From assembly GCF_005889725.1 (NCBI RefSeq), contig NZ_VCKX01000016.1:1-64000 (forward strand): 64,000 nucleotides of DNA, given 5' to 3'. Below the pieces are notes generated by a model. The model made no database searches. It worked only from the letters and a program-made list of their open reading frames with translations, and was not told where the DNA came from. Shown piece after piece: positions 1 to 64,000 of this stretch. A program made the translations under genes and the position numbers. This stretch comes from Nonomuraea zeae. Its GTDB lineage: Bacteria > Actinomycetota > Actinomycetes > Streptosporangiales > Streptosporangiaceae. Each line of letters opens with the position of its first letter. Positions within the stretch are counted from its first letter, which is position 1.

Positions 1-2204
1 GGGTGGGCGTGGTCGCCGCCTACGTCTTCTGGAACCTGCACGAGGAGCAGCGCGGCACCTTCGACTGGAGCGGCGACCGCGACCTGCGGCGTTTCGTGGC
101 GACCTGTGCCGAGCTGGGGCTCGACGTGGTGGTGCGGATCGGGCCGTGGGGGCACGGGGAGTCGCGCAACGGCGGTTTCCCCGACTGGGTGCTCGCCGCG
201 GACTGCGTGCCGCGTACCGACGATCCGCGCTACATCGAGCTGGTCTGGCCGCTGTTCGAGCAGATCGGCGCCCAGCTCGCGGGCCTGACCCGCGAGCACG
301 GCGGTCCCGTGGTGGCGGTGCAGGTGGAGAACGAGCTGTACGACCAGCCGGAGCATCTCGTCACGCTGAAGCGCATCGCCAAGGCGGCCGGCATCGACGC
401 GCCGTTGTGGACGGCCACCGGGTGGGGGCACGCGCGGTTGCCGGCCGACGAGCTGATCCCGCTGTTCGGCGGCTACTCCGAGGCCGCCTGGGACACCGCC
501 CATGACGGCTGGCCGCAGCAGAGCCGGGCCCACTACTTCTTCGGCCCCGGCCGGGACGACGACTCGATCGGCGCCGACCTGCGGACCACCGAGGTCGCCG
601 CCTCCGACGAGAGCCACTTGGCGCGCTACCCGTTCGCCACCTGTGAGCTGGGCGGCGGGATGTACACCTCCTACCATCGCCGCCCCGTCGTGGCGGCCCC
701 CGACGTCGCCGCGCTGGCGCTGGTCAAGCTCGGCAGCGGGTCGGTGTGGCAGGGCTACTACATGTACCACGGCGCCTCGCAGAAGATCGGCGAGCTGTCC
801 ACGTTGCAGGAGTCGCACGCCACCGGCTACCCGAACGACTGCCCGGTGATCAACTACGACTTCCAGGCCCCGCTCGGCGAGTACGGCCAGTTCCGCGACT
901 CCTATCGCCACCTGCGGCTGCAGCACCTCTGGCTGGCCTGCGACGGGCCCGACCTGGCCACCATGACGCTGACCATGCCGCAGGGCGCGCCGGCGGACAC
1001 GGCCGACCGCGAGACGCTGCGGTGGTGCGTGCGTTCGGACGGGCGCTCGGGATTCCTGTTCGTCAACAACCACCAGCCCGTCGAGACGCTGCCCGCCCAT
1101 GACGGCGTCCAGTTCGCCGTGGAGCTGGACGGGCGCGAGCTCGTCGTGCCGAGCGAGCCGGTGACGGTGCCGTCGGGGGCGTATTTCGTCTGGCCGCTCG
1201 CCCGGAAGGTCGGGGCCGGTGTGCTGCTGACGGCGACCGCCCAGCCGATGGGCGTGGTCGAGGCCGGGGAGCCGGTGCATGTGTTCGCGCAGACCGCCGG
1301 CATCGCGGTGGAGCTGGTCTTCGACGGTGCGACGGTGACGGAGGTCGAAGGCCCCGCGACCGTCCGGCGCGTGGGAGACCGCGTCGTGGTCACGGAGCTG
1401 ACGCCGGGTCCTGGGTGCCTGCTGCGGGTGACGGACGCCGGGGGCGGGCGGGCGGCCGTCCTCGTGCTGGACGGTGACAGCGCCCTGACCGCGACCCGCG
1501 GCCGGCTCTGGGACGCCGACCGGCTCGTGCTGAGCGACCGGCCCGCCGTCATCGACGACGGCCGACTGACGGTGTACGGCTCCGGCGACGCCGTCCGGGT
1601 CTTCCCGCCCCCGCCTTTCGCGGCCCCGTCCTTCAGGGCCTCGAAGGACGCGGCCCCGTCCTTCGCGGCCCCGCCCTTCGAGGCCCCGCCCTTCGAAACT
1701 CTGACTGATGGCGTGTTCGGCCTGATCCCGCTGCCAGCCCACGGGGACGCGGCGCCCCCGGCCGGGGTCGAGGCGCTCAAGCCGGCGGGCCCGGCACGGC
1801 AGCCGGTGATCGACGCCGTCTCCGGGCGGGCCTCCGCGCCGACGGACGCGGACTTCGACCAGGCCGCCGTCTACCGGATCACCGTCCCCGCCGAGGCCTT
1901 CGCCGGGGACGGCGAGGTGCTGCTGCGGCTGGACTGGACCGGCGACGTGGGCCGGGCCTACATCGGGGACCGGTTGGTGGCCGACCAGTTCTGGTACGGC
2001 CCGGCCTGGGAGATCGGGCTGCGCAGGTTCCGCGAGGACGTCCTGGAGCACGGGCTGGAGCTGAGGCTGCTGCCGCTGCGCGCGGACGCCCCCGTGTTCG
2101 TCTCCCCCGAGGTACGCCCCGCCTACCGCGACGGCAGCGCGCTGGAACTGCGGTCGGTCACCCTGATCCCGGTGCCCCGCGTCGTGGTCACGGGCGGCGG
2201 GTGA
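1..2204 (+). CDS. Beta-galactosidase, glycoside hydrolase family 35 (5' end outside the window)
   Basis: The gene enters from the left edge, so its N-terminus is missing; 733 residues are visible. The start reads YVFWNLHEEQ, typical of the GH35 barrel after its first strands. VENELY (near residue 108) carries the expected acid/base Glu, and CELGGGM (near 217) the expected nucleophile Glu. The C-terminal half is the beta-rich part usual for the family. GH35 enzymes release terminal beta-galactose. A low-complexity stretch near residues 535-565 repeats AAPSF/APPFE-like units and looks like an expanded linker. The next genes are a DgoR-like regulator and a galactonate dehydratase, which supports a galactose-use role. 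No signal peptide can be judged because the start is missing. Confidence 0.88.
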   Translation, partial: VGVVAAYVFWNLHEEQRGTFDWSGDRDLRRFVATCAELGLDVVVRIGPWGHGESRNGGFPDWVLAADCVPRTDDPRYIELVWPLFEQIGAQLAGLTREHGGPVVAVQVENELYDQPEHLVTLKRIAKAAGIDAPLWTATGWGHARLPADELIPLFGGYSEAAWDTAHDGWPQQSRAHYFFGPGRDDDSIGADLRTTEVAASDESHLARYPFATCELGGGMYTSYHRRPVVAAPDVAALALVKLGSGSVWQGYYMYHGASQKIGELSTLQESHATGYPNDCPVINYDFQAPLGEYGQFRDSYRHLRLQHLWLACDGPDLATMTLTMPQGAPADTADRETLRWCVRSDGRSGFLFVNNHQPVETLPAHDGVQFAVELDGRELVVPSEPVTVPSGAYFVWPLARKVGAGVLLTATAQPMGVVEAGEPVHVFAQTAGIAVELVFDGATVTEVEGPATVRRVGDRVVVTELTPGPGCLLRVTDAGGGRAAVLVLDGDSALTATRGRLWDADRLVLSDRPAVIDDGRLTVYGSGDAVRVFPPPPFAAPSFRASKDAAPSFAAPPFEAPPFETLTDGVFGLIPLPAHGDAAPPAGVEALKPAGPARQPVIDAVSGRASAPTDADFDQAAVYRITVPAEAFAGDGEVLLRLDWTGDVGRAYIGDRLVADQFWYGPAWEIGLRRFREDVLEHGLELRLLPLRADAPVFVSPEVRPAYRDGSALELRSVTLIPVPRVVVTGGG

Positions 2205-2214
2205 CGAGACCCCT

Positions 2215-2934
2215 TCAAGGCCCGCTCTGCTTGCCGTGCATCTTCTTGGCCAGCTCGACGTCCGCGATCGAGCGCTCGATGAGCGCCCGCATCGCGGTCT
2301 CGGCCGCCTTCGGCCGCTGCTTGCGCACGGCGAGCAGCACCTCGGCGTGCTTGTCGGTGGACTCGCTGGTGACCGCCGCGTGCACGAACTGATCGCGTAG
2401 CCGCAGCCCCGCCTCGATCGCGGTGGCCATCTGCGCCATCAGCTCGTTGTGCGCGGCCCGCAGCAGCGCATGGTGGAAGACCAGATCGGCCTCCACGTGA
2501 TCGCCGGTCGACCTGCCCACCGCCGCCCGCATCGCCGCCAGCGCATCCTCCAGATCGGCCAGGTCACGATCAGTGCGACGCAACGCCGCCATGCGCGCCA
2601 CCGCCGGCTCCACCGTCAGCCGGACCTCGCCCAGCTCGTCCAGGAAGCGCTCGTCCACCCGATCGGCGAAACGCCAGCGCAGCACATCAGCGTCGAGCAG
2701 CGCCCACTGCTCGCGCGGCGCGACGAACGTGCCCCGCCGGGGCCGGGCCCCCACCAGGCCCTTGGCGGCCAGCACGCGCAGCGCCTCCCGCACGGCCGTC
2801 CTGCTCACCGCGAAGCGCTCCTGCAGCGCCACCACATCGAGATCCTCATCAGGCCCGATGTCCCCGCCGACGATGGCCGCGCCCAGGCTGCGGACCACCC
2901 GGTCGTGCGCACCGGATTTCCCGATCTCCGTCAT
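2215..2934 (-). CDS. GntR/FadR-family transcriptional regulator, DgoR-like
   Basis: This 239-residue protein has an N-terminal winged helix (VVALQERFAVSRTAVREAL) and an all-helical FCD effector domain. The stretch RRGTFVAPREQWALLDADVL closely resembles E. coli DgoR, the D-galactonate regulator, which fits the galactonate dehydratase at 4667. I use the ATG at 2934 (MTEIGKSG); the reading frame continues to 3039, but that would add an unusual leader crossing the AT-rich operator region. It is convergent with the GH35 gene (10 bp gap) and divergent from the degraded transporter/hydrolase genes. It probably represses the divergent locus until a sugar acid binds. The exact ligand is inferred. Confidence 0.85.
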   Translation of the reverse strand: MTEIGKSGAHDRVVRSLGAAIVGGDIGPDEDLDVVALQERFAVSRTAVREALRVLAAKGLVGARPRRGTFVAPREQWALLDADVLRWRFADRVDERFLDELGEVRLTVEPAVARMAALRRTDRDLADLEDALAAMRAAVGRSTGDHVEADLVFHHALLRAAHNELMAQMATAIEAGLRLRDQFVHAAVTSESTDKHAEVLLAVRKQRPKAAETAMRALIERSIADVELAKKMHGKQSGP

Positions 2935-3002
2935 GGCGGAATCATGCCATGTCCGCACCCCGGCCACCGTCCCCGTAGACAGCTCACGTTTCCTTGAGAA
3001 CA

Positions 3003-3061
3003 TACTATTGTAAAAAGTAATCATATTTATTGTTGACATCGGTCGAGCGTAACGGCATTCT
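3003..3061 (+). promoter_or_regulatory. AT-rich divergent operator/promoter of the galactonate locus
   Basis: This stretch is strikingly AT-rich against very GC-rich surroundings. TATTGT occurs at 3006-3011 and 3028-3033, 22 bp (about two helical turns) apart, as for a dimeric GntR regulator. On the plus strand TTGACA at 3033-3038 is followed after 17 nt by CATTCT at 3056-3061, a credible promoter for the gene starting at 3115. The regulator at 2934 is divergent, so one site could control both sides. Confidence 0.5.
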
Positions 3062-3114
3062 GCTCGTCAAGTCCCGTATCCGGGCAGATCACACCCCCAA
3101 CGAAGGAGTCGACG

Positions 3115-3330
3115 ATGAGCGACGTGACGCGGCGGACCTTCCTGCGCCGGACCGGTCTGATCGGCGGTGGCCTGCTCGCCGCGCCGATCCTCGGCGCCTG
3201 CGGCGGCGGGGCGGGCGGCGGCGCGGCGGTCAGGTCGGACGCCGTGACGATCAACTTCTGGACGCACGACCCGGGCTACGTGAAGACCTTCACCGAGTCG
3301 GCCAAGCGCCTCACCGACGCCGCGAGATGC
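3115..3330 (+). pseudogene. Extracellular sugar-binding lipoprotein of an ABC transporter, N-terminal remnant
   Basis: The ATG at 3115 opens a Tat-type lipoprotein signal (TRRTFLRRTGLIGG, then the lipobox-like LGAC) followed by NFWTHDPGYVKTFTESAKRL, the first strand and helix of a family-1 solute-binding protein. After about 70 residues the similarity stops. From about 3320-3335 the meaningful frame changes to the C-terminal half of an unrelated hydrolase-like protein. The rest of the binding protein and any permease genes are absent. A deletion has joined the two genes out of frame; an assembly collapse is the alternative. Confidence 0.75.
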
Positions 3331-3911
3331 GCGGCATCCCGGGCAACATCGACGTCGCCGTCTTCCACCCCTACGTCTACGGCGTGCTGGACGAGCTCAT
3401 CGGCACCTTCGCGTTGCGCGACACCTCGCTGCCGTTCCCGCAGGAGCGCGCCCGGCGGGAGCTGCTGCGCCCGGAGGCCCCCGACCTGGAGGACTGGTAT
3501 CCCGAGCAGGCGTGGCGCAGCGCGGCCACGGTGGTCCCGCCCCGCGAGGTCTATCTGCACGACTGGTGCGACCCCGCCCGCTTCAACCGCTGGCTGTACG
3601 ACCGCTACGCCGTCTACCGGCACGGCATGGCCGAGAAGCTGCGCCTGTGGATCGAGGTGGCCGCCGACTGGGCCGCCGCCCGCGATCTCCCCGTCGTCTT
3701 CGGCGAGGGCTGGGTCGGGTACACCCCTTTGCACGGCACGTTCGAGGAGGGCGCGGTGGGTGCCGAGATCTGTCTCCAGGCCGTCGGGCACGCCCGGCGG
3801 GTCGGCGCGTGGGGCACCGTCGTGTGCTCCAACGCCGCCCCCCAGCACCCGATGTGGGCCGACGTCGAGCTGCAGCGGCGCGCCAACGCCCTGTTCACCG
3901 AGGCCGGCTGA
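3325..3911 (+). pseudogene. Cellulase-like glycoside hydrolase, C-terminal remnant
   Basis: In the frame ending with TGA at 3909-3911, about 190 residues read like the second half of a (beta/alpha)8 glycosidase: GNIDVAVFHPYVYG at the start, FGEGWVGYTPLHG with a candidate catalytic Glu, then VVCSNAAPQHPMW near the end. No start codon or first half exists; upstream sequence in other frames belongs to the binding-protein remnant. It overlaps the next gene through TGATG at 3909-3913, showing the genes were once an operon. The exact GH family is not clear to me. Confidence 0.6.
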
Positions 3912-4655
3912 TGGGGCGTTTCGACGGCAGGACCGCGCTGGTCACCGGGACCGCGTCCGGCATCGGCGCCGCCACCGCCCGCCGGCTGGCGGCCGAGGGC
4001 GCGCACGTGCTGCTCGCCGACATAGCCGACGAGCCCGGCAGGCACCTGGCCGGCTCCGTCAGCGGCACCTACCTGCACCTCGATGTCGCCTCGGCCGCCG
4101 GCTGGGCCGCCGCGCACTAGGCTGTGACGAGCCGTTTCGGCCGCCTGGACGTCCTGCACTGCTACGGTCCCGGCCGCGTCGTGCCCGCCCGCCCCGTCCA
4201 CGAGATGCCCGAGGAAGACTGGGACCTGCAGATCGACGTGGTGCTGAAGGCGGCCTACCTGGCGGCGCGCGCCTTCTGCCCGCTGCTGGCCGAGACGTCG
4301 GGGGCCCTGGTGATCACTTCGTCGGTGCACGCCAGGACGGGGATCCCGGGCTGCGGCCCGTACGCCGCCCAGCAAGGGCGGGCTGGAGGCCCTGACCCGG
4401 CAACTGGCCGTCGAGTACGCCCCCCGTGTCCGGGTCAACGCGGTCGTCCCCGGCCCGATCATGGGCCCGGCCTGGGACGGCATTGACGAGGAGGGGCGCG
4501 CCGCGACCGTGGCCGAGACTCCCGCCGGTCGCTTCGGCACCCCCGATGAGGTGGCCGCCGCCGTGGCCTTCCTCGCCGCGCCGGAAGCCTCGTTCATCAC
4601 CGGAGCCTGCCTGGCCGTCGACGGCGGCTGGAGCGTCTCCACCACTTCTTCCTAG
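3911..4655 (+). pseudogene. Short-chain dehydrogenase/reductase with nonsense and frameshift lesions
   Basis: The ATG at 3911 starts a classical SDR: GRTALVTGTASGIGAATARR (Rossmann glycine motif) and LHLDVAS. A TAG at 4118-4120 interrupts the frame, which then continues in phase (FGRLDVL, LVITSSVHA). Near 4375 one extra C shifts the frame: the active-site region reads YAAQQGRAGG in the old frame but YAASKGGLEALTRQLAVEY once shifted. The end is intact in the new frame (FITGACLAVDGGW, stop 4655). Two independent lesions argue for decay. It sits directly before dgoD, so a sugar dehydrogenase feeding that pathway is plausible. Confidence 0.8.
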
Positions 4656-4666
4656 AACGGAACCTC

Positions 4667-5812
4667 ATGAAGATCGTGTCCATGGACACCTTCCTCGTCC
4701 CGCCGCGCTGGCTGTTCCTACGCATCCGCACCGACGAAGGCATCACCGGCTGGGGCGAGCCGGTCGTCGAAGGCCGGGCCGAAACCGTCCGCGCCGCCGT
4801 CGCCGAGCTCAGCGACCACCTGATCGGCGAGGACCCGCTGCGCATCGAGGACCACTGGCAGGTCCTCACCAAGGGCGGCTTCTACCGGGGCGGCCCGGTG
4901 CTGTCCAGCGCGGTCGCCGGCATCGACCAGGCGTTGTGGGACATCGCCGGCAAGTCCGCCGGGCTGCCGGTGCACCAGCTGCTGGGCGGGCCGGTGCGCG
5001 AGAAGGTCCGCATGTACGCCTGGATCGGCGGCGACCGGCCCGCCGAGGTCGCCGAGCTCGCGGCGGCCCAGATCGAAGCCGGGTTCACCGCCATCAAGAT
5101 GAACGGCTCCGGCGAGCTCACCGCCGTCGACACCCCCGCCCGCACCATGGAGGTCGTCCAGCGCGTCGCCGCCGTCCGCGAAGCCATCGGCCCCGACCAT
5201 GACCTCGTGGTGGACCTGCACGGCCGGGCCTCCACCGCCATGGCCCGCGGGCTGCTGCCCTTGCTGGAGCCGTACCTCCCGCTCTTCGTGGAGGAGGCGG
5301 TGCTGCCCGAGCACTCGCGCAACCTCGCGGCACTCGCCGCGAGCACCTCCATCCCGCTCGCCACCGGCGAGCGCCTCTACTCCCGGTGGGACTTCCGCGA
5401 CGTCATCGGGCACGGCATCGCCGTAGCGCAACCGGACGTGAGCCACGCCTGCGGGATCTCGGAGGTCCGCCGGATCGCCTCCATGGCCGAGACCTACGAC
5501 GTCACCATGGCCCCGCACTGTCCCCTCGGCCCCATCTCCCTGGCCGCCAGCCTGCAGCTCGCCTTCGCCATCCCCAACTTCCTCATCCAGGAGCAGAGCG
5601 TCGGCATCCACTACAACCAGGGCAACGACCTCCTGGACTACCTCGTCGACCCGGACCCCCTGACCTTCACCGCCGGGTACGCCACCCGCACCACCCGCCC
5701 CGGGCTCGGCATCGACGTCGACGAGGCCGAGGTGGAGCGGATGGCGCGGGAAGGCCATCGCTGGCGCAGCCCCCTGTGGCGGCACCCGGACGGCTCCTTC
5801 GCCGAATGGTGA
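4667..5812 (+). CDS. dgoD: D-galactonate dehydratase (mandelate racemase/enolase superfamily)
   Basis: This 381-residue protein matches E. coli DgoD along its length as I remember it: MKIVSMDTFLVPPRWLF, TDEGITGWGEPVVEGRA, FYRGGP, AGIDQALWDI, and the end RSPLWRHPDGSFAEW. Metal ligands and catalytic residues are visible in DLVVDLHGR (Asp and His), LFVEEAVLPE (Glu), ATGERLYSRWDF (Glu) and MAPHCPLGP (His). The enzyme removes water from D-galactonate to give 2-dehydro-3-deoxy-D-galactonate in the De Ley-Doudoroff pathway. It follows the broken SDR by 11 bp. The kinase and aldolase of the pathway are not in the window. Pro of the family's EEPV motif is Ala here (EEAV). Confidence 0.9.
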   Translation: MKIVSMDTFLVPPRWLFLRIRTDEGITGWGEPVVEGRAETVRAAVAELSDHLIGEDPLRIEDHWQVLTKGGFYRGGPVLSSAVAGIDQALWDIAGKSAGLPVHQLLGGPVREKVRMYAWIGGDRPAEVAELAAAQIEAGFTAIKMNGSGELTAVDTPARTMEVVQRVAAVREAIGPDHDLVVDLHGRASTAMARGLLPLLEPYLPLFVEEAVLPEHSRNLAALAASTSIPLATGERLYSRWDFRDVIGHGIAVAQPDVSHACGISEVRRIASMAETYDVTMAPHCPLGPISLAASLQLAFAIPNFLIQEQSVGIHYNQGNDLLDYLVDPDPLTFTAGYATRTTRPGLGIDVDEAEVERMAREGHRWRSPLWRHPDGSFAEW

Positions 5813-5841
5813 GCGCCACCAGGCCCTGACCGGGGGCGCTC
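5811..5841 (+). terminator. Weak hairpin at the end of dgoD
   Basis: GAGCGCC at 5811-5817 pairs with GGCGCTC at 5835-5841 across a 17-nt loop, overlapping the dgoD stop codon. There is no T-run, so this is only a possible terminator. Confidence 0.3.
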
Positions 5842-5844
5842 TGG

Positions 5845-5960
5845 TCACATTCCGCCCGGGACCGGCACCGCGGATCCGGTGCTGTCGCCGTTGGCGGCGG
5901 AGGCGAGGACGGCCACGATGCCGGCCGCGTCGGACGGGGCCGGGAAGCGCGCCGCGGGGT
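5845..5960 (-). pseudogene. Possible C-terminal tail of an oxidoreductase
   Basis: On the minus strand an open stretch ends at a TGA (5845-5847) and reads SDAAGIVAVLASAANGDSTG and then SAVPVPGGM, a pattern like the last helix and strand of a short-chain dehydrogenase. No start or upstream domain exists; the reading simply begins within the promoter region of the next gene. Similarity is short, so chance is possible. Confidence 0.25.
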
Positions 5961-5964
5961 TGCC

Positions 5965-5991
5965 TTGACACCGGTGTCAGGGGTGTAGCGT
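5965..5991 (+). promoter_or_regulatory. Promoter with a perfect palindrome overlapping the -35 box
   Basis: TTGACA at 5965-5970 and TAGCGT at 5986-5991 (15-nt spacer) form a possible promoter for the oxidoreductase at 6021. TGACACCGGTGTCA at 5966-5979 is a perfect 14-bp palindrome sitting on the -35 box, as expected for a TetR-type repressor or a MerR-type activator site. No such regulator is adjacent. Confidence 0.5.
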
Positions 5992-6020
5992 CGCCGCGAA
6001 CCGTGACCTTGAGGATGACG

Positions 6021-6881
6021 ATGAAATTCGCGATCAGCTACTCGACAGCCGACGGCATCGACCCTGACCACCTCGTAGCCTATGCCCGGCATGCCGAGCA
6101 CTGCGGTTTCGAGGGGCTGTACCTGCCCGAGCACATCGTGCTGTACCCCGGCGCCAGGGTCGGTCTCTTCGAGTTCCCGCCGGCCCTGCCCTACCCCGAT
6201 CCGCTCGACTGCCTGGCCTTCGTCGCGGCGGCCACCGAGCGCATCCTGCTCGGCACCGCCGTGCTCTTGCTGCCGTACCACCACCCTGTGGTCCTGGCCA
6301 AGCGCCTGGCGACCATCGACGTCCTGTCCAAGGGGCGGATGCGGCTGCTCACCGTGGGATTGGGCACCCTGCCCGGCGAGGCCAGGGCGACGGGGGTCGA
6401 CTTCGGCACCCGGGGACGCCGTACCGACGAGGCCATCGAGGTGTTGCGGCTGCTGTGGGAAGGCGACGAGAAGGGCGTCAGCTTCGACGGCGAGTTCTTC
6501 GGCTTCGACGACCTGACCAGCTATCCGAAGCCCCACGGTGCCACGCACCTGCCCATCCACGTCGGAGGATCGAGCCGGGCGGCCGCGCGCCGCGCCGGGC
6601 GGCACGGCGACGGCTACTTCCCCGGCGGCGCGCTCCCCTTGGAGGAACGCGCGAGCCAGTGGGAGCTGGCCAGGACCACCGCGGCGGACGCGGGCCGTGA
6701 CCCCGGCGCCCTGGAGTACACGCGATGGGGGTCGATCGACATGTCCGCCGAGCAGGTCGAGGACTTCGCCGCGCAGGGCGTGACCCGCATCGTGGTCAGT
6801 CCCACCACGACGGAACCAGAGCAGCAACGCGATGAGATGTCCGCCTTCGCCCAGCGGTTCTCCCTCCCCCGCGCCCGCTGA
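6021..6881 (+). CDS. LLM-class F420-dependent oxidoreductase
   Basis: This 286-residue TIM-barrel protein belongs to the luciferase-like monooxygenase superfamily, close to the F420-dependent Rv2161c-type group. Signatures are MKFAISYSTADG at the start, FEGLYLPEHIV, ERILLGTAVLLLPYHHPV, LSKGRMRLLTVGLG, then LPIHVGGSSRAAARRAGRHG. I start at ATG 6021 because GAGG lies 6 nt upstream; in-frame GTG 6003 and ATG 6015 are less well placed. Its substrate is unknown. It lies alone behind the palindromic promoter at 5965-5991. Confidence 0.85.
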   Translation: MKFAISYSTADGIDPDHLVAYARHAEHCGFEGLYLPEHIVLYPGARVGLFEFPPALPYPDPLDCLAFVAAATERILLGTAVLLLPYHHPVVLAKRLATIDVLSKGRMRLLTVGLGTLPGEARATGVDFGTRGRRTDEAIEVLRLLWEGDEKGVSFDGEFFGFDDLTSYPKPHGATHLPIHVGGSSRAAARRAGRHGDGYFPGGALPLEERASQWELARTTAADAGRDPGALEYTRWGSIDMSAEQVEDFAAQGVTRIVVSPTTTEPEQQRDEMSAFAQRFSLPRAR

Positions 6882-6894
6882 CCCGCCGGCCGGC

Positions 6895-7033
6895 TCAGCG
6901 GCCGCCCGATGGGGCCGTTCGCCGGTTACGGCCGAGTAGGCGTCCGCGCAGTGTCGGCGGCGACAGCACGGTGGCCGCGAGGATGAAGGCGGCGACCAGG
7001 AGGCCGGCCGGCCGGGTGATGGCCGCTCCGGCT
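6895..7033 (-). pseudogene. C-terminal membrane-segment remnant
   Basis: Directly behind the stop of the flavoprotein gene, another minus frame reads AITRPAGLLVAAFILAATVL then a basic tail (RGRLLGRNRRTAPSGGR) and a TGA at 6895-6897. It looks like the last transmembrane helix and cytoplasmic tail of a transporter, with no beginning. Its abrupt start next to an intact gene suggests a deletion scar; a chance open frame cannot be excluded. Confidence 0.3.
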
Positions 7034-8164
7034 TCAGGAGAGATCGTCTTCGGTGAACGCGGCGACCAGGCTGTGGGGTGCGTGGTCCCCGAAGAGGAAT
7101 TCGTGGAGCTGGGTGCCTTCGGCCGCGGCTTCGGCGCCGCGGAGGAACATGGTCTGCTCGTACTCGGCGAGGGCGGCTTCGACGGCGTCAGGATGGGCGG
7201 CGATGGCCTTGCCGAGCTCGGCGCCGTCGTACATGGCCAGGTTGGCGCCTTCGCCGTTCGGGGCCGAGAGGTGGGCGGCGTCGCCGAGCAGGGTCACCCC
7301 CGGCACCCGATCCCACCGGTGCCCGATCGGCAGAGCGTGGAGGGGCCGCAGGACCGGCGCGGTGTCACCAGCGGTGATCAGCGCGGTCAGCTCCGGCGCC
7401 CAGCCGTCGAACTCCCGCGCGATCCGCGCGGCGGCTGCGGCGGGGTCGGTGAAATCGATGGCGGCGAACCAGTCCTGCGGCTCGGTGAGCGCCACGTAGG
7501 TGTGCAGGGTGCCGCCGCTCTCCCGGTGGGCCTGGATCCCCTTGCCCGGCTCGGGCACGAACAGGGACCCGCCGCCGACCGCCTTCGCGCTGGCCGGGTG
7601 CCGGGTGTCGGCGTCGAGCAGGAAGGTCTCGACGAACGACCTGCCGATGTACTGGGGTGTGGCGTCGGACAGCAGCGGCCGTACCCGCGACCACGCGCCG
7701 TCCGCGCCGACCAGCAGGCTCGTGACGACAGAGGTGCCGTCGGCGAAGGTCACCTCGTGGCGGCCCTCCCCGAGGGCACGCACGCCGCTGACCTTGTGAC
7801 CCCACCGGACGGTGCCGGCCGGGAGCGAGTCGAGCAGGATGCGTCGCAGCTCGCCGCGCAGCACCTCGGGGCGGCCGTCCGTGCCGTCGTCGGCCCGTTC
7901 GAACAGGACGGCCCCGTCCCGGTCGAGGACCCGGATCGCCTGGCGGCCTTCCAGGATGAGGCTGCGGAACTCCTCGATCAGGCCGGCCGCCCGCAGAGCC
8001 GGCTGGCCGTTGTAGTCGTGGATGTCGAGCATCCCGCCCTGGGCGCGCGCCGTCGGCGAGGTCTCCGCCTCGTAGACCGTGGATGGGATGCCGTGGACGT
8101 GCAGGACGCGGGCCAGCGTGAGTCCGCCGAGTCCGGCGCCGATGATCGTGACGGGAGTGTGCAT
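7034..8164 (-). CDS. FAD-dependent monooxygenase, TetX-like
   Basis: This 376-residue class A flavoprotein monooxygenase has the dinucleotide motif IIGAGLGGLTLA near its N-terminus, the TetX-like GGMLDIHDYNGQPALRAAGL, and the second FAD motif VTLLGDAAHLSAPNGEGANL. The order and spacing follow the tetracycline-inactivating TetX family, but sequence alone does not show the substrate: many actinobacterial members act on other aromatics. The MarR-family gene 95 bp upstream on the same strand probably controls it. No signal peptide or membrane segment is visible, so it is cytoplasmic. Confidence 0.85.
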   Translation of the reverse strand: MHTPVTIIGAGLGGLTLARVLHVHGIPSTVYEAETSPTARAQGGMLDIHDYNGQPALRAAGLIEEFRSLILEGRQAIRVLDRDGAVLFERADDGTDGRPEVLRGELRRILLDSLPAGTVRWGHKVSGVRALGEGRHEVTFADGTSVVTSLLVGADGAWSRVRPLLSDATPQYIGRSFVETFLLDADTRHPASAKAVGGGSLFVPEPGKGIQAHRESGGTLHTYVALTEPQDWFAAIDFTDPAAAAARIAREFDGWAPELTALITAGDTAPVLRPLHALPIGHRWDRVPGVTLLGDAAHLSAPNGEGANLAMYDGAELGKAIAAHPDAVEAALAEYEQTMFLRGAEAAAEGTQLHEFLFGDHAPHSLVAAFTEDDLS

Positions 8165-8259
8165 GGTGGCTCCTTTTCGGGCATGTTCGAGCGCGCGCCG
8201 GCGGACGCCGGCACGGCGAGGATGTTCCGGATGCGCGGCCGGGCCGCGCGCAGTCGTGG

Positions 8260-8700
8260 TTACGTCCGCGTCGGTTGCGGCAGCTCCGCGGTGATCTTCG
8301 CGAGCAGGGCGTGCAGGGTGGCCCGCTCGGCCTGGTCCAGCGGGGCCAGGATCGTCTCGTCGGCGGCGGCCATCGCGGTGTCGAGCCCGGCGATGAGCTC
8401 GACGCCGGCCGGCGTCGCGTAGACGCGTTTGCTGCGCTCGTCACCGGCCTCCACCCGGCGCTCGACGAGACCGCGGCGCTCGAGCCCCTGCAGCAAGCTC
8501 GAGACGCTCGCCGCGCTCGTACGGGTCACCTGCGCGATGTCGCGCTGGATCGCGCCGGGCTCCCGGACCAGGTAGCCGAGCACGAAACTCTGCTCGAAGC
8601 TGAGCTCGCGGGCTCGGACCCAGTCCTCGGCGGCCTTGCGCTGAGCCCACGTGATCCAGCGGACCAGCTCAAGAGGGCTGGTGAGCTTCGGTGCATCCAT
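8260..8700 (-). CDS. MarR-family transcriptional regulator
   Basis: This 146-residue winged-helix protein shows the MarR layout: SFEQSFVLGYLV (helix 2), IQRDIAQVTRTSAASVSSLL (recognition helix), then LERRGLVERRVEAGDERSKR (wing with the conserved Asp-Arg). I start at ATG 8700 (MDAPKLT), since the upstream promoter would place the transcript start at about that base. It precedes the TetX-like gene and probably represses both genes until a small aromatic ligand binds. The operators are the repeats at 8710-8747. Confidence 0.88.
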   Translation of the reverse strand: MDAPKLTSPLELVRWITWAQRKAAEDWVRARELSFEQSFVLGYLVREPGAIQRDIAQVTRTSAASVSSLLQGLERRGLVERRVEAGDERSKRVYATPAGVELIAGLDTAMAAADETILAPLDQAERATLHALLAKITAELPQPTRT

Positions 8701-8752
8701 AGTCAGAACTCTAACTGTTAGACCTCTAACTGTCAAAGTTCTAACTGGTCAG
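8701..8752 (-). promoter_or_regulatory. Near-consensus promoter with three 15-bp-phased operator repeats
   Basis: On the minus strand TTGACA (8731-8736) is followed after exactly 17 nt by TAGAGT (8708-8713), a near-consensus promoter whose start site would fall at about 8701, one base before the ATG. On the plus strand TCTAACTG occurs at 8710, 8725 and 8740, precisely 15 bp apart, and GTTAGA/TCTAAC at 8717-8730 forms an inverted repeat in the spacer. This fits MarR autorepression on a leaderless transcript. Confidence 0.7.
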
Positions 8753-8770
8753 CGTCATGGGCCGAGACCT

Positions 8771-9751
8771 CTATGACTTGTCCAGCTTGCGAGTGTCGCG
8801 TGGTTCGACGTACGGCTCTTCCTCCGGTGGCCGGCCCATCTCGATGGCACGCTCGCGAGCCAGCTCGGCATCGAGCTCGACTCCCAGCAGGACCGCGATG
8901 TTGGTGATCCACAGCCAGACGAGGAAGATGATGACCCCGGCCAGGGCGGCGTAGGTCTTGCTGTATGAAGCGAAATTACCCACGTAGAGCCCGAACGCGG
9001 CCGAGGCCAGCACCCACAGCACCACGGCGAGGACGCTGCCGGGCGTGACCCAGCGCAGGCCCGGCTGCTTCACGTTGGGGGACGCCCAGTACAGCAGCGC
9101 CAGGATCAGCCCGACGATGAACACCAGGGCCGGCCACTTGACGACGCCCCAGACGGCCACCACGGCGCTGCCGATACCCAGCACCCGGCCGGCCTGATCG
9201 GCGAGCTGCCCGGTGAACACCACCGCGACCGCGCCGAAGGCCATCAGGATCACCAGCACGGTCGTGATGGCGATGCGCAGCGGCAGGGTCTTCCAGATCG
9301 GCCGCCCCTCTTCCATCTCGTAGACGATGTTGCTGGCCCGGATGAAGGCGCCAACATAGCCGGAGGCCGACCAGATGGCGACCGACAGGCCGATGACGGT
9401 CGCGACCCCGGCGGCGGGCCGGTTGCCCTGCAGACCCTGCAGCACCTGGCCGAGGATGCTGCGAGCGGGTCCGGGGGCCAGGGCGCTGATGTTGTCCAGG
9501 AGCGGCTGGGTGGCGGAGCTGCCCAGCACGCCGAGCAGGGAGATCGCCGCCAGCAGCGCGGGGAACAGGGACAACACGCCGTAGTAGGTCAGCGCCGCGG
9601 CCCAGTCGGTCAGCTTGTCGTCCTGGAACTCCTTGGCGGTGCGCTTCAGCACGCGCAGCCAGGAGCGCTTCTCCAGCTCCGCCGGCCCTTCCGGCGCGGG
9701 GCCTGAGTCCTGCCGCATCGTTGCGTCGCCGCCGGAACGGTCGCCGGTCAT
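8771..9751 (-). CDS. YihY/BrkB-family integral membrane protein
   Basis: This 326-residue protein has the family hallmark LTDWAAALTYYGVLSLFPAL at the first transmembrane helix and about six membrane segments, with TVIGLSVAIWSASGYVGAFI and GVIIFLVWLWITNIAVLLGV among them. The family was once called ribonuclease BN, which is wrong; its function in the inner membrane is unknown. The charged N- and C-termini are cytoplasmic. A sigma-B-like promoter lies about 96 bp upstream (9847-9870), hinting at stress expression. Confidence 0.9.
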   Translation of the reverse strand: MTGDRSGGDATMRQDSGPAPEGPAELEKRSWLRVLKRTAKEFQDDKLTDWAAALTYYGVLSLFPALLAAISLLGVLGSSATQPLLDNISALAPGPARSILGQVLQGLQGNRPAAGVATVIGLSVAIWSASGYVGAFIRASNIVYEMEEGRPIWKTLPLRIAITTVLVILMAFGAVAVVFTGQLADQAGRVLGIGSAVVAVWGVVKWPALVFIVGLILALLYWASPNVKQPGLRWVTPGSVLAVVLWVLASAAFGLYVGNFASYSKTYAALAGVIIFLVWLWITNIAVLLGVELDAELARERAIEMGRPPEEEPYVEPRDTRKLDKS

Positions 9752-9846
9752 GAATGCCCGCCTGCTTTCGGGCGAGCTGCCTCCTGGCGGATCACGGCCA
9801 CTTCCATCTCCTGGCGCAACGGCGTGGGCATCTCGAACGCCCCGAG

Positions 9847-9870
9847 CTACCCGGTGCCAGGCCGGGAAAC
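9847..9870 (-). promoter_or_regulatory. Sigma-B-like promoter for the YihY-family gene
   Basis: On the minus strand GTTT (9867-9870), 14 nt, then GGGTAG (9847-9852) matches the actinobacterial general-stress pattern GNNT-N14-16-GGGTA(C/T) except for the last base. The rest of the 319-bp gap between 9752 and 10070 shows nothing else convincing; a 34-codon minus frame at 9847-9951 has no recognisable content. Confidence 0.45.
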
Positions 9871-10070
9871 GTCACTCGGCAGCACACTGACGTGTTCGGT
9901 GTCGAGCCGATCCGCCGGCCAGTGCTCATGCTGCGTCAGAAGCGGTGACATCGAACCCCCTTCGGAAGGAAGAGAGAGTGCGGGCCACCGTGTTCCCGCC
10001 TCCGGCCGCCGAACTCCCGTATGCGACGTCCCCGCGCATGGGCGGGCGCTGACCGGGTAGATCGCGCATC

Positions 10071-11426
<1,356 letters not shown>

Positions 11427-11485
11427 TCGCCTTGCCAGGCGTGGGCCTTACCGCCGCCGTCGCACCCTCCTGTCGCAAGACGACC

Positions 11486-11509
11486 GTTTCGTAACTCTCA
11501 CCGGGGTAT
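11486..11509 (+). promoter_or_regulatory. Sigma-B-like promoter for the small Rho_N-type protein
   Basis: GTTT (11486-11489), exactly 14 nt, then GGGTAT (11504-11509) matches the general-stress sigma factor pattern of actinomycetes. It lies about 50 bp before the small gene at 11558, which also has a strong AGGAGGAG ribosome site. Confidence 0.6.
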
Positions 11510-11557
11510 GGGACGACGAGTCGGCCATCGCAGGTATTCGCAAGAGGAGGAGAGAGC

Positions 11558-11878
11558 ATGCCTCGCGGATCGAGCCCGAAGCGGGAACGCCAGTACGAAC
11601 ACATCAAGGACAGCGCCCAGAAGCGGGGGGCGAGCAAGAAGCGCGCGACCGAGATCGCGGCCCGCACGGTCAACAAGGAGCGCGCCAGGGCGGGCGAGTC
11701 GAAGACCGCGAGCCGTACGTCGACGCAGGACATATCCTCGGGCCGGCGCGGCGGGCTGCGCTCGCACTCCGGGAGCGGCGGCCGTACGCGCGACCAGCTG
11801 TACGCCGAAGCGCAGCGCCGCAACATCAAGGGTCGCTCGCAGATGACCAAGGCCGAGTTGGAGAAGGCCCTCGGCTAG
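11558..11878 (+). CDS. Small basic protein with a C-terminal Rho_N-like motif
   Basis: This 106-residue, highly charged protein begins MPRGSSPKRERQYEHIKDSA and ends with TRDQLYAEAQRRNIKGRSQM and TKAELEKALG, the helix-turn-helix-like SAP/Rho N-terminal motif. The middle is Ser/Arg/Gly-rich and probably disordered. Database relatives are often labelled plasmid stabilisation protein, which I regard as unfounded. A nucleic-acid-binding stress protein is my inference from its basic composition and the sigma-B-like promoter. A strong terminator follows. Confidence 0.8.
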   Translation: MPRGSSPKRERQYEHIKDSAQKRGASKKRATEIAARTVNKERARAGESKTASRTSTQDISSGRRGGLRSHSGSGGRTRDQLYAEAQRRNIKGRSQMTKAELEKALG

Positions 11879-11896
11879 GGCCGATGTGAGACGAAC

Positions 11897-11928
11897 GAGC
11901 CGGGCGCAGTTTGTGCGGCGCCCGGCTC
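11897..11928 (+). terminator. Terminator hairpin, probably bidirectional
   Basis: GAGCCGGGCGC (11897-11907) and GCGCCCGGCTC (11918-11928) form a perfect 11-bp stem with a 10-nt loop, followed by TTCC. It lies between the convergent small-protein gene and the oxiA end. Confidence 0.75.
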
Positions 11929-12021
11929 TTCCGCACCCACGCTGGGGTGATCAGGAGCGCGCTCCGCGCCGGTTCTGGACGGTTTACGGCGATGACCACG
12001 GGTGGTCCACCCCGCCGGGCC

Positions 12022-12498
12022 TCACATGTTCTCGGCGCCGGCCCTGATGGCTTCGCGGATGCGGAAGTAGGTGCCGCAGCGGCAGATGTTGCGCAGGCCG
12101 TCGAGGTCGGCGTCGGTGATCCCGCGGCCCTCGGCGGCGGCGCGGCGGACCAGCGCCACGGCGGCCATGATCTGGCCGGGCTGGCAGTAGCCGCACTGGG
12201 CGACGTCGTGGTCGAGCCAGGCCCGCTGCATGGGGTGCAGGTCCTCGCCGACCGTGGCCGCGAGCCCCTCGATGGTCGTGACCTCGTCGGCCGGCCGCAG
12301 GTCCTCGACGGGGATCGCGCAGGGGTTGACCGCCTTGCCGTTGAGGTGGCTGGTGCACGCCTTGCAGACGTTGATGCCGCAGCCGTACTTCGGGCCGGTG
12401 ATGCCGAGGATGTCGCGCAGCACCCACAGCAGGCGCACGTCGCCGGCGACGTCGACGGTGACCTGCTCGCCGTTGACGCGGAAGGTGTACTCGGGCAC
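12022..12498 (-). CDS. oxiA: (2Fe-2S) subunit of a molybdenum hydroxylase, OxiA-like
   Basis: This 158-residue protein carries a plant-type ferredoxin cluster (CGINVCKAC plus a downstream Cys) and the second helical cluster domain (CGYCQPGQ and CRCGTYFRI), the standard small subunit of isoquinoline 1-oxidoreductase-type enzymes. It passes electrons from the molybdopterin subunit encoded just upstream (15-bp gap). In rubber-degrading Streptomyces sp. K30, lcp is followed by oxiB and oxiA, proposed to oxidise oligo-isoprene aldehydes; this order is the same, so I use that symbol. No FAD subunit is present, as in the IorAB group. Confidence 0.85.
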   Translation of the reverse strand: MPEYTFRVNGEQVTVDVAGDVRLLWVLRDILGITGPKYGCGINVCKACTSHLNGKAVNPCAIPVEDLRPADEVTTIEGLAATVGEDLHPMQRAWLDHDVAQCGYCQPGQIMAAVALVRRAAAEGRGITDADLDGLRNICRCGTYFRIREAIRAGAENM

Positions 12499-12513
12499 GC
12501 GGCTCTCCTCGGG

Positions 12514-14826
12514 TCAGCGGGCGTGGTCCAGGCCGTCGGCCGGGGATGGAGGTATGGGAGGGATGGTCGGTTTGGGGGTGAAGGAGAGCGTGCCGTGGTT
12601 GATGGGGAAGCTGGTGGGCATCGTTCCGGTCGCGCGGCCGTAGGCGCAGGCCACCGCGGCCATCGATGCGGCGACGCCCAGCTCGCCGGCGCCGCCGGGC
12701 GTCTCGGAGGTGCTGGGCATGACGATGATCTGGAGCTCGGGCGGGGTGTTCCACTGCCGGGTGTAGAAGTAGTTGTCCCAGCTCGCCTCGAGGAAATATC
12801 CGTCGCGCAGGTGCAGGCTGGAGGTCAGGGCCAGCGCGATGCCGTCCATGATGCCGCCCATCATCTGCGCTTCCAGGCCGCGCGGGTTGACGGCGAGGCC
12901 GACGTCCACGGCGAAGACGACCTTGGTGACGCGCGGGCCGCTCACGCCGTCGCGGATGGGGCGGTTGGCGGTTTCCGGCCGGCAGTCGATCTCCACCAGG
13001 GCGGCGCTGACCGACTTGTACTCGGCGTGGAACGCGATGCCCTGCGCGGTGCCGGCCGCCATCGGCCGGCCCCAGCCGCCGGCCTCGGCCACCTTCGCCA
13101 GCACCGCCCGCGAGCGGCCGTCCCGGAGGAAGTCGGTCCGGATCCGGTACGGGTCCTTGCCCATCCGCGCGCCGAGCTCATCGACGATGAGCTCGCGGGC
13201 GCAGGTGACGTCGGGCGAGTAGACGTTGCGCATGCTGCCGGTGTTGAAGCCCTTGTCCGTCTCGCTGAGCAGCTGGCTGGTGGCGCCGAAGTCGTAGGAC
13301 ACCGCCTGGCTGAGGTGGAAGAACGTCTGGGAGAAACCGGCGTCGCCCACCGGGAGCCGGGCGGCCAGGGCGGTGATGATCTCGCCCAGCCCGTGGCCGA
13401 GGTCGGTGGCGACGCTGGTGTGCCGCTGCTTGTAGCTGAGCACGGTGTCGCCGAGGTAGGCGACGCGTACCCGGGAGGTGGCCATCGGGTGGGTGCGGCC
13501 CTGGCGGGAGTCGTCGGCGCGGTGCCACATGAGCTTGACGGGCTTGCCGATCTTCTGGGACACCTCGGCGGCTTCCAGCGCGGCGTCGAAGAACAGCTTG
13601 CGGCCGAAGGAGCCCCCGCCTTCGGCGACATGCACGGTGACCCGGCCCGGCGGTAACCCGAGCTTGGCGGCGATGGCCTGCTGGGCGACGATGGGCGATT
13701 TGAGTGCCGACCAGATCTCGGCACGGTCGGTGCGCACGTCGGCGATCGCGCAGTTGGGCTCCAGCGCGCTGTTGCTGCGGAAGGCGAAGGTGAACCTGCC
13801 TTCGACGATCGGCGTCGGCGGTCTGAGCCCGATCGGCAGCTCCGCGGCCGCCAGCTCCCGCAGCACGCTCTCGTCGGACTTGCCCTCCGCGGTGCCGGGT
13901 TTCCAGGAGACCCGCAGGGCGCGTACGGCGTCGATGCACTGGCCGAAGGTCTCGGCGCGCACCGCCACCCCGGTGGAGATCACCACGGCGTCGGTGACGC
14001 CCGGCATGGCACGGACCTCGGCGAGGTTGGCCACCGAGCCGACTTTGCCGTTGATGGTCGGCGGGCGGCACACCATGGCCGGCTTCGCGTCCGGGACGTC
14101 GAGGTCCATCGTGAACTTCTTACGCCCGGTCACCGCGTCGAGCGCGTCGATCCGGTTGTGCGGTTTGCCGATGACGGTGAAGCCCGCGCGCGGCGAGAGT
14201 GTCACGGACACCTGCTGGGTCCGGGTGCCGGCGGCCTTCTCGGCGAGGGCGCCGATGCCGATGCCGCGGCCGGAGGGATCGGTGATCGTGCCGGCCCGCA
14301 GCGTCAGGTCGGTGACCGGCGAGCCGAGCTCGGCCGCCGCCGCGGAGAGCAGCCGGAGCCGGGCGACGGCGGCGGCGACCCGGATCGGGGTGTAGGTCGC
14401 GAAGGTCGTGTTCGATCCGCCGGTGAGCTGGTTGAACACCAGCTCCGGCCGGGCGTCGGCCAGGGTGACCCGTACCCGTTCCAGCGGCACGGCCATCTCC
14501 TCGGCGATCAGCATGGCCGTGGAGGTGGTGATGCCCTGTCCCACCTCGGCCCGCGGCAACGCGAACGACACCGTGCCGTCCCGGTTCACCTCGACCGAGA
14601 TCAGGCCCGAGGTCGGCAGCGCCGCCGCGGTCATCAGGTCGTTGAGATCGAGCAGGTCCGTGAGCTCCGGCGACGGCAGCCGGGCGGCGGCGGCCGCCGC
14701 CGTCGTTCCCGGCATCGGAGCGAGTTCGGCGGCGGTCACCAAGGTCGGTGCCGCCAGCACGTAACCGAGGAAGCGGCGGCGTCCGATGGCCTCGTCCACA
14801 TTCGATCCCGTCATCGTGCGGCTCAC
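12514..14826 (-). CDS. oxiB: Molybdopterin-binding subunit of an aldehyde/isoquinoline-type oxidoreductase, OxiB-like
   Basis: The 770-residue protein begins with a Tat-type signal (GRRRFLGYVLAAPTLVTAAE), then shows family motifs such as GVAVRAETFGQC, SALEPNCAIADV, VHVAEGGGSFGRKLFFDAAL, GSMRNVYSPDV and GGAGELGVAAS (the molybdenum-site Glu near the end). This matches the large subunit of IorB-like hydroxylases. The GTG start at 14826 overlaps the stop of the upstream lcp gene as GTGA, so the two are translationally coupled. With OxiA it would oxidise the aldehyde ends made by Lcp oxygenases. ATG 14814 is an alternative start. Confidence 0.85.
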   Translation of the reverse strand: MSRTMTGSNVDEAIGRRRFLGYVLAAPTLVTAAELAPMPGTTAAAAAARLPSPELTDLLDLNDLMTAAALPTSGLISVEVNRDGTVSFALPRAEVGQGITTSTAMLIAEEMAVPLERVRVTLADARPELVFNQLTGGSNTTFATYTPIRVAAAVARLRLLSAAAAELGSPVTDLTLRAGTITDPSGRGIGIGALAEKAAGTRTQQVSVTLSPRAGFTVIGKPHNRIDALDAVTGRKKFTMDLDVPDAKPAMVCRPPTINGKVGSVANLAEVRAMPGVTDAVVISTGVAVRAETFGQCIDAVRALRVSWKPGTAEGKSDESVLRELAAAELPIGLRPPTPIVEGRFTFAFRSNSALEPNCAIADVRTDRAEIWSALKSPIVAQQAIAAKLGLPPGRVTVHVAEGGGSFGRKLFFDAALEAAEVSQKIGKPVKLMWHRADDSRQGRTHPMATSRVRVAYLGDTVLSYKQRHTSVATDLGHGLGEIITALAARLPVGDAGFSQTFFHLSQAVSYDFGATSQLLSETDKGFNTGSMRNVYSPDVTCARELIVDELGARMGKDPYRIRTDFLRDGRSRAVLAKVAEAGGWGRPMAAGTAQGIAFHAEYKSVSAALVEIDCRPETANRPIRDGVSGPRVTKVVFAVDVGLAVNPRGLEAQMMGGIMDGIALALTSSLHLRDGYFLEASWDNYFYTRQWNTPPELQIIVMPSTSETPGGAGELGVAASMAAVACAYGRATGTMPTSFPINHGTLSFTPKPTIPPIPPSPADGLDHAR

Positions 14827-16043
14827 TCGGGCCGGTTGGCCGTGGGAATCTCTATCTTGGTCTCCTTGCCCTTGGTGAGGAAGAACAGGATGTACTGCCG
14901 TGCGGCCTCGTCGATGACCCAGGCGACCTCGGGCACGAGCGGCAGCGGAACGAGACCCTCTCTGAACTTAACCAGTTTCGGCCAGGCGGTGGCGATCAGC
15001 GGGTCCCACACCGGCTCGCGCCTGATGCCGTCCCAATCGGCCACCTGGTTGCCGACCAGGTATCGGGCGAGCGCGTTGCACAGGGGCCGGCTGATGCTGC
15101 CGGGGCTGGTCTGCTCGGCGAGCTGGCCCAGCAGGACGTCGGTCAGGATCACGCCCTCGGGCGTCGGCCCCATGTTCCTGGGGAGGATCTGGTCCGACTG
15201 AGCGTTGGCCGCGTCCCAGGTGGCGGGGATGTATTCGTCCCTGATGCCGAGCAGGTGCGCGGTCACCTGCCACACATGCAGGTACGCCTCGGCGTCGGCG
15301 GCGCTGATCGGGACCTTCCATTCGCGCATCTTCCGCATGGCGAAGGTCGGCAAGGTGTGCCAGGTGACCAGCATGTCCTCCTGGCTGATCGGGATCTCGC
15401 CGTTCCAGTGCGGAGATTGCTGCAGCAGGTGCCGCACCGCCGCGTGCACCAGCCGGGTCTTCACGGCCTGGACCACGCAGGTGCCGTCGGGCCGGTAGGC
15501 GTTGAGTGAGCCGACGGCGAATCCCAGGATGCTCGTCTTGGCGACCCGATCCTCCATGTCCGCGCCACCCTTGGAGTAGTAGACCGCGCGGGCCTCCTTG
15601 GGGATGGCGGTGCTCAGCATGCCGCCGCCGACGCCGTTGAGCAGGTTGAGGTAGAGCCCTCTGGACTTGTTGAACTCGGCCGCGGTGCTCAGCTTGGCCG
15701 GGTCCGCCCACGTCGGCAGCTCGCGGGCCTTGTCCATGAACGAGCGCAGATCCTCCGGCAGCCCGCCGGGTAACGGCTGGTCGTTGCGGTTCCAGTCCCA
15801 CAGCAGGCGGTTGACCTCGGGCACGGCACCGCGATCGATCAGCGAGGCGACCAGCGGGTCGGCCTCCTCGTCCCAGACCCACCGAGGATCGGCACCGGCG
15901 CCGGACCCGGCGATCGAGCCGGTCGGCGCCCAGGTCCAGGGCGTCGTGGGGCGCGCCTGGGCCGGGGACGCCATCCCCAGCGCCCCGAGGGCGCCCAGAG
16001 CCCCGCCCGAGATCAGCATCTTGCGTCTGCTCAGCTCCGCCAT
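14823..16043 (-). CDS. lcp: Latex-clearing protein (rubber oxygenase), paralogue nearer oxiB
   Basis: The 406-residue protein has a Tat signal (LSRRKMLISGGALGALGALG), so it is exported folded with its haem. Lcp-family residues are visible: AKTSILGF (the distal Lys-Thr pair), VKTRLVHAAVRHLL (Arg, the haem-ligand His, and the Arg-His pair) and MLVTWHTLP. Lcp is a b-type haem dioxygenase that cuts cis-1,4-polyisoprene endo-wise into oligo-isoprenoid keto-aldehydes. I choose ATG 16043, preceded by AAGGAG 9 nt upstream; the open frame runs further up without merit. It is the second of two lcp paralogues, 52 bp behind the first. Confidence 0.87.
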   Translation of the reverse strand: MAELSRRKMLISGGALGALGALGMASPAQARPTTPWTWAPTGSIAGSGAGADPRWVWDEEADPLVASLIDRGAVPEVNRLLWDWNRNDQPLPGGLPEDLRSFMDKARELPTWADPAKLSTAAEFNKSRGLYLNLLNGVGGGMLSTAIPKEARAVYYSKGGADMEDRVAKTSILGFAVGSLNAYRPDGTCVVQAVKTRLVHAAVRHLLQQSPHWNGEIPISQEDMLVTWHTLPTFAMRKMREWKVPISAADAEAYLHVWQVTAHLLGIRDEYIPATWDAANAQSDQILPRNMGPTPEGVILTDVLLGQLAEQTSPGSISRPLCNALARYLVGNQVADWDGIRREPVWDPLIATAWPKLVKFREGLVPLPLVPEVAWVIDEAARQYILFFLTKGKETKIEIPTANRPE

Positions 16044-16095
16044 GCTCTTGAACTCCTTTCGAGTCCCCCTGGACATGTGGCTCGTCGCCCGTGTC

Positions 16096-17319
16096 TCAGG
16101 ACGGGCGGTTCGTCTCCGGAATCTCGATCTTGATCGGCCGCGCTTCGGACAGGAAGAGCAGAGCGGCCTTGCGCAGGAACTCGTCGAAGAGCCAGTAGGC
16201 CTCCGGTGCCAGCGGGAAGGGGAGCAGACCTTCGCGGACGGCGATGAAGGGCCCCCAGGCCACCTTGAGCAGCGGGTCCCAGATCGGCTCCCTGGGGATC
16301 TTGAGCCAACCGGCGATCTGGTCGCCGAGCATGAAGCGGGTGAACGCGCCGAGTATCGGTTTGGACAGGATGCCGGCATCGACCGGGGAGCCGAGGTTGA
16401 GGAGGATGTCGGCCAGCTTGTTGCCTTCGGCCGTCGGTGCCAGCACCGGGTCCAGGACCTGCTTGGCCTGGGCGTTGGCCTCGGCCCACGACGCGGGGAT
16501 GTACTCGTCCTTGATGCCGAGCATGTGCGCGGCCAGCTGCCACGAGTGCAGGAACGCCTCGGACTCCCCGGCGGGGATGGGCACCTTCCAGGCGGTCAGC
16601 TTCTGCATGACGGTCGTGGGCAGGCTGTGCCAGGTGACCATCATGTCTCGCTGGCTGATCGGGATCTCTTCCTCGGCGACCTCCGGCCAGTGCGGGGACT
16701 GCGGCAGCAGGTGCCGCACCGCCGCGTGCACCAGCCGGGTCTTGACGCAGGTCACGATCATCTCGCCGTCGGGCTGGTAGGCGTTGCGGGTCCCGACGTC
16801 GTATCCGAGTTTGGCGGTCTTGGAGATGCGGTCCTTCATGTCCGCGCCGCCCTGCGAGTAGTAGACCGCGCGCGCCTCCTTCGGGATGACCGTGCTCATC
16901 ATGCCGCTGGCCAGCCCGTACAGGACGCCGAGGTAGAGGCCGCGCTTCTCGTTGAACCTGAACGCGGTCGCGAGCTTGCCCTGGTCGGCCCACGTGGGCA
17001 GCTGCCGGGCCCGCTCCATGAAGTCCCGCAGGTCCGCCGGCAGCCCGGCGGGCAGCGGCTGGCCGTTCTTCGTCCAGGTCCGTAACAGCTGATTGACCAT
17101 GGGCACGTCACCCCGGTCGAGCAGCGAGGCGACCAGCGGGTCGGCCTCCTCGTCCCACACCCATCGCGGGTCGGTGCCTGCCCCCGTGCCCGCCACCGAG
17201 CCTTTGGCCGACCACGTCCACGGCACCTGCGCGTACGCGGGCGCCGCGACGCTCAGCGCGCCGAGCGCGCCCAGGGCCCCGCCCGCCTTCAGGATGTTGC
17301 GCCTGCTGGGTCTGTCCAT
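16096..17319 (-). CDS. lcp: Latex-clearing protein (rubber oxygenase), promoter-proximal paralogue
   Basis: This 407-residue protein is a close paralogue of the following gene and closer to the classical Lcp of Streptomyces K30: Tat signal RPSRRNILKAGGALGALGAL, SKTAKLGYD (distal Lys-Thr), VKTRLVHAAVRHLLPQSPHW (haem His and neighbours) and MMVTWHSLP. It starts at ATG 17319 with GGAGGAGG upstream. It heads the operon lcp-lcp-oxiB-oxiA and faces the TetR regulator at 17495 across a palindrome-rich gap. The two copies diverge in their central and C-terminal parts, suggesting different product or substrate preference rather than a recent duplication. Confidence 0.9.
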   Translation of the reverse strand: MDRPSRRNILKAGGALGALGALSVAAPAYAQVPWTWSAKGSVAGTGAGTDPRWVWDEEADPLVASLLDRGDVPMVNQLLRTWTKNGQPLPAGLPADLRDFMERARQLPTWADQGKLATAFRFNEKRGLYLGVLYGLASGMMSTVIPKEARAVYYSQGGADMKDRISKTAKLGYDVGTRNAYQPDGEMIVTCVKTRLVHAAVRHLLPQSPHWPEVAEEEIPISQRDMMVTWHSLPTTVMQKLTAWKVPIPAGESEAFLHSWQLAAHMLGIKDEYIPASWAEANAQAKQVLDPVLAPTAEGNKLADILLNLGSPVDAGILSKPILGAFTRFMLGDQIAGWLKIPREPIWDPLLKVAWGPFIAVREGLLPFPLAPEAYWLFDEFLRKAALLFLSEARPIKIEIPETNRPS

Positions 17320-17360
17320 GCCTTCGTTCCTCCTCCTTGCCGGAGCCTCCTGGTCGGAGC

Positions 17361-17408
17361 GAAGCACTGGTTGATACGATGAAACACGTAGTGCTTCCGT
17401 GTATCATC
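17361..17408. promoter_or_regulatory. Interleaved inverted repeats between the lcp operon and its TetR gene
   Basis: GATGAAACACG (17378-17388) and CGTGTATCATC (17398-17408) form an inverted repeat with one mismatch. GAAGCAC (17361-17367) and GTGCTTC (17391-17397) form a second, perfect one overlapping it. Both lie in the divergent gap, the expected place for a TetR-family LcpR-type operator controlling both directions. Confidence 0.55.
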
Positions 17409-17494
17409 ATCATGACAGCACACTGTGAGGGGGATCACAAGACCGCATCGGCGGCTGTTGGGGAATGAGGCACAATCAACTCCAGGAGGTGATC

Positions 17495-18166
17495 GTGGAA
17501 TCTGCGCTGTCCGGGCTCATGACGCCGTCGGACTCGGAGTCGTTGCTGGAGCGCGCATACCTTGATGCCGTCGAAAGGGTCGACGACACCGACGAGCTCC
17601 GCGCCCGCATACTCGACGCCGCCTACGAGCAGTTCTGCCGGATGGGGATCAGGCGGTCCACCATGGAGGACGTCGCCCGGCGGGCCAAGGTCTCGCGGAT
17701 CACGGTCTACCGGCGCTTCGCCACGAAGGACGCGCTGGTCGAACACGTCGTACGCCGAGAGTTCCGCCGATACTTCGACCGGTTCCTCATCGACATCGAG
17801 CAGGCCGGCACCGCCGCCGACCGCGTGGTGCTGGGCTTCGTCAGCTCGTTACGCGCCATCCGGAACAACCCGCTGATCGGCGGCCTGATCGCCGCGGAGC
17901 CGGACCTGCTCGTGCCCTCCATGATCGCCGACGGGGGCCAGACCCTCGCCACGGTCCGCCAGTTCGTCGCCGGCCAGCTCCGCCACGAGCAGCGCGCGGG
18001 CCACGTCTCCGGCGACCTGAACACCGAGCTCGTGGCCGAGATGATGGTCCGGGTCTCCGCCTCCTTCCTGGCGACCCCCAGTCAGGTCATCGACCTCGAC
18101 GACGACGACCAGCTGGCCGCGGTGGCCCGCCAGTTCCTGGTGCCCATGCTGCGACCGCCCAGCTGA
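17495..18166 (+). CDS. TetR-family regulator of the lcp operon (LcpR-like)
   Basis: This 223-residue protein shows the TetR helix-turn-helix STMEDVARRAKVSRITVYRR and a helical ligand domain (VLGFVSSLRAIRNNPLIGGL). I start at GTG 17495, because AGGAGG lies 5 nt upstream; ATG 17465 in the same frame has no ribosome site. A TetR gene divergent from lcp is the arrangement known for LcpR in rubber-degrading actinobacteria. It probably represses the operon until an isoprenoid cleavage product binds. The ligand is inferred from context only. Confidence 0.85.
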   Translation: MESALSGLMTPSDSESLLERAYLDAVERVDDTDELRARILDAAYEQFCRMGIRRSTMEDVARRAKVSRITVYRRFATKDALVEHVVRREFRRYFDRFLIDIEQAGTAADRVVLGFVSSLRAIRNNPLIGGLIAAEPDLLVPSMIADGGQTLATVRQFVAGQLRHEQRAGHVSGDLNTELVAEMMVRVSASFLATPSQVIDLDDDDQLAAVARQFLVPMLRPPS

Positions 18167-18224
18167 CCGTTGACCACCTGCGTGGCATTGACGTCAAGCG
18201 CGGTTGGGGTTGCAGGCTGGTGTT

Positions 18225-18695
18225 GTGATCTTTACTGATGCCGAGCTCGGCTACCTGTCGGAGCACCCGCTGGGGCGCCTGGCCACGATCGGGCCCGGCG
18301 GAGCACCGCACGTCCAGCCCGTGGTCGTCTGGGTGAACGCCGGCACCGGGACCATCGACGTCGGCGGCCCGGAACTGGCCAGGAGCCAGAAGTTCCGCAA
18401 CGCCCGAGCCGACCCCCGGGTCTCCCTGGTGGTGGACGATCAGGCCGAAACGCCCAATTCGATCGGCCAGACCGGCCGGGGCATCGAGATCCGCGGCTCG
18501 GTCGAGATCGTGTCTCTCGACCCGCCACTCCACCCCGCGTTCGACTCGGAGACCCTGCGCATCCATCCGCACCGGATCGTCGCCTGGAACATCGACGCAC
18601 CCATCCCGGACGCGTCCGGCCGTCCAGCGCACCTGCACGGCTACAACTCCCGCGACATATCCCGCCAGCCCCTTCTTGACGGGGACCCCGCCTGA
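18225..18695 (+). CDS. PPOX-class F420-dependent protein (split-barrel flavin/F420 family)
   Basis: The 156-residue protein has the split-barrel pattern of F420-dependent pyridoxamine-oxidase-like enzymes: LGRLATIGPGGAPHVQPVVV, KFRNARADPRVSLVVDD, GIEIRGSVE, and a C-terminal HPHRIVAWNID. I start at GTG 18225 (VIFTDAELGYL), where relatives begin; TTG 18204 would add seven residues. A perfect palindrome TTGACGTCAA lies at 18188-18197, 28 bp before the start. The substrate is unknown. A fragment of a related gene lies at 41646-41771. Confidence 0.82.
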   Translation: MIFTDAELGYLSEHPLGRLATIGPGGAPHVQPVVVWVNAGTGTIDVGGPELARSQKFRNARADPRVSLVVDDQAETPNSIGQTGRGIEIRGSVEIVSLDPPLHPAFDSETLRIHPHRIVAWNIDAPIPDASGRPAHLHGYNSRDISRQPLLDGDPA

Positions 18696-18805
18696 TCACA
18701 TGGCAGCGGGCCAGGCACCGTGCCGGTGACTGAGCTCTCGGCGGGTGAGCTCGCAGTCCGGATCAGACGCGTGCTGGCATGAGCGTTTCGGCGATCTCGG
18801 TTCCG

Positions 18806-19135
18806 TCAGCCGTCTTCCCTGCTCGAAGGCTCCGCGTCGGGGGTGATCTCCTCGACGATGGCGACTTCGGCGAGCCCCGAGATCGTCAGGACGGGTTCGA
18901 GCAGGGGGTTGGCGACGAGCCGGATGCGCGAGGCGTGGGTGAACAGGACGGTCAGGCCGGCGCTGTCGAGATATTCCACCGCGCTCAGGTCGACGAGCAC
19001 CGGGCCGGCATTGGTGGACCTGGTCAGCGCCTCCTCCAGAGCATGAGCATTGCTCATGTCGATCTCGCCGGTGACGGCCAGGACCGGGGTGCCGTCAGGC
19101 CCCGTCGAGGCGGCCAGGGTCAGAGGGGTGGTCAT
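18806..19135 (-). CDS. Anti-sigma factor antagonist (STAS domain)
   Basis: This 109-residue protein is a single STAS domain with the phosphorylation-site region VDLSAVEYLDSAGLTVLF; the Ser after Asp is the residue an RsbW-like kinase would phosphorylate. Its ATG overlaps the stop of the 1402-residue signalling protein as ATGA (19132-19135), so both are made together. In partner switching the unphosphorylated form captures an anti-sigma factor and frees the sigma factor; the fusion protein's C-terminal kinase-like domain is the obvious partner. No sigma factor gene is adjacent. Confidence 0.88.
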   Translation of the reverse strand: MTTPLTLAASTGPDGTPVLAVTGEIDMSNAHALEEALTRSTNAGPVLVDLSAVEYLDSAGLTVLFTHASRIRLVANPLLEPVLTISGLAEVAIVEEITPDAEPSSREDG

Positions 19136-22100
19136 GACGTGATCCTCGCATGCATGTCGACGGTGGTCCCGGCCGTACCGGGATGGATGGTGACCTCGTG
19201 CATCAGTGCGCGCATGAGCGCGACGCCCCGGCCCCGATGCTGGTTCGCGTCGGGCTCCGGGACCTTCCAGCGGCCGCTGTCGGCGACGGTCAGATGCAGG
19301 TCGCTGCCGGTGGCGACCGCTCGCAGCCGGATCGTCCGGCCGGGAGCGTTGCGGTGCCCGTGCTCGATCGCGTTGGCGCAGGCCTCTCCCGCCGCGACGA
19401 GCACGTTCTGCACCAGCAAAGGGGTGAGCTGGCAGCGGGCCAGCCAGTCCCGCAGGACCGAGCGTACGGGGGCGAGCTGGCGTGACTCGGCGGGGAAGGC
19501 CACCTCCAGCGGGGCGGGCTGGCGGTAGAGCAGCAGCGCGACGTCGTCGCTGAAGCCCTCGTCCGGGGCGAGGCGGGTCATGACGTCGCTCGCCAGTTCC
19601 TCGATCGGGGTGGCCCGGCCGGCCTGGACGGCGGTGCTGGCCTGGTCGATGCCGGCGGTCAGCGGCCGCCGCCGCCGCTCGACCAGCCCGTCGGTGTACA
19701 GCAGCAGGGTGGAGCGGGCCGGCATGGTGCAGTGGGTCTCCGACCGCGGGCGGCCGGACCGTACGGCGAGCGGGGTCGAGCGCCCGCCCTCCAGCAGGAC
19801 GGTGGTGCCATCGGGGTGGGCGAGGATGCCGGGAGGATGGCCGGCGCTGGAGTAGACGAGGTCGCCGGTGGCGGTGTCCAGGACGCCGCAGAAGGCGGTG
19901 GCGCACTTGGCGCCCGGGATGAGGGCGGCGAACCGGTCAAGGGCCGCGAACACCTGGGCGGGCCCGGCATCCTGCAGCAGCAGGGCCCGGCAGGCGCTGC
20001 GCAGCTGCCCCATGACGGCCGCGGCCTTCAGCCCCCGCCCGACGCAGTCGCCGACCACGATCCCGATGCGTTCGCCGGACAGCGGCACGATGTCGTACCA
20101 GTCGCCGCCGACCTCCAAGGGGCGGCTGGCCGGCCCGTAGCGCACGGCGAAGCCGTCGGGCAGCCGGGACGGGCCCAGGATCGCGCGCTGGAGCGCCACG
20201 GCGGCCTCGCGCTGCTGGTCGAGCTGGTGGACCCGGTGCAGGCCCTGGCCGAGGTGCCCGGCCAGCAGCGCCAGCAGGGTCTGGTCCTCCCCGGTGAAGG
20301 GCCGGTTCTGGCCCAGGTCGAGCCAGATCGCGAGCAGGCCCTCGGGATGTTCCAGGGTGATGCCGGCTCCGTTGCCCGTGGAGGTGACCGCTCGCAGGGG
20401 CGGCTGCGCGCGCAGCGCCGCGAGCTCCGTACGCACCTGTTCCGGCAGGTCCGGCCAGTCGTCGACGCCGGAGGGCGCGCAGACGAGGCTGAGCGGGGTC
20501 TCACCGGCCCAGACGACGGCCAGGACCTGCCGGCCGTCCCAGACCTCCTGCAGCGCCTCCAGGCCGCCGGCCAGGGCGTCGGTCAGGTTGTCCGCCTGGG
20601 AGACGCGCATGCTGAGGGCGGCCAGGGCGCTCTCGCGCTGCACGAGGTAGTGCTCGGCGGTGACGTCGCGCAGGGTGCCCACGACGCGGCGCCGGCGGGT
20701 GTCGGGGTCGATGACCGCGTTGAAGGTGACCGCGATCCAGATCTGGTGCCCGTCCCGGTGGGTGAGGGGGATCACGCTGCTGCCCCGGCCCTGTTCGACG
20801 ATCTGGCTGAACGCCCGGGCGACCAGGGCATGGGCCTGCGGGTCGGTGTCCTCGTCCGGCCACCAGGGGTGCATGGGGGTGTACGGCAGGCCCTCGGGGC
20901 CGTAGCCGAGGATGTCGGTGAACGCGGCGTTGATCTCGATCACGGCGCCGTGCTCGTCCGTGACGAAGAACGCCTCCTGCAAGGAGTTGATCATGGCGGT
21001 GCGCCAGCGGGTGTGGTGATTGCGCATCCGCGCCAGCTCCACGTTGGCCCGGGCGCGGGCCAGCAGCTCGGCGGCGGAGAACGGCTTGACCAGGTAGTCG
21101 TCCGCTCCCGCCTCCAGTCCCTCGATCGAGGCCTCCTGCCCGGCGCGGGCCGACAACAGCAGCACCGGCACCCCGGCCGTACCCGGATCGGCCCGCAGCG
21201 CCGCGACCAGGGCCAGGCCGTCCAGGTGCGGCATCATGACGTCGCTGACCACGAGGTCCGGCGCCTCCGCGCGCACGGCGTCCAGGGCCTGGAGCCCGTC
21301 GCTGACCGCGGTGACCTGGTATCCGGCGCCCTTGAGCAGCCGGAGGAGGTAGTCGCGCATGTCCCTGTTGTCGTCGGCGATCAGCACCCGGCCCGGCGCG
21401 CCGTCACCCGGCTCGGAGGAGCCGGTGCCGGCGGACGTCTCGGCGGCGGACGTCTCGGCGGCGGACGTCTCGGCGGCGGCCGTCGCCTCGGCAGCGGTTT
21501 CACCCCCGGGGAGCCAGCGCAGGGCCTCCTGGACGAAGGGGTCGGCGCTGGCCGAGGCCGTCTGCGACGGCCTGGCCGGGACCAGGCTGTCGGCCGGCAG
21601 ATGACCGGTGCCGAAGGGCAGCCGGATGGTGAAGGTGGTGCCCTCGCCCTCGACGCTGTCGGCCGTGATGGTGCCGCCGTGCAGGCCGACCAGCTCCTGG
21701 ACGAGGGCCAGCCCGATGCCGCTGCCCTCGTTGGAGCGCGAGCGGGCGCTCTCGATCCGGTGGAAGCGCTCGAACAGGCGCGGCAGCTCCTGCGCCGGGA
21801 TGCCGATGCCCGTGTCGGTGACGGTCACCACGGCGTGCCCGTCCTGCTCGCGTACCCTGACACCGACCGAGCCCTCGAAGGTGAACTTCAGCGCGTTGCT
21901 CAGCAGGTTGAGCACGACCTTCTCCCACATGGTCCGGTCCAGGTGGACCGGCTCGGCCAGCGAAGGGCAGTCCACCTCGAAGGCCAGACCGGCCTTGTCG
22001 ATCGCCGAGCGGAAGACGCTGGCCAGATCCGCGGTCACGGCCGCCAGGTCGACCGCCTCGTAACGGGCCTGCATGCGGCCGGCCTCGATGCGGGAGAAGT

Positions 22101-23340
22101 CGAGCAGCGTGTTGACGAGCTTGCCCAGGCGCAGGCCGTTGCGGTGGACGACCTCCAGGTCCTGGCGTACGTGCGGGTCGGCCTCGGCCAGCGTGTTCCG
22201 CAGCTCCTGCACCGGCCCCATGATCAGGGTGAGCGGGGTACGGAACTCGTGGCTGATGTTGGAGAAGAACACGGTCTTCGCGCGGTCCAGCTCCGCCAGC
22301 TCCTCGGCCCGCCGTTGCTGGGCCTGGTAGCTGCGGGCGGAGGAGATGCCTGCCGCGACGTGCCCCGCGGCCAGTTCGACGAACCCGCGGTAGCCGTCGT
22401 CCAACGGCCGGTACCGGTTGAGCGCGACCACCAGGAACCCGTACGGCGCGCCGCCCTGCTGCAGCAGCGGCACCACCAGCGCCTGCGTGGGCGGCTCCGC
22501 CCAGTCACCCGGCGGGAGGCCGGCGAACGCGGCCTCGTCGAGCGCCACGAGCACGGATTCGCCCCGCACCAGCGCCGCGGCCGGCCATACGGCGTCCGGG
22601 TCGCCGGGAGAAACCGCGGCGGGGGCGGCCGGATGCCCGGCGGGGATCCCCGTCGCCTCGGCCAGCCGCGCGTGGCCGTCGCCGTCGAACAGGTAGGTCA
22701 AGGTGAACGGGAGATCCCGCAGGTTCTGGCCGAGCTGCTGGCAGGCGAAGGCCAGCATCTCCTGCTCGGTGCGGACCACGCTGGGATCGGAGCCGAGATC
22801 GCGCAGGGTGGCCATGCGCCGCTCGCCGATGACCCGCTCGGTCTCCTCGCTGACCACGCAGAGCATGCCGACCACCGAGCCGTCGTCGTCGCGCAGGGGG
22901 CTGTAGGAGAAGGTGTGATAGGTCTCCTCCGGGTAACCGGCCCGCTCCAGGAACAGCAGCAGCGCCTCGTCCCAGGTCGCCTTCCCCGTGGCCAGCACGG
23001 CGTCGATCCGCGGGCCGATGTCCTGCCAGATCTCCGCCCACACCTGGCTGGCGGGCCGGCCCAGCGCCCACGGGTACTTCTGGCCCAGGGTGTCGCGGCG
23101 GTAGGCGGCGTTGCAGAAGAACGTGAGCTCCGGCCCCCACGCCATCCACATGGAGAAGCGGGACGACAGCAGGATGCTCACCGCCGTCTGCAAGCTCTGC
23201 GGCCAGTGCTCGGGTGGACCGAGCGGGGTCGCCCGCCAGTCCACCGCGGCCAGGTCGCGGCCGATCTCGTCGTCCACGGTGAAGATCTCAGCCCCGGCCG
23301 CTGCCGCCGGCCCACGCTCGCCGTCGTCGTCGTGTGCCAT
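19132..23340 (-). CDS. Multidomain sensor: PAS-GAF-histidine kinase-receiver-PAS-GAF-PP2C phosphatase-RsbW-like ATPase
   Basis: This 1402-residue soluble protein joins two signalling systems. Approximate order: PAS 35-165; GAF 180-345; HisKA with SNISHEFRTPL (His364); HATPase with NLLSNALKF, DTGIGI and GSGIGLAL (to about 595); a linker with AAETS repeats (617-637); receiver 645-765 with LVVSDVMMPH (Asp700); PAS 780-900; GAF 910-1040; SpoIIE/PP2C phosphatase 1045-1260 with EVGGDWYDIV, VGDCVGRG and LLLYTDGL; and an RsbW-type ATPase 1268-1402 with GEACANAIEHG and GRGVALMRAL. It could sense, phosphorylate itself, and both phosphorylate and dephosphorylate STAS partners. It is coupled to the STAS gene behind it. 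Confidence 0.9.
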   Translation of the reverse strand: MAHDDDGERGPAAAAGAEIFTVDDEIGRDLAAVDWRATPLGPPEHWPQSLQTAVSILLSSRFSMWMAWGPELTFFCNAAYRRDTLGQKYPWALGRPASQVWAEIWQDIGPRIDAVLATGKATWDEALLLFLERAGYPEETYHTFSYSPLRDDDGSVVGMLCVVSEETERVIGERRMATLRDLGSDPSVVRTEQEMLAFACQQLGQNLRDLPFTLTYLFDGDGHARLAEATGIPAGHPAAPAAVSPGDPDAVWPAAALVRGESVLVALDEAAFAGLPPGDWAEPPTQALVVPLLQQGGAPYGFLVVALNRYRPLDDGYRGFVELAAGHVAAGISSARSYQAQQRRAEELAELDRAKTVFFSNISHEFRTPLTLIMGPVQELRNTLAEADPHVRQDLEVVHRNGLRLGKLVNTLLDFSRIEAGRMQARYEAVDLAAVTADLASVFRSAIDKAGLAFEVDCPSLAEPVHLDRTMWEKVVLNLLSNALKFTFEGSVGVRVREQDGHAVVTVTDTGIGIPAQELPRLFERFHRIESARSRSNEGSGIGLALVQELVGLHGGTITADSVEGEGTTFTIRLPFGTGHLPADSLVPARPSQTASASADPFVQEALRWLPGGETAAEATAAAETSAAETSAAETSAGTGSSEPGDGAPGRVLIADDNRDMRDYLLRLLKGAGYQVTAVSDGLQALDAVRAEAPDLVVSDVMMPHLDGLALVAALRADPGTAGVPVLLLSARAGQEASIEGLEAGADDYLVKPFSAAELLARARANVELARMRNHHTRWRTAMINSLQEAFFVTDEHGAVIEINAAFTDILGYGPEGLPYTPMHPWWPDEDTDPQAHALVARAFSQIVEQGRGSSVIPLTHRDGHQIWIAVTFNAVIDPDTRRRRVVGTLRDVTAEHYLVQRESALAALSMRVSQADNLTDALAGGLEALQEVWDGRQVLAVVWAGETPLSLVCAPSGVDDWPDLPEQVRTELAALRAQPPLRAVTSTGNGAGITLEHPEGLLAIWLDLGQNRPFTGEDQTLLALLAGHLGQGLHRVHQLDQQREAAVALQRAILGPSRLPDGFAVRYGPASRPLEVGGDWYDIVPLSGERIGIVVGDCVGRGLKAAAVMGQLRSACRALLLQDAGPAQVFAALDRFAALIPGAKCATAFCGVLDTATGDLVYSSAGHPPGILAHPDGTTVLLEGGRSTPLAVRSGRPRSETHCTMPARSTLLLYTDGLVERRRRPLTAGIDQASTAVQAGRATPIEELASDVMTRLAPDEGFSDDVALLLYRQPAPLEVAFPAESRQLAPVRSVLRDWLARCQLTPLLVQNVLVAAGEACANAIEHGHRNAPGRTIRLRAVATGSDLHLTVADSGRWKVPEPDANQHRGRGVALMRALMHEVTIHPGTAGTTVDMHARITS

Positions 23341-23493
23341 CTGAGACCCTTTCGTCCGCTCCGAGCGCGGCCACTGGCGCCAGGCTCACATGGTGCCGTC
23401 GCGGCTGTGGCCTGGTAAATCAGGCATCAGCTCGACCGTAGGTAGAATAGGGCAAATCATTCCGGAGGCTGGGTCCTCCCGCTCCTGCGCCGC

Positions 23494-24840
23494 GTGTGTG
23501 CCGGAGGCGTGAGGAGGAAGGAGCCGGACGTCAGCACCGCCGATGACGTGCGCCGCCTGGCGGCCGTGCACCGTTACGAGCCTCTGGATGCGCTCGGCCA
23601 GGGCGCGCTGGACCGGGTCGCCTCGCTGGCCGCGCGGATCTTCCACGCGCCTCTCGGCACCGTCACGTTCGCCGACGAGGACGGCGTCCGCTGCTGGGCC
23701 GCGCACGGCATCGCGGCGCAGTCGGTCCACGGCAGGTGTGCGCCGAGCCTGTACGCCACGGCCCTCGCGCAGGGCGAGGTCTGTGTGATCCCGGACACGT
23801 CGGCCGATCCGCGGGTCACCGGTGATCCGCTGGTCGGCGGCGAGCTCGGCGTGCGTTTCTACGCGGCGGCCCCGATCATCACCACCGACGGCCACTGCGT
23901 GGGCAGCGTCAACGTCATGGACCTCCGCCCCCGGCAGGCCGACGCCGAGGAGCTCAGCGCCCTGCGGGATCTGGCCGCCCTGGTGATGGACGAGCTGGAG
24001 CTGCGGCTGGCCGCCACGCGCACGGTCGCCACCGAGCGCGCGCTGCGCGCCGACGCCGAGCGCCTGGCGCGGACCTTGCAGCGCACGCTCCTCCCCCCGG
24101 CCCTGCCCCAGGTGCCGGGCCTGTGCGCGGCCGCGGCCTACCACCCGGTCTCCGCGGACGAGGTGGGAGGGGACTTCTACGACCTGTTCCCGCTCGACGG
24201 CAACCGCTGGGGGTTCTTCCTCGGAGACGTCTGCGGCAAAGGTTCCGACGCCGCCGTCCTGACCTCCCTCGTCCGCTACACCCTGCGCGCCGCCGCCGTC
24301 TACGACCCCGACCCGTGCGTGGTGCTGGCCAACCTGGACGCGGTCCTGCAGCAGGAGCACGCCGACCACACCACGCCGCCTCCCTACTGCACCGCCATCT
24401 TCGGAGTCCTCGACCCCGGCCCCGGAGGCTTCACCGTCACCCTGGCCGGCGGCGGGCACCCGCCCGCCCTGGTGGTGCGGGCCGGCGGCGGCGTGGAGGC
24501 CGTCCGCCCCGAAGGCGGACAGCTCATCGGGATCCTGCGCGACCCCTGCTTCGCGCAGGTCAGCACCCGCCTGGAGCCCGGCGACGCGCTGCTCCTGTAC
24601 ACCGACGGCCTGACCGAGGCGCGCACCGAGACCGCGGCCAGGCTCGATGAGGACGGCCTGGCCGCCTACCTGGCCTCCTCCCCCGCCACCGCCGACGGTC
24701 TCGTCGCCACGGTGCACAAACTGATCGCAACCCTCGGCGAGGGCGTGTCCGACGACACCGCGGTACTCGCCCTGTCCGTCCCCGCCCGCTCGACGAGCGT
24801 CACCTCTGAGGAGCCTTGGTGCAGCACGACCACGGCCTGA
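23494..24840 (+). CDS. GAF-domain PP2C/SpoIIE-type phosphatase
   Basis: The 448-residue protein has a GAF sensor (about residues 20-180: YEPLDALGQGALDRVASLAA, AAPIITTDGHCVGSVNVMD) and a SpoIIE-like PP2C domain (about 200-430) with metal-site motifs DEVGGDFYDLF, LGDVCGKGSDAA, GGGHPPALV, LLLYTDGLTEAR and VSDDTAVLAL. It would dephosphorylate a STAS antagonist, probably the next gene, with which it overlaps. The start is uncertain: GTG 23494 is the longest, GTG 23509 is possible, and a strong AGGAGGAAGGAG (23512-23523) sits before a GTC codon at 23530 where relatives would begin. It is divergent from the 1402-residue sensor. Confidence 0.88.
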   Translation: MCAGGVRRKEPDVSTADDVRRLAAVHRYEPLDALGQGALDRVASLAARIFHAPLGTVTFADEDGVRCWAAHGIAAQSVHGRCAPSLYATALAQGEVCVIPDTSADPRVTGDPLVGGELGVRFYAAAPIITTDGHCVGSVNVMDLRPRQADAEELSALRDLAALVMDELELRLAATRTVATERALRADAERLARTLQRTLLPPALPQVPGLCAAAAYHPVSADEVGGDFYDLFPLDGNRWGFFLGDVCGKGSDAAVLTSLVRYTLRAAAVYDPDPCVVLANLDAVLQQEHADHTTPPPYCTAIFGVLDPGPGGFTVTLAGGGHPPALVVRAGGGVEAVRPEGGQLIGILRDPCFAQVSTRLEPGDALLLYTDGLTEARTETAARLDEDGLAAYLASSPATADGLVATVHKLIATLGEGVSDDTAVLALSVPARSTSVTSEEPWCSTTTA

Positions 24841-25175
24841 CCGTCACTTCCAAGCCGCATTCGGCACGCATCCACGTCCTGGTCCTGACCGGCGACCTCG
24901 ACCACCACACGTCCCCCCGCCTGCAGGCGGCTCTGGACGGGCTCGCCCTCGCTCCAGGCGACGGGCTGGTGATCGACCTGTCGGCGCTCCTGTTCTGCGA
25001 CTCCACCGGCATCTCCATCCTGGTGAGCGCGCACCAGCGGGCCCAGAACGCCGGTGCCGAGCTGGTGCTGGCCGGTCTCGACCCCAGCATCGCCCACGCG
25101 TTCAAGATCATGGGATTGACCCGGGTGCTCTCCTTCCAGGACACCGCCGACAAGGCCATCACCGCGCTCCAGTGA
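24819..25175 (+). CDS. Anti-sigma factor antagonist (STAS domain), second copy
   Basis: This 118-residue STAS protein has the classical site region LVIDLSALLFCDSTGISILV, with the phosphorylatable Ser after CD, and AFKIMGLTRVLSF at the end. I choose GTG 24819, with TGAGGAG ending 5 nt upstream; it overlaps the phosphatase gene by 22 bp, so the two are coupled. The phosphatase upstream would activate it by dephosphorylation. It differs clearly from the STAS protein at 18806, so the two modules probably regulate distinct anti-sigma partners, neither of which is adjacent as a separate gene. Confidence 0.87.
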   Translation: MQHDHGLTVTSKPHSARIHVLVLTGDLDHHTSPRLQAALDGLALAPGDGLVIDLSALLFCDSTGISILVSAHQRAQNAGAELVLAGLDPSIAHAFKIMGLTRVLSFQDTADKAITALQ

Positions 25176-25262
25176 TCCCGTCGCGGATCGCCCCGCACGG
25201 AGGGCCAGGGCCTGCCGGCGCTCGGCACGATGCCGGCCTGCCCGCTTCTGACGAGGGAGTTT

Positions 25263-25297
25263 CGGCCCCGGCCGAAGGTCGTGGACGGCCGGGGCCG
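25263..25297 (+). terminator. Long GC hairpin after the phosphatase-STAS operon
   Basis: CGGCCCCGGCCG (25263-25274) pairs perfectly with CGGCCGGGGCCG (25286-25297) around an 11-nt loop. There is no T-run, as is common for actinobacterial terminators. Confidence 0.65.
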
Positions 25298-25352
25298 CCC
25301 AGGTGACGCTTGCGTCAATCAGCAGCCGTCGGACAGGAAGGTGTCCACGAAC

Positions 25353-25724
25353 ATGCGCCGGCCCTGGTCAGCAGTCCTGAGCGTGCTCATCGCCGCAACC
25401 CCGTTCCTCGTCAGCACGCCGGCACGGGCGGCCGCGCTGGCATGGGAATGCGACCCCGGATACTCGTGCTACTACACCGGTTCCAGCGGAACCGGCTCCA
25501 GGTGGGTGGCGCCGTATGCCGGCTGCTACTACCCCCTGGAGTCCTGGCTTCGGGACAACATCAGCTCCGTCACCAACCGCGGCCACAGCAGGGCCACCGT
25601 CCACCTGTACAACTGGGTCGGCTACTGGGAAGAGATCGCCACCATCGCACCGGGCACCTCGGTGAGCTACGGGTCCGGCGCGTACGCGAACAACAAGACC
25701 GACTTCATCTGCATCGATTCGTAG
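25353..25724 (+). CDS. Small secreted Cys-containing protein, possibly inhibitor I36-like
   Basis: The 123-residue product starts with a Sec signal (MRRPWSAVLSVLIAATPFLV, cleavage after STPARA) and a mature part of about 95 residues. It carries four Cys (CDPGYSC, then YAGCYYP and FICIDS), many Tyr/Gly/Ser, and a repeated strand pattern. The opening resembles CPxGxxC-type peptidase inhibitor I36 relatives of actinomycetes, but similarity is limited. ATG 25353 lies 12 nt behind AGGAAG; the in-frame GTG 25341 abuts that site and is less likely. It stands alone after a terminator, so it has its own promoter. Role unknown. Confidence 0.65.
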   Translation: MRRPWSAVLSVLIAATPFLVSTPARAAALAWECDPGYSCYYTGSSGTGSRWVAPYAGCYYPLESWLRDNISSVTNRGHSRATVHLYNWVGYWEEIATIAPGTSVSYGSGAYANNKTDFICIDS

Positions 25725-25758
25725 CCTCGATGCCGGTTGGGCCGGCTGGTCGATGTCG

Positions 25759-26643
25759 TCACAACCGGGCGATCGCCGCCCGGAGGAAGTGGTCACGCCG
25801 GAACGTGGCGTAGGGACTGTATTCCTCGGTGGGTGTGTTGAGAACGGCTACGGCGTCCCAGTAGGCGATGTCGCCGGCCAGCGTGCCGCCGGCTCGTTCC
25901 CAGCCCTCCAGCACGTGTCCGGGTGCGTCGTCGTCGTAGCGGATCGCGACCTGTTTGCGCAGCTCACCGAGATCCACACCCGGATTGCCGACGCCGGCGG
26001 TCTTCCAGTCGATCAAGCCCCGGACCGCGCCGCCGCCGATCACCGTGTTGCCGGGCCACACATCCCCGTGTACGAAGACGACCGGCAGGTCCGGAGCCTT
26101 GATCGCCTGAACGCGTTCGTCGGCCAGCTGGAGCAGCGCGGTGGTCGGCATCTTTCCAGCCCGGCGATCCCGGGCGAAGTCGTCAACCGCGATCGGGCGG
26201 GGCCGGAACGGGAGCTGCGGCTGCGGGTCGAGGGTGACGGCGTGGACCCGGGCGATCGCGGCGCCTGCCGCCAGGAGCAGCTCGGTGGAAGGCGCGTCGG
26301 GCCAGGTGCTCGTCCCGGGCACGACGGTCTCCAAGCTCGCTGCCGTCCCGGCCTCGCGACCGTCGAGATCGGCCGCGAGCAGGCGGGGAGCCGGCAAGCC
26401 GTGCTGCTCGGCGACAGCGAGCGCCGCGGCGTTCGTCGCGATCTGATCGGGCCCGATCCGGCTGCTCGGAGACCGGAGGACCGCTGAGTACGCCGACCCG
26501 CCGGGTGCCGTCAGATCGACCCACCACGGGCTCTCCCCGCCATGCAGGGAACGAACGGCGCTGACCGCCGTCCGACCGCCCAGCCGGCCTTCAAGCCAGG
26601 CGCGCAGCGGCTCATCAAGACCTGGGCCGCGCTGTCTACCCAT
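25759..26643 (-). CDS. Aminoglycoside phosphotransferase-fold kinase (APH family)
   Basis: The 294-residue protein has the APH/choline-kinase motifs VVFVHGDVWPGNTVI (catalytic Asp and Asn) and RGLIDWKTAGVGNPGVDL (metal Asp), with an N-lobe that includes AVLRSPSSR and LPAPRLLAADLDG. Such enzymes phosphorylate small hydroxylated molecules; most chromosomal actinobacterial copies are not proven resistance genes. I start at ATG 26643 (MGRQRGP); ATG 26664 in the same frame is possible. Neither has a clear ribosome site. The opposite strand carries a small remnant beginning a few bases away. The natural substrate cannot be told from sequence. Confidence 0.82.
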   Translation of the reverse strand: MGRQRGPGLDEPLRAWLEGRLGGRTAVSAVRSLHGGESPWWVDLTAPGGSAYSAVLRSPSSRIGPDQIATNAAALAVAEQHGLPAPRLLAADLDGREAGTAASLETVVPGTSTWPDAPSTELLLAAGAAIARVHAVTLDPQPQLPFRPRPIAVDDFARDRRAGKMPTTALLQLADERVQAIKAPDLPVVFVHGDVWPGNTVIGGGAVRGLIDWKTAGVGNPGVDLGELRKQVAIRYDDDAPGHVLEGWERAGGTLAGDIAYWDAVAVLNTPTEEYSPYATFRRDHFLRAAIARL

Positions 26644-26668
26644 CCCGCACTGGACGACTGTCATCCAA

Positions 26669-26743
26669 ATGGGGCTTGCCGTCAAGAGCCATCCCTTCGT
26701 CGAGCGCGTGCAAGCCGCCGTCAAGGCGGCCGGCGCACCATGA
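26669..26743 (+). pseudogene. Possible N-terminal fragment of a YbaK-type deacylase
   Basis: A 24-codon frame reads SHPFVERVQAAVKAAGAP before TGA. This resembles the first helix of YbaK/EbsC-family aminoacyl-tRNA deacylases, but nothing of the remaining domain follows in any frame. Very short, so chance is possible. Confidence 0.25.
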
Positions 26744-26817
26744 AGACCTGCCGCCCGCACGCGGCCGTCTCCTCCGCTTCGTGTTTCCCACCTGGCCGGA
26801 CGAAAGGGCCTCGAATC

Positions 26818-27072
26818 ATGCCGAACTGGATCAAGCGCATCCCTTGGTTGGTCTGGGCACTTGCGGGAGTCGCCTGGACGGGCCTGGCGATCTGGGAGCT
26901 GTCCCAGCCCGCGAGCGTGGACGACCACCTCGACGAGGCCATCCGGTTACTCGTAGGCGTCGCGATCACCGCAGCGGCCATCGGCCTCGTCCGCCCATTC
27001 CAGAACAAGCACCGCGACAGCGCAACCGGCCCGGCCCAGGAACGCGGACACGGTACAGCTGACCTCGACTAG
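26818..27072 (+). CDS. Small two-helix membrane protein, unknown
   Basis: This 84-residue protein (ATG 26818, AAGGG upstream) begins MPNWIKRIPWLVWALAGVAW and has two hydrophobic segments, at residues 9-28 and about 43-60 (LLVGVAITAAAIGLVRPF), separated by an acidic loop (VDDHLDEA). The C-terminal tail is polar. I do not recognise a family. Positive residues before the first helix suggest both termini are cytoplasmic. It has no operon partner; the downstream gene is convergent. Confidence 0.55.
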   Translation: MPNWIKRIPWLVWALAGVAWTGLAIWELSQPASVDDHLDEAIRLLVGVAITAAAIGLVRPFQNKHRDSATGPAQERGHGTADLD

Positions 27073-27209
27073 AGGCTGTCAGATGCGGCCCTGGCGGGTC
27101 GGAGACCTACGACGCCTGCGGGAACACGCAGCCGCTCGCCGACGCGGCGGCGTCCAGCGCTCGTGCTCCCGCCGCGCGGTCCGCTGCGGATCCCGGCCGG
27201 ACGCGGCGC

Positions 27210-27983
27210 TCATCGAAACAGCGCGTCGTCGAGGGCGAAGCGGATGAACTCGCCCTCCGCCCGCCTGGCCGTACCCGGCCACCACCCGCCCACGACGCGG
27301 GCGGGAATGGTGAACCCGTCGAAGGTACCCTCTTCGAGGCACTCGACGCCGAACAGGTGCTCGCGGTAGGCGGTGCCGTCCGGGTTGCCCCAGCGGCTCA
27401 TGACGACGCGTTCCAGCCGCCCGTCCAGCGCGATGGCCAGCGTCACCTCGTGATCCTCGCCGCCGATCGGTACGGTGGCGACCGCGTGATGCTCGTCGAG
27501 CGCCTTCCACCTGACGCGCGGATCGAGCGCGGCGGCGGGTGCCAGGACGAGCTCGCAGGCGAGCCTTCCGGCGGCACTTCTCGTGATGTCCGGCCCGCCA
27601 CCTGTCATTACCGGGAAGGTGTCGAACACCCGCCAGCGCATCTCTCCGGTTCCGGCGCGATAGCGGTCGAAGCCGTGCACCGGCGCCAGTCCCAGCCAGG
27701 TGCTCGCCGACCAGACATAGCCTTCCAGCGGCAGCAGGACCTGATTGGCGTGGAACCGGCGCCACTCGCCGAGCTTGATCGTGCCTCGCATGGTGAGGAC
27801 TGCCGCCCGCAGCAGGGGCGTGCCCGGTGCGACGGCACGCAGGAGCCAGCGGCGCGCGGGCTCGGGCAGCAGGCCGGCCTGCTCGGGGTCGAACGCGGGC
27901 GGCTGCCGCGTCTGACGTTGCAGCAGGTCCCAGTCCTGCCTGGCCTGCTCGGTCAGGTGCGGCGGCGGGAGGACGACGGTCAT
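27210..27983 (-). CDS. DUF6544/DUF6920-like protein
   Basis: The 257-residue protein begins MTVVLPPPHLTEQARQDWDL, with AGGAGG 6 nt before the ATG. It has the pattern of a conserved uncharacterised actinobacterial family: LPEPARRWLLRAVAPGTPLL, GTIKLGEWRRFHANQVLLPL, GYVWSASTWLGL, MRWRVFDTFPVM and IPARVVGGWWPG. The Trp-rich beta pattern suggests a lipid- or hydrophobe-binding fold, but that is inference. No signal peptide is present. The small membrane frame at 28021-28179 lies just upstream on the same strand. Confidence 0.7.
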   Translation of the reverse strand: MTVVLPPPHLTEQARQDWDLLQRQTRQPPAFDPEQAGLLPEPARRWLLRAVAPGTPLLRAAVLTMRGTIKLGEWRRFHANQVLLPLEGYVWSASTWLGLAPVHGFDRYRAGTGEMRWRVFDTFPVMTGGGPDITRSAAGRLACELVLAPAAALDPRVRWKALDEHHAVATVPIGGEDHEVTLAIALDGRLERVVMSRWGNPDGTAYREHLFGVECLEEGTFDGFTIPARVVGGWWPGTARRAEGEFIRFALDDALFR

Positions 27984-28020
27984 GACCGCCTCCTGCGCAC
28001 GCGGAACACGGCTCTGGTCG

Positions 28021-28179
28021 TCATCGGCGTTCCTCCCTGGTACGGATCGTGGCGGCCGGCGTGCGGCGGGCGGGTGCGAGCAGGCCGACGATCGCGGCCC
28101 CGGTCAGCGCCGCCACCGTCGCCGCCATGACCGCCCCGCCGAGGAGACCGATGAGCCGGCCTCCAGATTGCGCCACCAT
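28021..28179 (-). CDS. Short membrane peptide or membrane-protein fragment
   Basis: A 52-residue frame begins MVAQSGGRLIGLLGGAVMAA, forms one long hydrophobic helix (to AALTGAAIVGLLAP) and ends in basic residues (TRTPAATIRTREERR-like tail). It overlaps the truncated DUF385 frame, and the join between the two (about 28150-28180) may be a deletion scar leaving the C-terminus of a lost membrane protein. No ribosome site is evident. Confidence 0.3.
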   Translation of the reverse strand: MVAQSGGRLIGLLGGAVMAATVAALTGAAIVGLLAPARRTPAATIRTREERR

Positions 28180-28397
28180 CGCCGTGACGGCCTGCTGACC
28201 ACGGTCAGGGTGTCCCCGGGTTGCTCGTACCGGACAGGGAGGCGGATGGTCGCCCCGCTGCGACGGCCGGTGAGAACCAGCAGTGCGACGTGCTGCGACA
28301 GCAGGTCGTGCAACTGCGTACGGAGCAGCCAGGCGACGACCGGGTTCACCAGGCGCGTCTGGATCCGTTCCAGCGCTCTCCACAGGCGCACCGGCAT
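28104..28397 (-). pseudogene. Truncated deazaflavin-dependent nitroreductase (DUF385) gene
   Basis: From ATG 28397 the product reads RLWRALERIQTRLVNPVVAW, then VALLVLTGRRSGATIRLPV and SRPSRRWWRNLEAG, the first two thirds of an F420-dependent Ddn-like/DUF385 protein. After RWWRNLEAG the expected beta strand (usually GxxVxVxxxGR) degenerates into an Arg/Ser-rich run and a stop at about 97 residues, against a usual 130-150. The gene is therefore probably broken. DUF385/Ddn relatives are often members of DosR hypoxia regulons, matching the box at 28499. Confidence 0.6.
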
Positions 28398-28498
28398 GGC
28401 AGGCACCCTTTCCGCTGATGGGGCCCGGGCCTCGCGTTCACCCTTCAAGCACACCGTCCGCAGCCGTCGCGGGGCAGAGTCGTACGACCTCCCACACC

Positions 28499-28512
28499 GG
28501 GACCTTCGACCC
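28499..28512. promoter_or_regulatory. DosR/DevR-like box in a divergent promoter
   Basis: GGGACCTTCGACCC is close to the actinobacterial hypoxia box (GGGAC-N-TTCGGCCC-like; one mismatch from GGGACCTTCGGCCC). It lies between the DUF385 gene (start 28397, minus) and the site-2 protease gene (start 28689, plus). A second, half-conserved site GGGACCAAAGGAAC lies at 28618-28631. The remaining bases of the 291-bp gap show nothing else clear. Confidence 0.5.
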
Positions 28513-28688
28513 CTGACCGGCCGGGCCCGGCCGGCAGGACTCTGCCGGTCACATGCCTCAGTCCTGGCAGTGATGACCTTCCCGCATCGGCCCGTCACAC
28601 CCATCGGCACTCCTAGCGGGACCAAAGGAACGGGCAGCAGGGCACATTGCCTCCTGCCATCGCGTCCTTCCGCCCCGATCCTGAACTC

Positions 28689-29834
28689 ATGAAGCCATCT
28701 GTGCGTCTGGGGCGCTTGTTCGGAATCCCGATCGCCGCGGACTGGTCAGCGCTGCTCGTCCTGGCCCTGATCACGTTGATCATCGCCGATGGCGTGCTGC
28801 CCGCCGCCGCTCCCGGCTATGCCGCGTCGGTCTACTGGGCGACCGGCGTCGCCGCCGCGCTGGTGTTCCTGGCCTGCCTGGTGGCTCACGAACTGGCTCA
28901 CAGCGTGCTCGCCAAGCGGCACGGCGTGCCCGTCAAGTCGATCACATTGTGGATGCTCGGCGGGTTCTCCGAACTTACGGAGGAGCCGCCGGATCCCAAG
29001 GCCGACCTTGTCATCGCCGCCGCCGGGCCCGCCGCCAGCTTGGCCGCCGGCCTGCTGCTGGGCGGCGGGTACCTCATCGGCGAGGCCCTGAACGCCTCCC
29101 CCCTGCTGACCCAGGCACTGCTCTGGCTGGCCACGATGAACGGCGTGCTGGCCGTGTTCAACCTGCTGCCCGGCGCCCCTTTGGACGGCGGCCGCGTGCT
29201 GCGCGCCCTGTTGTGGCGCCGCTACCACGATCGGAACCGGGCCGAGATGGCCTCCGTCCGCACCGGGCGTACGCTCGGTATGGCGTTCATGGGCGTGGGC
29301 TTCATCGAGATCCTCTTCATCAGCCTGAGCAACGGCATCTGGACCCTGCTGATCGGCTGGTTCCTCACCTCGGCCGCCAGGGCCGAAGGAACCGCCCACC
29401 TGGTGCGCGGCGCCCTGAGCAGCGCGACGGCCGCCGAAGTCATGCATCCGTCGCCCGCGTGCGCCCAGGCGTGGCAGAGCCTGCAGACCTGTGCCGAGCA
29501 AACCGTCGCCGACTCCGATCAGGACGTCTTCCCCGTAGTGGAGCTCGCGGGCGAGCCCGTCGGCGTCATCACCGCCGACCAGATCATCGCCGTGCCCGCG
29601 CACCGTCGCGATGAGCTGCAGGTCCGCTCGGTCATGACCCCGCTGCCCGGGGGCAACGTGCTCGCGCCCGATGCCCCCGCCACCGAGCTGACAGGGCTGC
29701 GGCCCATCGGCCGGCTCGTGGCGGTCGTCGTCGAGGGCGGTCACGTCACCGGCATGATCACCATCGACGACCTCCAGCACATCCTGCGCCGTGCGATGCT
29801 GCTGCGCCGGGATTCGTCCGACCCGCAGCCCTGA
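28689..29834 (+). CDS. Site-2 protease family zinc metalloprotease (M50) with CBS domains
   Basis: The 381-residue protein has about six membrane helices. The zinc site is VAHELAHSVLAKRHGVPV (HExxH), and the second metal motif is FNLLPGAPLDGGRVLRAL. The C-terminal part (about 245-370) forms a CBS pair (TAAEVMHPSPAC, PVVELAGEPVGVITADQI, VTGMITIDDLQHIL). This layout equals mycobacterial Rv2625c, a DosR-regulon member. Such proteases cut membrane-embedded regulators; CBS domains sense adenine nucleotides. I use ATG 28689 (MKPSVRLGRLFGIP), where relatives begin. The DosR-like boxes lie 58-190 bp upstream. Confidence 0.9.
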   Translation: MKPSVRLGRLFGIPIAADWSALLVLALITLIIADGVLPAAAPGYAASVYWATGVAAALVFLACLVAHELAHSVLAKRHGVPVKSITLWMLGGFSELTEEPPDPKADLVIAAAGPAASLAAGLLLGGGYLIGEALNASPLLTQALLWLATMNGVLAVFNLLPGAPLDGGRVLRALLWRRYHDRNRAEMASVRTGRTLGMAFMGVGFIEILFISLSNGIWTLLIGWFLTSAARAEGTAHLVRGALSSATAAEVMHPSPACAQAWQSLQTCAEQTVADSDQDVFPVVELAGEPVGVITADQIIAVPAHRRDELQVRSVMTPLPGGNVLAPDAPATELTGLRPIGRLVAVVVEGGHVTGMITIDDLQHILRRAMLLRRDSSDPQP

Positions 29835-30101
29835 TGAGCGACGGACCCTACCGGGCAAACCAGCAGGGCGAGCGGGATGTCCTCGGTGTGCGGCAGGTGG
29901 CGTCGCGTCTCGTCTTCGACCGCGTTCACCAGTGTGTTGCCGCCGGTGAACACCTTGGGCACGTCAGAGCGCCGAGGAAGTCAGAGACGGCTCGGGCCCA
30001 GCCGCCAGCCGGAAACGCCCATCCCCATGCCGACGTCCTCGAATGTCACTAACGCTTGCGTGAACAGGCCGAGGACCGCATCCGGACGATGGACCGCGCG
30101 G
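29835..30101. other. Unassigned spacer with a short fragmentary frame
   Basis: No complete gene is visible. A minus frame from ATG 29962 reads MPKVFTGGNTLVNAVEDETR and RRHLPHTEDIPLALLV and then runs on antisense to the protease gene. It looks protein-like but I cannot assign it. It is followed by two clear gene remnants, so I read this stretch as part of the same degraded area. Confidence 0.3.
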
Positions 30102-30240
30102 TCAGCAGGCGACGACGGCCACTGTCTGCCCGCCGACGATGATCTTGTTGAGGTCGATGGCCGGCCGCCAGCGCGCGTCTCCGTTCCTGATCACGAACAC
30201 GCCCGCGGGCGCGGCGCCGAGGCCGAAGCCTCCGCCGCGG
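30102..30240 (-). pseudogene. C-terminal remnant of a GerW/YtfJ-type sporulation protein
   Basis: The minus frame ending at 30102 reads GGGFGLGAAPAGVFVI, then RNGDARWRPAIDLNKIIVGG and QTVAVVAC. This is the Gly-rich hinge, the VFVIxxGxxxWRPAxDxxxI motif and the final hydrophobic segment of GerW-family spore proteins, but only about the last 45 residues exist. The upstream part is replaced, at about 30235, by the P-type ATPase remnant on the other strand. Confidence 0.65.
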
Positions 30241-30923
30241 GTGACCGGGTGATCGCCGTGGCCACCCGCGACGCCCCCGGCCAGGACACGCTCACCCCTG
30301 CGGACGAGCACGACCTGGCCTTCCGCGGCCTGCTGGTGTTCCTCGACCCGCCCAAGGCCGGCGCCCGCGACGCGCTGGGCCGCCTGGCCGAGCTCGGCAT
30401 CACCGTCAAAGTCCTCACCGGCGACAATCCGGCCGTGGCCGCCAAACTCTGCGCCGATCTCGGCCTGCCCGCCGCACGGGTGCTCACCGGAGCCGATGTC
30501 GAGGCCGCCGATGACGCCCGGCTCGCCGAGCTGATCGACCAGACCACGATCTTCGCCAGGATCAGCCCCCAGCACAAGGCCCGCATCGTGCGCGTGCAGC
30601 GGCGGAGCGGTCTGGACGTGGCCTTCCTCGGCGACGGCGTCAACGACGCCATCGCCCTGCACGCCGCCGACGTCGGCATCTCGGTCGACTCCGCCACCGA
30701 CGTCGCCAAGGACGCCGCCGATGTGCTCCTGCTGGAGCAGAACCTCGCCATCCCCCAGACCCTGGTGATCTTCGCCATCCGCACCCGCCGCGTCCCGTTC
30801 TTCCGCAGCCACCCCAGCCTGCCCCTGCTGCCGGCCGCTCTCGGCGTGGTCAGTGTCGGCGCGCTGCTGCCGGCCACCCCCATCCCCGCCGCGCGCCTCG
30901 TCACCCTTCGTTCACCGGGGTGA
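30215..30923 (+). pseudogene. Mg2+-importing P-type ATPase (MgtA-like), multiply deleted remnant
   Basis: The plus frame carries a full phosphorylation/hinge region: FRGLLVFLDPPKAGARDALG, ITVKVLTGDNPAVAAKLCAD, FARISPQHKARIVR, FLGDGVNDAIALHAADVGIS and DVAKDAADVLLLEQN. This matches type IIIB ATPases such as MgtA. The N-terminal membrane and actuator domains and the DKTGT site are absent. After LLEQNLAI the text jumps to QTLVIFAIRTRRVPFFRS, the last membrane region, so the intervening helices are also lost. The end overlaps the cydB 3' end. It has no valid start. Confidence 0.8.
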
Positions 30924-31920
30924 GTGCTGAAGGTCCCGGGTTCTGCGGGCCGGTCGGCGTGCCGGTGAGGCGGCGGCGGAAGACCCAGTAGGTCCAGGCC
31001 TGGTAGGCCAGTACGACCGGGGTGAAGATGGCCGCGACCCAGGTCATCACCGTCAGGGTGTACGGGGTGGAGGCGGCGTTGGTCACGGTGAGGCTGTTGG
31101 CCGGGTCGAGGGCGGGCAGCACGTTCGGCCACAGACCGGTGAACAGGGCGGCGGTGAACGCGACGACGGCCAGCGCGCTGGAGGCGAACGCCCACCCGTC
31201 CCTGCCGCGCAGCGTCGCGGCCAGCGCACCGGCCAGCCCGGCCGCGGCCACCACGACCGCCGCCCACCAGACGGGCTTGCCGCCGTCGGAGGCGATGAGG
31301 AAGGCCACCACCACGAGCAGGACGATCGGCGCCAGCGTTCTGGCGATCCGGGTGGCGCCTCGGCGCAGCTCCCCGGTGGTGCGCAGGGCCAGGAAGATCG
31401 CGCCGTGCAGGGTGAACAGCAGGAGCGTGGCCACGCCGCCGAGCAGGGCGAAGGGGTTGAGCAGGGTGAGCAGGGTGCCGGTGAACTCGTGCGCCGCGTC
31501 CAGCGGGACGCCGCGCACGATGTTGGCGAAGGCCACGCCCCAGAGGAGCGCGGGCCCGAGGGAGCCCCAGAAGAACGCCCGGTCCCAGCCTCGCGTGCTG
31601 TCGCTCTTGCTGCGATATTCCAGCGCCACCCCGCGTACGATCAGCGCGAGCAGGATCAGGAACAGCGGCAGGTAGAAGCCGCTGAACAGGGTGGCGTACC
31701 ACTCGGGGAAGGCGGCGAACGTCGCCCCGCCGGCCACGAGCAGCCACACTTCGTTGCCGTCCCACACCGGGCCGATCGTCCGCACGATGGTGCGCCGATC
31801 GGCTTCGGTACGGCCCAGGAAGGGCAGCAGGATGCCGACCCCGAAGTCGAAGCCCTCCAGCACGAAGTAGCCGGTCCACAGCACGGCGATCAGTACGAAC
31901 CAGACAGTGGTCAGTTCCAT
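30901..31920 (-). CDS. cydB: Cytochrome bd ubiquinol/menaquinol oxidase subunit II
   Basis: This 339-residue protein has about eight to nine membrane helices and CydB signatures: TVWFVLIAVLWTGYFVLEGF, DFGVGILLPFLGR, GPVWDGNEVWLLVAGGATFA, and the late MTWVAAIFTPVVLAYQAWTY. Starting at ATG 31920, it follows cydA by 14 bp. With CydA it forms the high-affinity terminal oxidase that reduces O2 at low oxygen without pumping protons. The cydCD assembly ABC genes that often follow are absent; the next sequence is the ATPase remnant. Confidence 0.95.
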   Translation of the reverse strand: MELTTVWFVLIAVLWTGYFVLEGFDFGVGILLPFLGRTEADRRTIVRTIGPVWDGNEVWLLVAGGATFAAFPEWYATLFSGFYLPLFLILLALIVRGVALEYRSKSDSTRGWDRAFFWGSLGPALLWGVAFANIVRGVPLDAAHEFTGTLLTLLNPFALLGGVATLLLFTLHGAIFLALRTTGELRRGATRIARTLAPIVLLVVVAFLIASDGGKPVWWAAVVVAAAGLAGALAATLRGRDGWAFASSALAVVAFTAALFTGLWPNVLPALDPANSLTVTNAASTPYTLTVMTWVAAIFTPVVLAYQAWTYWVFRRRLTGTPTGPQNPGPSALTPVNEG

Positions 31921-31934
31921 GGCGCAGACGTCCT

Positions 31935-33308
31935 TCAGTAGCTCAGGGCGGGGATGGGAGCTTCCGGCTCGGCCTGCTCGTGCGGCCCGATCCGGATGAA
32001 CTTGAGCAGCAGCCGCACCTCGATGACCGCGAGCACCGCGTAGACGAGGGTGAACCCGACGAGCGTGATGGCCACCGACGTGACGTCCGCGCTGGGCGAG
32101 ACGGCCGCGGCGGTGCGCATCAGCCCGAAGACGGTCCACGGCTGGCGTCCCATCTCGGTGAAGATCCAGCCCAGGCTGTTGGCCAGGAAGGGCAGGCCGA
32201 TCCCGGCGATGGCCAGGCGGTAGGCCCAGCGGCCCGCGGGCAGCCGGCCGCGCCTGGTCAGCCAGAGCCCGGCCGCCGCGAGCAGCGCCGACAGCGCGCC
32301 GAAGCCGATCATCAGCCGGAACGACCAGTACGCCAGGCCGACGACCGGCCGGTAGTCGCCGGGGCCGTAGAGCCGCTGGTAGCGGGCCTGGATGTCGTTG
32401 ATGCCCTCGACCTCGCCGTCCAGCGTGTTCGTGGACAGCAGGCTCAGGCCGTACGGGATCTGCAGGTTGATGTGGTTGCGGCCGTTCTCGACGTCGCCGA
32501 CGGCGAACAGCGAGAAGCCCGCCGACTTCTCGTCCTCCCACAGCGCCTCGGCCGCGGCCATCTTCATCGGCTGCTGCTCGGTCATGATCTGCGCCTGCCA
32601 GTGACCGGAGAACGACACTCCCACCGCGGAGACGAGCCCCACGACCAGGGCCAGCCGCGCCGAGGTCCGGAACAGCGACGTGTCACGCTTTTTCAGCAGA
32701 TACCAGGCGCTGACGCCGAGCACGAAGGCCGCGGCGGTCAGGAACGCCCCGAAGAGCACGTGGGGGAAGGTCACCAGGGTGGTCGAGTTGGTCAGCACGG
32801 CCCAGATGTCGGTCAGCTCCGCCCGGCCGTTGTTGATCCGGTAGCCGACCGGGTGCTGCATCCACGAGTTGGCCGCGAGGATGAAGTAGGCCGAGATGTT
32901 CGTGCCGATGGCCGCCAGCCAGATCGTGGCCAGGTGCAGCTTGGGAGACAGCTTGTCCCACCCGAAGATCCACAGACCGAGGAAGGTGGACTCCAGGAAG
33001 AACGCGAGCAGCCCTTCCATCGCCAGCGGAGCCCCGAACACGTCCCCGACGAAGCGCGAGTACGCACTCCAGTTCATCCCGAACTGGAACTCCTGCACGA
33101 TCCCGGTCACCACGCCCATCGCGAAGTTGATGAGGAACAGCCGGCCCCAGAACCGGGTCAGCCGCAGGTACTCCGGCTTCTTCGTCCGGTACCAGGCGGT
33201 CTGCAGCCCGGCCACGATGATCGACAGACCGATCGTGAGCGGCACGAACAGAAAGTGGTAAACGGTCGTGATGCCGAATTGCCAGCGGGAAAGGTCCAGG
33301 ACGTCCAT
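31935..33308 (-). CDS. cydA: Cytochrome bd oxidase subunit I
   Basis: The 457-residue protein starts MDVLDLSRWQFGITTVYHFL; His18 is the expected axial haem ligand. Further hallmarks are FQFGMNWSAYSRFVGDVFGA, PLAMEGLLAFFLESTFLGLW, NSWMQHPVGY and MGRQPWTVFGLMRT. The Q-loop region is of the short type usual in actinobacteria. I use ATG 33308; TTG 33317 adds three residues. A DosR-like box lies 61-74 bp upstream (33369-33382), fitting oxygen-limited expression. The oxidase sits in the cytoplasmic membrane and uses menaquinol in this phylum. Confidence 0.95.
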   Translation of the reverse strand: MDVLDLSRWQFGITTVYHFLFVPLTIGLSIIVAGLQTAWYRTKKPEYLRLTRFWGRLFLINFAMGVVTGIVQEFQFGMNWSAYSRFVGDVFGAPLAMEGLLAFFLESTFLGLWIFGWDKLSPKLHLATIWLAAIGTNISAYFILAANSWMQHPVGYRINNGRAELTDIWAVLTNSTTLVTFPHVLFGAFLTAAAFVLGVSAWYLLKKRDTSLFRTSARLALVVGLVSAVGVSFSGHWQAQIMTEQQPMKMAAAEALWEDEKSAGFSLFAVGDVENGRNHINLQIPYGLSLLSTNTLDGEVEGINDIQARYQRLYGPGDYRPVVGLAYWSFRLMIGFGALSALLAAAGLWLTRRGRLPAGRWAYRLAIAGIGLPFLANSLGWIFTEMGRQPWTVFGLMRTAAAVSPSADVTSVAITLVGFTLVYAVLAVIEVRLLLKFIRIGPHEQAEPEAPIPALSY

Positions 33309-33368
33309 GGTGGACAAGGTTTCCCCGGCACCGGCACCGCGCCAAAGGGTCGTGCGGCCCTACCTCGA

Positions 33369-33382
33369 AGGACCTTGGTCCC
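33369..33382. promoter_or_regulatory. DosR/DevR-like box upstream of cydA
   Basis: AGGACCTTGGTCCC is nearly palindromic (GGACC-TT-GGTCC) and resembles the hypoxia box GGGACTTTAGTCCC. It is centred about 68 bp before the cydA start, a normal activator position. Confidence 0.5.
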
Positions 33383-33462
33383 ATCGAGGCCCGGCCCCAG
33401 GAACGCGGCGCCGGCCTTCATCCAGGTCCTCCGCCGGAGCACGTCCGCAACCCGGCGCTCGA

Positions 33463-34150
33463 TCAGCGCTCCGCCGCTGCCGCCAGTGCGTAGCCCCAGA
33501 GCCGATCCGCGGCGGCCGGATCCACCGACCAGGCCGCGACGCCCGCGTCGGCATCCGGGCCGCCCGGCACCACCTCGGCTTCCTGGTTGTCGGAGAAGTA
33601 CCGGCCGGTCACGCCGTCCAGCAGCGGGGGACGCGGCGAGCAGCACCGAGGTGGCGGCGCCCTGCCCCGGATTCTTGAAGTAGTCCGGAGTCAGGAGGTG
33701 CCTCTCGTCGTCCATCGCCCGCATGGTGCCCTGATCGACGTGCCGCTGCAGGTTGGTGTGGATGTAGCCGGGCGAGGCCGACCGCGAGCAGCGCGCCGGC
33801 CGTCTTCGACTGCGCGTACGCGACCCAGGGATCGTACGTGCGGCGTTCGAATTGCGGATCGTCGAAGCCGAACGGCGCGAGCCGTTGAGCGCCCGAGCTC
33901 ACCACGACCACCTGCGCGTCGCCGGCCTGGCACAGGTTGTCGCGCAGGCCGGTGACGAGCGCGCGCACCGAGCCCAGTTCGCTCAGGTCCAAAGCCCGCT
34001 GGTCACCGGCAGGGTTGCGGGTGGCGACGGTGACCTCGGCCACCGCCGCCTGGAGAGCCCGGGTGGTCTCCAGGCCGATCCCGGAGGCGCCGCCGGTGAC
34101 GATGATCCGCCTGCGAAAGCCTCGCGCCCGGCAGGCCGCCTGCGAATGCC
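33463..34150 (-). pseudogene. Short-chain dehydrogenase remnant with internal deletions and frameshifts
   Basis: Read on the minus strand, pieces of one SDR (retinol-dehydrogenase-like) occur in order: RRIIVTGGASGIGLETTRAL, TVATRNPAGDQRALDLSELG, then a jump over roughly 50 residues to VVVVSSGAQRLAPFGFDD, WVAYAQSKTAGALL (active-site Tyr and Lys), GYIHTNLQRHVDQGTM, LLTPDYFKNPGQGAATSVLL and YFSDNQEAEVVPGG, ending at TGA 33463-33465. The pieces lie in different frames and the NNAG region is missing, so the gene is dead. Confidence 0.8.
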
Positions 34151-34167
34151 TCGCACGCGGTGGCGTG

Positions 34168-34968
34168 TCAGTGGACGCCTTTGACGGTGCCGCCGTCCAC
34201 CCGGAGCGTGGTGCCGGTGACGTAGTCGGCGAACGGCCCGGCGAGATACAGGACGGCGGCGGCGATCTCCTCCGCCCGGCCGAACCGGCCGATGTCGTTC
34301 GGCGCCAGGGTCTCGATCGCGTGGGGTTCGATCTCCTCCCACGTCTCGCCCCACCCCCGTGCGGGAGCGATATCGCTGACGAACTGCTGGACGGCGTCGA
34401 CCAGGATCGCGCCGGGGGCGACGGTGTTGGCGGTGACGCCGCTGCCTTGCAGCTCGCGGGCGAGGGAGACCGTGAGGTTGTGGCGGGCGGCCAGGGTCGC
34501 CGAATAGTGCGGGATGTCCGCGATCGGCTGCAGGGCGAGCCCGCCGCCGATCTGGATGACCCGGCCCCAGCCGCGTTCGCGCATTCCGGGGACCATCCGC
34601 TGGATCATGCGGACCCCGGAGATGACGTTGACCTCGTAGGTCTGGCGCCAGTCCGCGGCGGAGGCGTTCTCCCACGAGAGGTGCGGATAGGCGCCGGCGT
34701 TGTTGACCAGGATGTCGATCGGCCCGCCGCTCAGCGCGGCCTCGGCCACGGCGTCAGCGCCCGCATCGGCGGCCAGGTCGCCGATGGCGGCCTCGGCGTC
34801 ACCACCGCTCGTCCGAATGGCGGCGGCGACGGCCTCGGCGCGGATGCGGTCGCGGCCGTGGACGACGACGCCGGCCCCTTCGGCGGCCAGCGCCTTGGCG
34901 ATGGCCTCACCGAGACCCGAGCTGGAGCCGGTGACCAGCACTCGTTTTCCCGTCAGTTGCAGATCCAT
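34168..34968 (-). CDS. SDR-family oxidoreductase with an atypical active site
   Basis: The 266-residue protein has a proper Rossmann start (GKRVLVTGSSSGLGEAIAKA), NNAGAY, and the usual C-terminus (YVTGTTLRVDGGTVKG). Its active-site helix, however, reads HYSATLAARHNLTVSLAREL: the Lys four residues after Tyr is Leu, and the catalytic Ser region reads VIQIGGGLALQP with Gly instead of Ser. A recognisable SDR subgroup shares this pattern, so it is probably not a recent mutation. Cofactor binding may remain while classical dehydrogenase chemistry is doubtful. It faces a TetR gene across a perfect palindrome. Confidence 0.85.
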   Translation of the reverse strand: MDLQLTGKRVLVTGSSSGLGEAIAKALAAEGAGVVVHGRDRIRAEAVAAAIRTSGGDAEAAIGDLAADAGADAVAEAALSGGPIDILVNNAGAYPHLSWENASAADWRQTYEVNVISGVRMIQRMVPGMRERGWGRVIQIGGGLALQPIADIPHYSATLAARHNLTVSLARELQGSGVTANTVAPGAILVDAVQQFVSDIAPARGWGETWEEIEPHAIETLAPNDIGRFGRAEEIAAAVLYLAGPFADYVTGTTLRVDGGTVKGVH

Positions 34969-34988
34969 GGATCCCCCCGCATTCAGTT

Positions 34989-35021
34989 GTCTACAGTCGT
35001 AGACTTAGCCGAAAGTATACA
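34989..35021. promoter_or_regulatory. TetR operator and promoter elements between SDR and TetR genes
   Basis: GTCTAC (34989-34994) and GTAGAC (34999-35004) form a perfect inverted repeat with a 4-nt spacer. TATACA at 35016-35021 lies 8 bp before the TetR ATG at 35030, as for a leaderless transcript. The region is AT-rich for this genome. Confidence 0.6.
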
Positions 35022-35029
35022 CTTGTAGA

Positions 35030-35632
35030 ATGAGTGACGATTCTGCACCCGACCGGCGCCGGCGCGACGCCGCCGCCACCCGGCAGGCCATCCTCGACGC
35101 CGCGATCGCCGCCTTCACCCGGCATGGTTACGACGGGGTGGGAGTACGCGACATCGCCCGGGGCGCGGGCGTGACCGCGATGCTCATCAACCGCTACTTC
35201 GGATCGAAGGAACAGCTGTTCGCCGAAGCGGTCGACGTCGCCTTCGCCCCGCGCACCGTCATCACCGGCACGGGGGCGGAGCTGGCCGGGCGGACCGCGC
35301 GGACGCTCGTGGCGCGGACGGCGCCCGAGGCCGAGGAGCTCGGGCCGTTCCTGCTCATGCTCAGATCGGCCGCCAGCCCGAGGGCAGCGGAGATCATGCG
35401 CGAAGCGATCACACGGCATGCCGGACGACATCTCAACGAGGAGCTCTCCGGCGCCGGGGCGGGCATGCGGGCCGAGCTGATGCTCGGCGTACAGGCGGGA
35501 GTGTGGCTGATGCGCCGCGTCCTGGGCACGACGGCCCTCGTCGAGGCGCCCCCGGAGGATCTTGCCCGATGCGTCACGGCGCTCTTCCAGGTGCTGGACA
35601 CGCCGGCGGCCGACGCTGCCCCCCACGCCTAG
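35030..35632 (+). CDS. TetR-family transcriptional regulator
   Basis: This 200-residue regulator has the helix-turn-helix VGVRDIARGAGVTAMLINRYFG following RQAILDAAIAAFTRHGYDG (both within residues 18-65) and a TetR C-terminal domain of about 125 residues. It is divergent from the SDR gene at 34968, with one palindrome between them, so it probably represses that gene and itself. The likely inducer is the SDR's substrate or a toxic compound. No other candidate target is adjacent: the following 200 bp hold nothing I can assign, and the next gene (ppk2) ends convergently. Confidence 0.85.
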   Translation: MSDDSAPDRRRRDAAATRQAILDAAIAAFTRHGYDGVGVRDIARGAGVTAMLINRYFGSKEQLFAEAVDVAFAPRTVITGTGAELAGRTARTLVARTAPEAEELGPFLLMLRSAASPRAAEIMREAITRHAGRHLNEELSGAGAGMRAELMLGVQAGVWLMRRVLGTTALVEAPPEDLARCVTALFQVLDTPAADAAPHA

Positions 35633-35840
35633 GATCCGCCGGCCACCTCCGCACGAAGCGCTGCCCGCGCTCCGCCGCCGCCGCGGGCTGTCGCCGGCAT
35701 CCTGGACTCCAGGACCGCCTTCGGCGCCCGATGACCCGGAGAGGCGGGCGCGGTCGGCCGGGCTTGACGTGCGGCGGATGCACGGCCGCTCGGCGGCGAC
35801 CCTTCCGAGGGCGGGGGTGACCGCACGTAGCGGGAGCTCG

Positions 35841-36635
35841 CTAGGAGAGGTCGTCCGTCACGTCGGGCACCGCCGTCTCCAGGCGCGGCGGGCGCCGGTA
35901 GCCCGTCGGGGCGGGCCGGGGCGGGATCTCCAGCGGCGTGCGCTGCACCTCCCGGTAGGGAACCGTGGACAGCAGGTGGGAGATCATGTTGATCCTGGCC
36001 CGCCGCTTGTCCTCGCTCTCCACCTCGTACCACGGCGCCTCCGGGATATGGGTATGGATCATCATCTCGTCCTTGGCGCGGGAGTACTCCTCCCACCGCG
36101 TGATCGACTCCAGATCCATCTCCGACAGCTTCCAGCGCCGCATCGGGTCCTCCAGCCGGGCCCGGAACCGCCGCTCCTGCTCGGCGTCACTGACCGAGAA
36201 CCAGTATTTGCGCAGCAGGATCCCGTCCTCCACCAGCAGCCGCTCGAAGATCGGGCACTGGTGCAGGAACCGGGTGTACTCCTCCTGCGTGCAGAAGCCC
36301 ATCACCCGCTCGACACCGGCCCGGTTGTACCAGCTGCGGTCGAACAGCACGATCTCCCCCGCGGCGGGCAGATGCTCGACGTACCGCTGGAAATACCACT
36401 GCGTCCGCTCCCGCTCGGTGGGCGCGGGCAACGCGGCGATCCTGGCCACGCGCGGGTTGAGGTATTCGGCCACCCGCTTGATCGTGCTGCCCTTCCCGGC
36501 GGCGTCCCGTCCCTCGAAGACCACCACCAGGCGGCGGCCCTCCATCTTCACCCACTCCTGCAGTTTCACCAGCTCCGACTGGAACTGGAACAACCGCTTC
36601 TCGTACGGCTTGCGCCGCAGCCTGTCAGCGCTCAC
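35841..36635 (-). CDS. ppk2: Polyphosphate kinase 2
   Basis: The 264-residue protein has the PPK2 Walker A region VVVFEGRDAAGKGSTIKRVA, the Walker B region IVLFDRSWYNRAGVERVMGF, YWFSVSDAEQERRF and KRRARINMISHLL. It transfers phosphate between polyphosphate and nucleoside phosphates; the single-domain length fits class I (ADP or GDP phosphorylation). I start at GTG 36635 (VSADRLRRKPYEK) because GGGGAGG precedes it by 8-9 nt; the in-frame start at 36677 adds 14 residues. Gene neighbours do not refine its role. Confidence 0.93.
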   Translation of the reverse strand: MSADRLRRKPYEKRLFQFQSELVKLQEWVKMEGRRLVVVFEGRDAAGKGSTIKRVAEYLNPRVARIAALPAPTERERTQWYFQRYVEHLPAAGEIVLFDRSWYNRAGVERVMGFCTQEEYTRFLHQCPIFERLLVEDGILLRKYWFSVSDAEQERRFRARLEDPMRRWKLSEMDLESITRWEEYSRAKDEMMIHTHIPEAPWYEVESEDKRRARINMISHLLSTVPYREVQRTPLEIPPRPAPTGYRRPPRLETAVPDVTDDLS

Positions 36636-36779
36636 GCGCACCACCTCCCCTTCGCCCAGTGTGGCGCTGCCGCCCATCAGCCGGAGCGTTCAGAGGCGGA
36701 AAGCGGTGTGTCGGATCAGACGGGACGATCCTGGACGATCACCCAGAGAACGGCGCCGGCGGCGCTACGCTGCTGTGCC

Positions 36780-37760
36780 ATGCAGGAGACGCGCCTCGAC
36801 ACCGCTCGGATCCAAGCAGCTCGCCAGATGATCGACCCGATTTTTCGCAACACTCCGCTGTATCGCTGCGAGGCGCTGAAGCCCGATCTCGGGTGCGCGG
36901 TGAGCATCAAGCTCGAAACGGCGAACCCGGTACGCAGCTTCAAGGCCCGCGGCACCGAGCTGGTCGCGAGCCTGCTCGACGGCAACGGCTCGCGAGCCGT
37001 GGTGTGCGCCAGCGCGGGCAACCTGGGCCAAGCCCTCGCCTGGTCCGGTCGCGGCCGGGGGCTCGACGTCACCGTCGTGGCATCCCGCTTCGCGCCGGCG
37101 GCCAAGCTCGATCGCATCCGCGCGCTGGACGCCAAATTGGAGCTGGTGGACGGCGACTTCGACATGGCTCGCGAGCGGGCGGCGGCGATCGCGCGGGCCG
37201 ACGGCATCCGGCTGGTGGAAGACAGCCTGGACATCGAGACCTGCGAGGGCGCGGCGACCATCGGCCTGGAGCTGGTGGAGACCGCGCCGCCGTTCGACGC
37301 CGTCCTGATCGCTCTCGGCGGCGGGGCGCTGGCCACCGGCGTGGGTCACGTGATGAAGGCCCTGGCGCCCGACGTCGAGGTGATCTGCGTCCAGCCGCTG
37401 GGCGCACCGGCGATGACACGCTCCTGGCGCCAACGGCGCGTCGTCACCACCGACTCGACCGACACCATCGCCGACGGCGTCGCCGGCCGGTGTCCCATCC
37501 CGGCCGTCCTGGACGACCTCCTCCTGGTCGCTGACGACGCCGTCCTGGTCCAGGAGTCGTCGATCATCGCCGGTATGCGAATGCTCCTCGACCACGCCGG
37601 CCTCGTCGTCGAACCGTCGGCCGCGCTCGGCATCGCGGCGATCCTCGAAGACCGTGACCGCTTCGCCGGCCGGCACGTGGTCACCATCGTGTGCGGCAGC
37701 AACGTGGACGTGGACGCCTACCACCGCTGGGTCGGCGCGGCTCCCACCCGCACGCCGTAG
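36780..37760 (+). CDS. PLP-dependent threonine/serine dehydratase-like enzyme
   Basis: This 326-residue fold-type II PLP protein resembles catabolic threonine dehydratase: NTPLYRCEALKPDLG, the PLP Lys in VRSFKARGTEL, the phosphate/carboxylate loop VCASAGNLGQALAW, the Gly-rich phosphate cup LIALGGGALATGVG, and a C-terminal CGSNVD. It lacks an ACT regulatory domain, so allosteric control by isoleucine is unlikely. Reaction: deamination of Thr or Ser to the 2-oxo acid; a related racemase or ectoine-type activity cannot be excluded. It is preceded by its own short promoter gap and followed by a small coupled pair. Confidence 0.82.
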   Translation: MQETRLDTARIQAARQMIDPIFRNTPLYRCEALKPDLGCAVSIKLETANPVRSFKARGTELVASLLDGNGSRAVVCASAGNLGQALAWSGRGRGLDVTVVASRFAPAAKLDRIRALDAKLELVDGDFDMARERAAAIARADGIRLVEDSLDIETCEGAATIGLELVETAPPFDAVLIALGGGALATGVGHVMKALAPDVEVICVQPLGAPAMTRSWRQRRVVTTDSTDTIADGVAGRCPIPAVLDDLLLVADDAVLVQESSIIAGMRMLLDHAGLVVEPSAALGIAAILEDRDRFAGRHVVTIVCGSNVDVDAYHRWVGAAPTRTP

Positions 37761-37788
37761 ACCCGCGACCCCAGGAGGGTGCTTGATC

Positions 37789-38019
37789 GTGCCAAGCCGG
37801 GCCGCTCCGGTGCCTGCGCCGCCTTCCAGGGAGGCGGCCGGGATCGTGCGTGAGGCCGGCTTCGAGGATAAGCGCTTCGACGCGCCCGAGGCGCCCGGTC
37901 TCGGTGTCGCCCTGCGCGGCCTGCCGGTGATCTGCGGCGACGACCGGGTGCCGGCTCTGGCCGGCCCGCCGTACGAGCTCCTCCGCCGCGGGCCGCTGCT
38001 CGGCGGGGAGACCGCGTGA
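37789..38019 (+). CDS. Small protein coupled to an MFS transporter, unknown
   Basis: A 76-residue frame begins at GTG 37789, 9 nt behind a good AGGAGGG, and its TGA overlaps the MFS gene's GTG as GTGA (38016-38019). It reads AAGIVREAGFEDKRFDAPEA, then LGVALRGLPVICGDDRVPAL and PPYELLRRGPLLGGETA. No signal peptide or membrane helix is present. I do not recognise a family. The ribosome site and coupling argue that it is translated; it could also be the tail of a truncated enzyme gene. Confidence 0.45.
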   Translation: MPSRAAPVPAPPSREAAGIVREAGFEDKRFDAPEAPGLGVALRGLPVICGDDRVPALAGPPYELLRRGPLLGGETA

Positions 38020-39161
38020 GCGCCGCACGGTTGATCTTCGCAGCGCAGGCCTTACGCGGTCTGGCGTACGGCCTGGCCGCCGTCCAGCTCGCCACGCTGC
38101 TGCGGGCCGAGGGGCTGCAGGCCGCAGGGGTCGGTCTCGTGCTGGCCGCCGTGATGGCCGGGGGCGCGCTGGCCAGCATCGCCCTGGGCCGCTGGGGTGA
38201 CCGGTTCGGCCGTCGCCGCTCCTATGCCGTGCTCTACCTGGCTCTGGCCCTGTGCGGGTCGCTGATCGCGGCCGGAGCTCCGGTGTGGCTGCTCAGCCTG
38301 GCCGCCCTGTCCGGCGCGCTGTCGGTCGAGGTGGTCGAGTCGGGGCCGTTCACCACCGTGGAGCAGGTCCTGCTGGACGGCAGCGGCGTGGCCGTGCGCG
38401 GCTTCGGTCTCTACAACGCCGTCGCCGCCATCGCCGGGACCGCCGGCGCGCTGCTGGGCGCGCTCCCGCCCGCGCGGTCGCTGCTCGGCGGGGTGCTGCT
38501 GGCCGTGGGCGTGGCCGGTGCGTTGCTGGCCCTACGGCTGCCCGCCGCGCTCGAGGTGGCCTCGGTCCAGGTCTCCGCACCGGTCCGGCCCCGCCCGGTC
38601 GTGGTCCGGCTGGCGGCGCTGTTCGCCGTGGACAGCCTGGCCGGGGGCTTCGTCGTGCAGGCCTACCTGGCCTACTGGCTGGGTGTCCACTACCAGGCCG
38701 ACACGGCGAGCATCGGGCTGCTGTTCGCGGGCTGTGCCGCCCTGCAGACCGCCTCCTTCCTGCTCGCGCCGGTCATCGCGGCCAGGATCGGGCTGCTGAA
38801 CACGATGGTCTTCACCCACCTGCCGAGCAACCTGCTGCTCGTCGGCGTCGCCTTCGCCCCGGGGTTCCCGGTGGCCGCGGGGCTGCTGCTGGCCCGCGCC
38901 TGCCTGTCCTCGATGGACGTGCCCACCCGCCAGGCCTACGTCATGGCCATGGTCCCGCCCACCGAGCGCACCACCACGGCCGCCGTCACCAACACCGCCC
39001 GCTCCCTGACCCGCCCCGCCGGTCCCGTGCTGGCCGGGCTGCTGCAACCCCTGGGCCTGGCCTGGCCGTTCCTCATCGCCGGGACCGCCAAGACCCTCTA
39101 CGACCTGGCCCTGTGGCGGATCTTCCGCCGCCTCGAACTCCCCACCGAAGACCCATCGTGA
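38016..39161 (+). CDS. Major facilitator superfamily transporter
   Basis: The 381-residue protein has about 11-12 membrane helices. The MFS loop motif between helices 2 and 3 is visible as LGRWGDRFGRRRSYAVLY, and the second half repeats a shorter form (ARIGLLNTMVF). An Arg-rich loop after RLPAALEVASV marks the centre. The GTG start overlaps the small upstream gene. It is probably an exporter, but no substrate can be inferred; the C-terminus (IFRRLELPTEDPS) is cytoplasmic. Confidence 0.87.
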   Translation: MSAARLIFAAQALRGLAYGLAAVQLATLLRAEGLQAAGVGLVLAAVMAGGALASIALGRWGDRFGRRRSYAVLYLALALCGSLIAAGAPVWLLSLAALSGALSVEVVESGPFTTVEQVLLDGSGVAVRGFGLYNAVAAIAGTAGALLGALPPARSLLGGVLLAVGVAGALLALRLPAALEVASVQVSAPVRPRPVVVRLAALFAVDSLAGGFVVQAYLAYWLGVHYQADTASIGLLFAGCAALQTASFLLAPVIAARIGLLNTMVFTHLPSNLLLVGVAFAPGFPVAAGLLLARACLSSMDVPTRQAYVMAMVPPTERTTTAAVTNTARSLTRPAGPVLAGLLQPLGLAWPFLIAGTAKTLYDLALWRIFRRLELPTEDPS

Positions 39162-39221
39162 TCCAGGCCCTGTGATCATTGTCGGTGACCGGTGGGAGTG
39201 GGAGCGGCCGACGGCACGTTC

Positions 39222-40151
39222 TCAGCGGCTTACGGCGGTCTGCTGTTCGATACGCGACAGCTTCTCGGGATTGCGCACGTGGTAGGCGCCGGTGACGTAG
39301 CCGTTCTCCACCCGCACCGCCACCACGCCGTCGATCTCGCCGTTGACCCGGACGAGCAGCCCCGGGCCGCCGTTGATCTGCACCAGCTCAGTCGACCTTT
39401 CCGCGTCGCGCTTCCACCAGCCGACGGCGAGCAAGCGGGCAACGTGGTCAGCCCCCACGACGGGCCGCAGCAGGGCATGCTTGACACCGCCCCCGTCGCT
39501 CAGGGCGACGACGTCCGGCGCGAGCACGTCGAGCAGGCTCTGCAGCTCGCCGGTCTCGACCGCGCGCTGGAAAGCCTGGAGCGCGGCCCGGTGCTCAGCC
39601 GGGGAGCCGGTGCCGCGTGGCCGGCGCGCGGCGACGTGCGCCCGGGCCCGATAGGCGATCTGCCGGACCGCGGCCGGGCTCTTGCCGACGGCCTCGGCGA
39701 TCTCGTCGTAATCCAGCTCGAAGACCTCGCGCAGCACGAACACCGCCCGCTCGACCGGCTGGAGCGTCTCCAGCACCAGCAGCATCGCCATCGAGACGCT
39801 GTCGGCCAGCTCCACGTCCTCGGCCACATCAGGGGCGGTCAGCAACGGCTCGGGCAGCGACGGTCCGACGTAGGACTCCTTACGCCGGCCGAGCGCCCGC
39901 AGCCGGTCCAGCGCCTGCCGGGTGACGATCCGCACCAGGTAGGCCCGCTCCTCCCGCACAACGTCAAGGTCAACGTCCACCCATCGCAGCCAGGTCTCCT
40001 GCAGGATGTCTTCGGCGTCGGCGGCCGAGCCGAGCATCTCGTAGGCGACGGTGAACAGCAGGTTGCGGTGGGCGACGAACGCCTCGGTGGCGGAGTCCAC
40101 GCGGTCGGCACGGCCGGGCGGCCCCGGTGTGTCCGTCGTTCGCTCGCTCAT
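39222..40151 (-). CDS. ECF sigma factor with C-terminal SnoaL-like domain (ECF41/SigJ type)
   Basis: The 309-residue protein has sigma region 2 (FVAHRNLLFTVAYEMLGSAA, DAEDILQETWLRW) and region 4 (LQPVERAVFVLREVFELDYD, IAEAVGKSPAAVRQI), then a roughly 125-residue SnoaL-like extension. ECF41 linker and extension motifs are visible as SLPEPLLT, LSDGGGVKHA and HVRNPEKLSR. In this group the extension replaces an anti-sigma factor and modulates activity, and the gene usually neighbours a carboxymuconolactone decarboxylase, oxidoreductase or epimerase. That is exactly the divergent pair here. I start at ATG 40151; the frame extends to 40241. Confidence 0.92.
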   Translation of the reverse strand: MSERTTDTPGPPGRADRVDSATEAFVAHRNLLFTVAYEMLGSAADAEDILQETWLRWVDVDLDVVREERAYLVRIVTRQALDRLRALGRRKESYVGPSLPEPLLTAPDVAEDVELADSVSMAMLLVLETLQPVERAVFVLREVFELDYDEIAEAVGKSPAAVRQIAYRARAHVAARRPRGTGSPAEHRAALQAFQRAVETGELQSLLDVLAPDVVALSDGGGVKHALLRPVVGADHVARLLAVGWWKRDAERSTELVQINGGPGLLVRVNGEIDGVVAVRVENGYVTGAYHVRNPEKLSRIEQQTAVSR

Positions 40152-40215
40152 GCCTGGCCCCTGCCTGTCCGCACTCAGCTCTACCACATGCACAAGACGC
40201 CGCTTCCGACCGTTT

Positions 40216-40244
40216 TGTAACACCCGCGATCGGTGGTCCACGTC
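40216..40244 (+). promoter_or_regulatory. Candidate ECF41-type promoter
   Basis: TGTAACA (40216-40222), 18 nt, then CGTC (40241-40244) resembles the TGTCACA/CGTC pattern of ECF41 targets in the gap upstream of the decarboxylase-like gene, though one -35 base differs and the spacing needs checking. Confidence 0.4.
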
Positions 40245-40365
40245 ACACCACGGCGCTGTTACGGGGGGCGGATGGCCGGCGTCTGGTGTTCGTCAGAACG
40301 CCGCACGAACGATCCGTGCGGCCCGCGACACCACGAGCCGAGTGTGAAGAAGGGAAGCCCTCGCC

Positions 40366-40863
40366 ATGTCCGCACCCACCCCGACCGGCCTCCGGTCGCG
40401 CATGCCCAACCCCCTCCCGTTCGTCCCAGAGCTGGCGGTGGTCGCCGAAGGACTGCACCAGGTCATGAAGAACGGCTCGATCCCGCAGGCCACCATCCAC
40501 CTGCTGCAGCTGCGCGCCGGGCAACTGCTCGGCAGCACGTACTTCACCATCAGGGAAACCGGCAACCTCCGCCGGGCAGGCGAATCGGAGGAGCGCATCA
40601 CCGCCGTGGCGACCTGGCGGGACGCCACCTACTTCACCGACGCCGAACGGGTCGCGCTGGAGCTGGTGGAGGCCGTTTTGTCGCCGAATCCGTCCGGAGA
40701 GCGCGTCCCGGACGAGCTGCACGCCAGGGCGTCCGCGCACTACGACGACAAGGCGCTCTGGACGCTCATCATGGCGATCGCCCACATCGGCTTCTTCACC
40801 CCCGCCGCTCTCATCGCCAAGCCGATCCCCGGCATGCCCCCCGGCCAGAACTACAGCGAGTAA
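40366..40863 (+). CDS. Carboxymuconolactone decarboxylase-family protein lacking the CxxC pair
   Basis: The 165-residue AhpD-like protein keeps the family frame: LHQVMKNGSIPQATIHLLQL, RRAGESEERITAVATWRDAT, YFTDAERVALELVEAV and ALWTLIMAIAHIGFF. Where relatives have a redox pair and His (GCSVCVDMH-like) it has GSTYFTIRET, so both Cys and the His are gone. Peroxidase/thiol chemistry is therefore unlikely. It is divergent from the ECF41 sigma factor, its probable activator, and 14 bp before the NmrA-like gene. Start ATG 40366 has AGAAGGGAAG upstream; ATG 40402 is possible. Confidence 0.82.
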   Translation: MSAPTPTGLRSRMPNPLPFVPELAVVAEGLHQVMKNGSIPQATIHLLQLRAGQLLGSTYFTIRETGNLRRAGESEERITAVATWRDATYFTDAERVALELVEAVLSPNPSGERVPDELHARASAHYDDKALWTLIMAIAHIGFFTPAALIAKPIPGMPPGQNYSE

Positions 40864-40877
40864 GAAAGGCATCAAGC

Positions 40878-41636
40878 ATGAACATCAACAAGATCGCAGT
40901 GGCCGGAGCGACCGGGCGGCTGGGACGCCACGTCGCCGGCGTCCTCACCGAACGGGGGCACCACGTCGTGCCGATGTCACGAGCCACCGGCGTGGACATC
41001 ATCACCGGTGAGGGCCTGGCCGAGGCGCTCACCGGGGTGGACGTCATCATCGACGTCGCCTCGTGGCACGCCTCCGAGCAGGAGGCGGCGACGGAGTTCT
41101 TCCGCACGTCGGCCCGCAATCTGCACGACCACGGCCAGAGGGCGGGGGTCGCCCGGATCACCGTGGCGTCCATCATCGGCGTCGACAAGGCCACCGCCGG
41201 TTTCCTCGCCGCCAAGCAGGCGCACGAGGAGCTCCTCCTGGCCGGCCCGCTCCCTGTCCGCATTCTGCGGGCCGCGCAGTTCCACGAGTTCGTCGGCCGG
41301 CTGCTGGACTGGCAGCAGGGTGATGTCGCCTTCGTCCCGGCTCTGCCCACCCAGCTCGTGGCCTGCCGCGCCGTGGCCGAGGAACTGGTCGACCTGGCCC
41401 TCGACCCCGGCGCGCCCGCTCCGGGGACGCCGATCCCCGAGGTCGCCGGCCCACGGAAGGAGACCCTGGCGGAGGCGGCCGCACTCCTCGGCGCCCGCCG
41501 AGGCATCAAGGTCGTCGGCACGGACGGCTCTGGCATGCCCGATGCCGAGATTGCCGCCGAGGGCGCTTTCCTGCCCAGCCCGCACGCCAAACTCGCCGGA
41601 CCCGCCTTCCGGGAGTGGCTCGACACGCAGCCCTGA
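40878..41636 (+). CDS. NAD(P)-binding NmrA/atypical SDR-like protein
   Basis: This 252-residue protein begins MNINKIAVAGATGRLGRHVA (Rossmann GxxGxxG) and continues with IDVASWHASEQE, ARITVASIIGVDKATAGFLA, AKQAHEELLLAGPLPVRILR and an NmrA-type C-terminal half. The classical YxxxK dyad is not obvious. Such proteins reduce small molecules or sense NAD(P)H. It forms an operon with the preceding gene and is the oxidoreductase/epimerase member typical of ECF41 loci. ATG 40878 follows GAAAGG. Confidence 0.85.
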   Translation: MNINKIAVAGATGRLGRHVAGVLTERGHHVVPMSRATGVDIITGEGLAEALTGVDVIIDVASWHASEQEAATEFFRTSARNLHDHGQRAGVARITVASIIGVDKATAGFLAAKQAHEELLLAGPLPVRILRAAQFHEFVGRLLDWQQGDVAFVPALPTQLVACRAVAEELVDLALDPGAPAPGTPIPEVAGPRKETLAEAAALLGARRGIKVVGTDGSGMPDAEIAAEGAFLPSPHAKLAGPAFREWLDTQP

Positions 41637-41645
41637 GCCGGCCCG

Positions 41646-41771
41646 ATGACCTCGTTCGTCGTGGACGACCTGGCCTCGGTGGACCCATGGGTGGTGCGCG
41701 GCATCGAGATCCGCGGCTCGGCGGTGGCCCTGACCGACCACGAGCCGCCGGTGCCGAGCCGCAAGATGTGA
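41646..41771 (+). pseudogene. Fragment of a PPOX-class F420-dependent enzyme
   Basis: A 41-residue frame reads SFVVDDLASVDPWVVRGIEI, then RGSAVALTDHEPPVP and a stop. This is the middle of an F420-dependent pyridoxamine-oxidase-like protein (compare VSLVVDD and GIEIRGSVE in the intact gene at 18225). Both ends are missing. It sits 9 bp behind the NmrA-like gene. Confidence 0.65.
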
Positions 41772-41860
41772 CGGCCCGGCGGTGCGGCGGCTTCGATCAC
41801 CGTCGCGGGCCACCAGGCCGTCACCGCTGCCCCCGTCCCCGGCTCCGCGCTACCGGGTAC

Positions 41861-46731
<4,871 letters not shown>

Positions 46732-46794
46732 TCATGGTTCCGCCTCTCTCGGGCCGGGGCCGTGGTCGTCAGCGCGGGTCCAGGAAACGCCTGT

Positions 46795-46808
46795 TGTTAG
46801 CGCTAACA
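46795..46808. promoter_or_regulatory. LacI-type operator upstream of the esterase-GH43-GH27 operon
   Basis: TGTTAGCGCTAACA is a perfect 14-bp palindrome with the central CG typical of LacI-family sites, 79 bp before the esterase start. A near copy lies at 49259-49272 before the GH43-GH62 pair. Confidence 0.75.
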
Positions 46809-46995
46809 AACGGTTGACTGGTCGGGCTCCTCCTCCTCGGGCGGGATGGGAGGTGGTGGCGGGACGGAGCAAATACGAGGCGGAAAGGTACTGTCAAGGA
46901 GTCCCGGACCGGCGGCGGATCGGAGCAGGCCGCCGCCGAGCGCGCTCACCTCGGGTTATCGGGTGCGGCGGCAGCCGATGAGCGCGAACGCAGCC

Positions 46996-47138
46996 ATGAA
47001 ACTTTCATCTGGGACTCCCACCCGACCTGTCAAGCCGAAACTTTCAAGGGCAGTGAGCCGAGCTAAGGCCCAGTACAACCCGGATAGGAACGGGCGAGAG
47101 CGGCCGAAAGTTTTTATTGATTCCTTGACAACTTTCGG
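46996..47138. promoter_or_regulatory. Cluster of GAAACTTTC motifs upstream of the GH10 xylanase
   Basis: ATGAAACTTTCAT (46996-47008), CGAAACTTTC (47036-47045), CCGAAAGTT (47104-47112) and its inverted copy AACTTTCGG (47130-47138) lie in the 577-bp gap before the xylanase gene. The last two form a perfect inverted pair with a 17-bp AT-rich spacer containing TTGACA (47125-47130). GAAA..TTTC palindromes are known in xylanase promoters of streptomycetes. The remaining gap shows no gene. Confidence 0.6.
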
Positions 47139-47272
47139 CGGGCTTCCCACACTGAGTCCCCGAGGCGATCTCCCCCGCCAGATCGGTGGCGCGCGGCGGG
47201 GCCGCCGCCACGACGCCCGTGCGCGCGGCGTCGATCCCGCGGGGGGTGTCCCCGCACGCTCCCTTCCCATGA

Positions 47273-48787
<1,515 letters not shown>

Positions 48788-48828
48788 CGTAGTAGCGGCC
48801 CGAGGGCGGCCGGCCAGGCCGCCACACC

Positions 48829-48882
48829 GCGCCGCCGACGACCGACATCCCCCGGCCACGCGCCGGGGCCTGTCGGCGGCGC
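48829..48882 (+). terminator. Nested hairpin behind the xylanase gene
   Basis: An outer 11-bp stem GCGCCGCCGAC (48829-48839) with GTCGGCGGCGC (48872-48882) encloses an inner 7-bp stem CCCCGGC (48850-48856) with GCCGGGG (48862-48868). It begins 42 bp after the stop codon. Confidence 0.65.
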
Positions 48883-48906
48883 GCTGACAACCGCTCACCG
48901 GGCAGA

Positions 48907-49272
48907 AACTTAATCATGATCAAGTACGAGGCCGGCTCCGCCTGAGACGCAGCCGGCCCGACGGACCGCCAGCCCATCGCGTGCAGGGGCTGGTGAGGGA
49001 TGGTGAGCCACCATCCGACGACGGCAACTTAACCATGAATGCCCCGCAAGTTACTCGACCAGACCTTCGTGAAACTTTCACCTGCGTGAGCCTCACCGCG
49101 CGATCCCCTTTCGAGGCGAAACTCCAGGCGGGACGGCGTTCAGAGGACAACACCCAGGCCCGGCACGGGTCTGTCCGCGTTGACGCCGGCCGGACCGTCG
49201 GGTGTACTCCGCGACAACGCACTCGACCGAATAGACCACGCAGCTCTGCAAGATCAAATGTTAACGCTAACA
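48907..49272. promoter_or_regulatory. Operators upstream of the GH43-GH62 pair
   Basis: The 539-bp gap after the xylanase holds GTGAAACTTTCAC (49069-49081) and TGTTAACGCTAACA (49259-49272), i.e. both operator classes of the island, the latter 55 bp before the GTG start. AACTTAATCATGA (48907-48919) and AACTTAACCATGA (49026-49038) are a further repeated element of unknown role. No gene is visible. Confidence 0.6.
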
Positions 49273-49326
49273 CGACCACCGCCTACGTGCGCGCCACGAC
49301 GCGCACAACAACCTCTGGAGGTTCCT

Positions 49327-51348
49327 GTGCGGCGCGTGCTCGCGGTTCTCTCGTCCCTGCTGCTCGTGGGCGTGTTACTCACGCCCCAGGCGTCGGCCGC
49401 GACGGTCGACACCAGCGCGTGGTACGTGCTGGTCAACCGCAACAGCGGCAAGGCCCTGGACGTGTACAACCTGTCCACCGCCGACGGCGGCCGGATCACC
49501 CAATGGAGCCGTAACAACGGCAACCAGCAGCAGTGGCAGTTCGTCGACTCCGGCGGCGGCTACTACCGCATCAAGTCCCGCCACTCCGGCAAGGTCCTGG
49601 ATGTCTACAACTTCTCCACCGCCAACGGCGGCTCCATCGTCCAATGGGCCGACGGCAACGGCACCAACCAGCAGTGGCGCCTGGCCGACTCCGCGGGCGG
49701 CTACGTGAGATTCATCAGCCGCCACAGCAACAAGGCCCTCGAAGTGCAGGGAGCCTCCACCGCCGACGGCGCCAACATCGTCCAGTACGACGACTGGGAC
49801 GGCGCCAACCAGCAATGGCAGCTCGTCCCGGTGGGCGGCGACCCGAATCCGGGCGGCACCTACACCAACCCGGTGGTCTGGCAGGACTTCGCCGACGGCG
49901 ACATCATCCGCGTCGGCGACGCCTACTACTACTCGGCCTCGACGATGCACTACTCGCCGGGCGCACCGATCCTGCGCTCCTACAACCTGGTCGACTGGGA
50001 GTACGCCGGGCATTCGGTCCCGAGGCTCGACTTCGGCTCCGGCGCCTACGATCTCACCGGCGGCCGGGCGTACGTGAAGGGCATCTGGGCCTCGACCCTG
50101 AACTACCGGCCCAGCAACAGCACCTACTACTGGATCGGCTGCGTCGAGTTCAACCGGACCTACGTCTACACCGCCTCCGCCGTCGACGGCACGTGGACCA
50201 AGCGCTCGCAGATCAACAACTGCTACTACGACGCCGGCCTGCTGATCGACAGCAACGACACCATGTACGTCGCCTACGGCAACAGCACGATCAGCGTGGC
50301 CCAGCTCTCGGCGGACGGGCTCAGCCAGGTGCGCGCCCAGCAGGTGTTCCAGACGCCGAGCAGCGTCGGAACCCTGGAGGGCGCCCGCTTCTACAAGCGC
50401 AACGGCTACTACTACATCTGGCTGACCCGCCCCGCCAACGGCCAGTACGTGCTGCGCTCCACGTCGCCGTGGGGCCCGTACGAGATGCGCCAGGTCCTGC
50501 TCAACATGCCCGGACCCATCTCCGGCGGCGGTGTCCCCCACCAGGGCGGGCTCGTCCAGACGCAGAACGGCGACTGGTACTACATGTCGTTCGTCGACGC
50601 CTACCCCGGCGGCCGGGTGCCGGCGCTCGCGCCGATCACCTGGAGCGACGACTGGCCGGCCGTGCAGACCGTGAACGGCGGCTGGGGCGTCAACTACCCG
50701 AAGCCGAACATCCAGACCAGCCGGACCGTGGCGTCCATGATCGGCCCCGACACCTTCACCTCGGGCACTCTCGGCCACCGCTGGGAATGGAACCACAACC
50801 CCGACACCAGCCGCTTCTCCACCGGCAGCGGCCTGCGCCTGCAGACCGCGACCGTCACCGGCGACCTGTACAACGCCCGCAACACGCTGACCCACCGCAT
50901 CCAGGGCCCGTCGTCCACGGCGACGATCGAGCTCGACTACTCGCAGATGGCCAACGGCGACCGCGCCGGGCTGGCGATGCTGCGCGACCAGTCGGCCTGG
51001 ATCGGCGTCAGACGCGACAACGGCGTCAACCGGGTCGTGATGACCAACGGCCTGACCATGAACAGCTCGTGGCAGACCACCGGCACCGGCACGGAGGCGG
51101 CGAGCGCGAACATCTCGGGCGGCCGGCTCTGGTTGCGGGTCAACGCCGACATCCGGCCGGGTTCGGGCAGGCAGGCCCGCTTCTCCTACAGCACCGACGG
51201 CAGCACCTTCGTGAGCCTCGGCCCGGCCTTCACCTTGAACAACGCCTGGCAGTTCTTCATGGGCTACCGCTTCGGGATCTTCAACTACGCCACCCAGTCC
51301 CTCGGCGGCGCGGTGACCGTGCGCCGCTTCGATCTCACCACCCCTTGA
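49327..51348 (+). CDS. Secreted GH43 xylosidase/arabinofuranosidase with N-terminal ricin-type module
   Basis: The 673-residue protein starts at GTG 49327, with GGAGG 5 nt upstream, and a Sec signal ending ASA. Residues 26-165 form a ricin-type trefoil (QQQW, NQQW, NQQW). The GH43 propeller follows (about 175-480) with [26 protein letters not shown] and [13 protein letters not shown] supplying the three carboxylates, then a beta-sandwich C-terminal domain as in GH43 xylosidases ([19 protein letters not shown] to FDLTTP). It would release xylose or arabinose. The next gene carries an almost identical N-terminal module. Confidence 0.9.
49402..49830 (+). repeat. Duplicated ricin-module DNA, copy 1 (copy 2 at 51538-51966)
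   Basis: The trefoil-coding segment here and that in the next gene differ by only a few codons; both encode [20 protein letters not shown] through NQQWQLV, about 142 residues with roughly five substitutions. The copies lie in direct orientation about 2.1 kb apart. Module shuffling or gene conversion is likely. Confidence 0.85.
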
Positions 51349-51449
51349 CCGGCCGGGTCGTGGCAGGACGACCCGACCGCACCACCGGCACGACACGTCG
51401 CCCCAGAAAGGCACGCACCCTACCCGAGTCGGATGAATCGGAGCACATC

Positions 51450-52901
51450 ATGAAATTCAGATACCTGTCCGTCCTGGCGGCAGTGGCCGCCTTACTGGCG
51501 AGCCTGTTCGTCGCCGGCCAGCCCGCCAGCGCGGCCACCGTGGACACCAACGCCTGGTATGTGCTGGTCAACCGCAACAGCGGCAAGGCGCTGGACGTCT
51601 ACAACCTGTCCACCGCCGACGGCGGCCGCATCACCCAGTGGAGCAGGAACAACCAGAACCAGCAGCAGTGGCAGTTCGTCGACTCCGGCGGCGGCTACTA
51701 CCGGATCAAGTCCCGCCACTCCGGCAAGGTGCTGGACGTCTACAACTTCTCCACCGCCAACGGCGGCGCGATCGTGCAGTGGGCCGACGGCAACGGCACC
51801 AACCAGCAGTGGCGGCTGGCCGACAGCTCCGACGGCTACGTGCGGTTCATCTCCCGTCACAGCAACAAGGCCCTCGAAGTGCAGGGAGCCTCCACCGCCG
51901 ACGGCGCCAACATCGTCCAGTACGACGACTGGGGCGGCGCCAACCAGCAGTGGCAGCTGGTCCAGGTCGACGGTGGCACCGGCAACCCGGGTGCGTGCGA
52001 CCTGCCCTCGACCTACCGCTGGTCCTCGACGGGCTCGCTGGCGACCCCGAAGTCAGGCTGGGTCTCGCTCAAGGACTTCACCGTCGCCCCCTACAACGGC
52101 AGGCACCTCGTCTACGCCACCACGCACAACACGGGAACGAGCTGGGGCTCGATGAACTTCGGCCTCTTCACCAACTGGTCCGAGATGGCCTCGGCCAGCC
52201 AGAACACGATGTCCTCCTCGACGGTCGCGCCCACGCTGCTCTACTTCGCCCCGAGGAACATCTGGGTGCTCGCCTACCAGTGGGGCGGGACCGCCTTCTC
52301 CTACCGGACCTCCAGCGATCCTGCCAACGCCAACGGCTGGTCATCGCAGCAGACGCTCTTCTCCGGCAGCATCTCCGGCTCCGGCACGGGCCCCATCGAC
52401 CAGACGCTCATCGGTGACAGCACGAACATGTACCTGTTCTTCGCCGGGGACAACGGCAAGATCTACCGGGCCAGCATGCCGATCGGCAACTTCCCGGGCA
52501 GTTTCGGCGCCACCTCGACGGTGGTCATGAGCGACACGACGAACAACCTGTTCGAGGCCGTTCAGGTCTACAAGCTCCAGGGCCAGAACAAGTACCTCAT
52601 GATCGTCGAGGCGATCGGGGCGCAGGGCCGCTACTTCCGCTCGTTCACCGCCACCAGCCTGAACGGCTCGTGGACACCGCAGGCCGCCACCGAGGGCAAC
52701 CCCTTCGCCGGCAAGGCCAACAGCGGCGCCACCTGGACCAACGACATCAGCCACGGCGAGCTGATCCGCACCAGCGCCGACCAGACCATGACCGTCGACC
52801 CCTGCAACCTGCAGCTCCTCTACCAGGGCCGCAGCCCCAGCTCCGGCGGCGACTACGGCCTCCTGCCCTACCGGCCGGGCCTGCTGACGCTGCAGCGCTG
52901 A
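51450..52901 (+). CDS. Secreted GH62 alpha-L-arabinofuranosidase with N-terminal ricin-type module
   Basis: The 483-residue protein has a signal peptide ([20 protein letters not shown], cleavage after PASA), the shared trefoil module (about 30-172), and a GH62 propeller starting [15 protein letters not shown]62 residues are visible in [14 protein letters not shown] (base Asp), [13 protein letters not shown] (Asp) and [12 protein letters not shown] (acid Glu). It removes arabinose from singly substituted xylose units of arabinoxylan. ATG 51450 lies 101 bp behind the GH43 gene, which probably shares the promoter. A terminator follows at 52969. Confidence 0.93.
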
Positions 52902-52968
52902 CGAAGTGACCCGGATCCTGACGGCCGGGTCGAAGAAGCCCCTGCCGATCACCTTCTGAGCCGGTTCT

Positions 52969-53000
52969 GGGCACGGCGTCTGGGAGCATTCGCCGTGCCC
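52969..53000 (+). terminator. Terminator between GH62 and the TetR gene
   Basis: GGGCACGGCG (52969-52978) pairs perfectly with CGCCGTGCCC (52991-53000) around a 12-nt loop, lying between convergent genes. Confidence 0.7.
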
Positions 53001-53051
53001 GGGGCCTCGCGCGGCACCCGTCCCGGTCAGCCATGGACGCAGCCGCAGCTC

Positions 53052-53813
53052 TCAATGCTCTCTCGGAGAGTCGTGCGCCGGCGTCGCAGCCTCGGCCGTT
53101 GGCGGGAGTGCCGCGGCGATGCAGTCGAGGACGCGCCGGAGCCCGTGCCGGAACTGGTCGTCGCGGCTCAGGTGCGGCTGGCGCGCCTCCATCACGATCT
53201 TGGTGAAGATCGGGTACTCGCCGCTCTTCACCAGCTGGTCGACGTACGAGTGGCTCCGCGCCATCCACTCCGACTCGCTCAGCCCGCTGCGGCGGAACTC
53301 CATGGCCGAGCTGATCTCCTCGCGGACGGTGCCCTCGATGTAGCCGTTCAGCAGGGCTATGAGGCCGAGGTTCTCGTCGATGGAGACGTGGACGTCGAGC
53401 ACGCCCATCAGCCGCTCGATCAGGAGCAGCTGGTTGGGGCCGAAGCTGGGGAGCGAGCGCTGCACGGATCCGATCCACGGGTGCCTCAGCCACATGGCCC
53501 GCAGCCCGTCGGCGTAGCGGGTCAGGTCGGCCCGCCAGTCGCCGGAGGGCAGGCCCGTGACGTCGATCTCGCCCTGCAACCGGTCGGCCATGAGCTCGAC
53601 CAGGTTGTCGCGGCTCGGGACGTAGCGGTAGAGGGACATCGCGCCGGCGCCGATCTCGGCGGCGATGCGCCGCATGGTGGCGGCCTCCAGCCCCTCGGCG
53701 TCGGCGATCCGGATCGCCGCCTCGGTGATCTGCGCGCGACTGTAGATCGGCTTCGGCCCGTAGGCCGGGCGCTCGGGTCGCATCCAGATGTTCACGTACT
53801 CGGCGTCGGGCAC
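53052..53813 (-). CDS. TetR-family regulator of the DrrAB-type transporter
   Basis: This 253-residue protein has a TetR DNA-binding domain (SRAQITEAAIRIADAEGLEA, MRRIAAEIGAGAMSLYRYV) and the large TetR_C domain of the TetR/ActII group (DWRADLTRYADGLRAMWLRH). It starts at GTG 53813, with AGGAGGGGG upstream. It is divergent from an ABC exporter pair across two copies of a GTAC-type palindrome, the standard layout of a drug-responsive repressor with its exporter. The inducer is unknown. Confidence 0.88.
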   Translation of the reverse strand: MPDAEYVNIWMRPERPAYGPKPIYSRAQITEAAIRIADAEGLEAATMRRIAAEIGAGAMSLYRYVPSRDNLVELMADRLQGEIDVTGLPSGDWRADLTRYADGLRAMWLRHPWIGSVQRSLPSFGPNQLLLIERLMGVLDVHVSIDENLGLIALLNGYIEGTVREEISSAMEFRRSGLSESEWMARSHSYVDQLVKSGEYPIFTKIVMEARQPHLSRDDQFRHGLRRVLDCIAAALPPTAEAATPAHDSPREH

Positions 53814-53830
53814 CGCTCCCCCTCCTGGTT

Positions 53831-53886
53831 GCGTACATCGTACCCGGTCCCTTAGCCTGGCCGCCAAGACCGCGTACAAGGTACCC
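53831..53886. promoter_or_regulatory. Twin operators between TetR and the ABC exporter
   Basis: GCGTACATCGTACCC (53831-53845) and GCGTACAAGGTACCC (53872-53886) are two copies of GCGTAC-N3-GTACCC, 41 bp apart, each containing an inverted GTAC core. The first lies beside the TetR start, the second 13 bp before the exporter ATG. Confidence 0.7.
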
Positions 53887-53898
53887 AGTGGAGGGATC

Positions 53899-54843
53899 AT
53901 GACGGATCCGATCGTGGTCGCCGAGGGGCTGCACAAGTCCTTCGGCGGCACCCATGCGCTACGAGGCCTGGACCTGAGCGTTCCGAGGGGAACGGTCTGC
54001 GGCGTGCTCGGGCCGAACGGCGCCGGGAAGACGACCGCGGTGCGCATCCTGGCGACCCTGTCCGATCCCGATGCCGGGCACGCCCGCGTCGCCGGATACG
54101 ACGTCGTCCGCCAGGCCGGCAAGGTGCGCGAGCGGATCGGGCTCGCGGGCCAGTACGCCGCCGTGGACGAGAAGCTCACCGGCCGTGGCAACCTGCGCAT
54201 GTTCGGGCGCCTCTACCACCTGCCGCGCCGCGAGGCGCACCGGCGGGCCGACGAGCTGCTGGAGCGCTTCGGCCTGATGGACGCCGCCGACCGCCCGGTG
54301 GCCGGCTACTCCGGCGGCATGCGCCGCCGGCTCGACCTGATCACCTGCCTCATCCTGCGCCCCGACGTGCTCTTCCTGGACGAGCCCACCACCGGCCTAG
54401 ACCCGCGCAGCCGCGGCGAGATCTGGGACAGCATCCGCGAGCTGGTGGCCGACGGCACCACGGTGCTGCTCACCACGCAGTATCTGGACGAAGCCGACCA
54501 CCTGGCCGACGACATCGCCGTCATCGACCACGGGCAGGTGGTCGCCATGGGCACGCCCGACGAGCTGAAGGCCACGATCGGGGACCGCCTCGACGTCACC
54601 CTCGAAGACCCCGCCGCGCTGCCTGAGGCGGCGACCGTCCTGGGCACCCTGGCCGGCACCGAACCCGCGGCGACCGACGCCGACCGGCTCAGCGTCGCCC
54701 TGCCCGCCGCCGGCCTCCGCCTCGCCGACATCGTGCGCGAGCTCGACCACGCCGGAGTCGCCGCCGCCGACGTGAGCCTGCGCCGCCCCACCCTCGACGA
54801 GGTGTTCCTGCGCCTCACCGACCGCAAGGAGACCGTCCGATGA
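53899..54843 (+). CDS. ABC transporter ATP-binding protein, DrrA-like
   Basis: The 314-residue protein is a daunorubicin-resistance-type ATPase: Walker A GPNGAGKTTAVRIL, signature YSGGMRRRLDL, Walker B VLFLDEPTTGLDP, switch LLTTQYLDEADHLADDIAVI, and the DrrA C-terminal region ending RPTLDEVFLRLTDRKE. It powers export together with the membrane protein encoded by the overlapping next gene. GGAGGG precedes ATG 53899. Control is probably by the divergent TetR gene. The natural substrate is unknown. Confidence 0.93.
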   Translation: MTDPIVVAEGLHKSFGGTHALRGLDLSVPRGTVCGVLGPNGAGKTTAVRILATLSDPDAGHARVAGYDVVRQAGKVRERIGLAGQYAAVDEKLTGRGNLRMFGRLYHLPRREAHRRADELLERFGLMDAADRPVAGYSGGMRRRLDLITCLILRPDVLFLDEPTTGLDPRSRGEIWDSIRELVADGTTVLLTTQYLDEADHLADDIAVIDHGQVVAMGTPDELKATIGDRLDVTLEDPAALPEAATVLGTLAGTEPAATDADRLSVALPAAGLRLADIVRELDHAGVAAADVSLRRPTLDEVFLRLTDRKETVR

Positions 54844-55658
54844 CCGCCCTCACCTCCCCGCTGGGCCGCCTGCGCTGGACGCTCGCCGACGGGCTGACCC
54901 TGGTCGGCCGCGAGCTGGGACGGCTGCGGCAGGAGCCCGGGCAGGTCATCGCCGCGCTGATCTTCCCCGCCGTCATGGTCGTGCTGTTCGGGTACGTCTT
55001 CGGCAGCGCGATCCGGGTGCCGGACGGCGGCGACTACCGCGAGTACCTCATGCCCGGCCTGTTCGCGATGGTGACCTTCTCCGCGTGGCTGGGGGTCATG
55101 ACGCGGGTGGCCACCGACGCCTCCCGCGGGGTGATGGACCGGTTCCGCTCCATGCCGATGGCACGCCTGGCGGTGCCGTTCGGGCAGACCGGCGCCGACC
55201 TGCTGACCGGCCTGCTGATGCTGGCCATCATGGTGGGCGCGGGCCTGCTGGTGGGCTGGCAGCCGCACCGCGGCCTGCTCCCCACCGCCCAGGCGTTCCT
55301 GCTGATGATCGTGCTGCGGTACGCGCTGAGCTGGGTGGGCGTCTACGTGGGCCTGGCGGTGAAGAACGACCAGGTCGCCGACGCGATGGTGCCGCTGGGC
55401 CTGCCGTTCACGATGCTGTCGAACGCGTTCGTCCCGACCGGCGGCATGCCGGGCTGGCTGCGCTTCCTGGCCGACTGGAACCCGGTCAGCGCGCTCACCG
55501 CCGCCTCACGGGAGCTGTTCGGCAACCCGGGGGCGCCGTCCGGAAGCGTGGCCTGGCCACTCGCGCATCCGGTGACCACTGTCCTGCTCTGGTCGGCGGC
55601 GCTGCTGGTGATCTTCGTCCCGCTGTCGCTCCGCGCGTACATGCGCAGAGGACGCTGA
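54840..55658 (+). CDS. ABC-2 type transporter permease, DrrB-like
   Basis: The 272-residue membrane protein has six predicted helices, with GQVIAALIFPAVMVVLFGYV after an N-terminal cytoplasmic stretch, LMPGLFAMVTFSAWLGVMTR, and the family segment LPFTMLSNAFVPTGGMPGWL. Its ATG overlaps the ATPase stop as ATGA (54840-54843), so the two subunits are made in equal amounts. They form an exporter of lipophilic compounds in the cytoplasmic membrane. Confidence 0.92.
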   Translation: MTALTSPLGRLRWTLADGLTLVGRELGRLRQEPGQVIAALIFPAVMVVLFGYVFGSAIRVPDGGDYREYLMPGLFAMVTFSAWLGVMTRVATDASRGVMDRFRSMPMARLAVPFGQTGADLLTGLLMLAIMVGAGLLVGWQPHRGLLPTAQAFLLMIVLRYALSWVGVYVGLAVKNDQVADAMVPLGLPFTMLSNAFVPTGGMPGWLRFLADWNPVSALTAASRELFGNPGAPSGSVAWPLAHPVTTVLLWSAALLVIFVPLSLRAYMRRGR

Positions 55659-55724
55659 ACGCTCCGGGCCGCCGCGGCGGCGCGCCTGCCGATGCCGGTG
55701 GTTACGTGGACGAGTGAGCCGCGG

Positions 55725-56681
55725 TCAGAACGTGGCGATCGGGTTGACCGGGCTGCCGGACGTGCCTGCGAAGCGGACCGGCGCGACTGCGAGGTGGAAG
55801 TCCCACTGGCCGAGCTCGGCGGCCGTCGTCGCGCACGCCTCCAGGTCGCAGTTGTCGAGCATCCACAGACCCATCGCGACGAGGCTCACGGCGTGAACCG
55901 GCATCAGCACGTCTTCGTACCCCGACGGCTGGACGTCCTGGGGGGTGTCGGCGCCGATCAGGGCGACCTCCCGTTCGTGCAGCCACGGCAGGCAGGACGC
56001 GTGCCAGCCGGCCTGCGTGAAGCCGCCGGGCTCGCCGGACTCGTGCCGGAAGCGGCCGTAGCCGGTCCGCAGGAGCACCGCGTCGCCGGGTCGCACCCGC
56101 ACACCCTGGCGGCGCTCGGCCTCTTCGAGGTCGTCGGGGAACACGCCCTGCCCCGGTTCGAGCCATGGCACATCGCGGACCTTCGCGATGTCCAGCAGGA
56201 CACCGCGCGTGATGATCCCGTTCGCCGCCGCCGTGACGGCCCCCCACGCCGATCCCGTTGCGGCGTCGACCAGCGAGTGCGACCGCCCGTTGTACATCGT
56301 GCCGTCCCAGAAGATGTGGCACGGCGAGTCGATGTGGGTGAGGGTGTTGCCGTGGAACGTGATGCCGAGCCGCTCGGACGAGAAGCCCCAGCGCCGGTCG
56401 TTGCGGAATCCGGGCGCCGGCATGTTCTCGGCGCCCGGCATGTCGGCGGCGCACGGGCAGGCCGTCGTCGACCGCTCCATGTCCTTCGGTACGGCAACCT
56501 CCCACGCGCACGACACGCTCCTGCCGTGGCGCACGGCCCGCGCCGCCGCCAGCCGGACGTCGTCGGTGATGTGGTTGAGCGTGCCGAGCTCGTCGTCGTC
56601 GCCCCACCGTCCCCAGTTGGACAGCGTGTTGAAGTATCCGAGCACGTCGTCCTGTGTGGGCATCGATCGCTCTGCCGTCAT
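55725..56681 (-). CDS. Cyclase-family (kynurenine-formamidase-like) metal hydrolase
   Basis: This 318-residue protein has the metal motif HGNTLTHIDSPCHIFWDG (HxDxxxH pattern), plus DELGTLNHITDDVR near the N-terminus and VRPGDAVLLRTGYGRFRH. It belongs to the putative cyclase family, whose members hydrolyse or dehydrate amides and ring compounds with a bound metal. I choose ATG 56681, with GGAGGAG about 11 nt upstream; ATG 56663 is possible. It is convergent with the exporter and divergent from the LacI regulator at 56857, which may control it. Confidence 0.85.
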   Translation of the reverse strand: MTAERSMPTQDDVLGYFNTLSNWGRWGDDDELGTLNHITDDVRLAAARAVRHGRSVSCAWEVAVPKDMERSTTACPCAADMPGAENMPAPGFRNDRRWGFSSERLGITFHGNTLTHIDSPCHIFWDGTMYNGRSHSLVDAATGSAWGAVTAAANGIITRGVLLDIAKVRDVPWLEPGQGVFPDDLEEAERRQGVRVRPGDAVLLRTGYGRFRHESGEPGGFTQAGWHASCLPWLHEREVALIGADTPQDVQPSGYEDVLMPVHAVSLVAMGLWMLDNCDLEACATTAAELGQWDFHLAVAPVRFAGTSGSPVNPIATF

Positions 56682-56856
56682 CCCAGCATCGGCTCCTCCG
56701 GTCACGCGGTTCGCGGCACCGAAGGCAGGGTATCCCGCCTTCTTCCTGTGACATGCCAGGGCCCGCTGAGCCGGCAGGATACAAGATCAGCGGGCGGAGT
56801 GGCGTCCGGCAAAGACGGCACCGCCCGCCTCCTCCCTCCCTGACTAGACTGCCGCC

Positions 56857-57879
56857 ATGACCGCGGAGTCGTCCCCTTTGACCATCGCCCAGCTCGCCGA
56901 GCTGGCCGGAGTCTCCACCGCGACGGTCTCCAAGGTCGTGAACGGCCGTTCCGAAGTGTCCTCCGAAACCCGCGCCGCCGTGGAGGAGCTCATCCGCCGG
57001 CACGGCTACCGGCGCCAGCGCCGCCGCTCCATGCCGACGGCCCTGGTGGAGCTGGTCTTCCACGCGCTGGAGGGTGACTATCCCGTCGAGATCACCAAGG
57101 GGGTGGCGGCGGTCGCGCGTGAGCACGAGCTCACGGTGGCGATCTCGGACCTGCGCCGCGACCACACCGCCGCGGGCGCCTGGCTGGAAGGTGTGCTGCG
57201 GCGCCGTCCGAGCGGCGTGATCGCGGTGTTCTCCGGGCTGACCGAACTCCAGCACGAGCAGCTCGCCCGCCGCGAGATCCCGCTGGTCCTGCTGGATCCG
57301 GCCGACGCTCCCGCCAGGAACATCCCTTCGGTCGGCGCCGGCAACTGGAACGGCGGGCTCACGGCGACTCGCCATCTTCTGGAGCTCGGGCATCGTCGCA
57401 TCGCCGTCATCACCGGGCCGGACTCCGCGCTGTCCAGCCGGGCCCGTCTCGACGGCTACCGAACCGCCCTGGACATGGCCGGCGTGCCCGCCGATCCGGA
57501 GCTGATCGGCCGGGGCGACTTCTTCATCGAGGGTGGCCTGGCCGAGGCGTACCGCATGCTGTGCCTTCCCGACCGGCCGACCGCGATCTTCGCCACGAAC
57601 GACGGTCAGGCCATCGGCGTCTACCATGCGGCCCACCGGCTCGGCCTGCGCATTCCGGCCGATCTCAGCGTGATCGGGTTCGACGACATGCCTTCGGTGC
57701 GGTGGGCCATCCCGCCGCTGACCACCATCCGCCAGCCTCTCGCCGAGATGGCCGCGGCGGCCACCTCGATGCTGCTGAAGCTGGCCAACGGCGAGCAGCT
57801 GTCGCAGAGCCGGGTCGAGCTGGCCACCGACCTCGTCGTACGCGAGAGCACCGCGCCGCCCAGGCACCTGTCCTCCTGA
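56857..57879 (+). CDS. LacI-family transcriptional regulator
   Basis: The 340-residue regulator has the LacI helix-turn-helix and hinge (TIAQLAELAGVSTATVSKVV, NGRSEVSSETR) and a periplasmic-binding-like effector domain of the XylR-like actinobacterial type (PLVLLDPADAPARNIPSVGA, GHRRIAVITGPDSALSSRAR, LSVIGFDDMPSVRWAIPPLT). LacI proteins bind palindromes with a central CG, like the two TGTTA-type sites in the glycosidase island 4-10 kb away; I infer but cannot show that it is the regulator. It is divergent from the cyclase gene. Confidence 0.9.
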   Translation: MTAESSPLTIAQLAELAGVSTATVSKVVNGRSEVSSETRAAVEELIRRHGYRRQRRRSMPTALVELVFHALEGDYPVEITKGVAAVAREHELTVAISDLRRDHTAAGAWLEGVLRRRPSGVIAVFSGLTELQHEQLARREIPLVLLDPADAPARNIPSVGAGNWNGGLTATRHLLELGHRRIAVITGPDSALSSRARLDGYRTALDMAGVPADPELIGRGDFFIEGGLAEAYRMLCLPDRPTAIFATNDGQAIGVYHAAHRLGLRIPADLSVIGFDDMPSVRWAIPPLTTIRQPLAEMAAAATSMLLKLANGEQLSQSRVELATDLVVRESTAPPRHLSS

Positions 57880-58005
57880 CCGGCGCCCCCGGCAGGCCGA
57901 GCGCCTCGGGCCGCGGCGTCACCTCCGTGTCTCCGGCGTAGGCGCGCCGAGCCGGCCGGTCCAGCCGCGACCGCCCGGCGGGTCAGCACGCTTCTCCCCT
58001 TGTGC

Positions 58006-58060
58006 GCGGCTCGGTCGCGGCTCGGTCGCGGCTCGGTCGTGGCTCGGTCGTGGCTCGGTC
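58006..58060 (+). repeat. Five tandem 11-bp repeats
   Basis: The unit G(C/T)GGCTCGGTC occurs five times head to tail (58006, 58017, 58028, 58039, 58050), with C or T at position 2. It lies in the 296-bp gap after the LacI gene, before the Tat-exported TPR protein. Apart from this array I see nothing in the gap. Confidence 0.85.
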
Positions 58061-58175
58061 GCGGCCGTCACACGACCATGACACGGCGCGGACGAGGCGG
58101 GGACACGGCTGGCCGACAGTGGGTGGGGGCCTTGAGGCTCCGGCGAAGGTGATCACGAAAAAGGAGAACGTGTTG

Positions 58176-59471
58176 GTGCATGACGGAGAATGGGACCGGC
58201 GTTCGGTGTTGCGGGGCGCGGCGGTGCTGGCCGGTGCGGCTGCGACGGTGCCGCTGTCAGGCGGGGCGGCCACGGCGCTGGCCGGCGGCGGTGACGCGGA
58301 CGCGCTGTTCAAGGCCGGGAAGTTCGAGCAGGCCGGCCGCGCCTACGAGGAGATCCTGAAGAAGGACCCCACGAACCTGCACGCGGCCCGCCGCCGCGGC
58401 CATGTGGCGCTCCTGTCCAACAGGTTCCCCGACGCCGAAAAGTACCTCAAGATGGCCATCGAGCTGGCCCCCGACGACAAGGACGCCAACTACTTCCTGG
58501 CCGACTGCTACATCCGGCAGGACAAGTTCTCCCTCTCCGCGCCACACTGGCGGGCGGCCGGCGAGGACAGCTACGCCAAGTGGTTCGCGGCGGTCCGCGG
58601 CGCGGCGTACCAGATCCACGGCGACGTCGCGCGGCTGCCATGGCTGCAGATGGACCCGATGCCGCTGGTGGAGGCCTCGGTCAACGGCGGGCCGCCGAAG
58701 CGCTTCACGTTCTACACCGGCGCCCCGAATCTGGGCCTGACCGCGTCGGTGGCCAAGGAGGCCGGGCTGAGCCCCGTCGCCAGCCAGAAGATCGACTACG
58801 AGAACGGCGTCATCTGGGCGTACTACGGGATACTGGACTCCTTCAAGCTGGGCGGCATCGAGCTGCGCAACGTCCCCGTGGGCTGGTCGTCGACGGAGTC
58901 GGGCGAAGACGTCGACACCGAAAGCGACGGCATGATCGGCACGTGGGTCTTCTACCACCTGCTGACCACCTTCGACTACGCGGGCCGGTCGCTGATCCTG
59001 CGCCGCCGCACCCCCGAAACGGCCAGGACGGCACGCGCCGCGGCCGTACAGGCGGGTGCCAGGCCCCTGCCGCTGTGGCTGGCCCGCGAGCAATATCTGC
59101 ACAGCAGGGGCAGCCTCGCCAGATCCGGCTCACGGGTGGTGGGGGTGAACTTCGGCGGAAGGAGCGAGACCGCCGCGGTCGTGTTCGGGGACACGGCGCA
59201 GCAATTGGGGATCCGTACCGACTACGACCGCCCGATCGGGACTTTTGCCCATAGCCACCCGGCCGTCACCTACCCCTGCTACCCGAAGGAGATCCGCCTC
59301 GGCACCGCCACCGCCAAGGAGATCTACTGCGAGACGCATCCGGGGGCCGCGCTCGCCCCCTTGGGGTTCGACGTGCCGGCCGCCTTCTTCCACTGCTTCT
59401 TCAAGCCCTACAACATCACCCTCGACTTCACCGACATGAGCCTCTACATCGCCCCCGGCAAGGCCACCTGA
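58176..59471 (+). CDS. Exported TPR and retropepsin-like protein with an altered catalytic site
   Basis: The 431-residue protein begins with a Tat-like signal (DRRSVLRGAAVLAGAAATVP). Residues about 40-140 form two to three TPR units (ALFKAGKFEQAGRAYEEILK, NRFPDAEKYLKMAIELAPDD). Then comes a retropepsin-like aspartyl-protease domain: LVEASVNGGPPKRFTFYTGA and, at its end, DGMIGTWVFYHLLTTFDYAG. The catalytic triad normally reads F-D-T-G-A; here it is FYTGA, so the Asp is Tyr. A second half follows to the C-terminus. It may be a non-catalytic binding protein. AAGGAG 9 nt upstream favours GTG 58176; TTG 58173 and GTG 58170 are alternatives. Confidence 0.75.
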   Translation: MHDGEWDRRSVLRGAAVLAGAAATVPLSGGAATALAGGGDADALFKAGKFEQAGRAYEEILKKDPTNLHAARRRGHVALLSNRFPDAEKYLKMAIELAPDDKDANYFLADCYIRQDKFSLSAPHWRAAGEDSYAKWFAAVRGAAYQIHGDVARLPWLQMDPMPLVEASVNGGPPKRFTFYTGAPNLGLTASVAKEAGLSPVASQKIDYENGVIWAYYGILDSFKLGGIELRNVPVGWSSTESGEDVDTESDGMIGTWVFYHLLTTFDYAGRSLILRRRTPETARTARAAAVQAGARPLPLWLAREQYLHSRGSLARSGSRVVGVNFGGRSETAAVVFGDTAQQLGIRTDYDRPIGTFAHSHPAVTYPCYPKEIRLGTATAKEIYCETHPGAALAPLGFDVPAAFFHCFFKPYNITLDFTDMSLYIAPGKAT

Positions 59472-59554
59472 CCACCGCGACACTGCCCCGGCGCCCATCC
59501 TTGTGGCCGGGAGCCGCTCGTTCCGCTGTATCCGCCGGTACGGCGGTGCCGCGC

Positions 59555-59571
59555 TAAGATCGCGTCCCGTG
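59555..59571 (+). promoter_or_regulatory. Candidate leaderless promoter of the membrane-protein gene
   Basis: TAAGAT at 59555-59560 lies 8 bp before the GTG at 59569, placing the transcript start on or next to the start codon. No ribosome-binding site is visible. A -35 box is not clear. Confidence 0.4.
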
Positions 59572-61341
59572 CCTTCTGATGGTTTATGGCGAATTATCAG
59601 GGTCGGATTAGTCGGCCTGCTTCTCGCGGGGACGGTCGCCGGCCTGGCGCTCGGCGACGCCTGGCTCTGGGTGGCCGTCGAATGGTCGCCGCCGGCCCAT
59701 GCGGACTACGACGCGAGCGACGGGTTCGCCACCTCGACGGTTGTGGCGCTGTTCGGGGCCGCTCTGGTGAAGGCCGCGCTCCTGTGGCTGATCCTGCGTG
59801 CCCCCGCGCCGGGGCCGCTGGACCGCCGGGCGAAGGCGCTGCGCCGGCTGCTGTATCTGGCGGTGGCGTACAGCCTCGTGCTGTGGTACCCGATCGCGCT
59901 GCTCCCCGACGCGGTGGACGCGGCGTTCTACCTCGTGCTGTGGACCGCGATCGACGTCCTCTACCTGCTCGTCATCCGCTGGCGGTCCCGCGTGCTGCGC
60001 GCGGTGGCCGGAGCGATGTTCGCGGTCGAGCTGGCCGGGATGTCCAACGAGCTGCTCGACGAACTCGACCTCCCCGAGCTTGGCGCGAGCTACATCGTCA
60101 GCCTGGGCTTGATGCTGGGCGGAGTGGCGGCGACCGTCATCACGGTCGTCGGGCAGCGGCGCGACGGCCGGTGGAGCCGCGGCACGCAGGCCGCCGGGTG
60201 GTTGTCGGTGGGCGTCTACGCGCTGGTGATCCCGCTCAACGTTCTCGCCGGAAGGATCCCCGGCACGAGTACGGCGATGCTGGTCGTGCTGGACGCGGTG
60301 GGGCTCGTCAGCACCGTGTGGATCGCGGCGACCGCCCGCGAACTGCCCATCGCGGACCGCCCGGCGGACCTTCCACCCGCGCGGCGGCGCGGGATCCGCG
60401 TCGCGGTGGCGGCTGTGGCCGTCCTGCCGATCATCGCGATGATCCACCCGGAGCAGGCCGCGCACCTCACCTACACCCGCGCGTCGATGGACTGCTATGA
60501 CCGGCCCAGCTTCGGCGACCTGAAACCCGCCGAGCGCGACGCCGCGTTCCTGTGCCGGGCGCGGAGCGCGGAGGGCGGGGTCACGCCCATGTTCCCGGAC
60601 AGTCTGTCGGACCAGGCGATCCTCGCGTACGGGCGGGCGCTGTGCCGGGCAAAGGACCGCGACGAGCAGAAGGCGATTCTGGCGCAGGCCGGCAGCGAGC
60701 AGCCCGCCTCGGGCGCGGACCCGTGGGACCTCGTCTACGTGTGCCCGGAGATCGTCGGCAAGACCCATCCCGAGCTGCTGCGGTCGACCGCGGAGACGGA
60801 GGCGGCGAACACCGGCTACATCGCCGAGGAGAACGCGAAGTGCCGCGACCCGTGGCCCCGGACGAAGGGTGTCGTCCAGGCCACGGCCAAATACTTCCTG
60901 TTCGTAGACGGCGATCCGGGCTATCTGGTCCACGACCCCAAGGACGAGACGGCCGAACAGGCGGCGGAGCAGGCCATGGACAAGGTCTACGACGACGACG
61001 CCCTCATCGGGGTGGCCGGGAGCGCGGCGCTCATCGGGCACATCGAGGACGTCGTCGATCTGTGCCTCACGGTGAAGGCCTTCCGCACCGCGCCACCACG
61101 GCGGACGGCCGGGTGGGAGCAGGTCAACGAGGTGCCGATCGTCAGCCGCAGCGGCCGGCTCACCGTGCCGTACATGGGCGAGGGCGGAGAGGTGGGCGCG
61201 GGCGCCCCGATGCCGAACCTGGCGATCGCGGGGAAGGGCCGTTACCGGCTCCGTGTCTACGTGCGGGTCGGCAATGAGGAGCAGCACCTGGTCGTGGTGT
61301 TCCCGGGTGCGTCGAGGAAGAGGCTTCAGCTGAAGCCGTGA
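59569..61341 (+). CDS. Large multi-helix membrane protein of unknown function
   Basis: The 590-residue product (GTG 59569) begins VPSDGLWRIIRVGLVGLLLA and has about eight hydrophobic segments in residues 8-310 (including VVALFGAALVKAALLWLILR, YLAVAYSLVLWYPIALLPDA and AVAAVAVLPIIAMI). Then a Cys-containing extracytoplasmic part of about 270 residues follows (MDCYDRPSFGDL, FLCRARSAEGG, YVCPEIVGKTHPELL, AKCRDPWPRTKG, VVDLCLTVKAF), with paired Cys that could form disulphides. I recognise no family. The ORF extends upstream to 59503, but the promoter fits 59569. Neighbours give no functional hint. Confidence 0.7.
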   Translation: MPSDGLWRIIRVGLVGLLLAGTVAGLALGDAWLWVAVEWSPPAHADYDASDGFATSTVVALFGAALVKAALLWLILRAPAPGPLDRRAKALRRLLYLAVAYSLVLWYPIALLPDAVDAAFYLVLWTAIDVLYLLVIRWRSRVLRAVAGAMFAVELAGMSNELLDELDLPELGASYIVSLGLMLGGVAATVITVVGQRRDGRWSRGTQAAGWLSVGVYALVIPLNVLAGRIPGTSTAMLVVLDAVGLVSTVWIAATARELPIADRPADLPPARRRGIRVAVAAVAVLPIIAMIHPEQAAHLTYTRASMDCYDRPSFGDLKPAERDAAFLCRARSAEGGVTPMFPDSLSDQAILAYGRALCRAKDRDEQKAILAQAGSEQPASGADPWDLVYVCPEIVGKTHPELLRSTAETEAANTGYIAEENAKCRDPWPRTKGVVQATAKYFLFVDGDPGYLVHDPKDETAEQAAEQAMDKVYDDDALIGVAGSAALIGHIEDVVDLCLTVKAFRTAPPRRTAGWEQVNEVPIVSRSGRLTVPYMGEGGEVGAGAPMPNLAIAGKGRYRLRVYVRVGNEEQHLVVVFPGASRKRLQLKP

Positions 61342-61438
61342 GCGGGTGGTGCGACGACCGCTGCGCGCGACTTCAGACAGCCGCAGCCGGCCGCGGCCTG
61401 CGCCCGTGGCGACCAGGCCGCCCTTAAGGTCCACTTGC

Positions 61439-61481
61439 GTATCTTATCGCGGTGATCTACCGTGGCGCGTTAATTAGATAC
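61439..61481. promoter_or_regulatory. AT-rich inverted repeat upstream of the P450 gene
   Basis: GTATCT (61439-61444) and AGATAC (61476-61481) are inverted copies with 31 bp between them, in a locally AT-rich stretch (TTAATTAGATA) 55 bp before the P450 ATG. This could be a regulator site; no regulator gene is adjacent. Confidence 0.4.
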
Positions 61482-61535
61482 AGCCGCGTACTTTATGGCG
61501 GCGGACCCCTCCCCTCCAGAAACAGGACGTGCCCG

Positions 61536-62789
61536 ATGACCGACAGCAGCGTGACCGAGAAGTCCGCGAGCGTGAGCACCGCGACGATGCGGCGGATCCT
61601 GCCCGAGGAGATGGTGGAGCGGGGCCGCAACCCGTTCGATCCGCCGCCGGGCCTGCGGGGACAGGGCGCGGTCCGGCCGCTGGATCTGCTCAATGGCGCT
61701 CGGGCGTGGCTGGTGACGGGGTTCGAAGAGGCCCGTACGGTGCTGTCGGACGCACGCTTCAGCGCCGACAAGATGCGCCATCGGGACGCGACGTCGCCGC
61801 AGCCGCAAAAGGCGGCGGAGCCGCCGAGGGCGGAGCGGGAGGACGGGATCTTCGTCTTCATGGACCCGCCGGAGCACACCCGGCTGCGGCGGTCGCTGAC
61901 AGGCCAGTTCACGGTGCGGCGGATGCGGGAGCTGGAGTCGCGGGTGACGGAGATCGCGGTCGAGCACATCGAGGCCATGAAGGCGGCGGGCACGGAGGCC
62001 GATCTGGTGCCGGCGTTCGCGTTGCCGCTGCCGTCGCTGGTCATCTGCGAGCTGCTGGGCGTGGACTACGCCGACCGTGCGGAGTTCCAGGAGCGTACGG
62101 CCGTCGGGCTGAACGCGAGCTCGACCCCGCGGGAGCAGGCCATGGCGCGCGCCGAGCTGCACGCGTTCATGCGGGGGCTGGTGGCCGCCAAGCGCTCGAA
62201 CCCCGCCGACGACCTGCTGTCCGGCCTCATCCACGACACCGACCCGCCCCTGACGGACGCGCAGCTGGTCGATGTCGCCCTCCTGCTGCTCACCGCGGGC
62301 CATGAGACCACGGCGAACATGCTGGGCCTGGGCACGTTCGCGCTGCTGGAGCACCCGGACCAGCTCGCGGCGCTGCGCGCCGACCCGGGCCTGATCGACA
62401 ACGCGGTGGAGGAGCTGCTGCGGTTCCTGTCGATCCTCCAGCTCGGGGTCAGCCGGGTCGCCACCGAGCCGGTGACGCTGGGCGGTGTGGACCTCCCCGC
62501 CGGCGCGACCGTCGTGATCGCCACTCCCGAGGTCAACCGGGACCCGCGGCACTGGGACGACCCCGACACGCTCGACGTGCGCCGTCCGCGGACTCCGCAC
62601 CTGGCCTTCGGGCACGGGGTTCACCAGTGCCTGGGGCAGCAGCTGGCCCGGATCGAGCTGCGGATCGGGCTGGGCGAGCTGATCTCCCGCCTGCCGGGTC
62701 TGCGCCTGGCGGTGCCGGCCGAGCAGGTCCCGGTACGCAACGAGATGCTCATCTTCGGCGTGCGCTCGCTGCCGGTCACCTGGTCATGA
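61536..62789 (+). CDS. Cytochrome P450
   Basis: This 417-residue soluble P450 shows the I-helix oxygen motif LLLTAGHETTANML, the K-helix ExxR (EELLRF), the Arg of PRTPHLAFGHGVHQCLGQQL (haem-binding Cys), and an N-terminal FMDPPEHTRLRRSLTGQF. This is the CYP105/CYP107-like bacterial class I type, needing separate ferredoxin and reductase, which are not adjacent. ATG 61536 starts MTDSSVTEKSAS, 55 bp behind the inverted repeat. With no biosynthetic genes around, it may serve xenobiotic or stand-alone secondary metabolism. Confidence 0.93.
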   Translation: MTDSSVTEKSASVSTATMRRILPEEMVERGRNPFDPPPGLRGQGAVRPLDLLNGARAWLVTGFEEARTVLSDARFSADKMRHRDATSPQPQKAAEPPRAEREDGIFVFMDPPEHTRLRRSLTGQFTVRRMRELESRVTEIAVEHIEAMKAAGTEADLVPAFALPLPSLVICELLGVDYADRAEFQERTAVGLNASSTPREQAMARAELHAFMRGLVAAKRSNPADDLLSGLIHDTDPPLTDAQLVDVALLLLTAGHETTANMLGLGTFALLEHPDQLAALRADPGLIDNAVEELLRFLSILQLGVSRVATEPVTLGGVDLPAGATVVIATPEVNRDPRHWDDPDTLDVRRPRTPHLAFGHGVHQCLGQQLARIELRIGLGELISRLPGLRLAVPAEQVPVRNEMLIFGVRSLPVTWS

Positions 62790-62816
62790 GGCGGCCGGTG
62801 CCGCCGATGACCAGGC

Positions 62817-63896
62817 TCAGCGGTCGCACATCGCGGCGACGAAGGCGTCGATCAGGTGCTGCCGGTTGGCCGGCACCCCGGTGACGTAGACGGTGGCGGC
62901 GCGCCCGGCCCGGTTCCGGCCGCTCAACACCGCCGCCCCTGGCATGTCGCCGGCGGCGAAGTAGGCGTGGCCGCAGCTCGACGTCATCCGGACGACGCCG
63001 TAGCCGTAACGGGCGCCCGCGGGCCAGCCTTCCTGCTCGACCTTCACCGTCCGGGTCGTCATCGTGCCCAGCGGGGCGTGACTCCAGAACCGGTTGAGGT
63101 CTTCGGGAGTGGAGACCAGGCCGCCGCTGGGCCCGAAATCGTAGGTGGGCAGCCGGTCGGTCAGATCCACCTCGCCACCCTGCGGGTGACGGGGGTCCAC
63201 CCCGTAGGTGTGGGCGTGCGGCCCGCGGATGCCCTCGTCCCCCTTGGCCGGCCAGTACGAGTCCCGCATCCCGTACGGCTTGAGTATCAGGTCCCGGCTC
63301 GCCTGCCGGAAGTCCTGGCCGGTCACCTTGGTCACGATCAGCCCGAGGACCAGGTAGTTGGTGTTGGCGTAGGCGAAGGTGCCGCGAGGTGTGGGCTTGA
63401 GCGTCAGCGCCACCCGCAGGAAGTCGGGGAGAGGTTGCTTCCAGTCGATCGCGTCAAGATATTCGGGCAGGCCGCTCGTCTGCTGCAGCAGCATCCGAAC
63501 GGTGATCTTCCGGCCGTCGATCCCGGCGCCGTCGCCGCTGCCGCGCAGCACCCCGGGCAGGTAACGCTCCACCCTGGCCTCCAGGTCGATCTTCTCCTGA
63601 TCGGCCAGCCGCAGCACGGTGGCGGCAATGACCGGCTTGCTCATGCTGGCGATCCTGAACCGGCCCTGGGGGCCGATCATCGGCTTCCCGGTGCCCCGCT
63701 GCGCGGTGCCGGAGCGCCGGGTCACGGTCGCCCCGCCCGGGCTCCGCACCTGGCTCAACGCGCCCGCCATGCCGTCCTCGGTGGTGAGCAGGTCAAGGCT
63801 GGACTGGGGCGAGGACGTAGCGGTGGCGGCGAACGCGGGGACGACAGGGGCAAGCACCAGACAACCGGCGACAGCGGCAGCGAGCAGTTTCGTCAT
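62817..63896 (-). CDS. Secreted serine hydrolase, beta-lactamase/D,D-peptidase family
   Basis: The 359-residue protein has a Sec signal (MTKLLAAAVAGCLVLAPVVP, cleavage near AFA) and the class-C-like fold: nucleophile motif RIASMSKPVIAATV (SxxK), the YxN element FAYANTNYLVLGL, and a late SCGHAYFAAGDMPGAA in the place of the HxG/KTG motif. Streptomyces R61-type carboxypeptidases and esterases share this pattern; beta-lactam hydrolysis is not indicated. It would act outside the cell. It is convergent with the P450 gene (27-bp gap). Confidence 0.88.
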   Translation of the reverse strand: MTKLLAAAVAGCLVLAPVVPAFAATATSSPQSSLDLLTTEDGMAGALSQVRSPGGATVTRRSGTAQRGTGKPMIGPQGRFRIASMSKPVIAATVLRLADQEKIDLEARVERYLPGVLRGSGDGAGIDGRKITVRMLLQQTSGLPEYLDAIDWKQPLPDFLRVALTLKPTPRGTFAYANTNYLVLGLIVTKVTGQDFRQASRDLILKPYGMRDSYWPAKGDEGIRGPHAHTYGVDPRHPQGGEVDLTDRLPTYDFGPSGGLVSTPEDLNRFWSHAPLGTMTTRTVKVEQEGWPAGARYGYGVVRMTSSCGHAYFAAGDMPGAAVLSGRNRAGRAATVYVTGVPANRQHLIDAFVAAMCDR

Positions 63897-63980
63897 GACT
63901 CCAATGTCGCGGGAAGATCACCCAAGATCAGTCACGCCTGCCAGCCTGTCGGGGTGGGGCCTGCCCTACCGCCGGACGGC

Positions 63981-63998
63981 TTTCCTAGGGAAATTCCC
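63981..63998. promoter_or_regulatory. Short palindromic elements at the right window edge
   Basis: TTTCCTAGGGAAA (63981-63993) and GGGAAATTCCC (63988-63998) are overlapping inverted repeats at the window edge, 85 bp upstream of the serine hydrolase start (minus strand). The rest of 63897-64000 shows no gene. Confidence 0.3.
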
Positions 63999-64000
63999 AG

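Follow-up and report, generated by a model that had tools for sequence, protein, structure and literature searches.

Why should one bacterial gene cluster encode two Lcp-type rubber oxygenases, and does it serve rubber cleavage at all? This question is raised by a locus within a 64,000-nucleotide stretch of DNA from the soil actinomycete Nonomuraea zeae (contig NZ_VCKX01000016.1, hereafter the window), for which an earlier note had proposed two lcp paralogues fused to an oxiB-oxiA pair. All four genes were located (Table 1) and an ORF check of lcp1, lcp2, oxiB, oxiA and lcpR gave one terminal stop per frame; the lcp paralogues are separate ORFs rather than parts of a fusion. The GTGA junction by which lcp2 was proposed to be coupled to oxiB could be read directly from the sequence, in which the stop of lcp2 and the GTG start of oxiB share a 'gtga' overlap. 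The interval covered by that note also includes lcpR, which is absent from its reasoning, as well as a palindrome that it overlooked. With a probability of roughly 85%, we read the cluster as a rubber-cleavage cassette under LcpR.

Table 1. Features of the Nonomuraea zeae locus (positions in the window; those of the lcp2 segment derive from the +2 residue offset in the 5o1l_A alignment)
Feature	Position	Strand	Description
lcpR	17465-18166	+	TetR/AcrR-family regulator, 233 aa, divergent from lcp1; TetR_N PF00440 E 2e-13
candidate LcpR operator	17373-17405	-	33-bp imperfect palindrome GATACACGGAAGCACTACGTGTTTCATCGTATC
lcp1	16096-17319	-	407 aa, ATG 17319; haem rubber oxygenase, Lcp1 (B) type; PF09995 + PF10518
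lcp2	14823-16043	-	406 aa, ATG 16043; haem rubber oxygenase, Lcp2 (A) type, Tat-like signal; PF09995
lcp2 segment = K30 residues 131-174	15516-15647	-	includes Glu148, Arg164, Lys167, Thr168
oxiB	12514-14826	-	770 aa, GTG 14826; molybdopterin-binding subunit, aldehyde-oxidising molybdenum hydroxylase; MoCoBD_1/2
oxiA	12022-12498	-	158 aa, GTG 12498; [2Fe-2S] partner subunit of OxiB; Fer2/Fer2_2

Rubber oxygenases and a candidate LcpR operator

Both Lcps match the rubber oxygenase of Streptomyces sp. K30, whose structure is solved (5o1l_A), end to end, with 57% identity for Lcp1 (E 9e-160) and 60% for Lcp2 (E 2.6e-164), a likeness that, judged by alignment, lies far beyond chance level. D56, D60, E148, R164, K167, T168, R195, H198, R202, H203 and T230 (K30 numbering) are kept in both enzymes, and the HAAVRH, Lys-Thr and TWH motifs that had been noted in both are indeed found there. 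Hence, both retain five out of five of the residues to which the accessible text of PMC5522427 assigns roles (proximal haem His198, Arg164, Thr168, distal Lys167 and channel base Glu148). As for the claim that both are Tat-exported, each Lcp bears one twin-arginine motif (SRRNILK and SRRKMLI), but PF10518 lies above the Pfam cut-off for Lcp1 only, and no Pfam Tat match was obtained for Lcp2 at E 0.001.

The true substrate could also be another isoprenoid or an unsaturated soil lipid, the genes then encoding PF09995 oxygenases with a different role. This family is broad, and the genome holds four further matches to it, none of which is close to Lcp. However, the end-to-end match, the agreement with K30 Lcp at every tested residue, the coupling to oxiB-oxiA and the activity on rubber reported for 87-88% identical relatives in Dactylosporangium sp. 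AC04546 (PMC11169899, accessible part) make a non-rubber substrate highly improbable. A third, distant lcp was not found in the draft genome. The match C351 of the PF09995 search was rejected as a remote relative of 25% identity, and besides this relative only the two Lcps were found.

The palindrome between lcpR and lcp1 is a probable LcpR operator. A matrix built from 67 other loci, with the window left out, scores it at 53.2 bits, while the best of 50 shuffled windows reached 8.6 bits. At up to 3 mismatches, the operator pattern occurs at one place in the 13.6-Mb draft genome, i.e. no further LcpR targets of a wider regulon were found there at this setting, and it was detected in none of the 13 Lcp-less genus-mates searched. 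Upstream of Gordonia VH2 lcp2, the same matrix reaches 24.4 bits at the palindrome quoted for LcpR-VH2 (PMC7413915), followed by 2.9 bits at the next place. The Nonomuraea zeae site resembles this published LcpR site, and the LcpR-type feature, a TetR gene beside lcp with a palindrome akin to that of VH2 lcp2, is present. LcpR homologues are encoded in 70 loci of a comparison set of 76, retrieved by likeness to Lcp2. The authors of the Actinoplanes sp. OR16 study proposed another palindrome upstream of lcp1 (PMC7413915); this one and that of VH2 lcp1 were tried by half-sites as matrix sites and gave no fit. Operator-like sites were not found in L073, at the B gene of L062, which lies far away in the opposite orientation, or in the Lcp3-type loci L104-L106, where the best scores were below zero. 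The matrix provides a means of finding regulated lcp promoters in raw sequence.

In the window, lcp1-lcp2-oxiB-oxiA are contiguous, include an overlap and have a single operator-like site. LcpR bound to this palindrome would control one transcript of all four genes, most likely by repression until rubber is present. Lcp1 and Lcp2 would then leave the cell via Tat, folded with haem, and would cleave the polymer extracellularly into oligo-isoprenoids with aldehyde and ketone ends, as shown for K30-type enzymes. Five neighbouring genes in the window, to which a census was confined, were rejected as further pathway members: the PPOX-type F420 protein, the small basic protein and the BrkB-like protein recur in 0/76 loci each, the Ser/Thr kinase in 1/76 and the SpoIIE-type sensor in 4/76.

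OxiAB and the site of aldehyde oxidation

The best solved matches of OxiB and OxiA are 8gy3_C ('Large subunit of aldehyde dehydrogenase') and 8gy3_B, respectively. The hallmarks of the OxiAB type are present, namely a Mo-binding large subunit with a Glu and a small subunit with two [2Fe-2S] motifs. GGAGEL of OxiB, whose Glu715 we take to be the active-site Glu, is invariant among 66 aligned sequences, as are eight Cys of OxiA among 67.

The N-terminus of OxiB contains a twin-arginine stretch, RRRFLGYVLAAPTL. Its RR is as invariant in the 66 sequences as GGAGEL, despite lying in an otherwise variable region, a well conserved hydrophobic stretch comes next, and the twin-arginine motif as such was recognised in 65 of 66 sequences. 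OxiA has no RR within its first 30 residues in any of 66 sequences. Since OxiB carries this conserved signal and OxiA lacks one, aldehyde oxidation outside the cytoplasm is favoured, and export of OxiAB appears likely, though a Tat motif by itself is no proof of it. OxiB could be exported through its own Tat signal with OxiA as a hitchhiker, whereupon OxiAB would turn the aldehyde ends into acids outside the cytoplasm and pass the electrons to some acceptor. Conversely, aldehydes might be taken up first and oxidised by a cytoplasmic OxiAB, the twin-arginine stretch of OxiB being a non-working export signal. This would agree with the accessible part of PMC8235351, which has oligomer uptake before OxiAB oxidation, though it calls OxiAB secreted lines later, with the dash under Tat for OxiB in the table of PMC11169899 on AC04546, and with a Pfam TAT_signal score for OxiB that fell short of the E 0.001 threshold. 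Yet the strict conservation of RR amid a variable N-terminus and ahead of a conserved hydrophobic stretch speaks against a dead signal, and we regard a cytoplasmic location as unlikely. The OxiB signal thus bears on a disagreement in the literature over where the aldehydes are oxidised.

Two Lcp types in one cassette

The split of Lcps into A (Lcp2 type) and B (non-Lcp2 type) receives an SH-aLRT of 100 in a quick tree of 160 rows, and the A clade is supported at 100/100 in a careful tree. When the latter is rooted with Lcp3, B does not form one clade and the K30 type joins A (98/88). How A, the Lcp1 type and the K30 type branch from this root is tentative, the outgroup branches being long, as the tree program warned. 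According to the tree, the names 'lcp1' and 'lcp2' in the literature follow position or discovery, not descent. By the quick-tree split, most of the 76 Lcp2-retrieved loci pair one A with one B copy, and two copies of one kind occur in none (0/76). On a quick tree of the A rows, gene order changed at least 7 times while the composition of the pair held. The pair is not obligatory: a lone lcp copy of 67-70% identity to Lcp2 occurs in 11 of 35 genus-mates (four were inspected, all A-like), one genome with a lone A-like copy also carries the cassette elsewhere, and one of the 35 has Lcp1 alone.

Eleven positions distinguish A from B, seven of which fall within K30 residues 131-174 around the catalytic Glu148 and Lys167-Thr168, a segment picked after the positions had been seen, with changes mostly on one branch. 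Lcp3 rows show the B state at 134, 138, 173 and 174, and the change at these positions therefore occurred in A; at 396, and in one row also at 392, they show the A state. This suggests that the second cutter, Lcp2, has a changed active site. The sequences present Lcp1 and Lcp2 as two copies that have been retained together and that differ by changes close to the haem specific to one clade.

The cassette could still serve rubber cleavage with redundant Lcps, the second copy providing dosage and the divergence reflecting drift after an old duplication. All tested catalytic residues are kept in both enzymes, lone copies of either kind exist, and in OR16 lcp1 and lcp2 are induced together, both enzymes consuming oxygen with natural rubber latex, on which Lcp2 acts more weakly than Lcp1 (PMC7413915). 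On the other hand, mere dosage sits poorly with the lack of loci holding two copies of one kind, with the prevalence of A plus B despite reordering, and with A-specific changes that cluster around the haem pocket; we give redundancy a real, if minor, chance. Since the residues altered in the Lcp2 clade surround the distal haem pocket, and since both copies were kept together through reordering, differing roles are likelier than spare copies, and on balance we lean slightly towards specialisation. Lcp1 and Lcp2 would then act on different states of the substrate or release products of different length. The division of labour that the earlier note had drawn from the tandem paralogues is therefore plausible, backed by co-retention and the changes near the haem but tempered by the activity of both OR16 enzymes on the same latex. 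More tentatively, the Lcp2 type might form a distinct class of rubber oxygenases with a remodelled distal haem pocket, making the cassette a two-enzyme system comparable to RoxA and RoxB of Gram-negative degraders. Lcp2 could cut differently, for example by shortening oligo-isoprenoids or by acting on the polymer in another state, and directly feed exported OxiAB, with lcp2 and oxiB translationally coupled in this reading. The 11 positions make a division of labour testable with a handful of proteins.

Comparison with known rubber-degradation clusters

The Nonomuraea zeae cluster is a further example of an already published rubber-degradation gene layout. By its published description, the lcp1-lcp2-oxiB-oxiA cassette of Actinoplanes sp. 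OR16 with the TetR gene ACTI_59620 (PMC7413915) has the same content, order and orientation, Tat-type Lcps and a divergent TetR; for this cassette, co-transcription by RT-PCR, enzyme activity, induction and EMSA data are reported. OR16 differs by a third lcp elsewhere with its own double-TetR regulator, which has no counterpart among the Lcps found in the Nonomuraea zeae draft, and its proposed palindrome is unlike the one described here. The accessible text on AC04546 (PMC11169899) gives the same gene order, lcp3-lcp2-oxiB-oxiA (L023), and reports all three Lcps of the strain as active. Lcp1 is 87.6% identical to the upstream and Lcp2 87.0% to the downstream Lcp of this locus, which differs by a second operator-like site between its lcp genes and a far third lcp. 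Microtetraspora sp. AC03309, likened by the description in the accessible part of PMC8538451, likewise has two tandem lcps in lcp1-lcp2-oxiB-oxiA, the only two reported for the strain, although CoA ligase and dehydrogenase genes adjoin its cluster, unlike here. With the lcp-oxiB-oxiA cluster of Streptomyces sp. K30, the locus shares the Lcp fold, the catalytic residues and, from the literature, the OxiAB type, whereas K30 has a single reported lcp of B type in place of the A and B pair. OR16, CFMR 7 and AC04546 are three-lcp organisms, the third lcp being distant. The comparison of Lcp1 and Lcp2 bears on the reason for which two or three Lcps are retained in many rubber degraders.

Gene set of the rubber-cleavage cassette

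The earlier note had described an operon of two lcp genes followed by oxiB and oxiA, and reading frames together with Pfam matches confirm these four genes at their coordinates (Table). The proposed junction of lcp2 and oxiB is likewise borne out, with the stop of lcp2 and the GTG start of oxiB overlapping in the bases GTGA. Both window Lcps match the structurally solved Lcp of Streptomyces sp. K30 (5o1l) from end to end, with aligned identities of 57.0 % (Lcp1) and 60.4 % (Lcp2), while they share 60.5 % with each other; neither has a match in NCBIfam. Both retain His198, Lys167, Arg164, Thr168 and Glu148 (K30 numbering), whose roles in the K30 enzyme are treated in the available text of PMC5522427. 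Directly after lcpR and on the same strand lies a gene for a PPOX-type F420-dependent oxidoreductase (18204-18695), which has no match in 76 relative loci.

Table. Features of the lcp cassette and its regulator in the window
Feature	Position	Strand	Pfam	Remark
lcp1	16096-17319	minus	PF09995	first in transcription order
lcp2	14823-16043	minus	PF09995	second in transcription order
oxiB	12514-14826	minus	MoCoBD_1 + MoCoBD_2	third in transcription order
oxiA	12022-12498	minus	Fer2 + Fer2_2	fourth in transcription order
lcpR	17465-18166	opposite to lcp genes (divergent)	TetR_N	
operator-like palindrome GATACACGGAAGCACTACGTGTTTCATCGTATC	17373-17405			lcpR-lcp1 gap

Two Lcp types and their coupling to oxiB

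A scan with Lcp2 gave 177 stretches, 153 of them with a relative, of which 80 were kept and yielded 76 loci; as these were chosen by likeness to Lcp2, the sampling inherently favours genes of its type. In a quick tree, 160 Lcps fall into two groups (SH-aLRT 100), namely type A with 79 rows including window Lcp2 (one being an MpaB-like outlier of 29 % identity) and type B with 81 rows including window Lcp1 and K30 Lcp. By this split, 72 of the 76 loci carry one A and one B gene and four carry B only, although one of these (L050) holds a partial Lcp2 match absent from the gene models. Two copies of one kind occur in none of the 76, once the outlier L059_Lcpa is dropped. A more careful tree, built from 89 of the 163 rows after thinning by identity, recovers A with support of 100/100, the K30 type with 100/99 and the Lcp1 type with 98/85. 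In it, the "B" gene of locus L036 is Lcp3-like (Lcp3 being the third, outgroup type), and L070 and L081 have B copies that fall between the groups. Rooted with Lcp3, the K30 type groups with A (98/88), and B would thus not be a single clade, with the root itself unsure because of long branches. The closest tree relatives of K30 Lcp (L065, L067 and L068) occupy the second position in A-B-oxiB-oxiA cassettes.

The gene order differs among lineages. The window shares the order B-A-oxiB-oxiA with its relatives in Streptosporangiaceae and Actinoplanes and with several Pseudonocardiaceae; in Streptomyces and some Saccharopolyspora the two lcp genes are reversed (A-B), and Frankia, Pseudofrankia and some Pseudonocardiaceae have B behind A-oxiB-oxiA. 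This amounts to at least seven order changes on a quick tree of the A rows (74, 73 of them labelled). Measured between tblastn matches, the median gap to oxiB is 6 bp for A genes (n=37), whereas it is 204 bp for B genes (n=29, two from loci counted B only), so it is the A type that is closely coupled to oxiB.

Positions that distinguish type A were sought in 74 A, 46 Lcp1-type and 30 K30-type rows, leaving aside four lone A-like copies of genus-mates (L086-L089), the MpaB-like outlier and the outlying B rows L036, L070, L073, L081 and L091. In eleven columns, each group is fixed to at least 85 %, with one state in both B groups and another in A. Seven of them lie within K30 residues 131-174, an enrichment (hypergeometric 9e-4; 141 eligible columns, 27 in the segment) that is merely a guide, since the segment was picked after the list was known. 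The two Lcp3 rows inspected show the B state at 134, 138, 173, 174, 238 and 326, which places the change there on the A side; the A state is present in both at 396 and in one at 392, and in neither at 131 and 169. The four lone copies, strongly diverged and Lcp2-like, all fall among the A rows of the quick tree on a long stem. They adjoin lcpR, have no oxiB or oxiA match within the fetched stretch and display a third distal-pocket pattern (V131, T or A134, N169).

The candidate operator

A first consensus for the palindrome was derived from the window site, and a later matrix from 67 other loci. Under the matrix without the window, its site scores 53.2 bits, compared with 8.6 for the best of 50 mononucleotide-shuffled windows. 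At a cut-off of at least 14 bits, 75 of the 76 loci hold a site (the exception being L073), and 93 of 94 merged matches have an lcp gene no more than 450 bp downstream; these counts are partly circular because the matrix was built from the same loci, and some matches are shifted reads of one palindrome. A distant, oppositely oriented B gene in L062 has no site. Where oxiB-oxiA stands between A and B (L019, L026, L029, L034, L049), both units carry a site in all five loci. Beyond the matrix set, the own genome contains one such place at up to three mismatches, and none occurs in 13 searched genus-mates, out of 16 in which no Lcp reaches 50 % identity. In ten cassette genomes there are 15 places at up to two mismatches; 13 of these lie at lcp genes, and the cassette sites partly coincide with the matrix input. 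The other two, near-identical operator-like sites with two mismatches, lie away from lcp in two Dactylosporangium genomes (G059:C90:17646 and G060:C43:38264).

Outside these loci, the top matrix place on the Gordonia VH2 plasmid p174 (24.4 bits, next 2.9) is the LcpR-VH2 palindrome upstream of lcp2 that is quoted in the available text of PMC7413915. The lcp1 palindrome proposed by the authors of that paper for Actinoplanes sp. OR16 does not fit the matrix, which counts against a simple operator reading. In four loci (L016 and L023 at 7939, L018 at 7935, L024 at 7937), which belong to two Dactylosporangium, one Planomonospora and one Streptosporangium, another operator-like site lies between the lcp genes. 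This second site suggests separate control of the Lcp2-oxiAB part.

OxiAB, distribution and published counterparts

The accessible part of PMC8235351 describes uptake as preceding oxidation and also calls OxiAB secreted. We favour predicted export of OxiB, with OxiA as a hitchhiker, based on sequence motifs. A twin-arginine motif is present in 65 of 66 OxiB frames, the exception (L024) being a frame that continues from lcp2, while no OxiA (0/66) has RR within its first 30 residues. Among 66 aligned OxiB sequences (window included, L024 left out), RR is invariant, the residues preceding it are variable and each position of FLGYVLAAPTL is conserved to 85-100 %; the Pfam Tat model does not reach E 0.001 on OxiB. 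The nearest solved pair to OxiB/OxiA are the aldehyde dehydrogenase subunits of 8gy3, which we take to be a membrane-bound enzyme of an acetic acid bacterium with a cytochrome subunit.

The own genome (13.6 Mb in 756 contigs) contains six PF09995 matches. Two of them, both in the window, are Lcps, and the relative next closest to Lcp2 shows 25 % identity. Three strong PF09995 (MpaB-family) matches, on contigs C250, C8 and C734, lie outside the reach of the Lcp2 search. The closest relatives are mostly from Nonomuraea. Among 59 genomes surveyed (the own and 58 relatives, 35 of the same genus), seven of the 35 genus-mates have a tandem lcp pair and 11 a lone copy with 67-70 % identity to Lcp2, one of these also with a tandem pair elsewhere; the 11 are defined by this identity band, and L086-L089 are the four fetched. 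One further genus-mate has a lone Lcp1-type copy, one a broken Lcp2-like piece, and 16 have no Lcp at 50 % identity or more, so that presence is patchy within the genus.

PMC9108482, which in its accessible part also compares such lcp-oxiBA operons, describes the K30 strain as having a single lcp, with no genome available; this strain may harbor an unseen A-type lcp upstream. In the literature searched, mostly without subscription journals, we found no account of the A/B lineages or their diagnostic residues. The available texts of PMC7413915, PMC11169899 and PMC8538451 report the same gene order for OR16 (with a divergent TetR gene), Dactylosporangium AC04546 and Microtetraspora AC03309, respectively. 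For OR16, RT-PCR products span all three junctions of the operon, each of the three purified Lcps takes up oxygen, and induction on rubber and EMSA are reported (PMC7413915). The text of this paper puts the activity of Lcp1 at about 7 times that of Lcp2, but its figures of 4.02 and 1.17 U/mg give 3.4. An identity of 60.8 % is assigned to Lcp1-Lcp3 in the 2024 AC04546 paper (PMC11169899) and to Lcp2-Lcp3 in that of 2021 (PMC8538451); the cross-identities of the AC04546 cassette pair with the window pair (60.8 % and 61.6 %) fit the 2021 pairing better.

With these layouts in print, the window cassette is a further case of a published kind, and its Lcps share 87.6 % and 87.0 % identity with those of the AC04546 cassette (L023). 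What the Lcp2 type does is a testable point.
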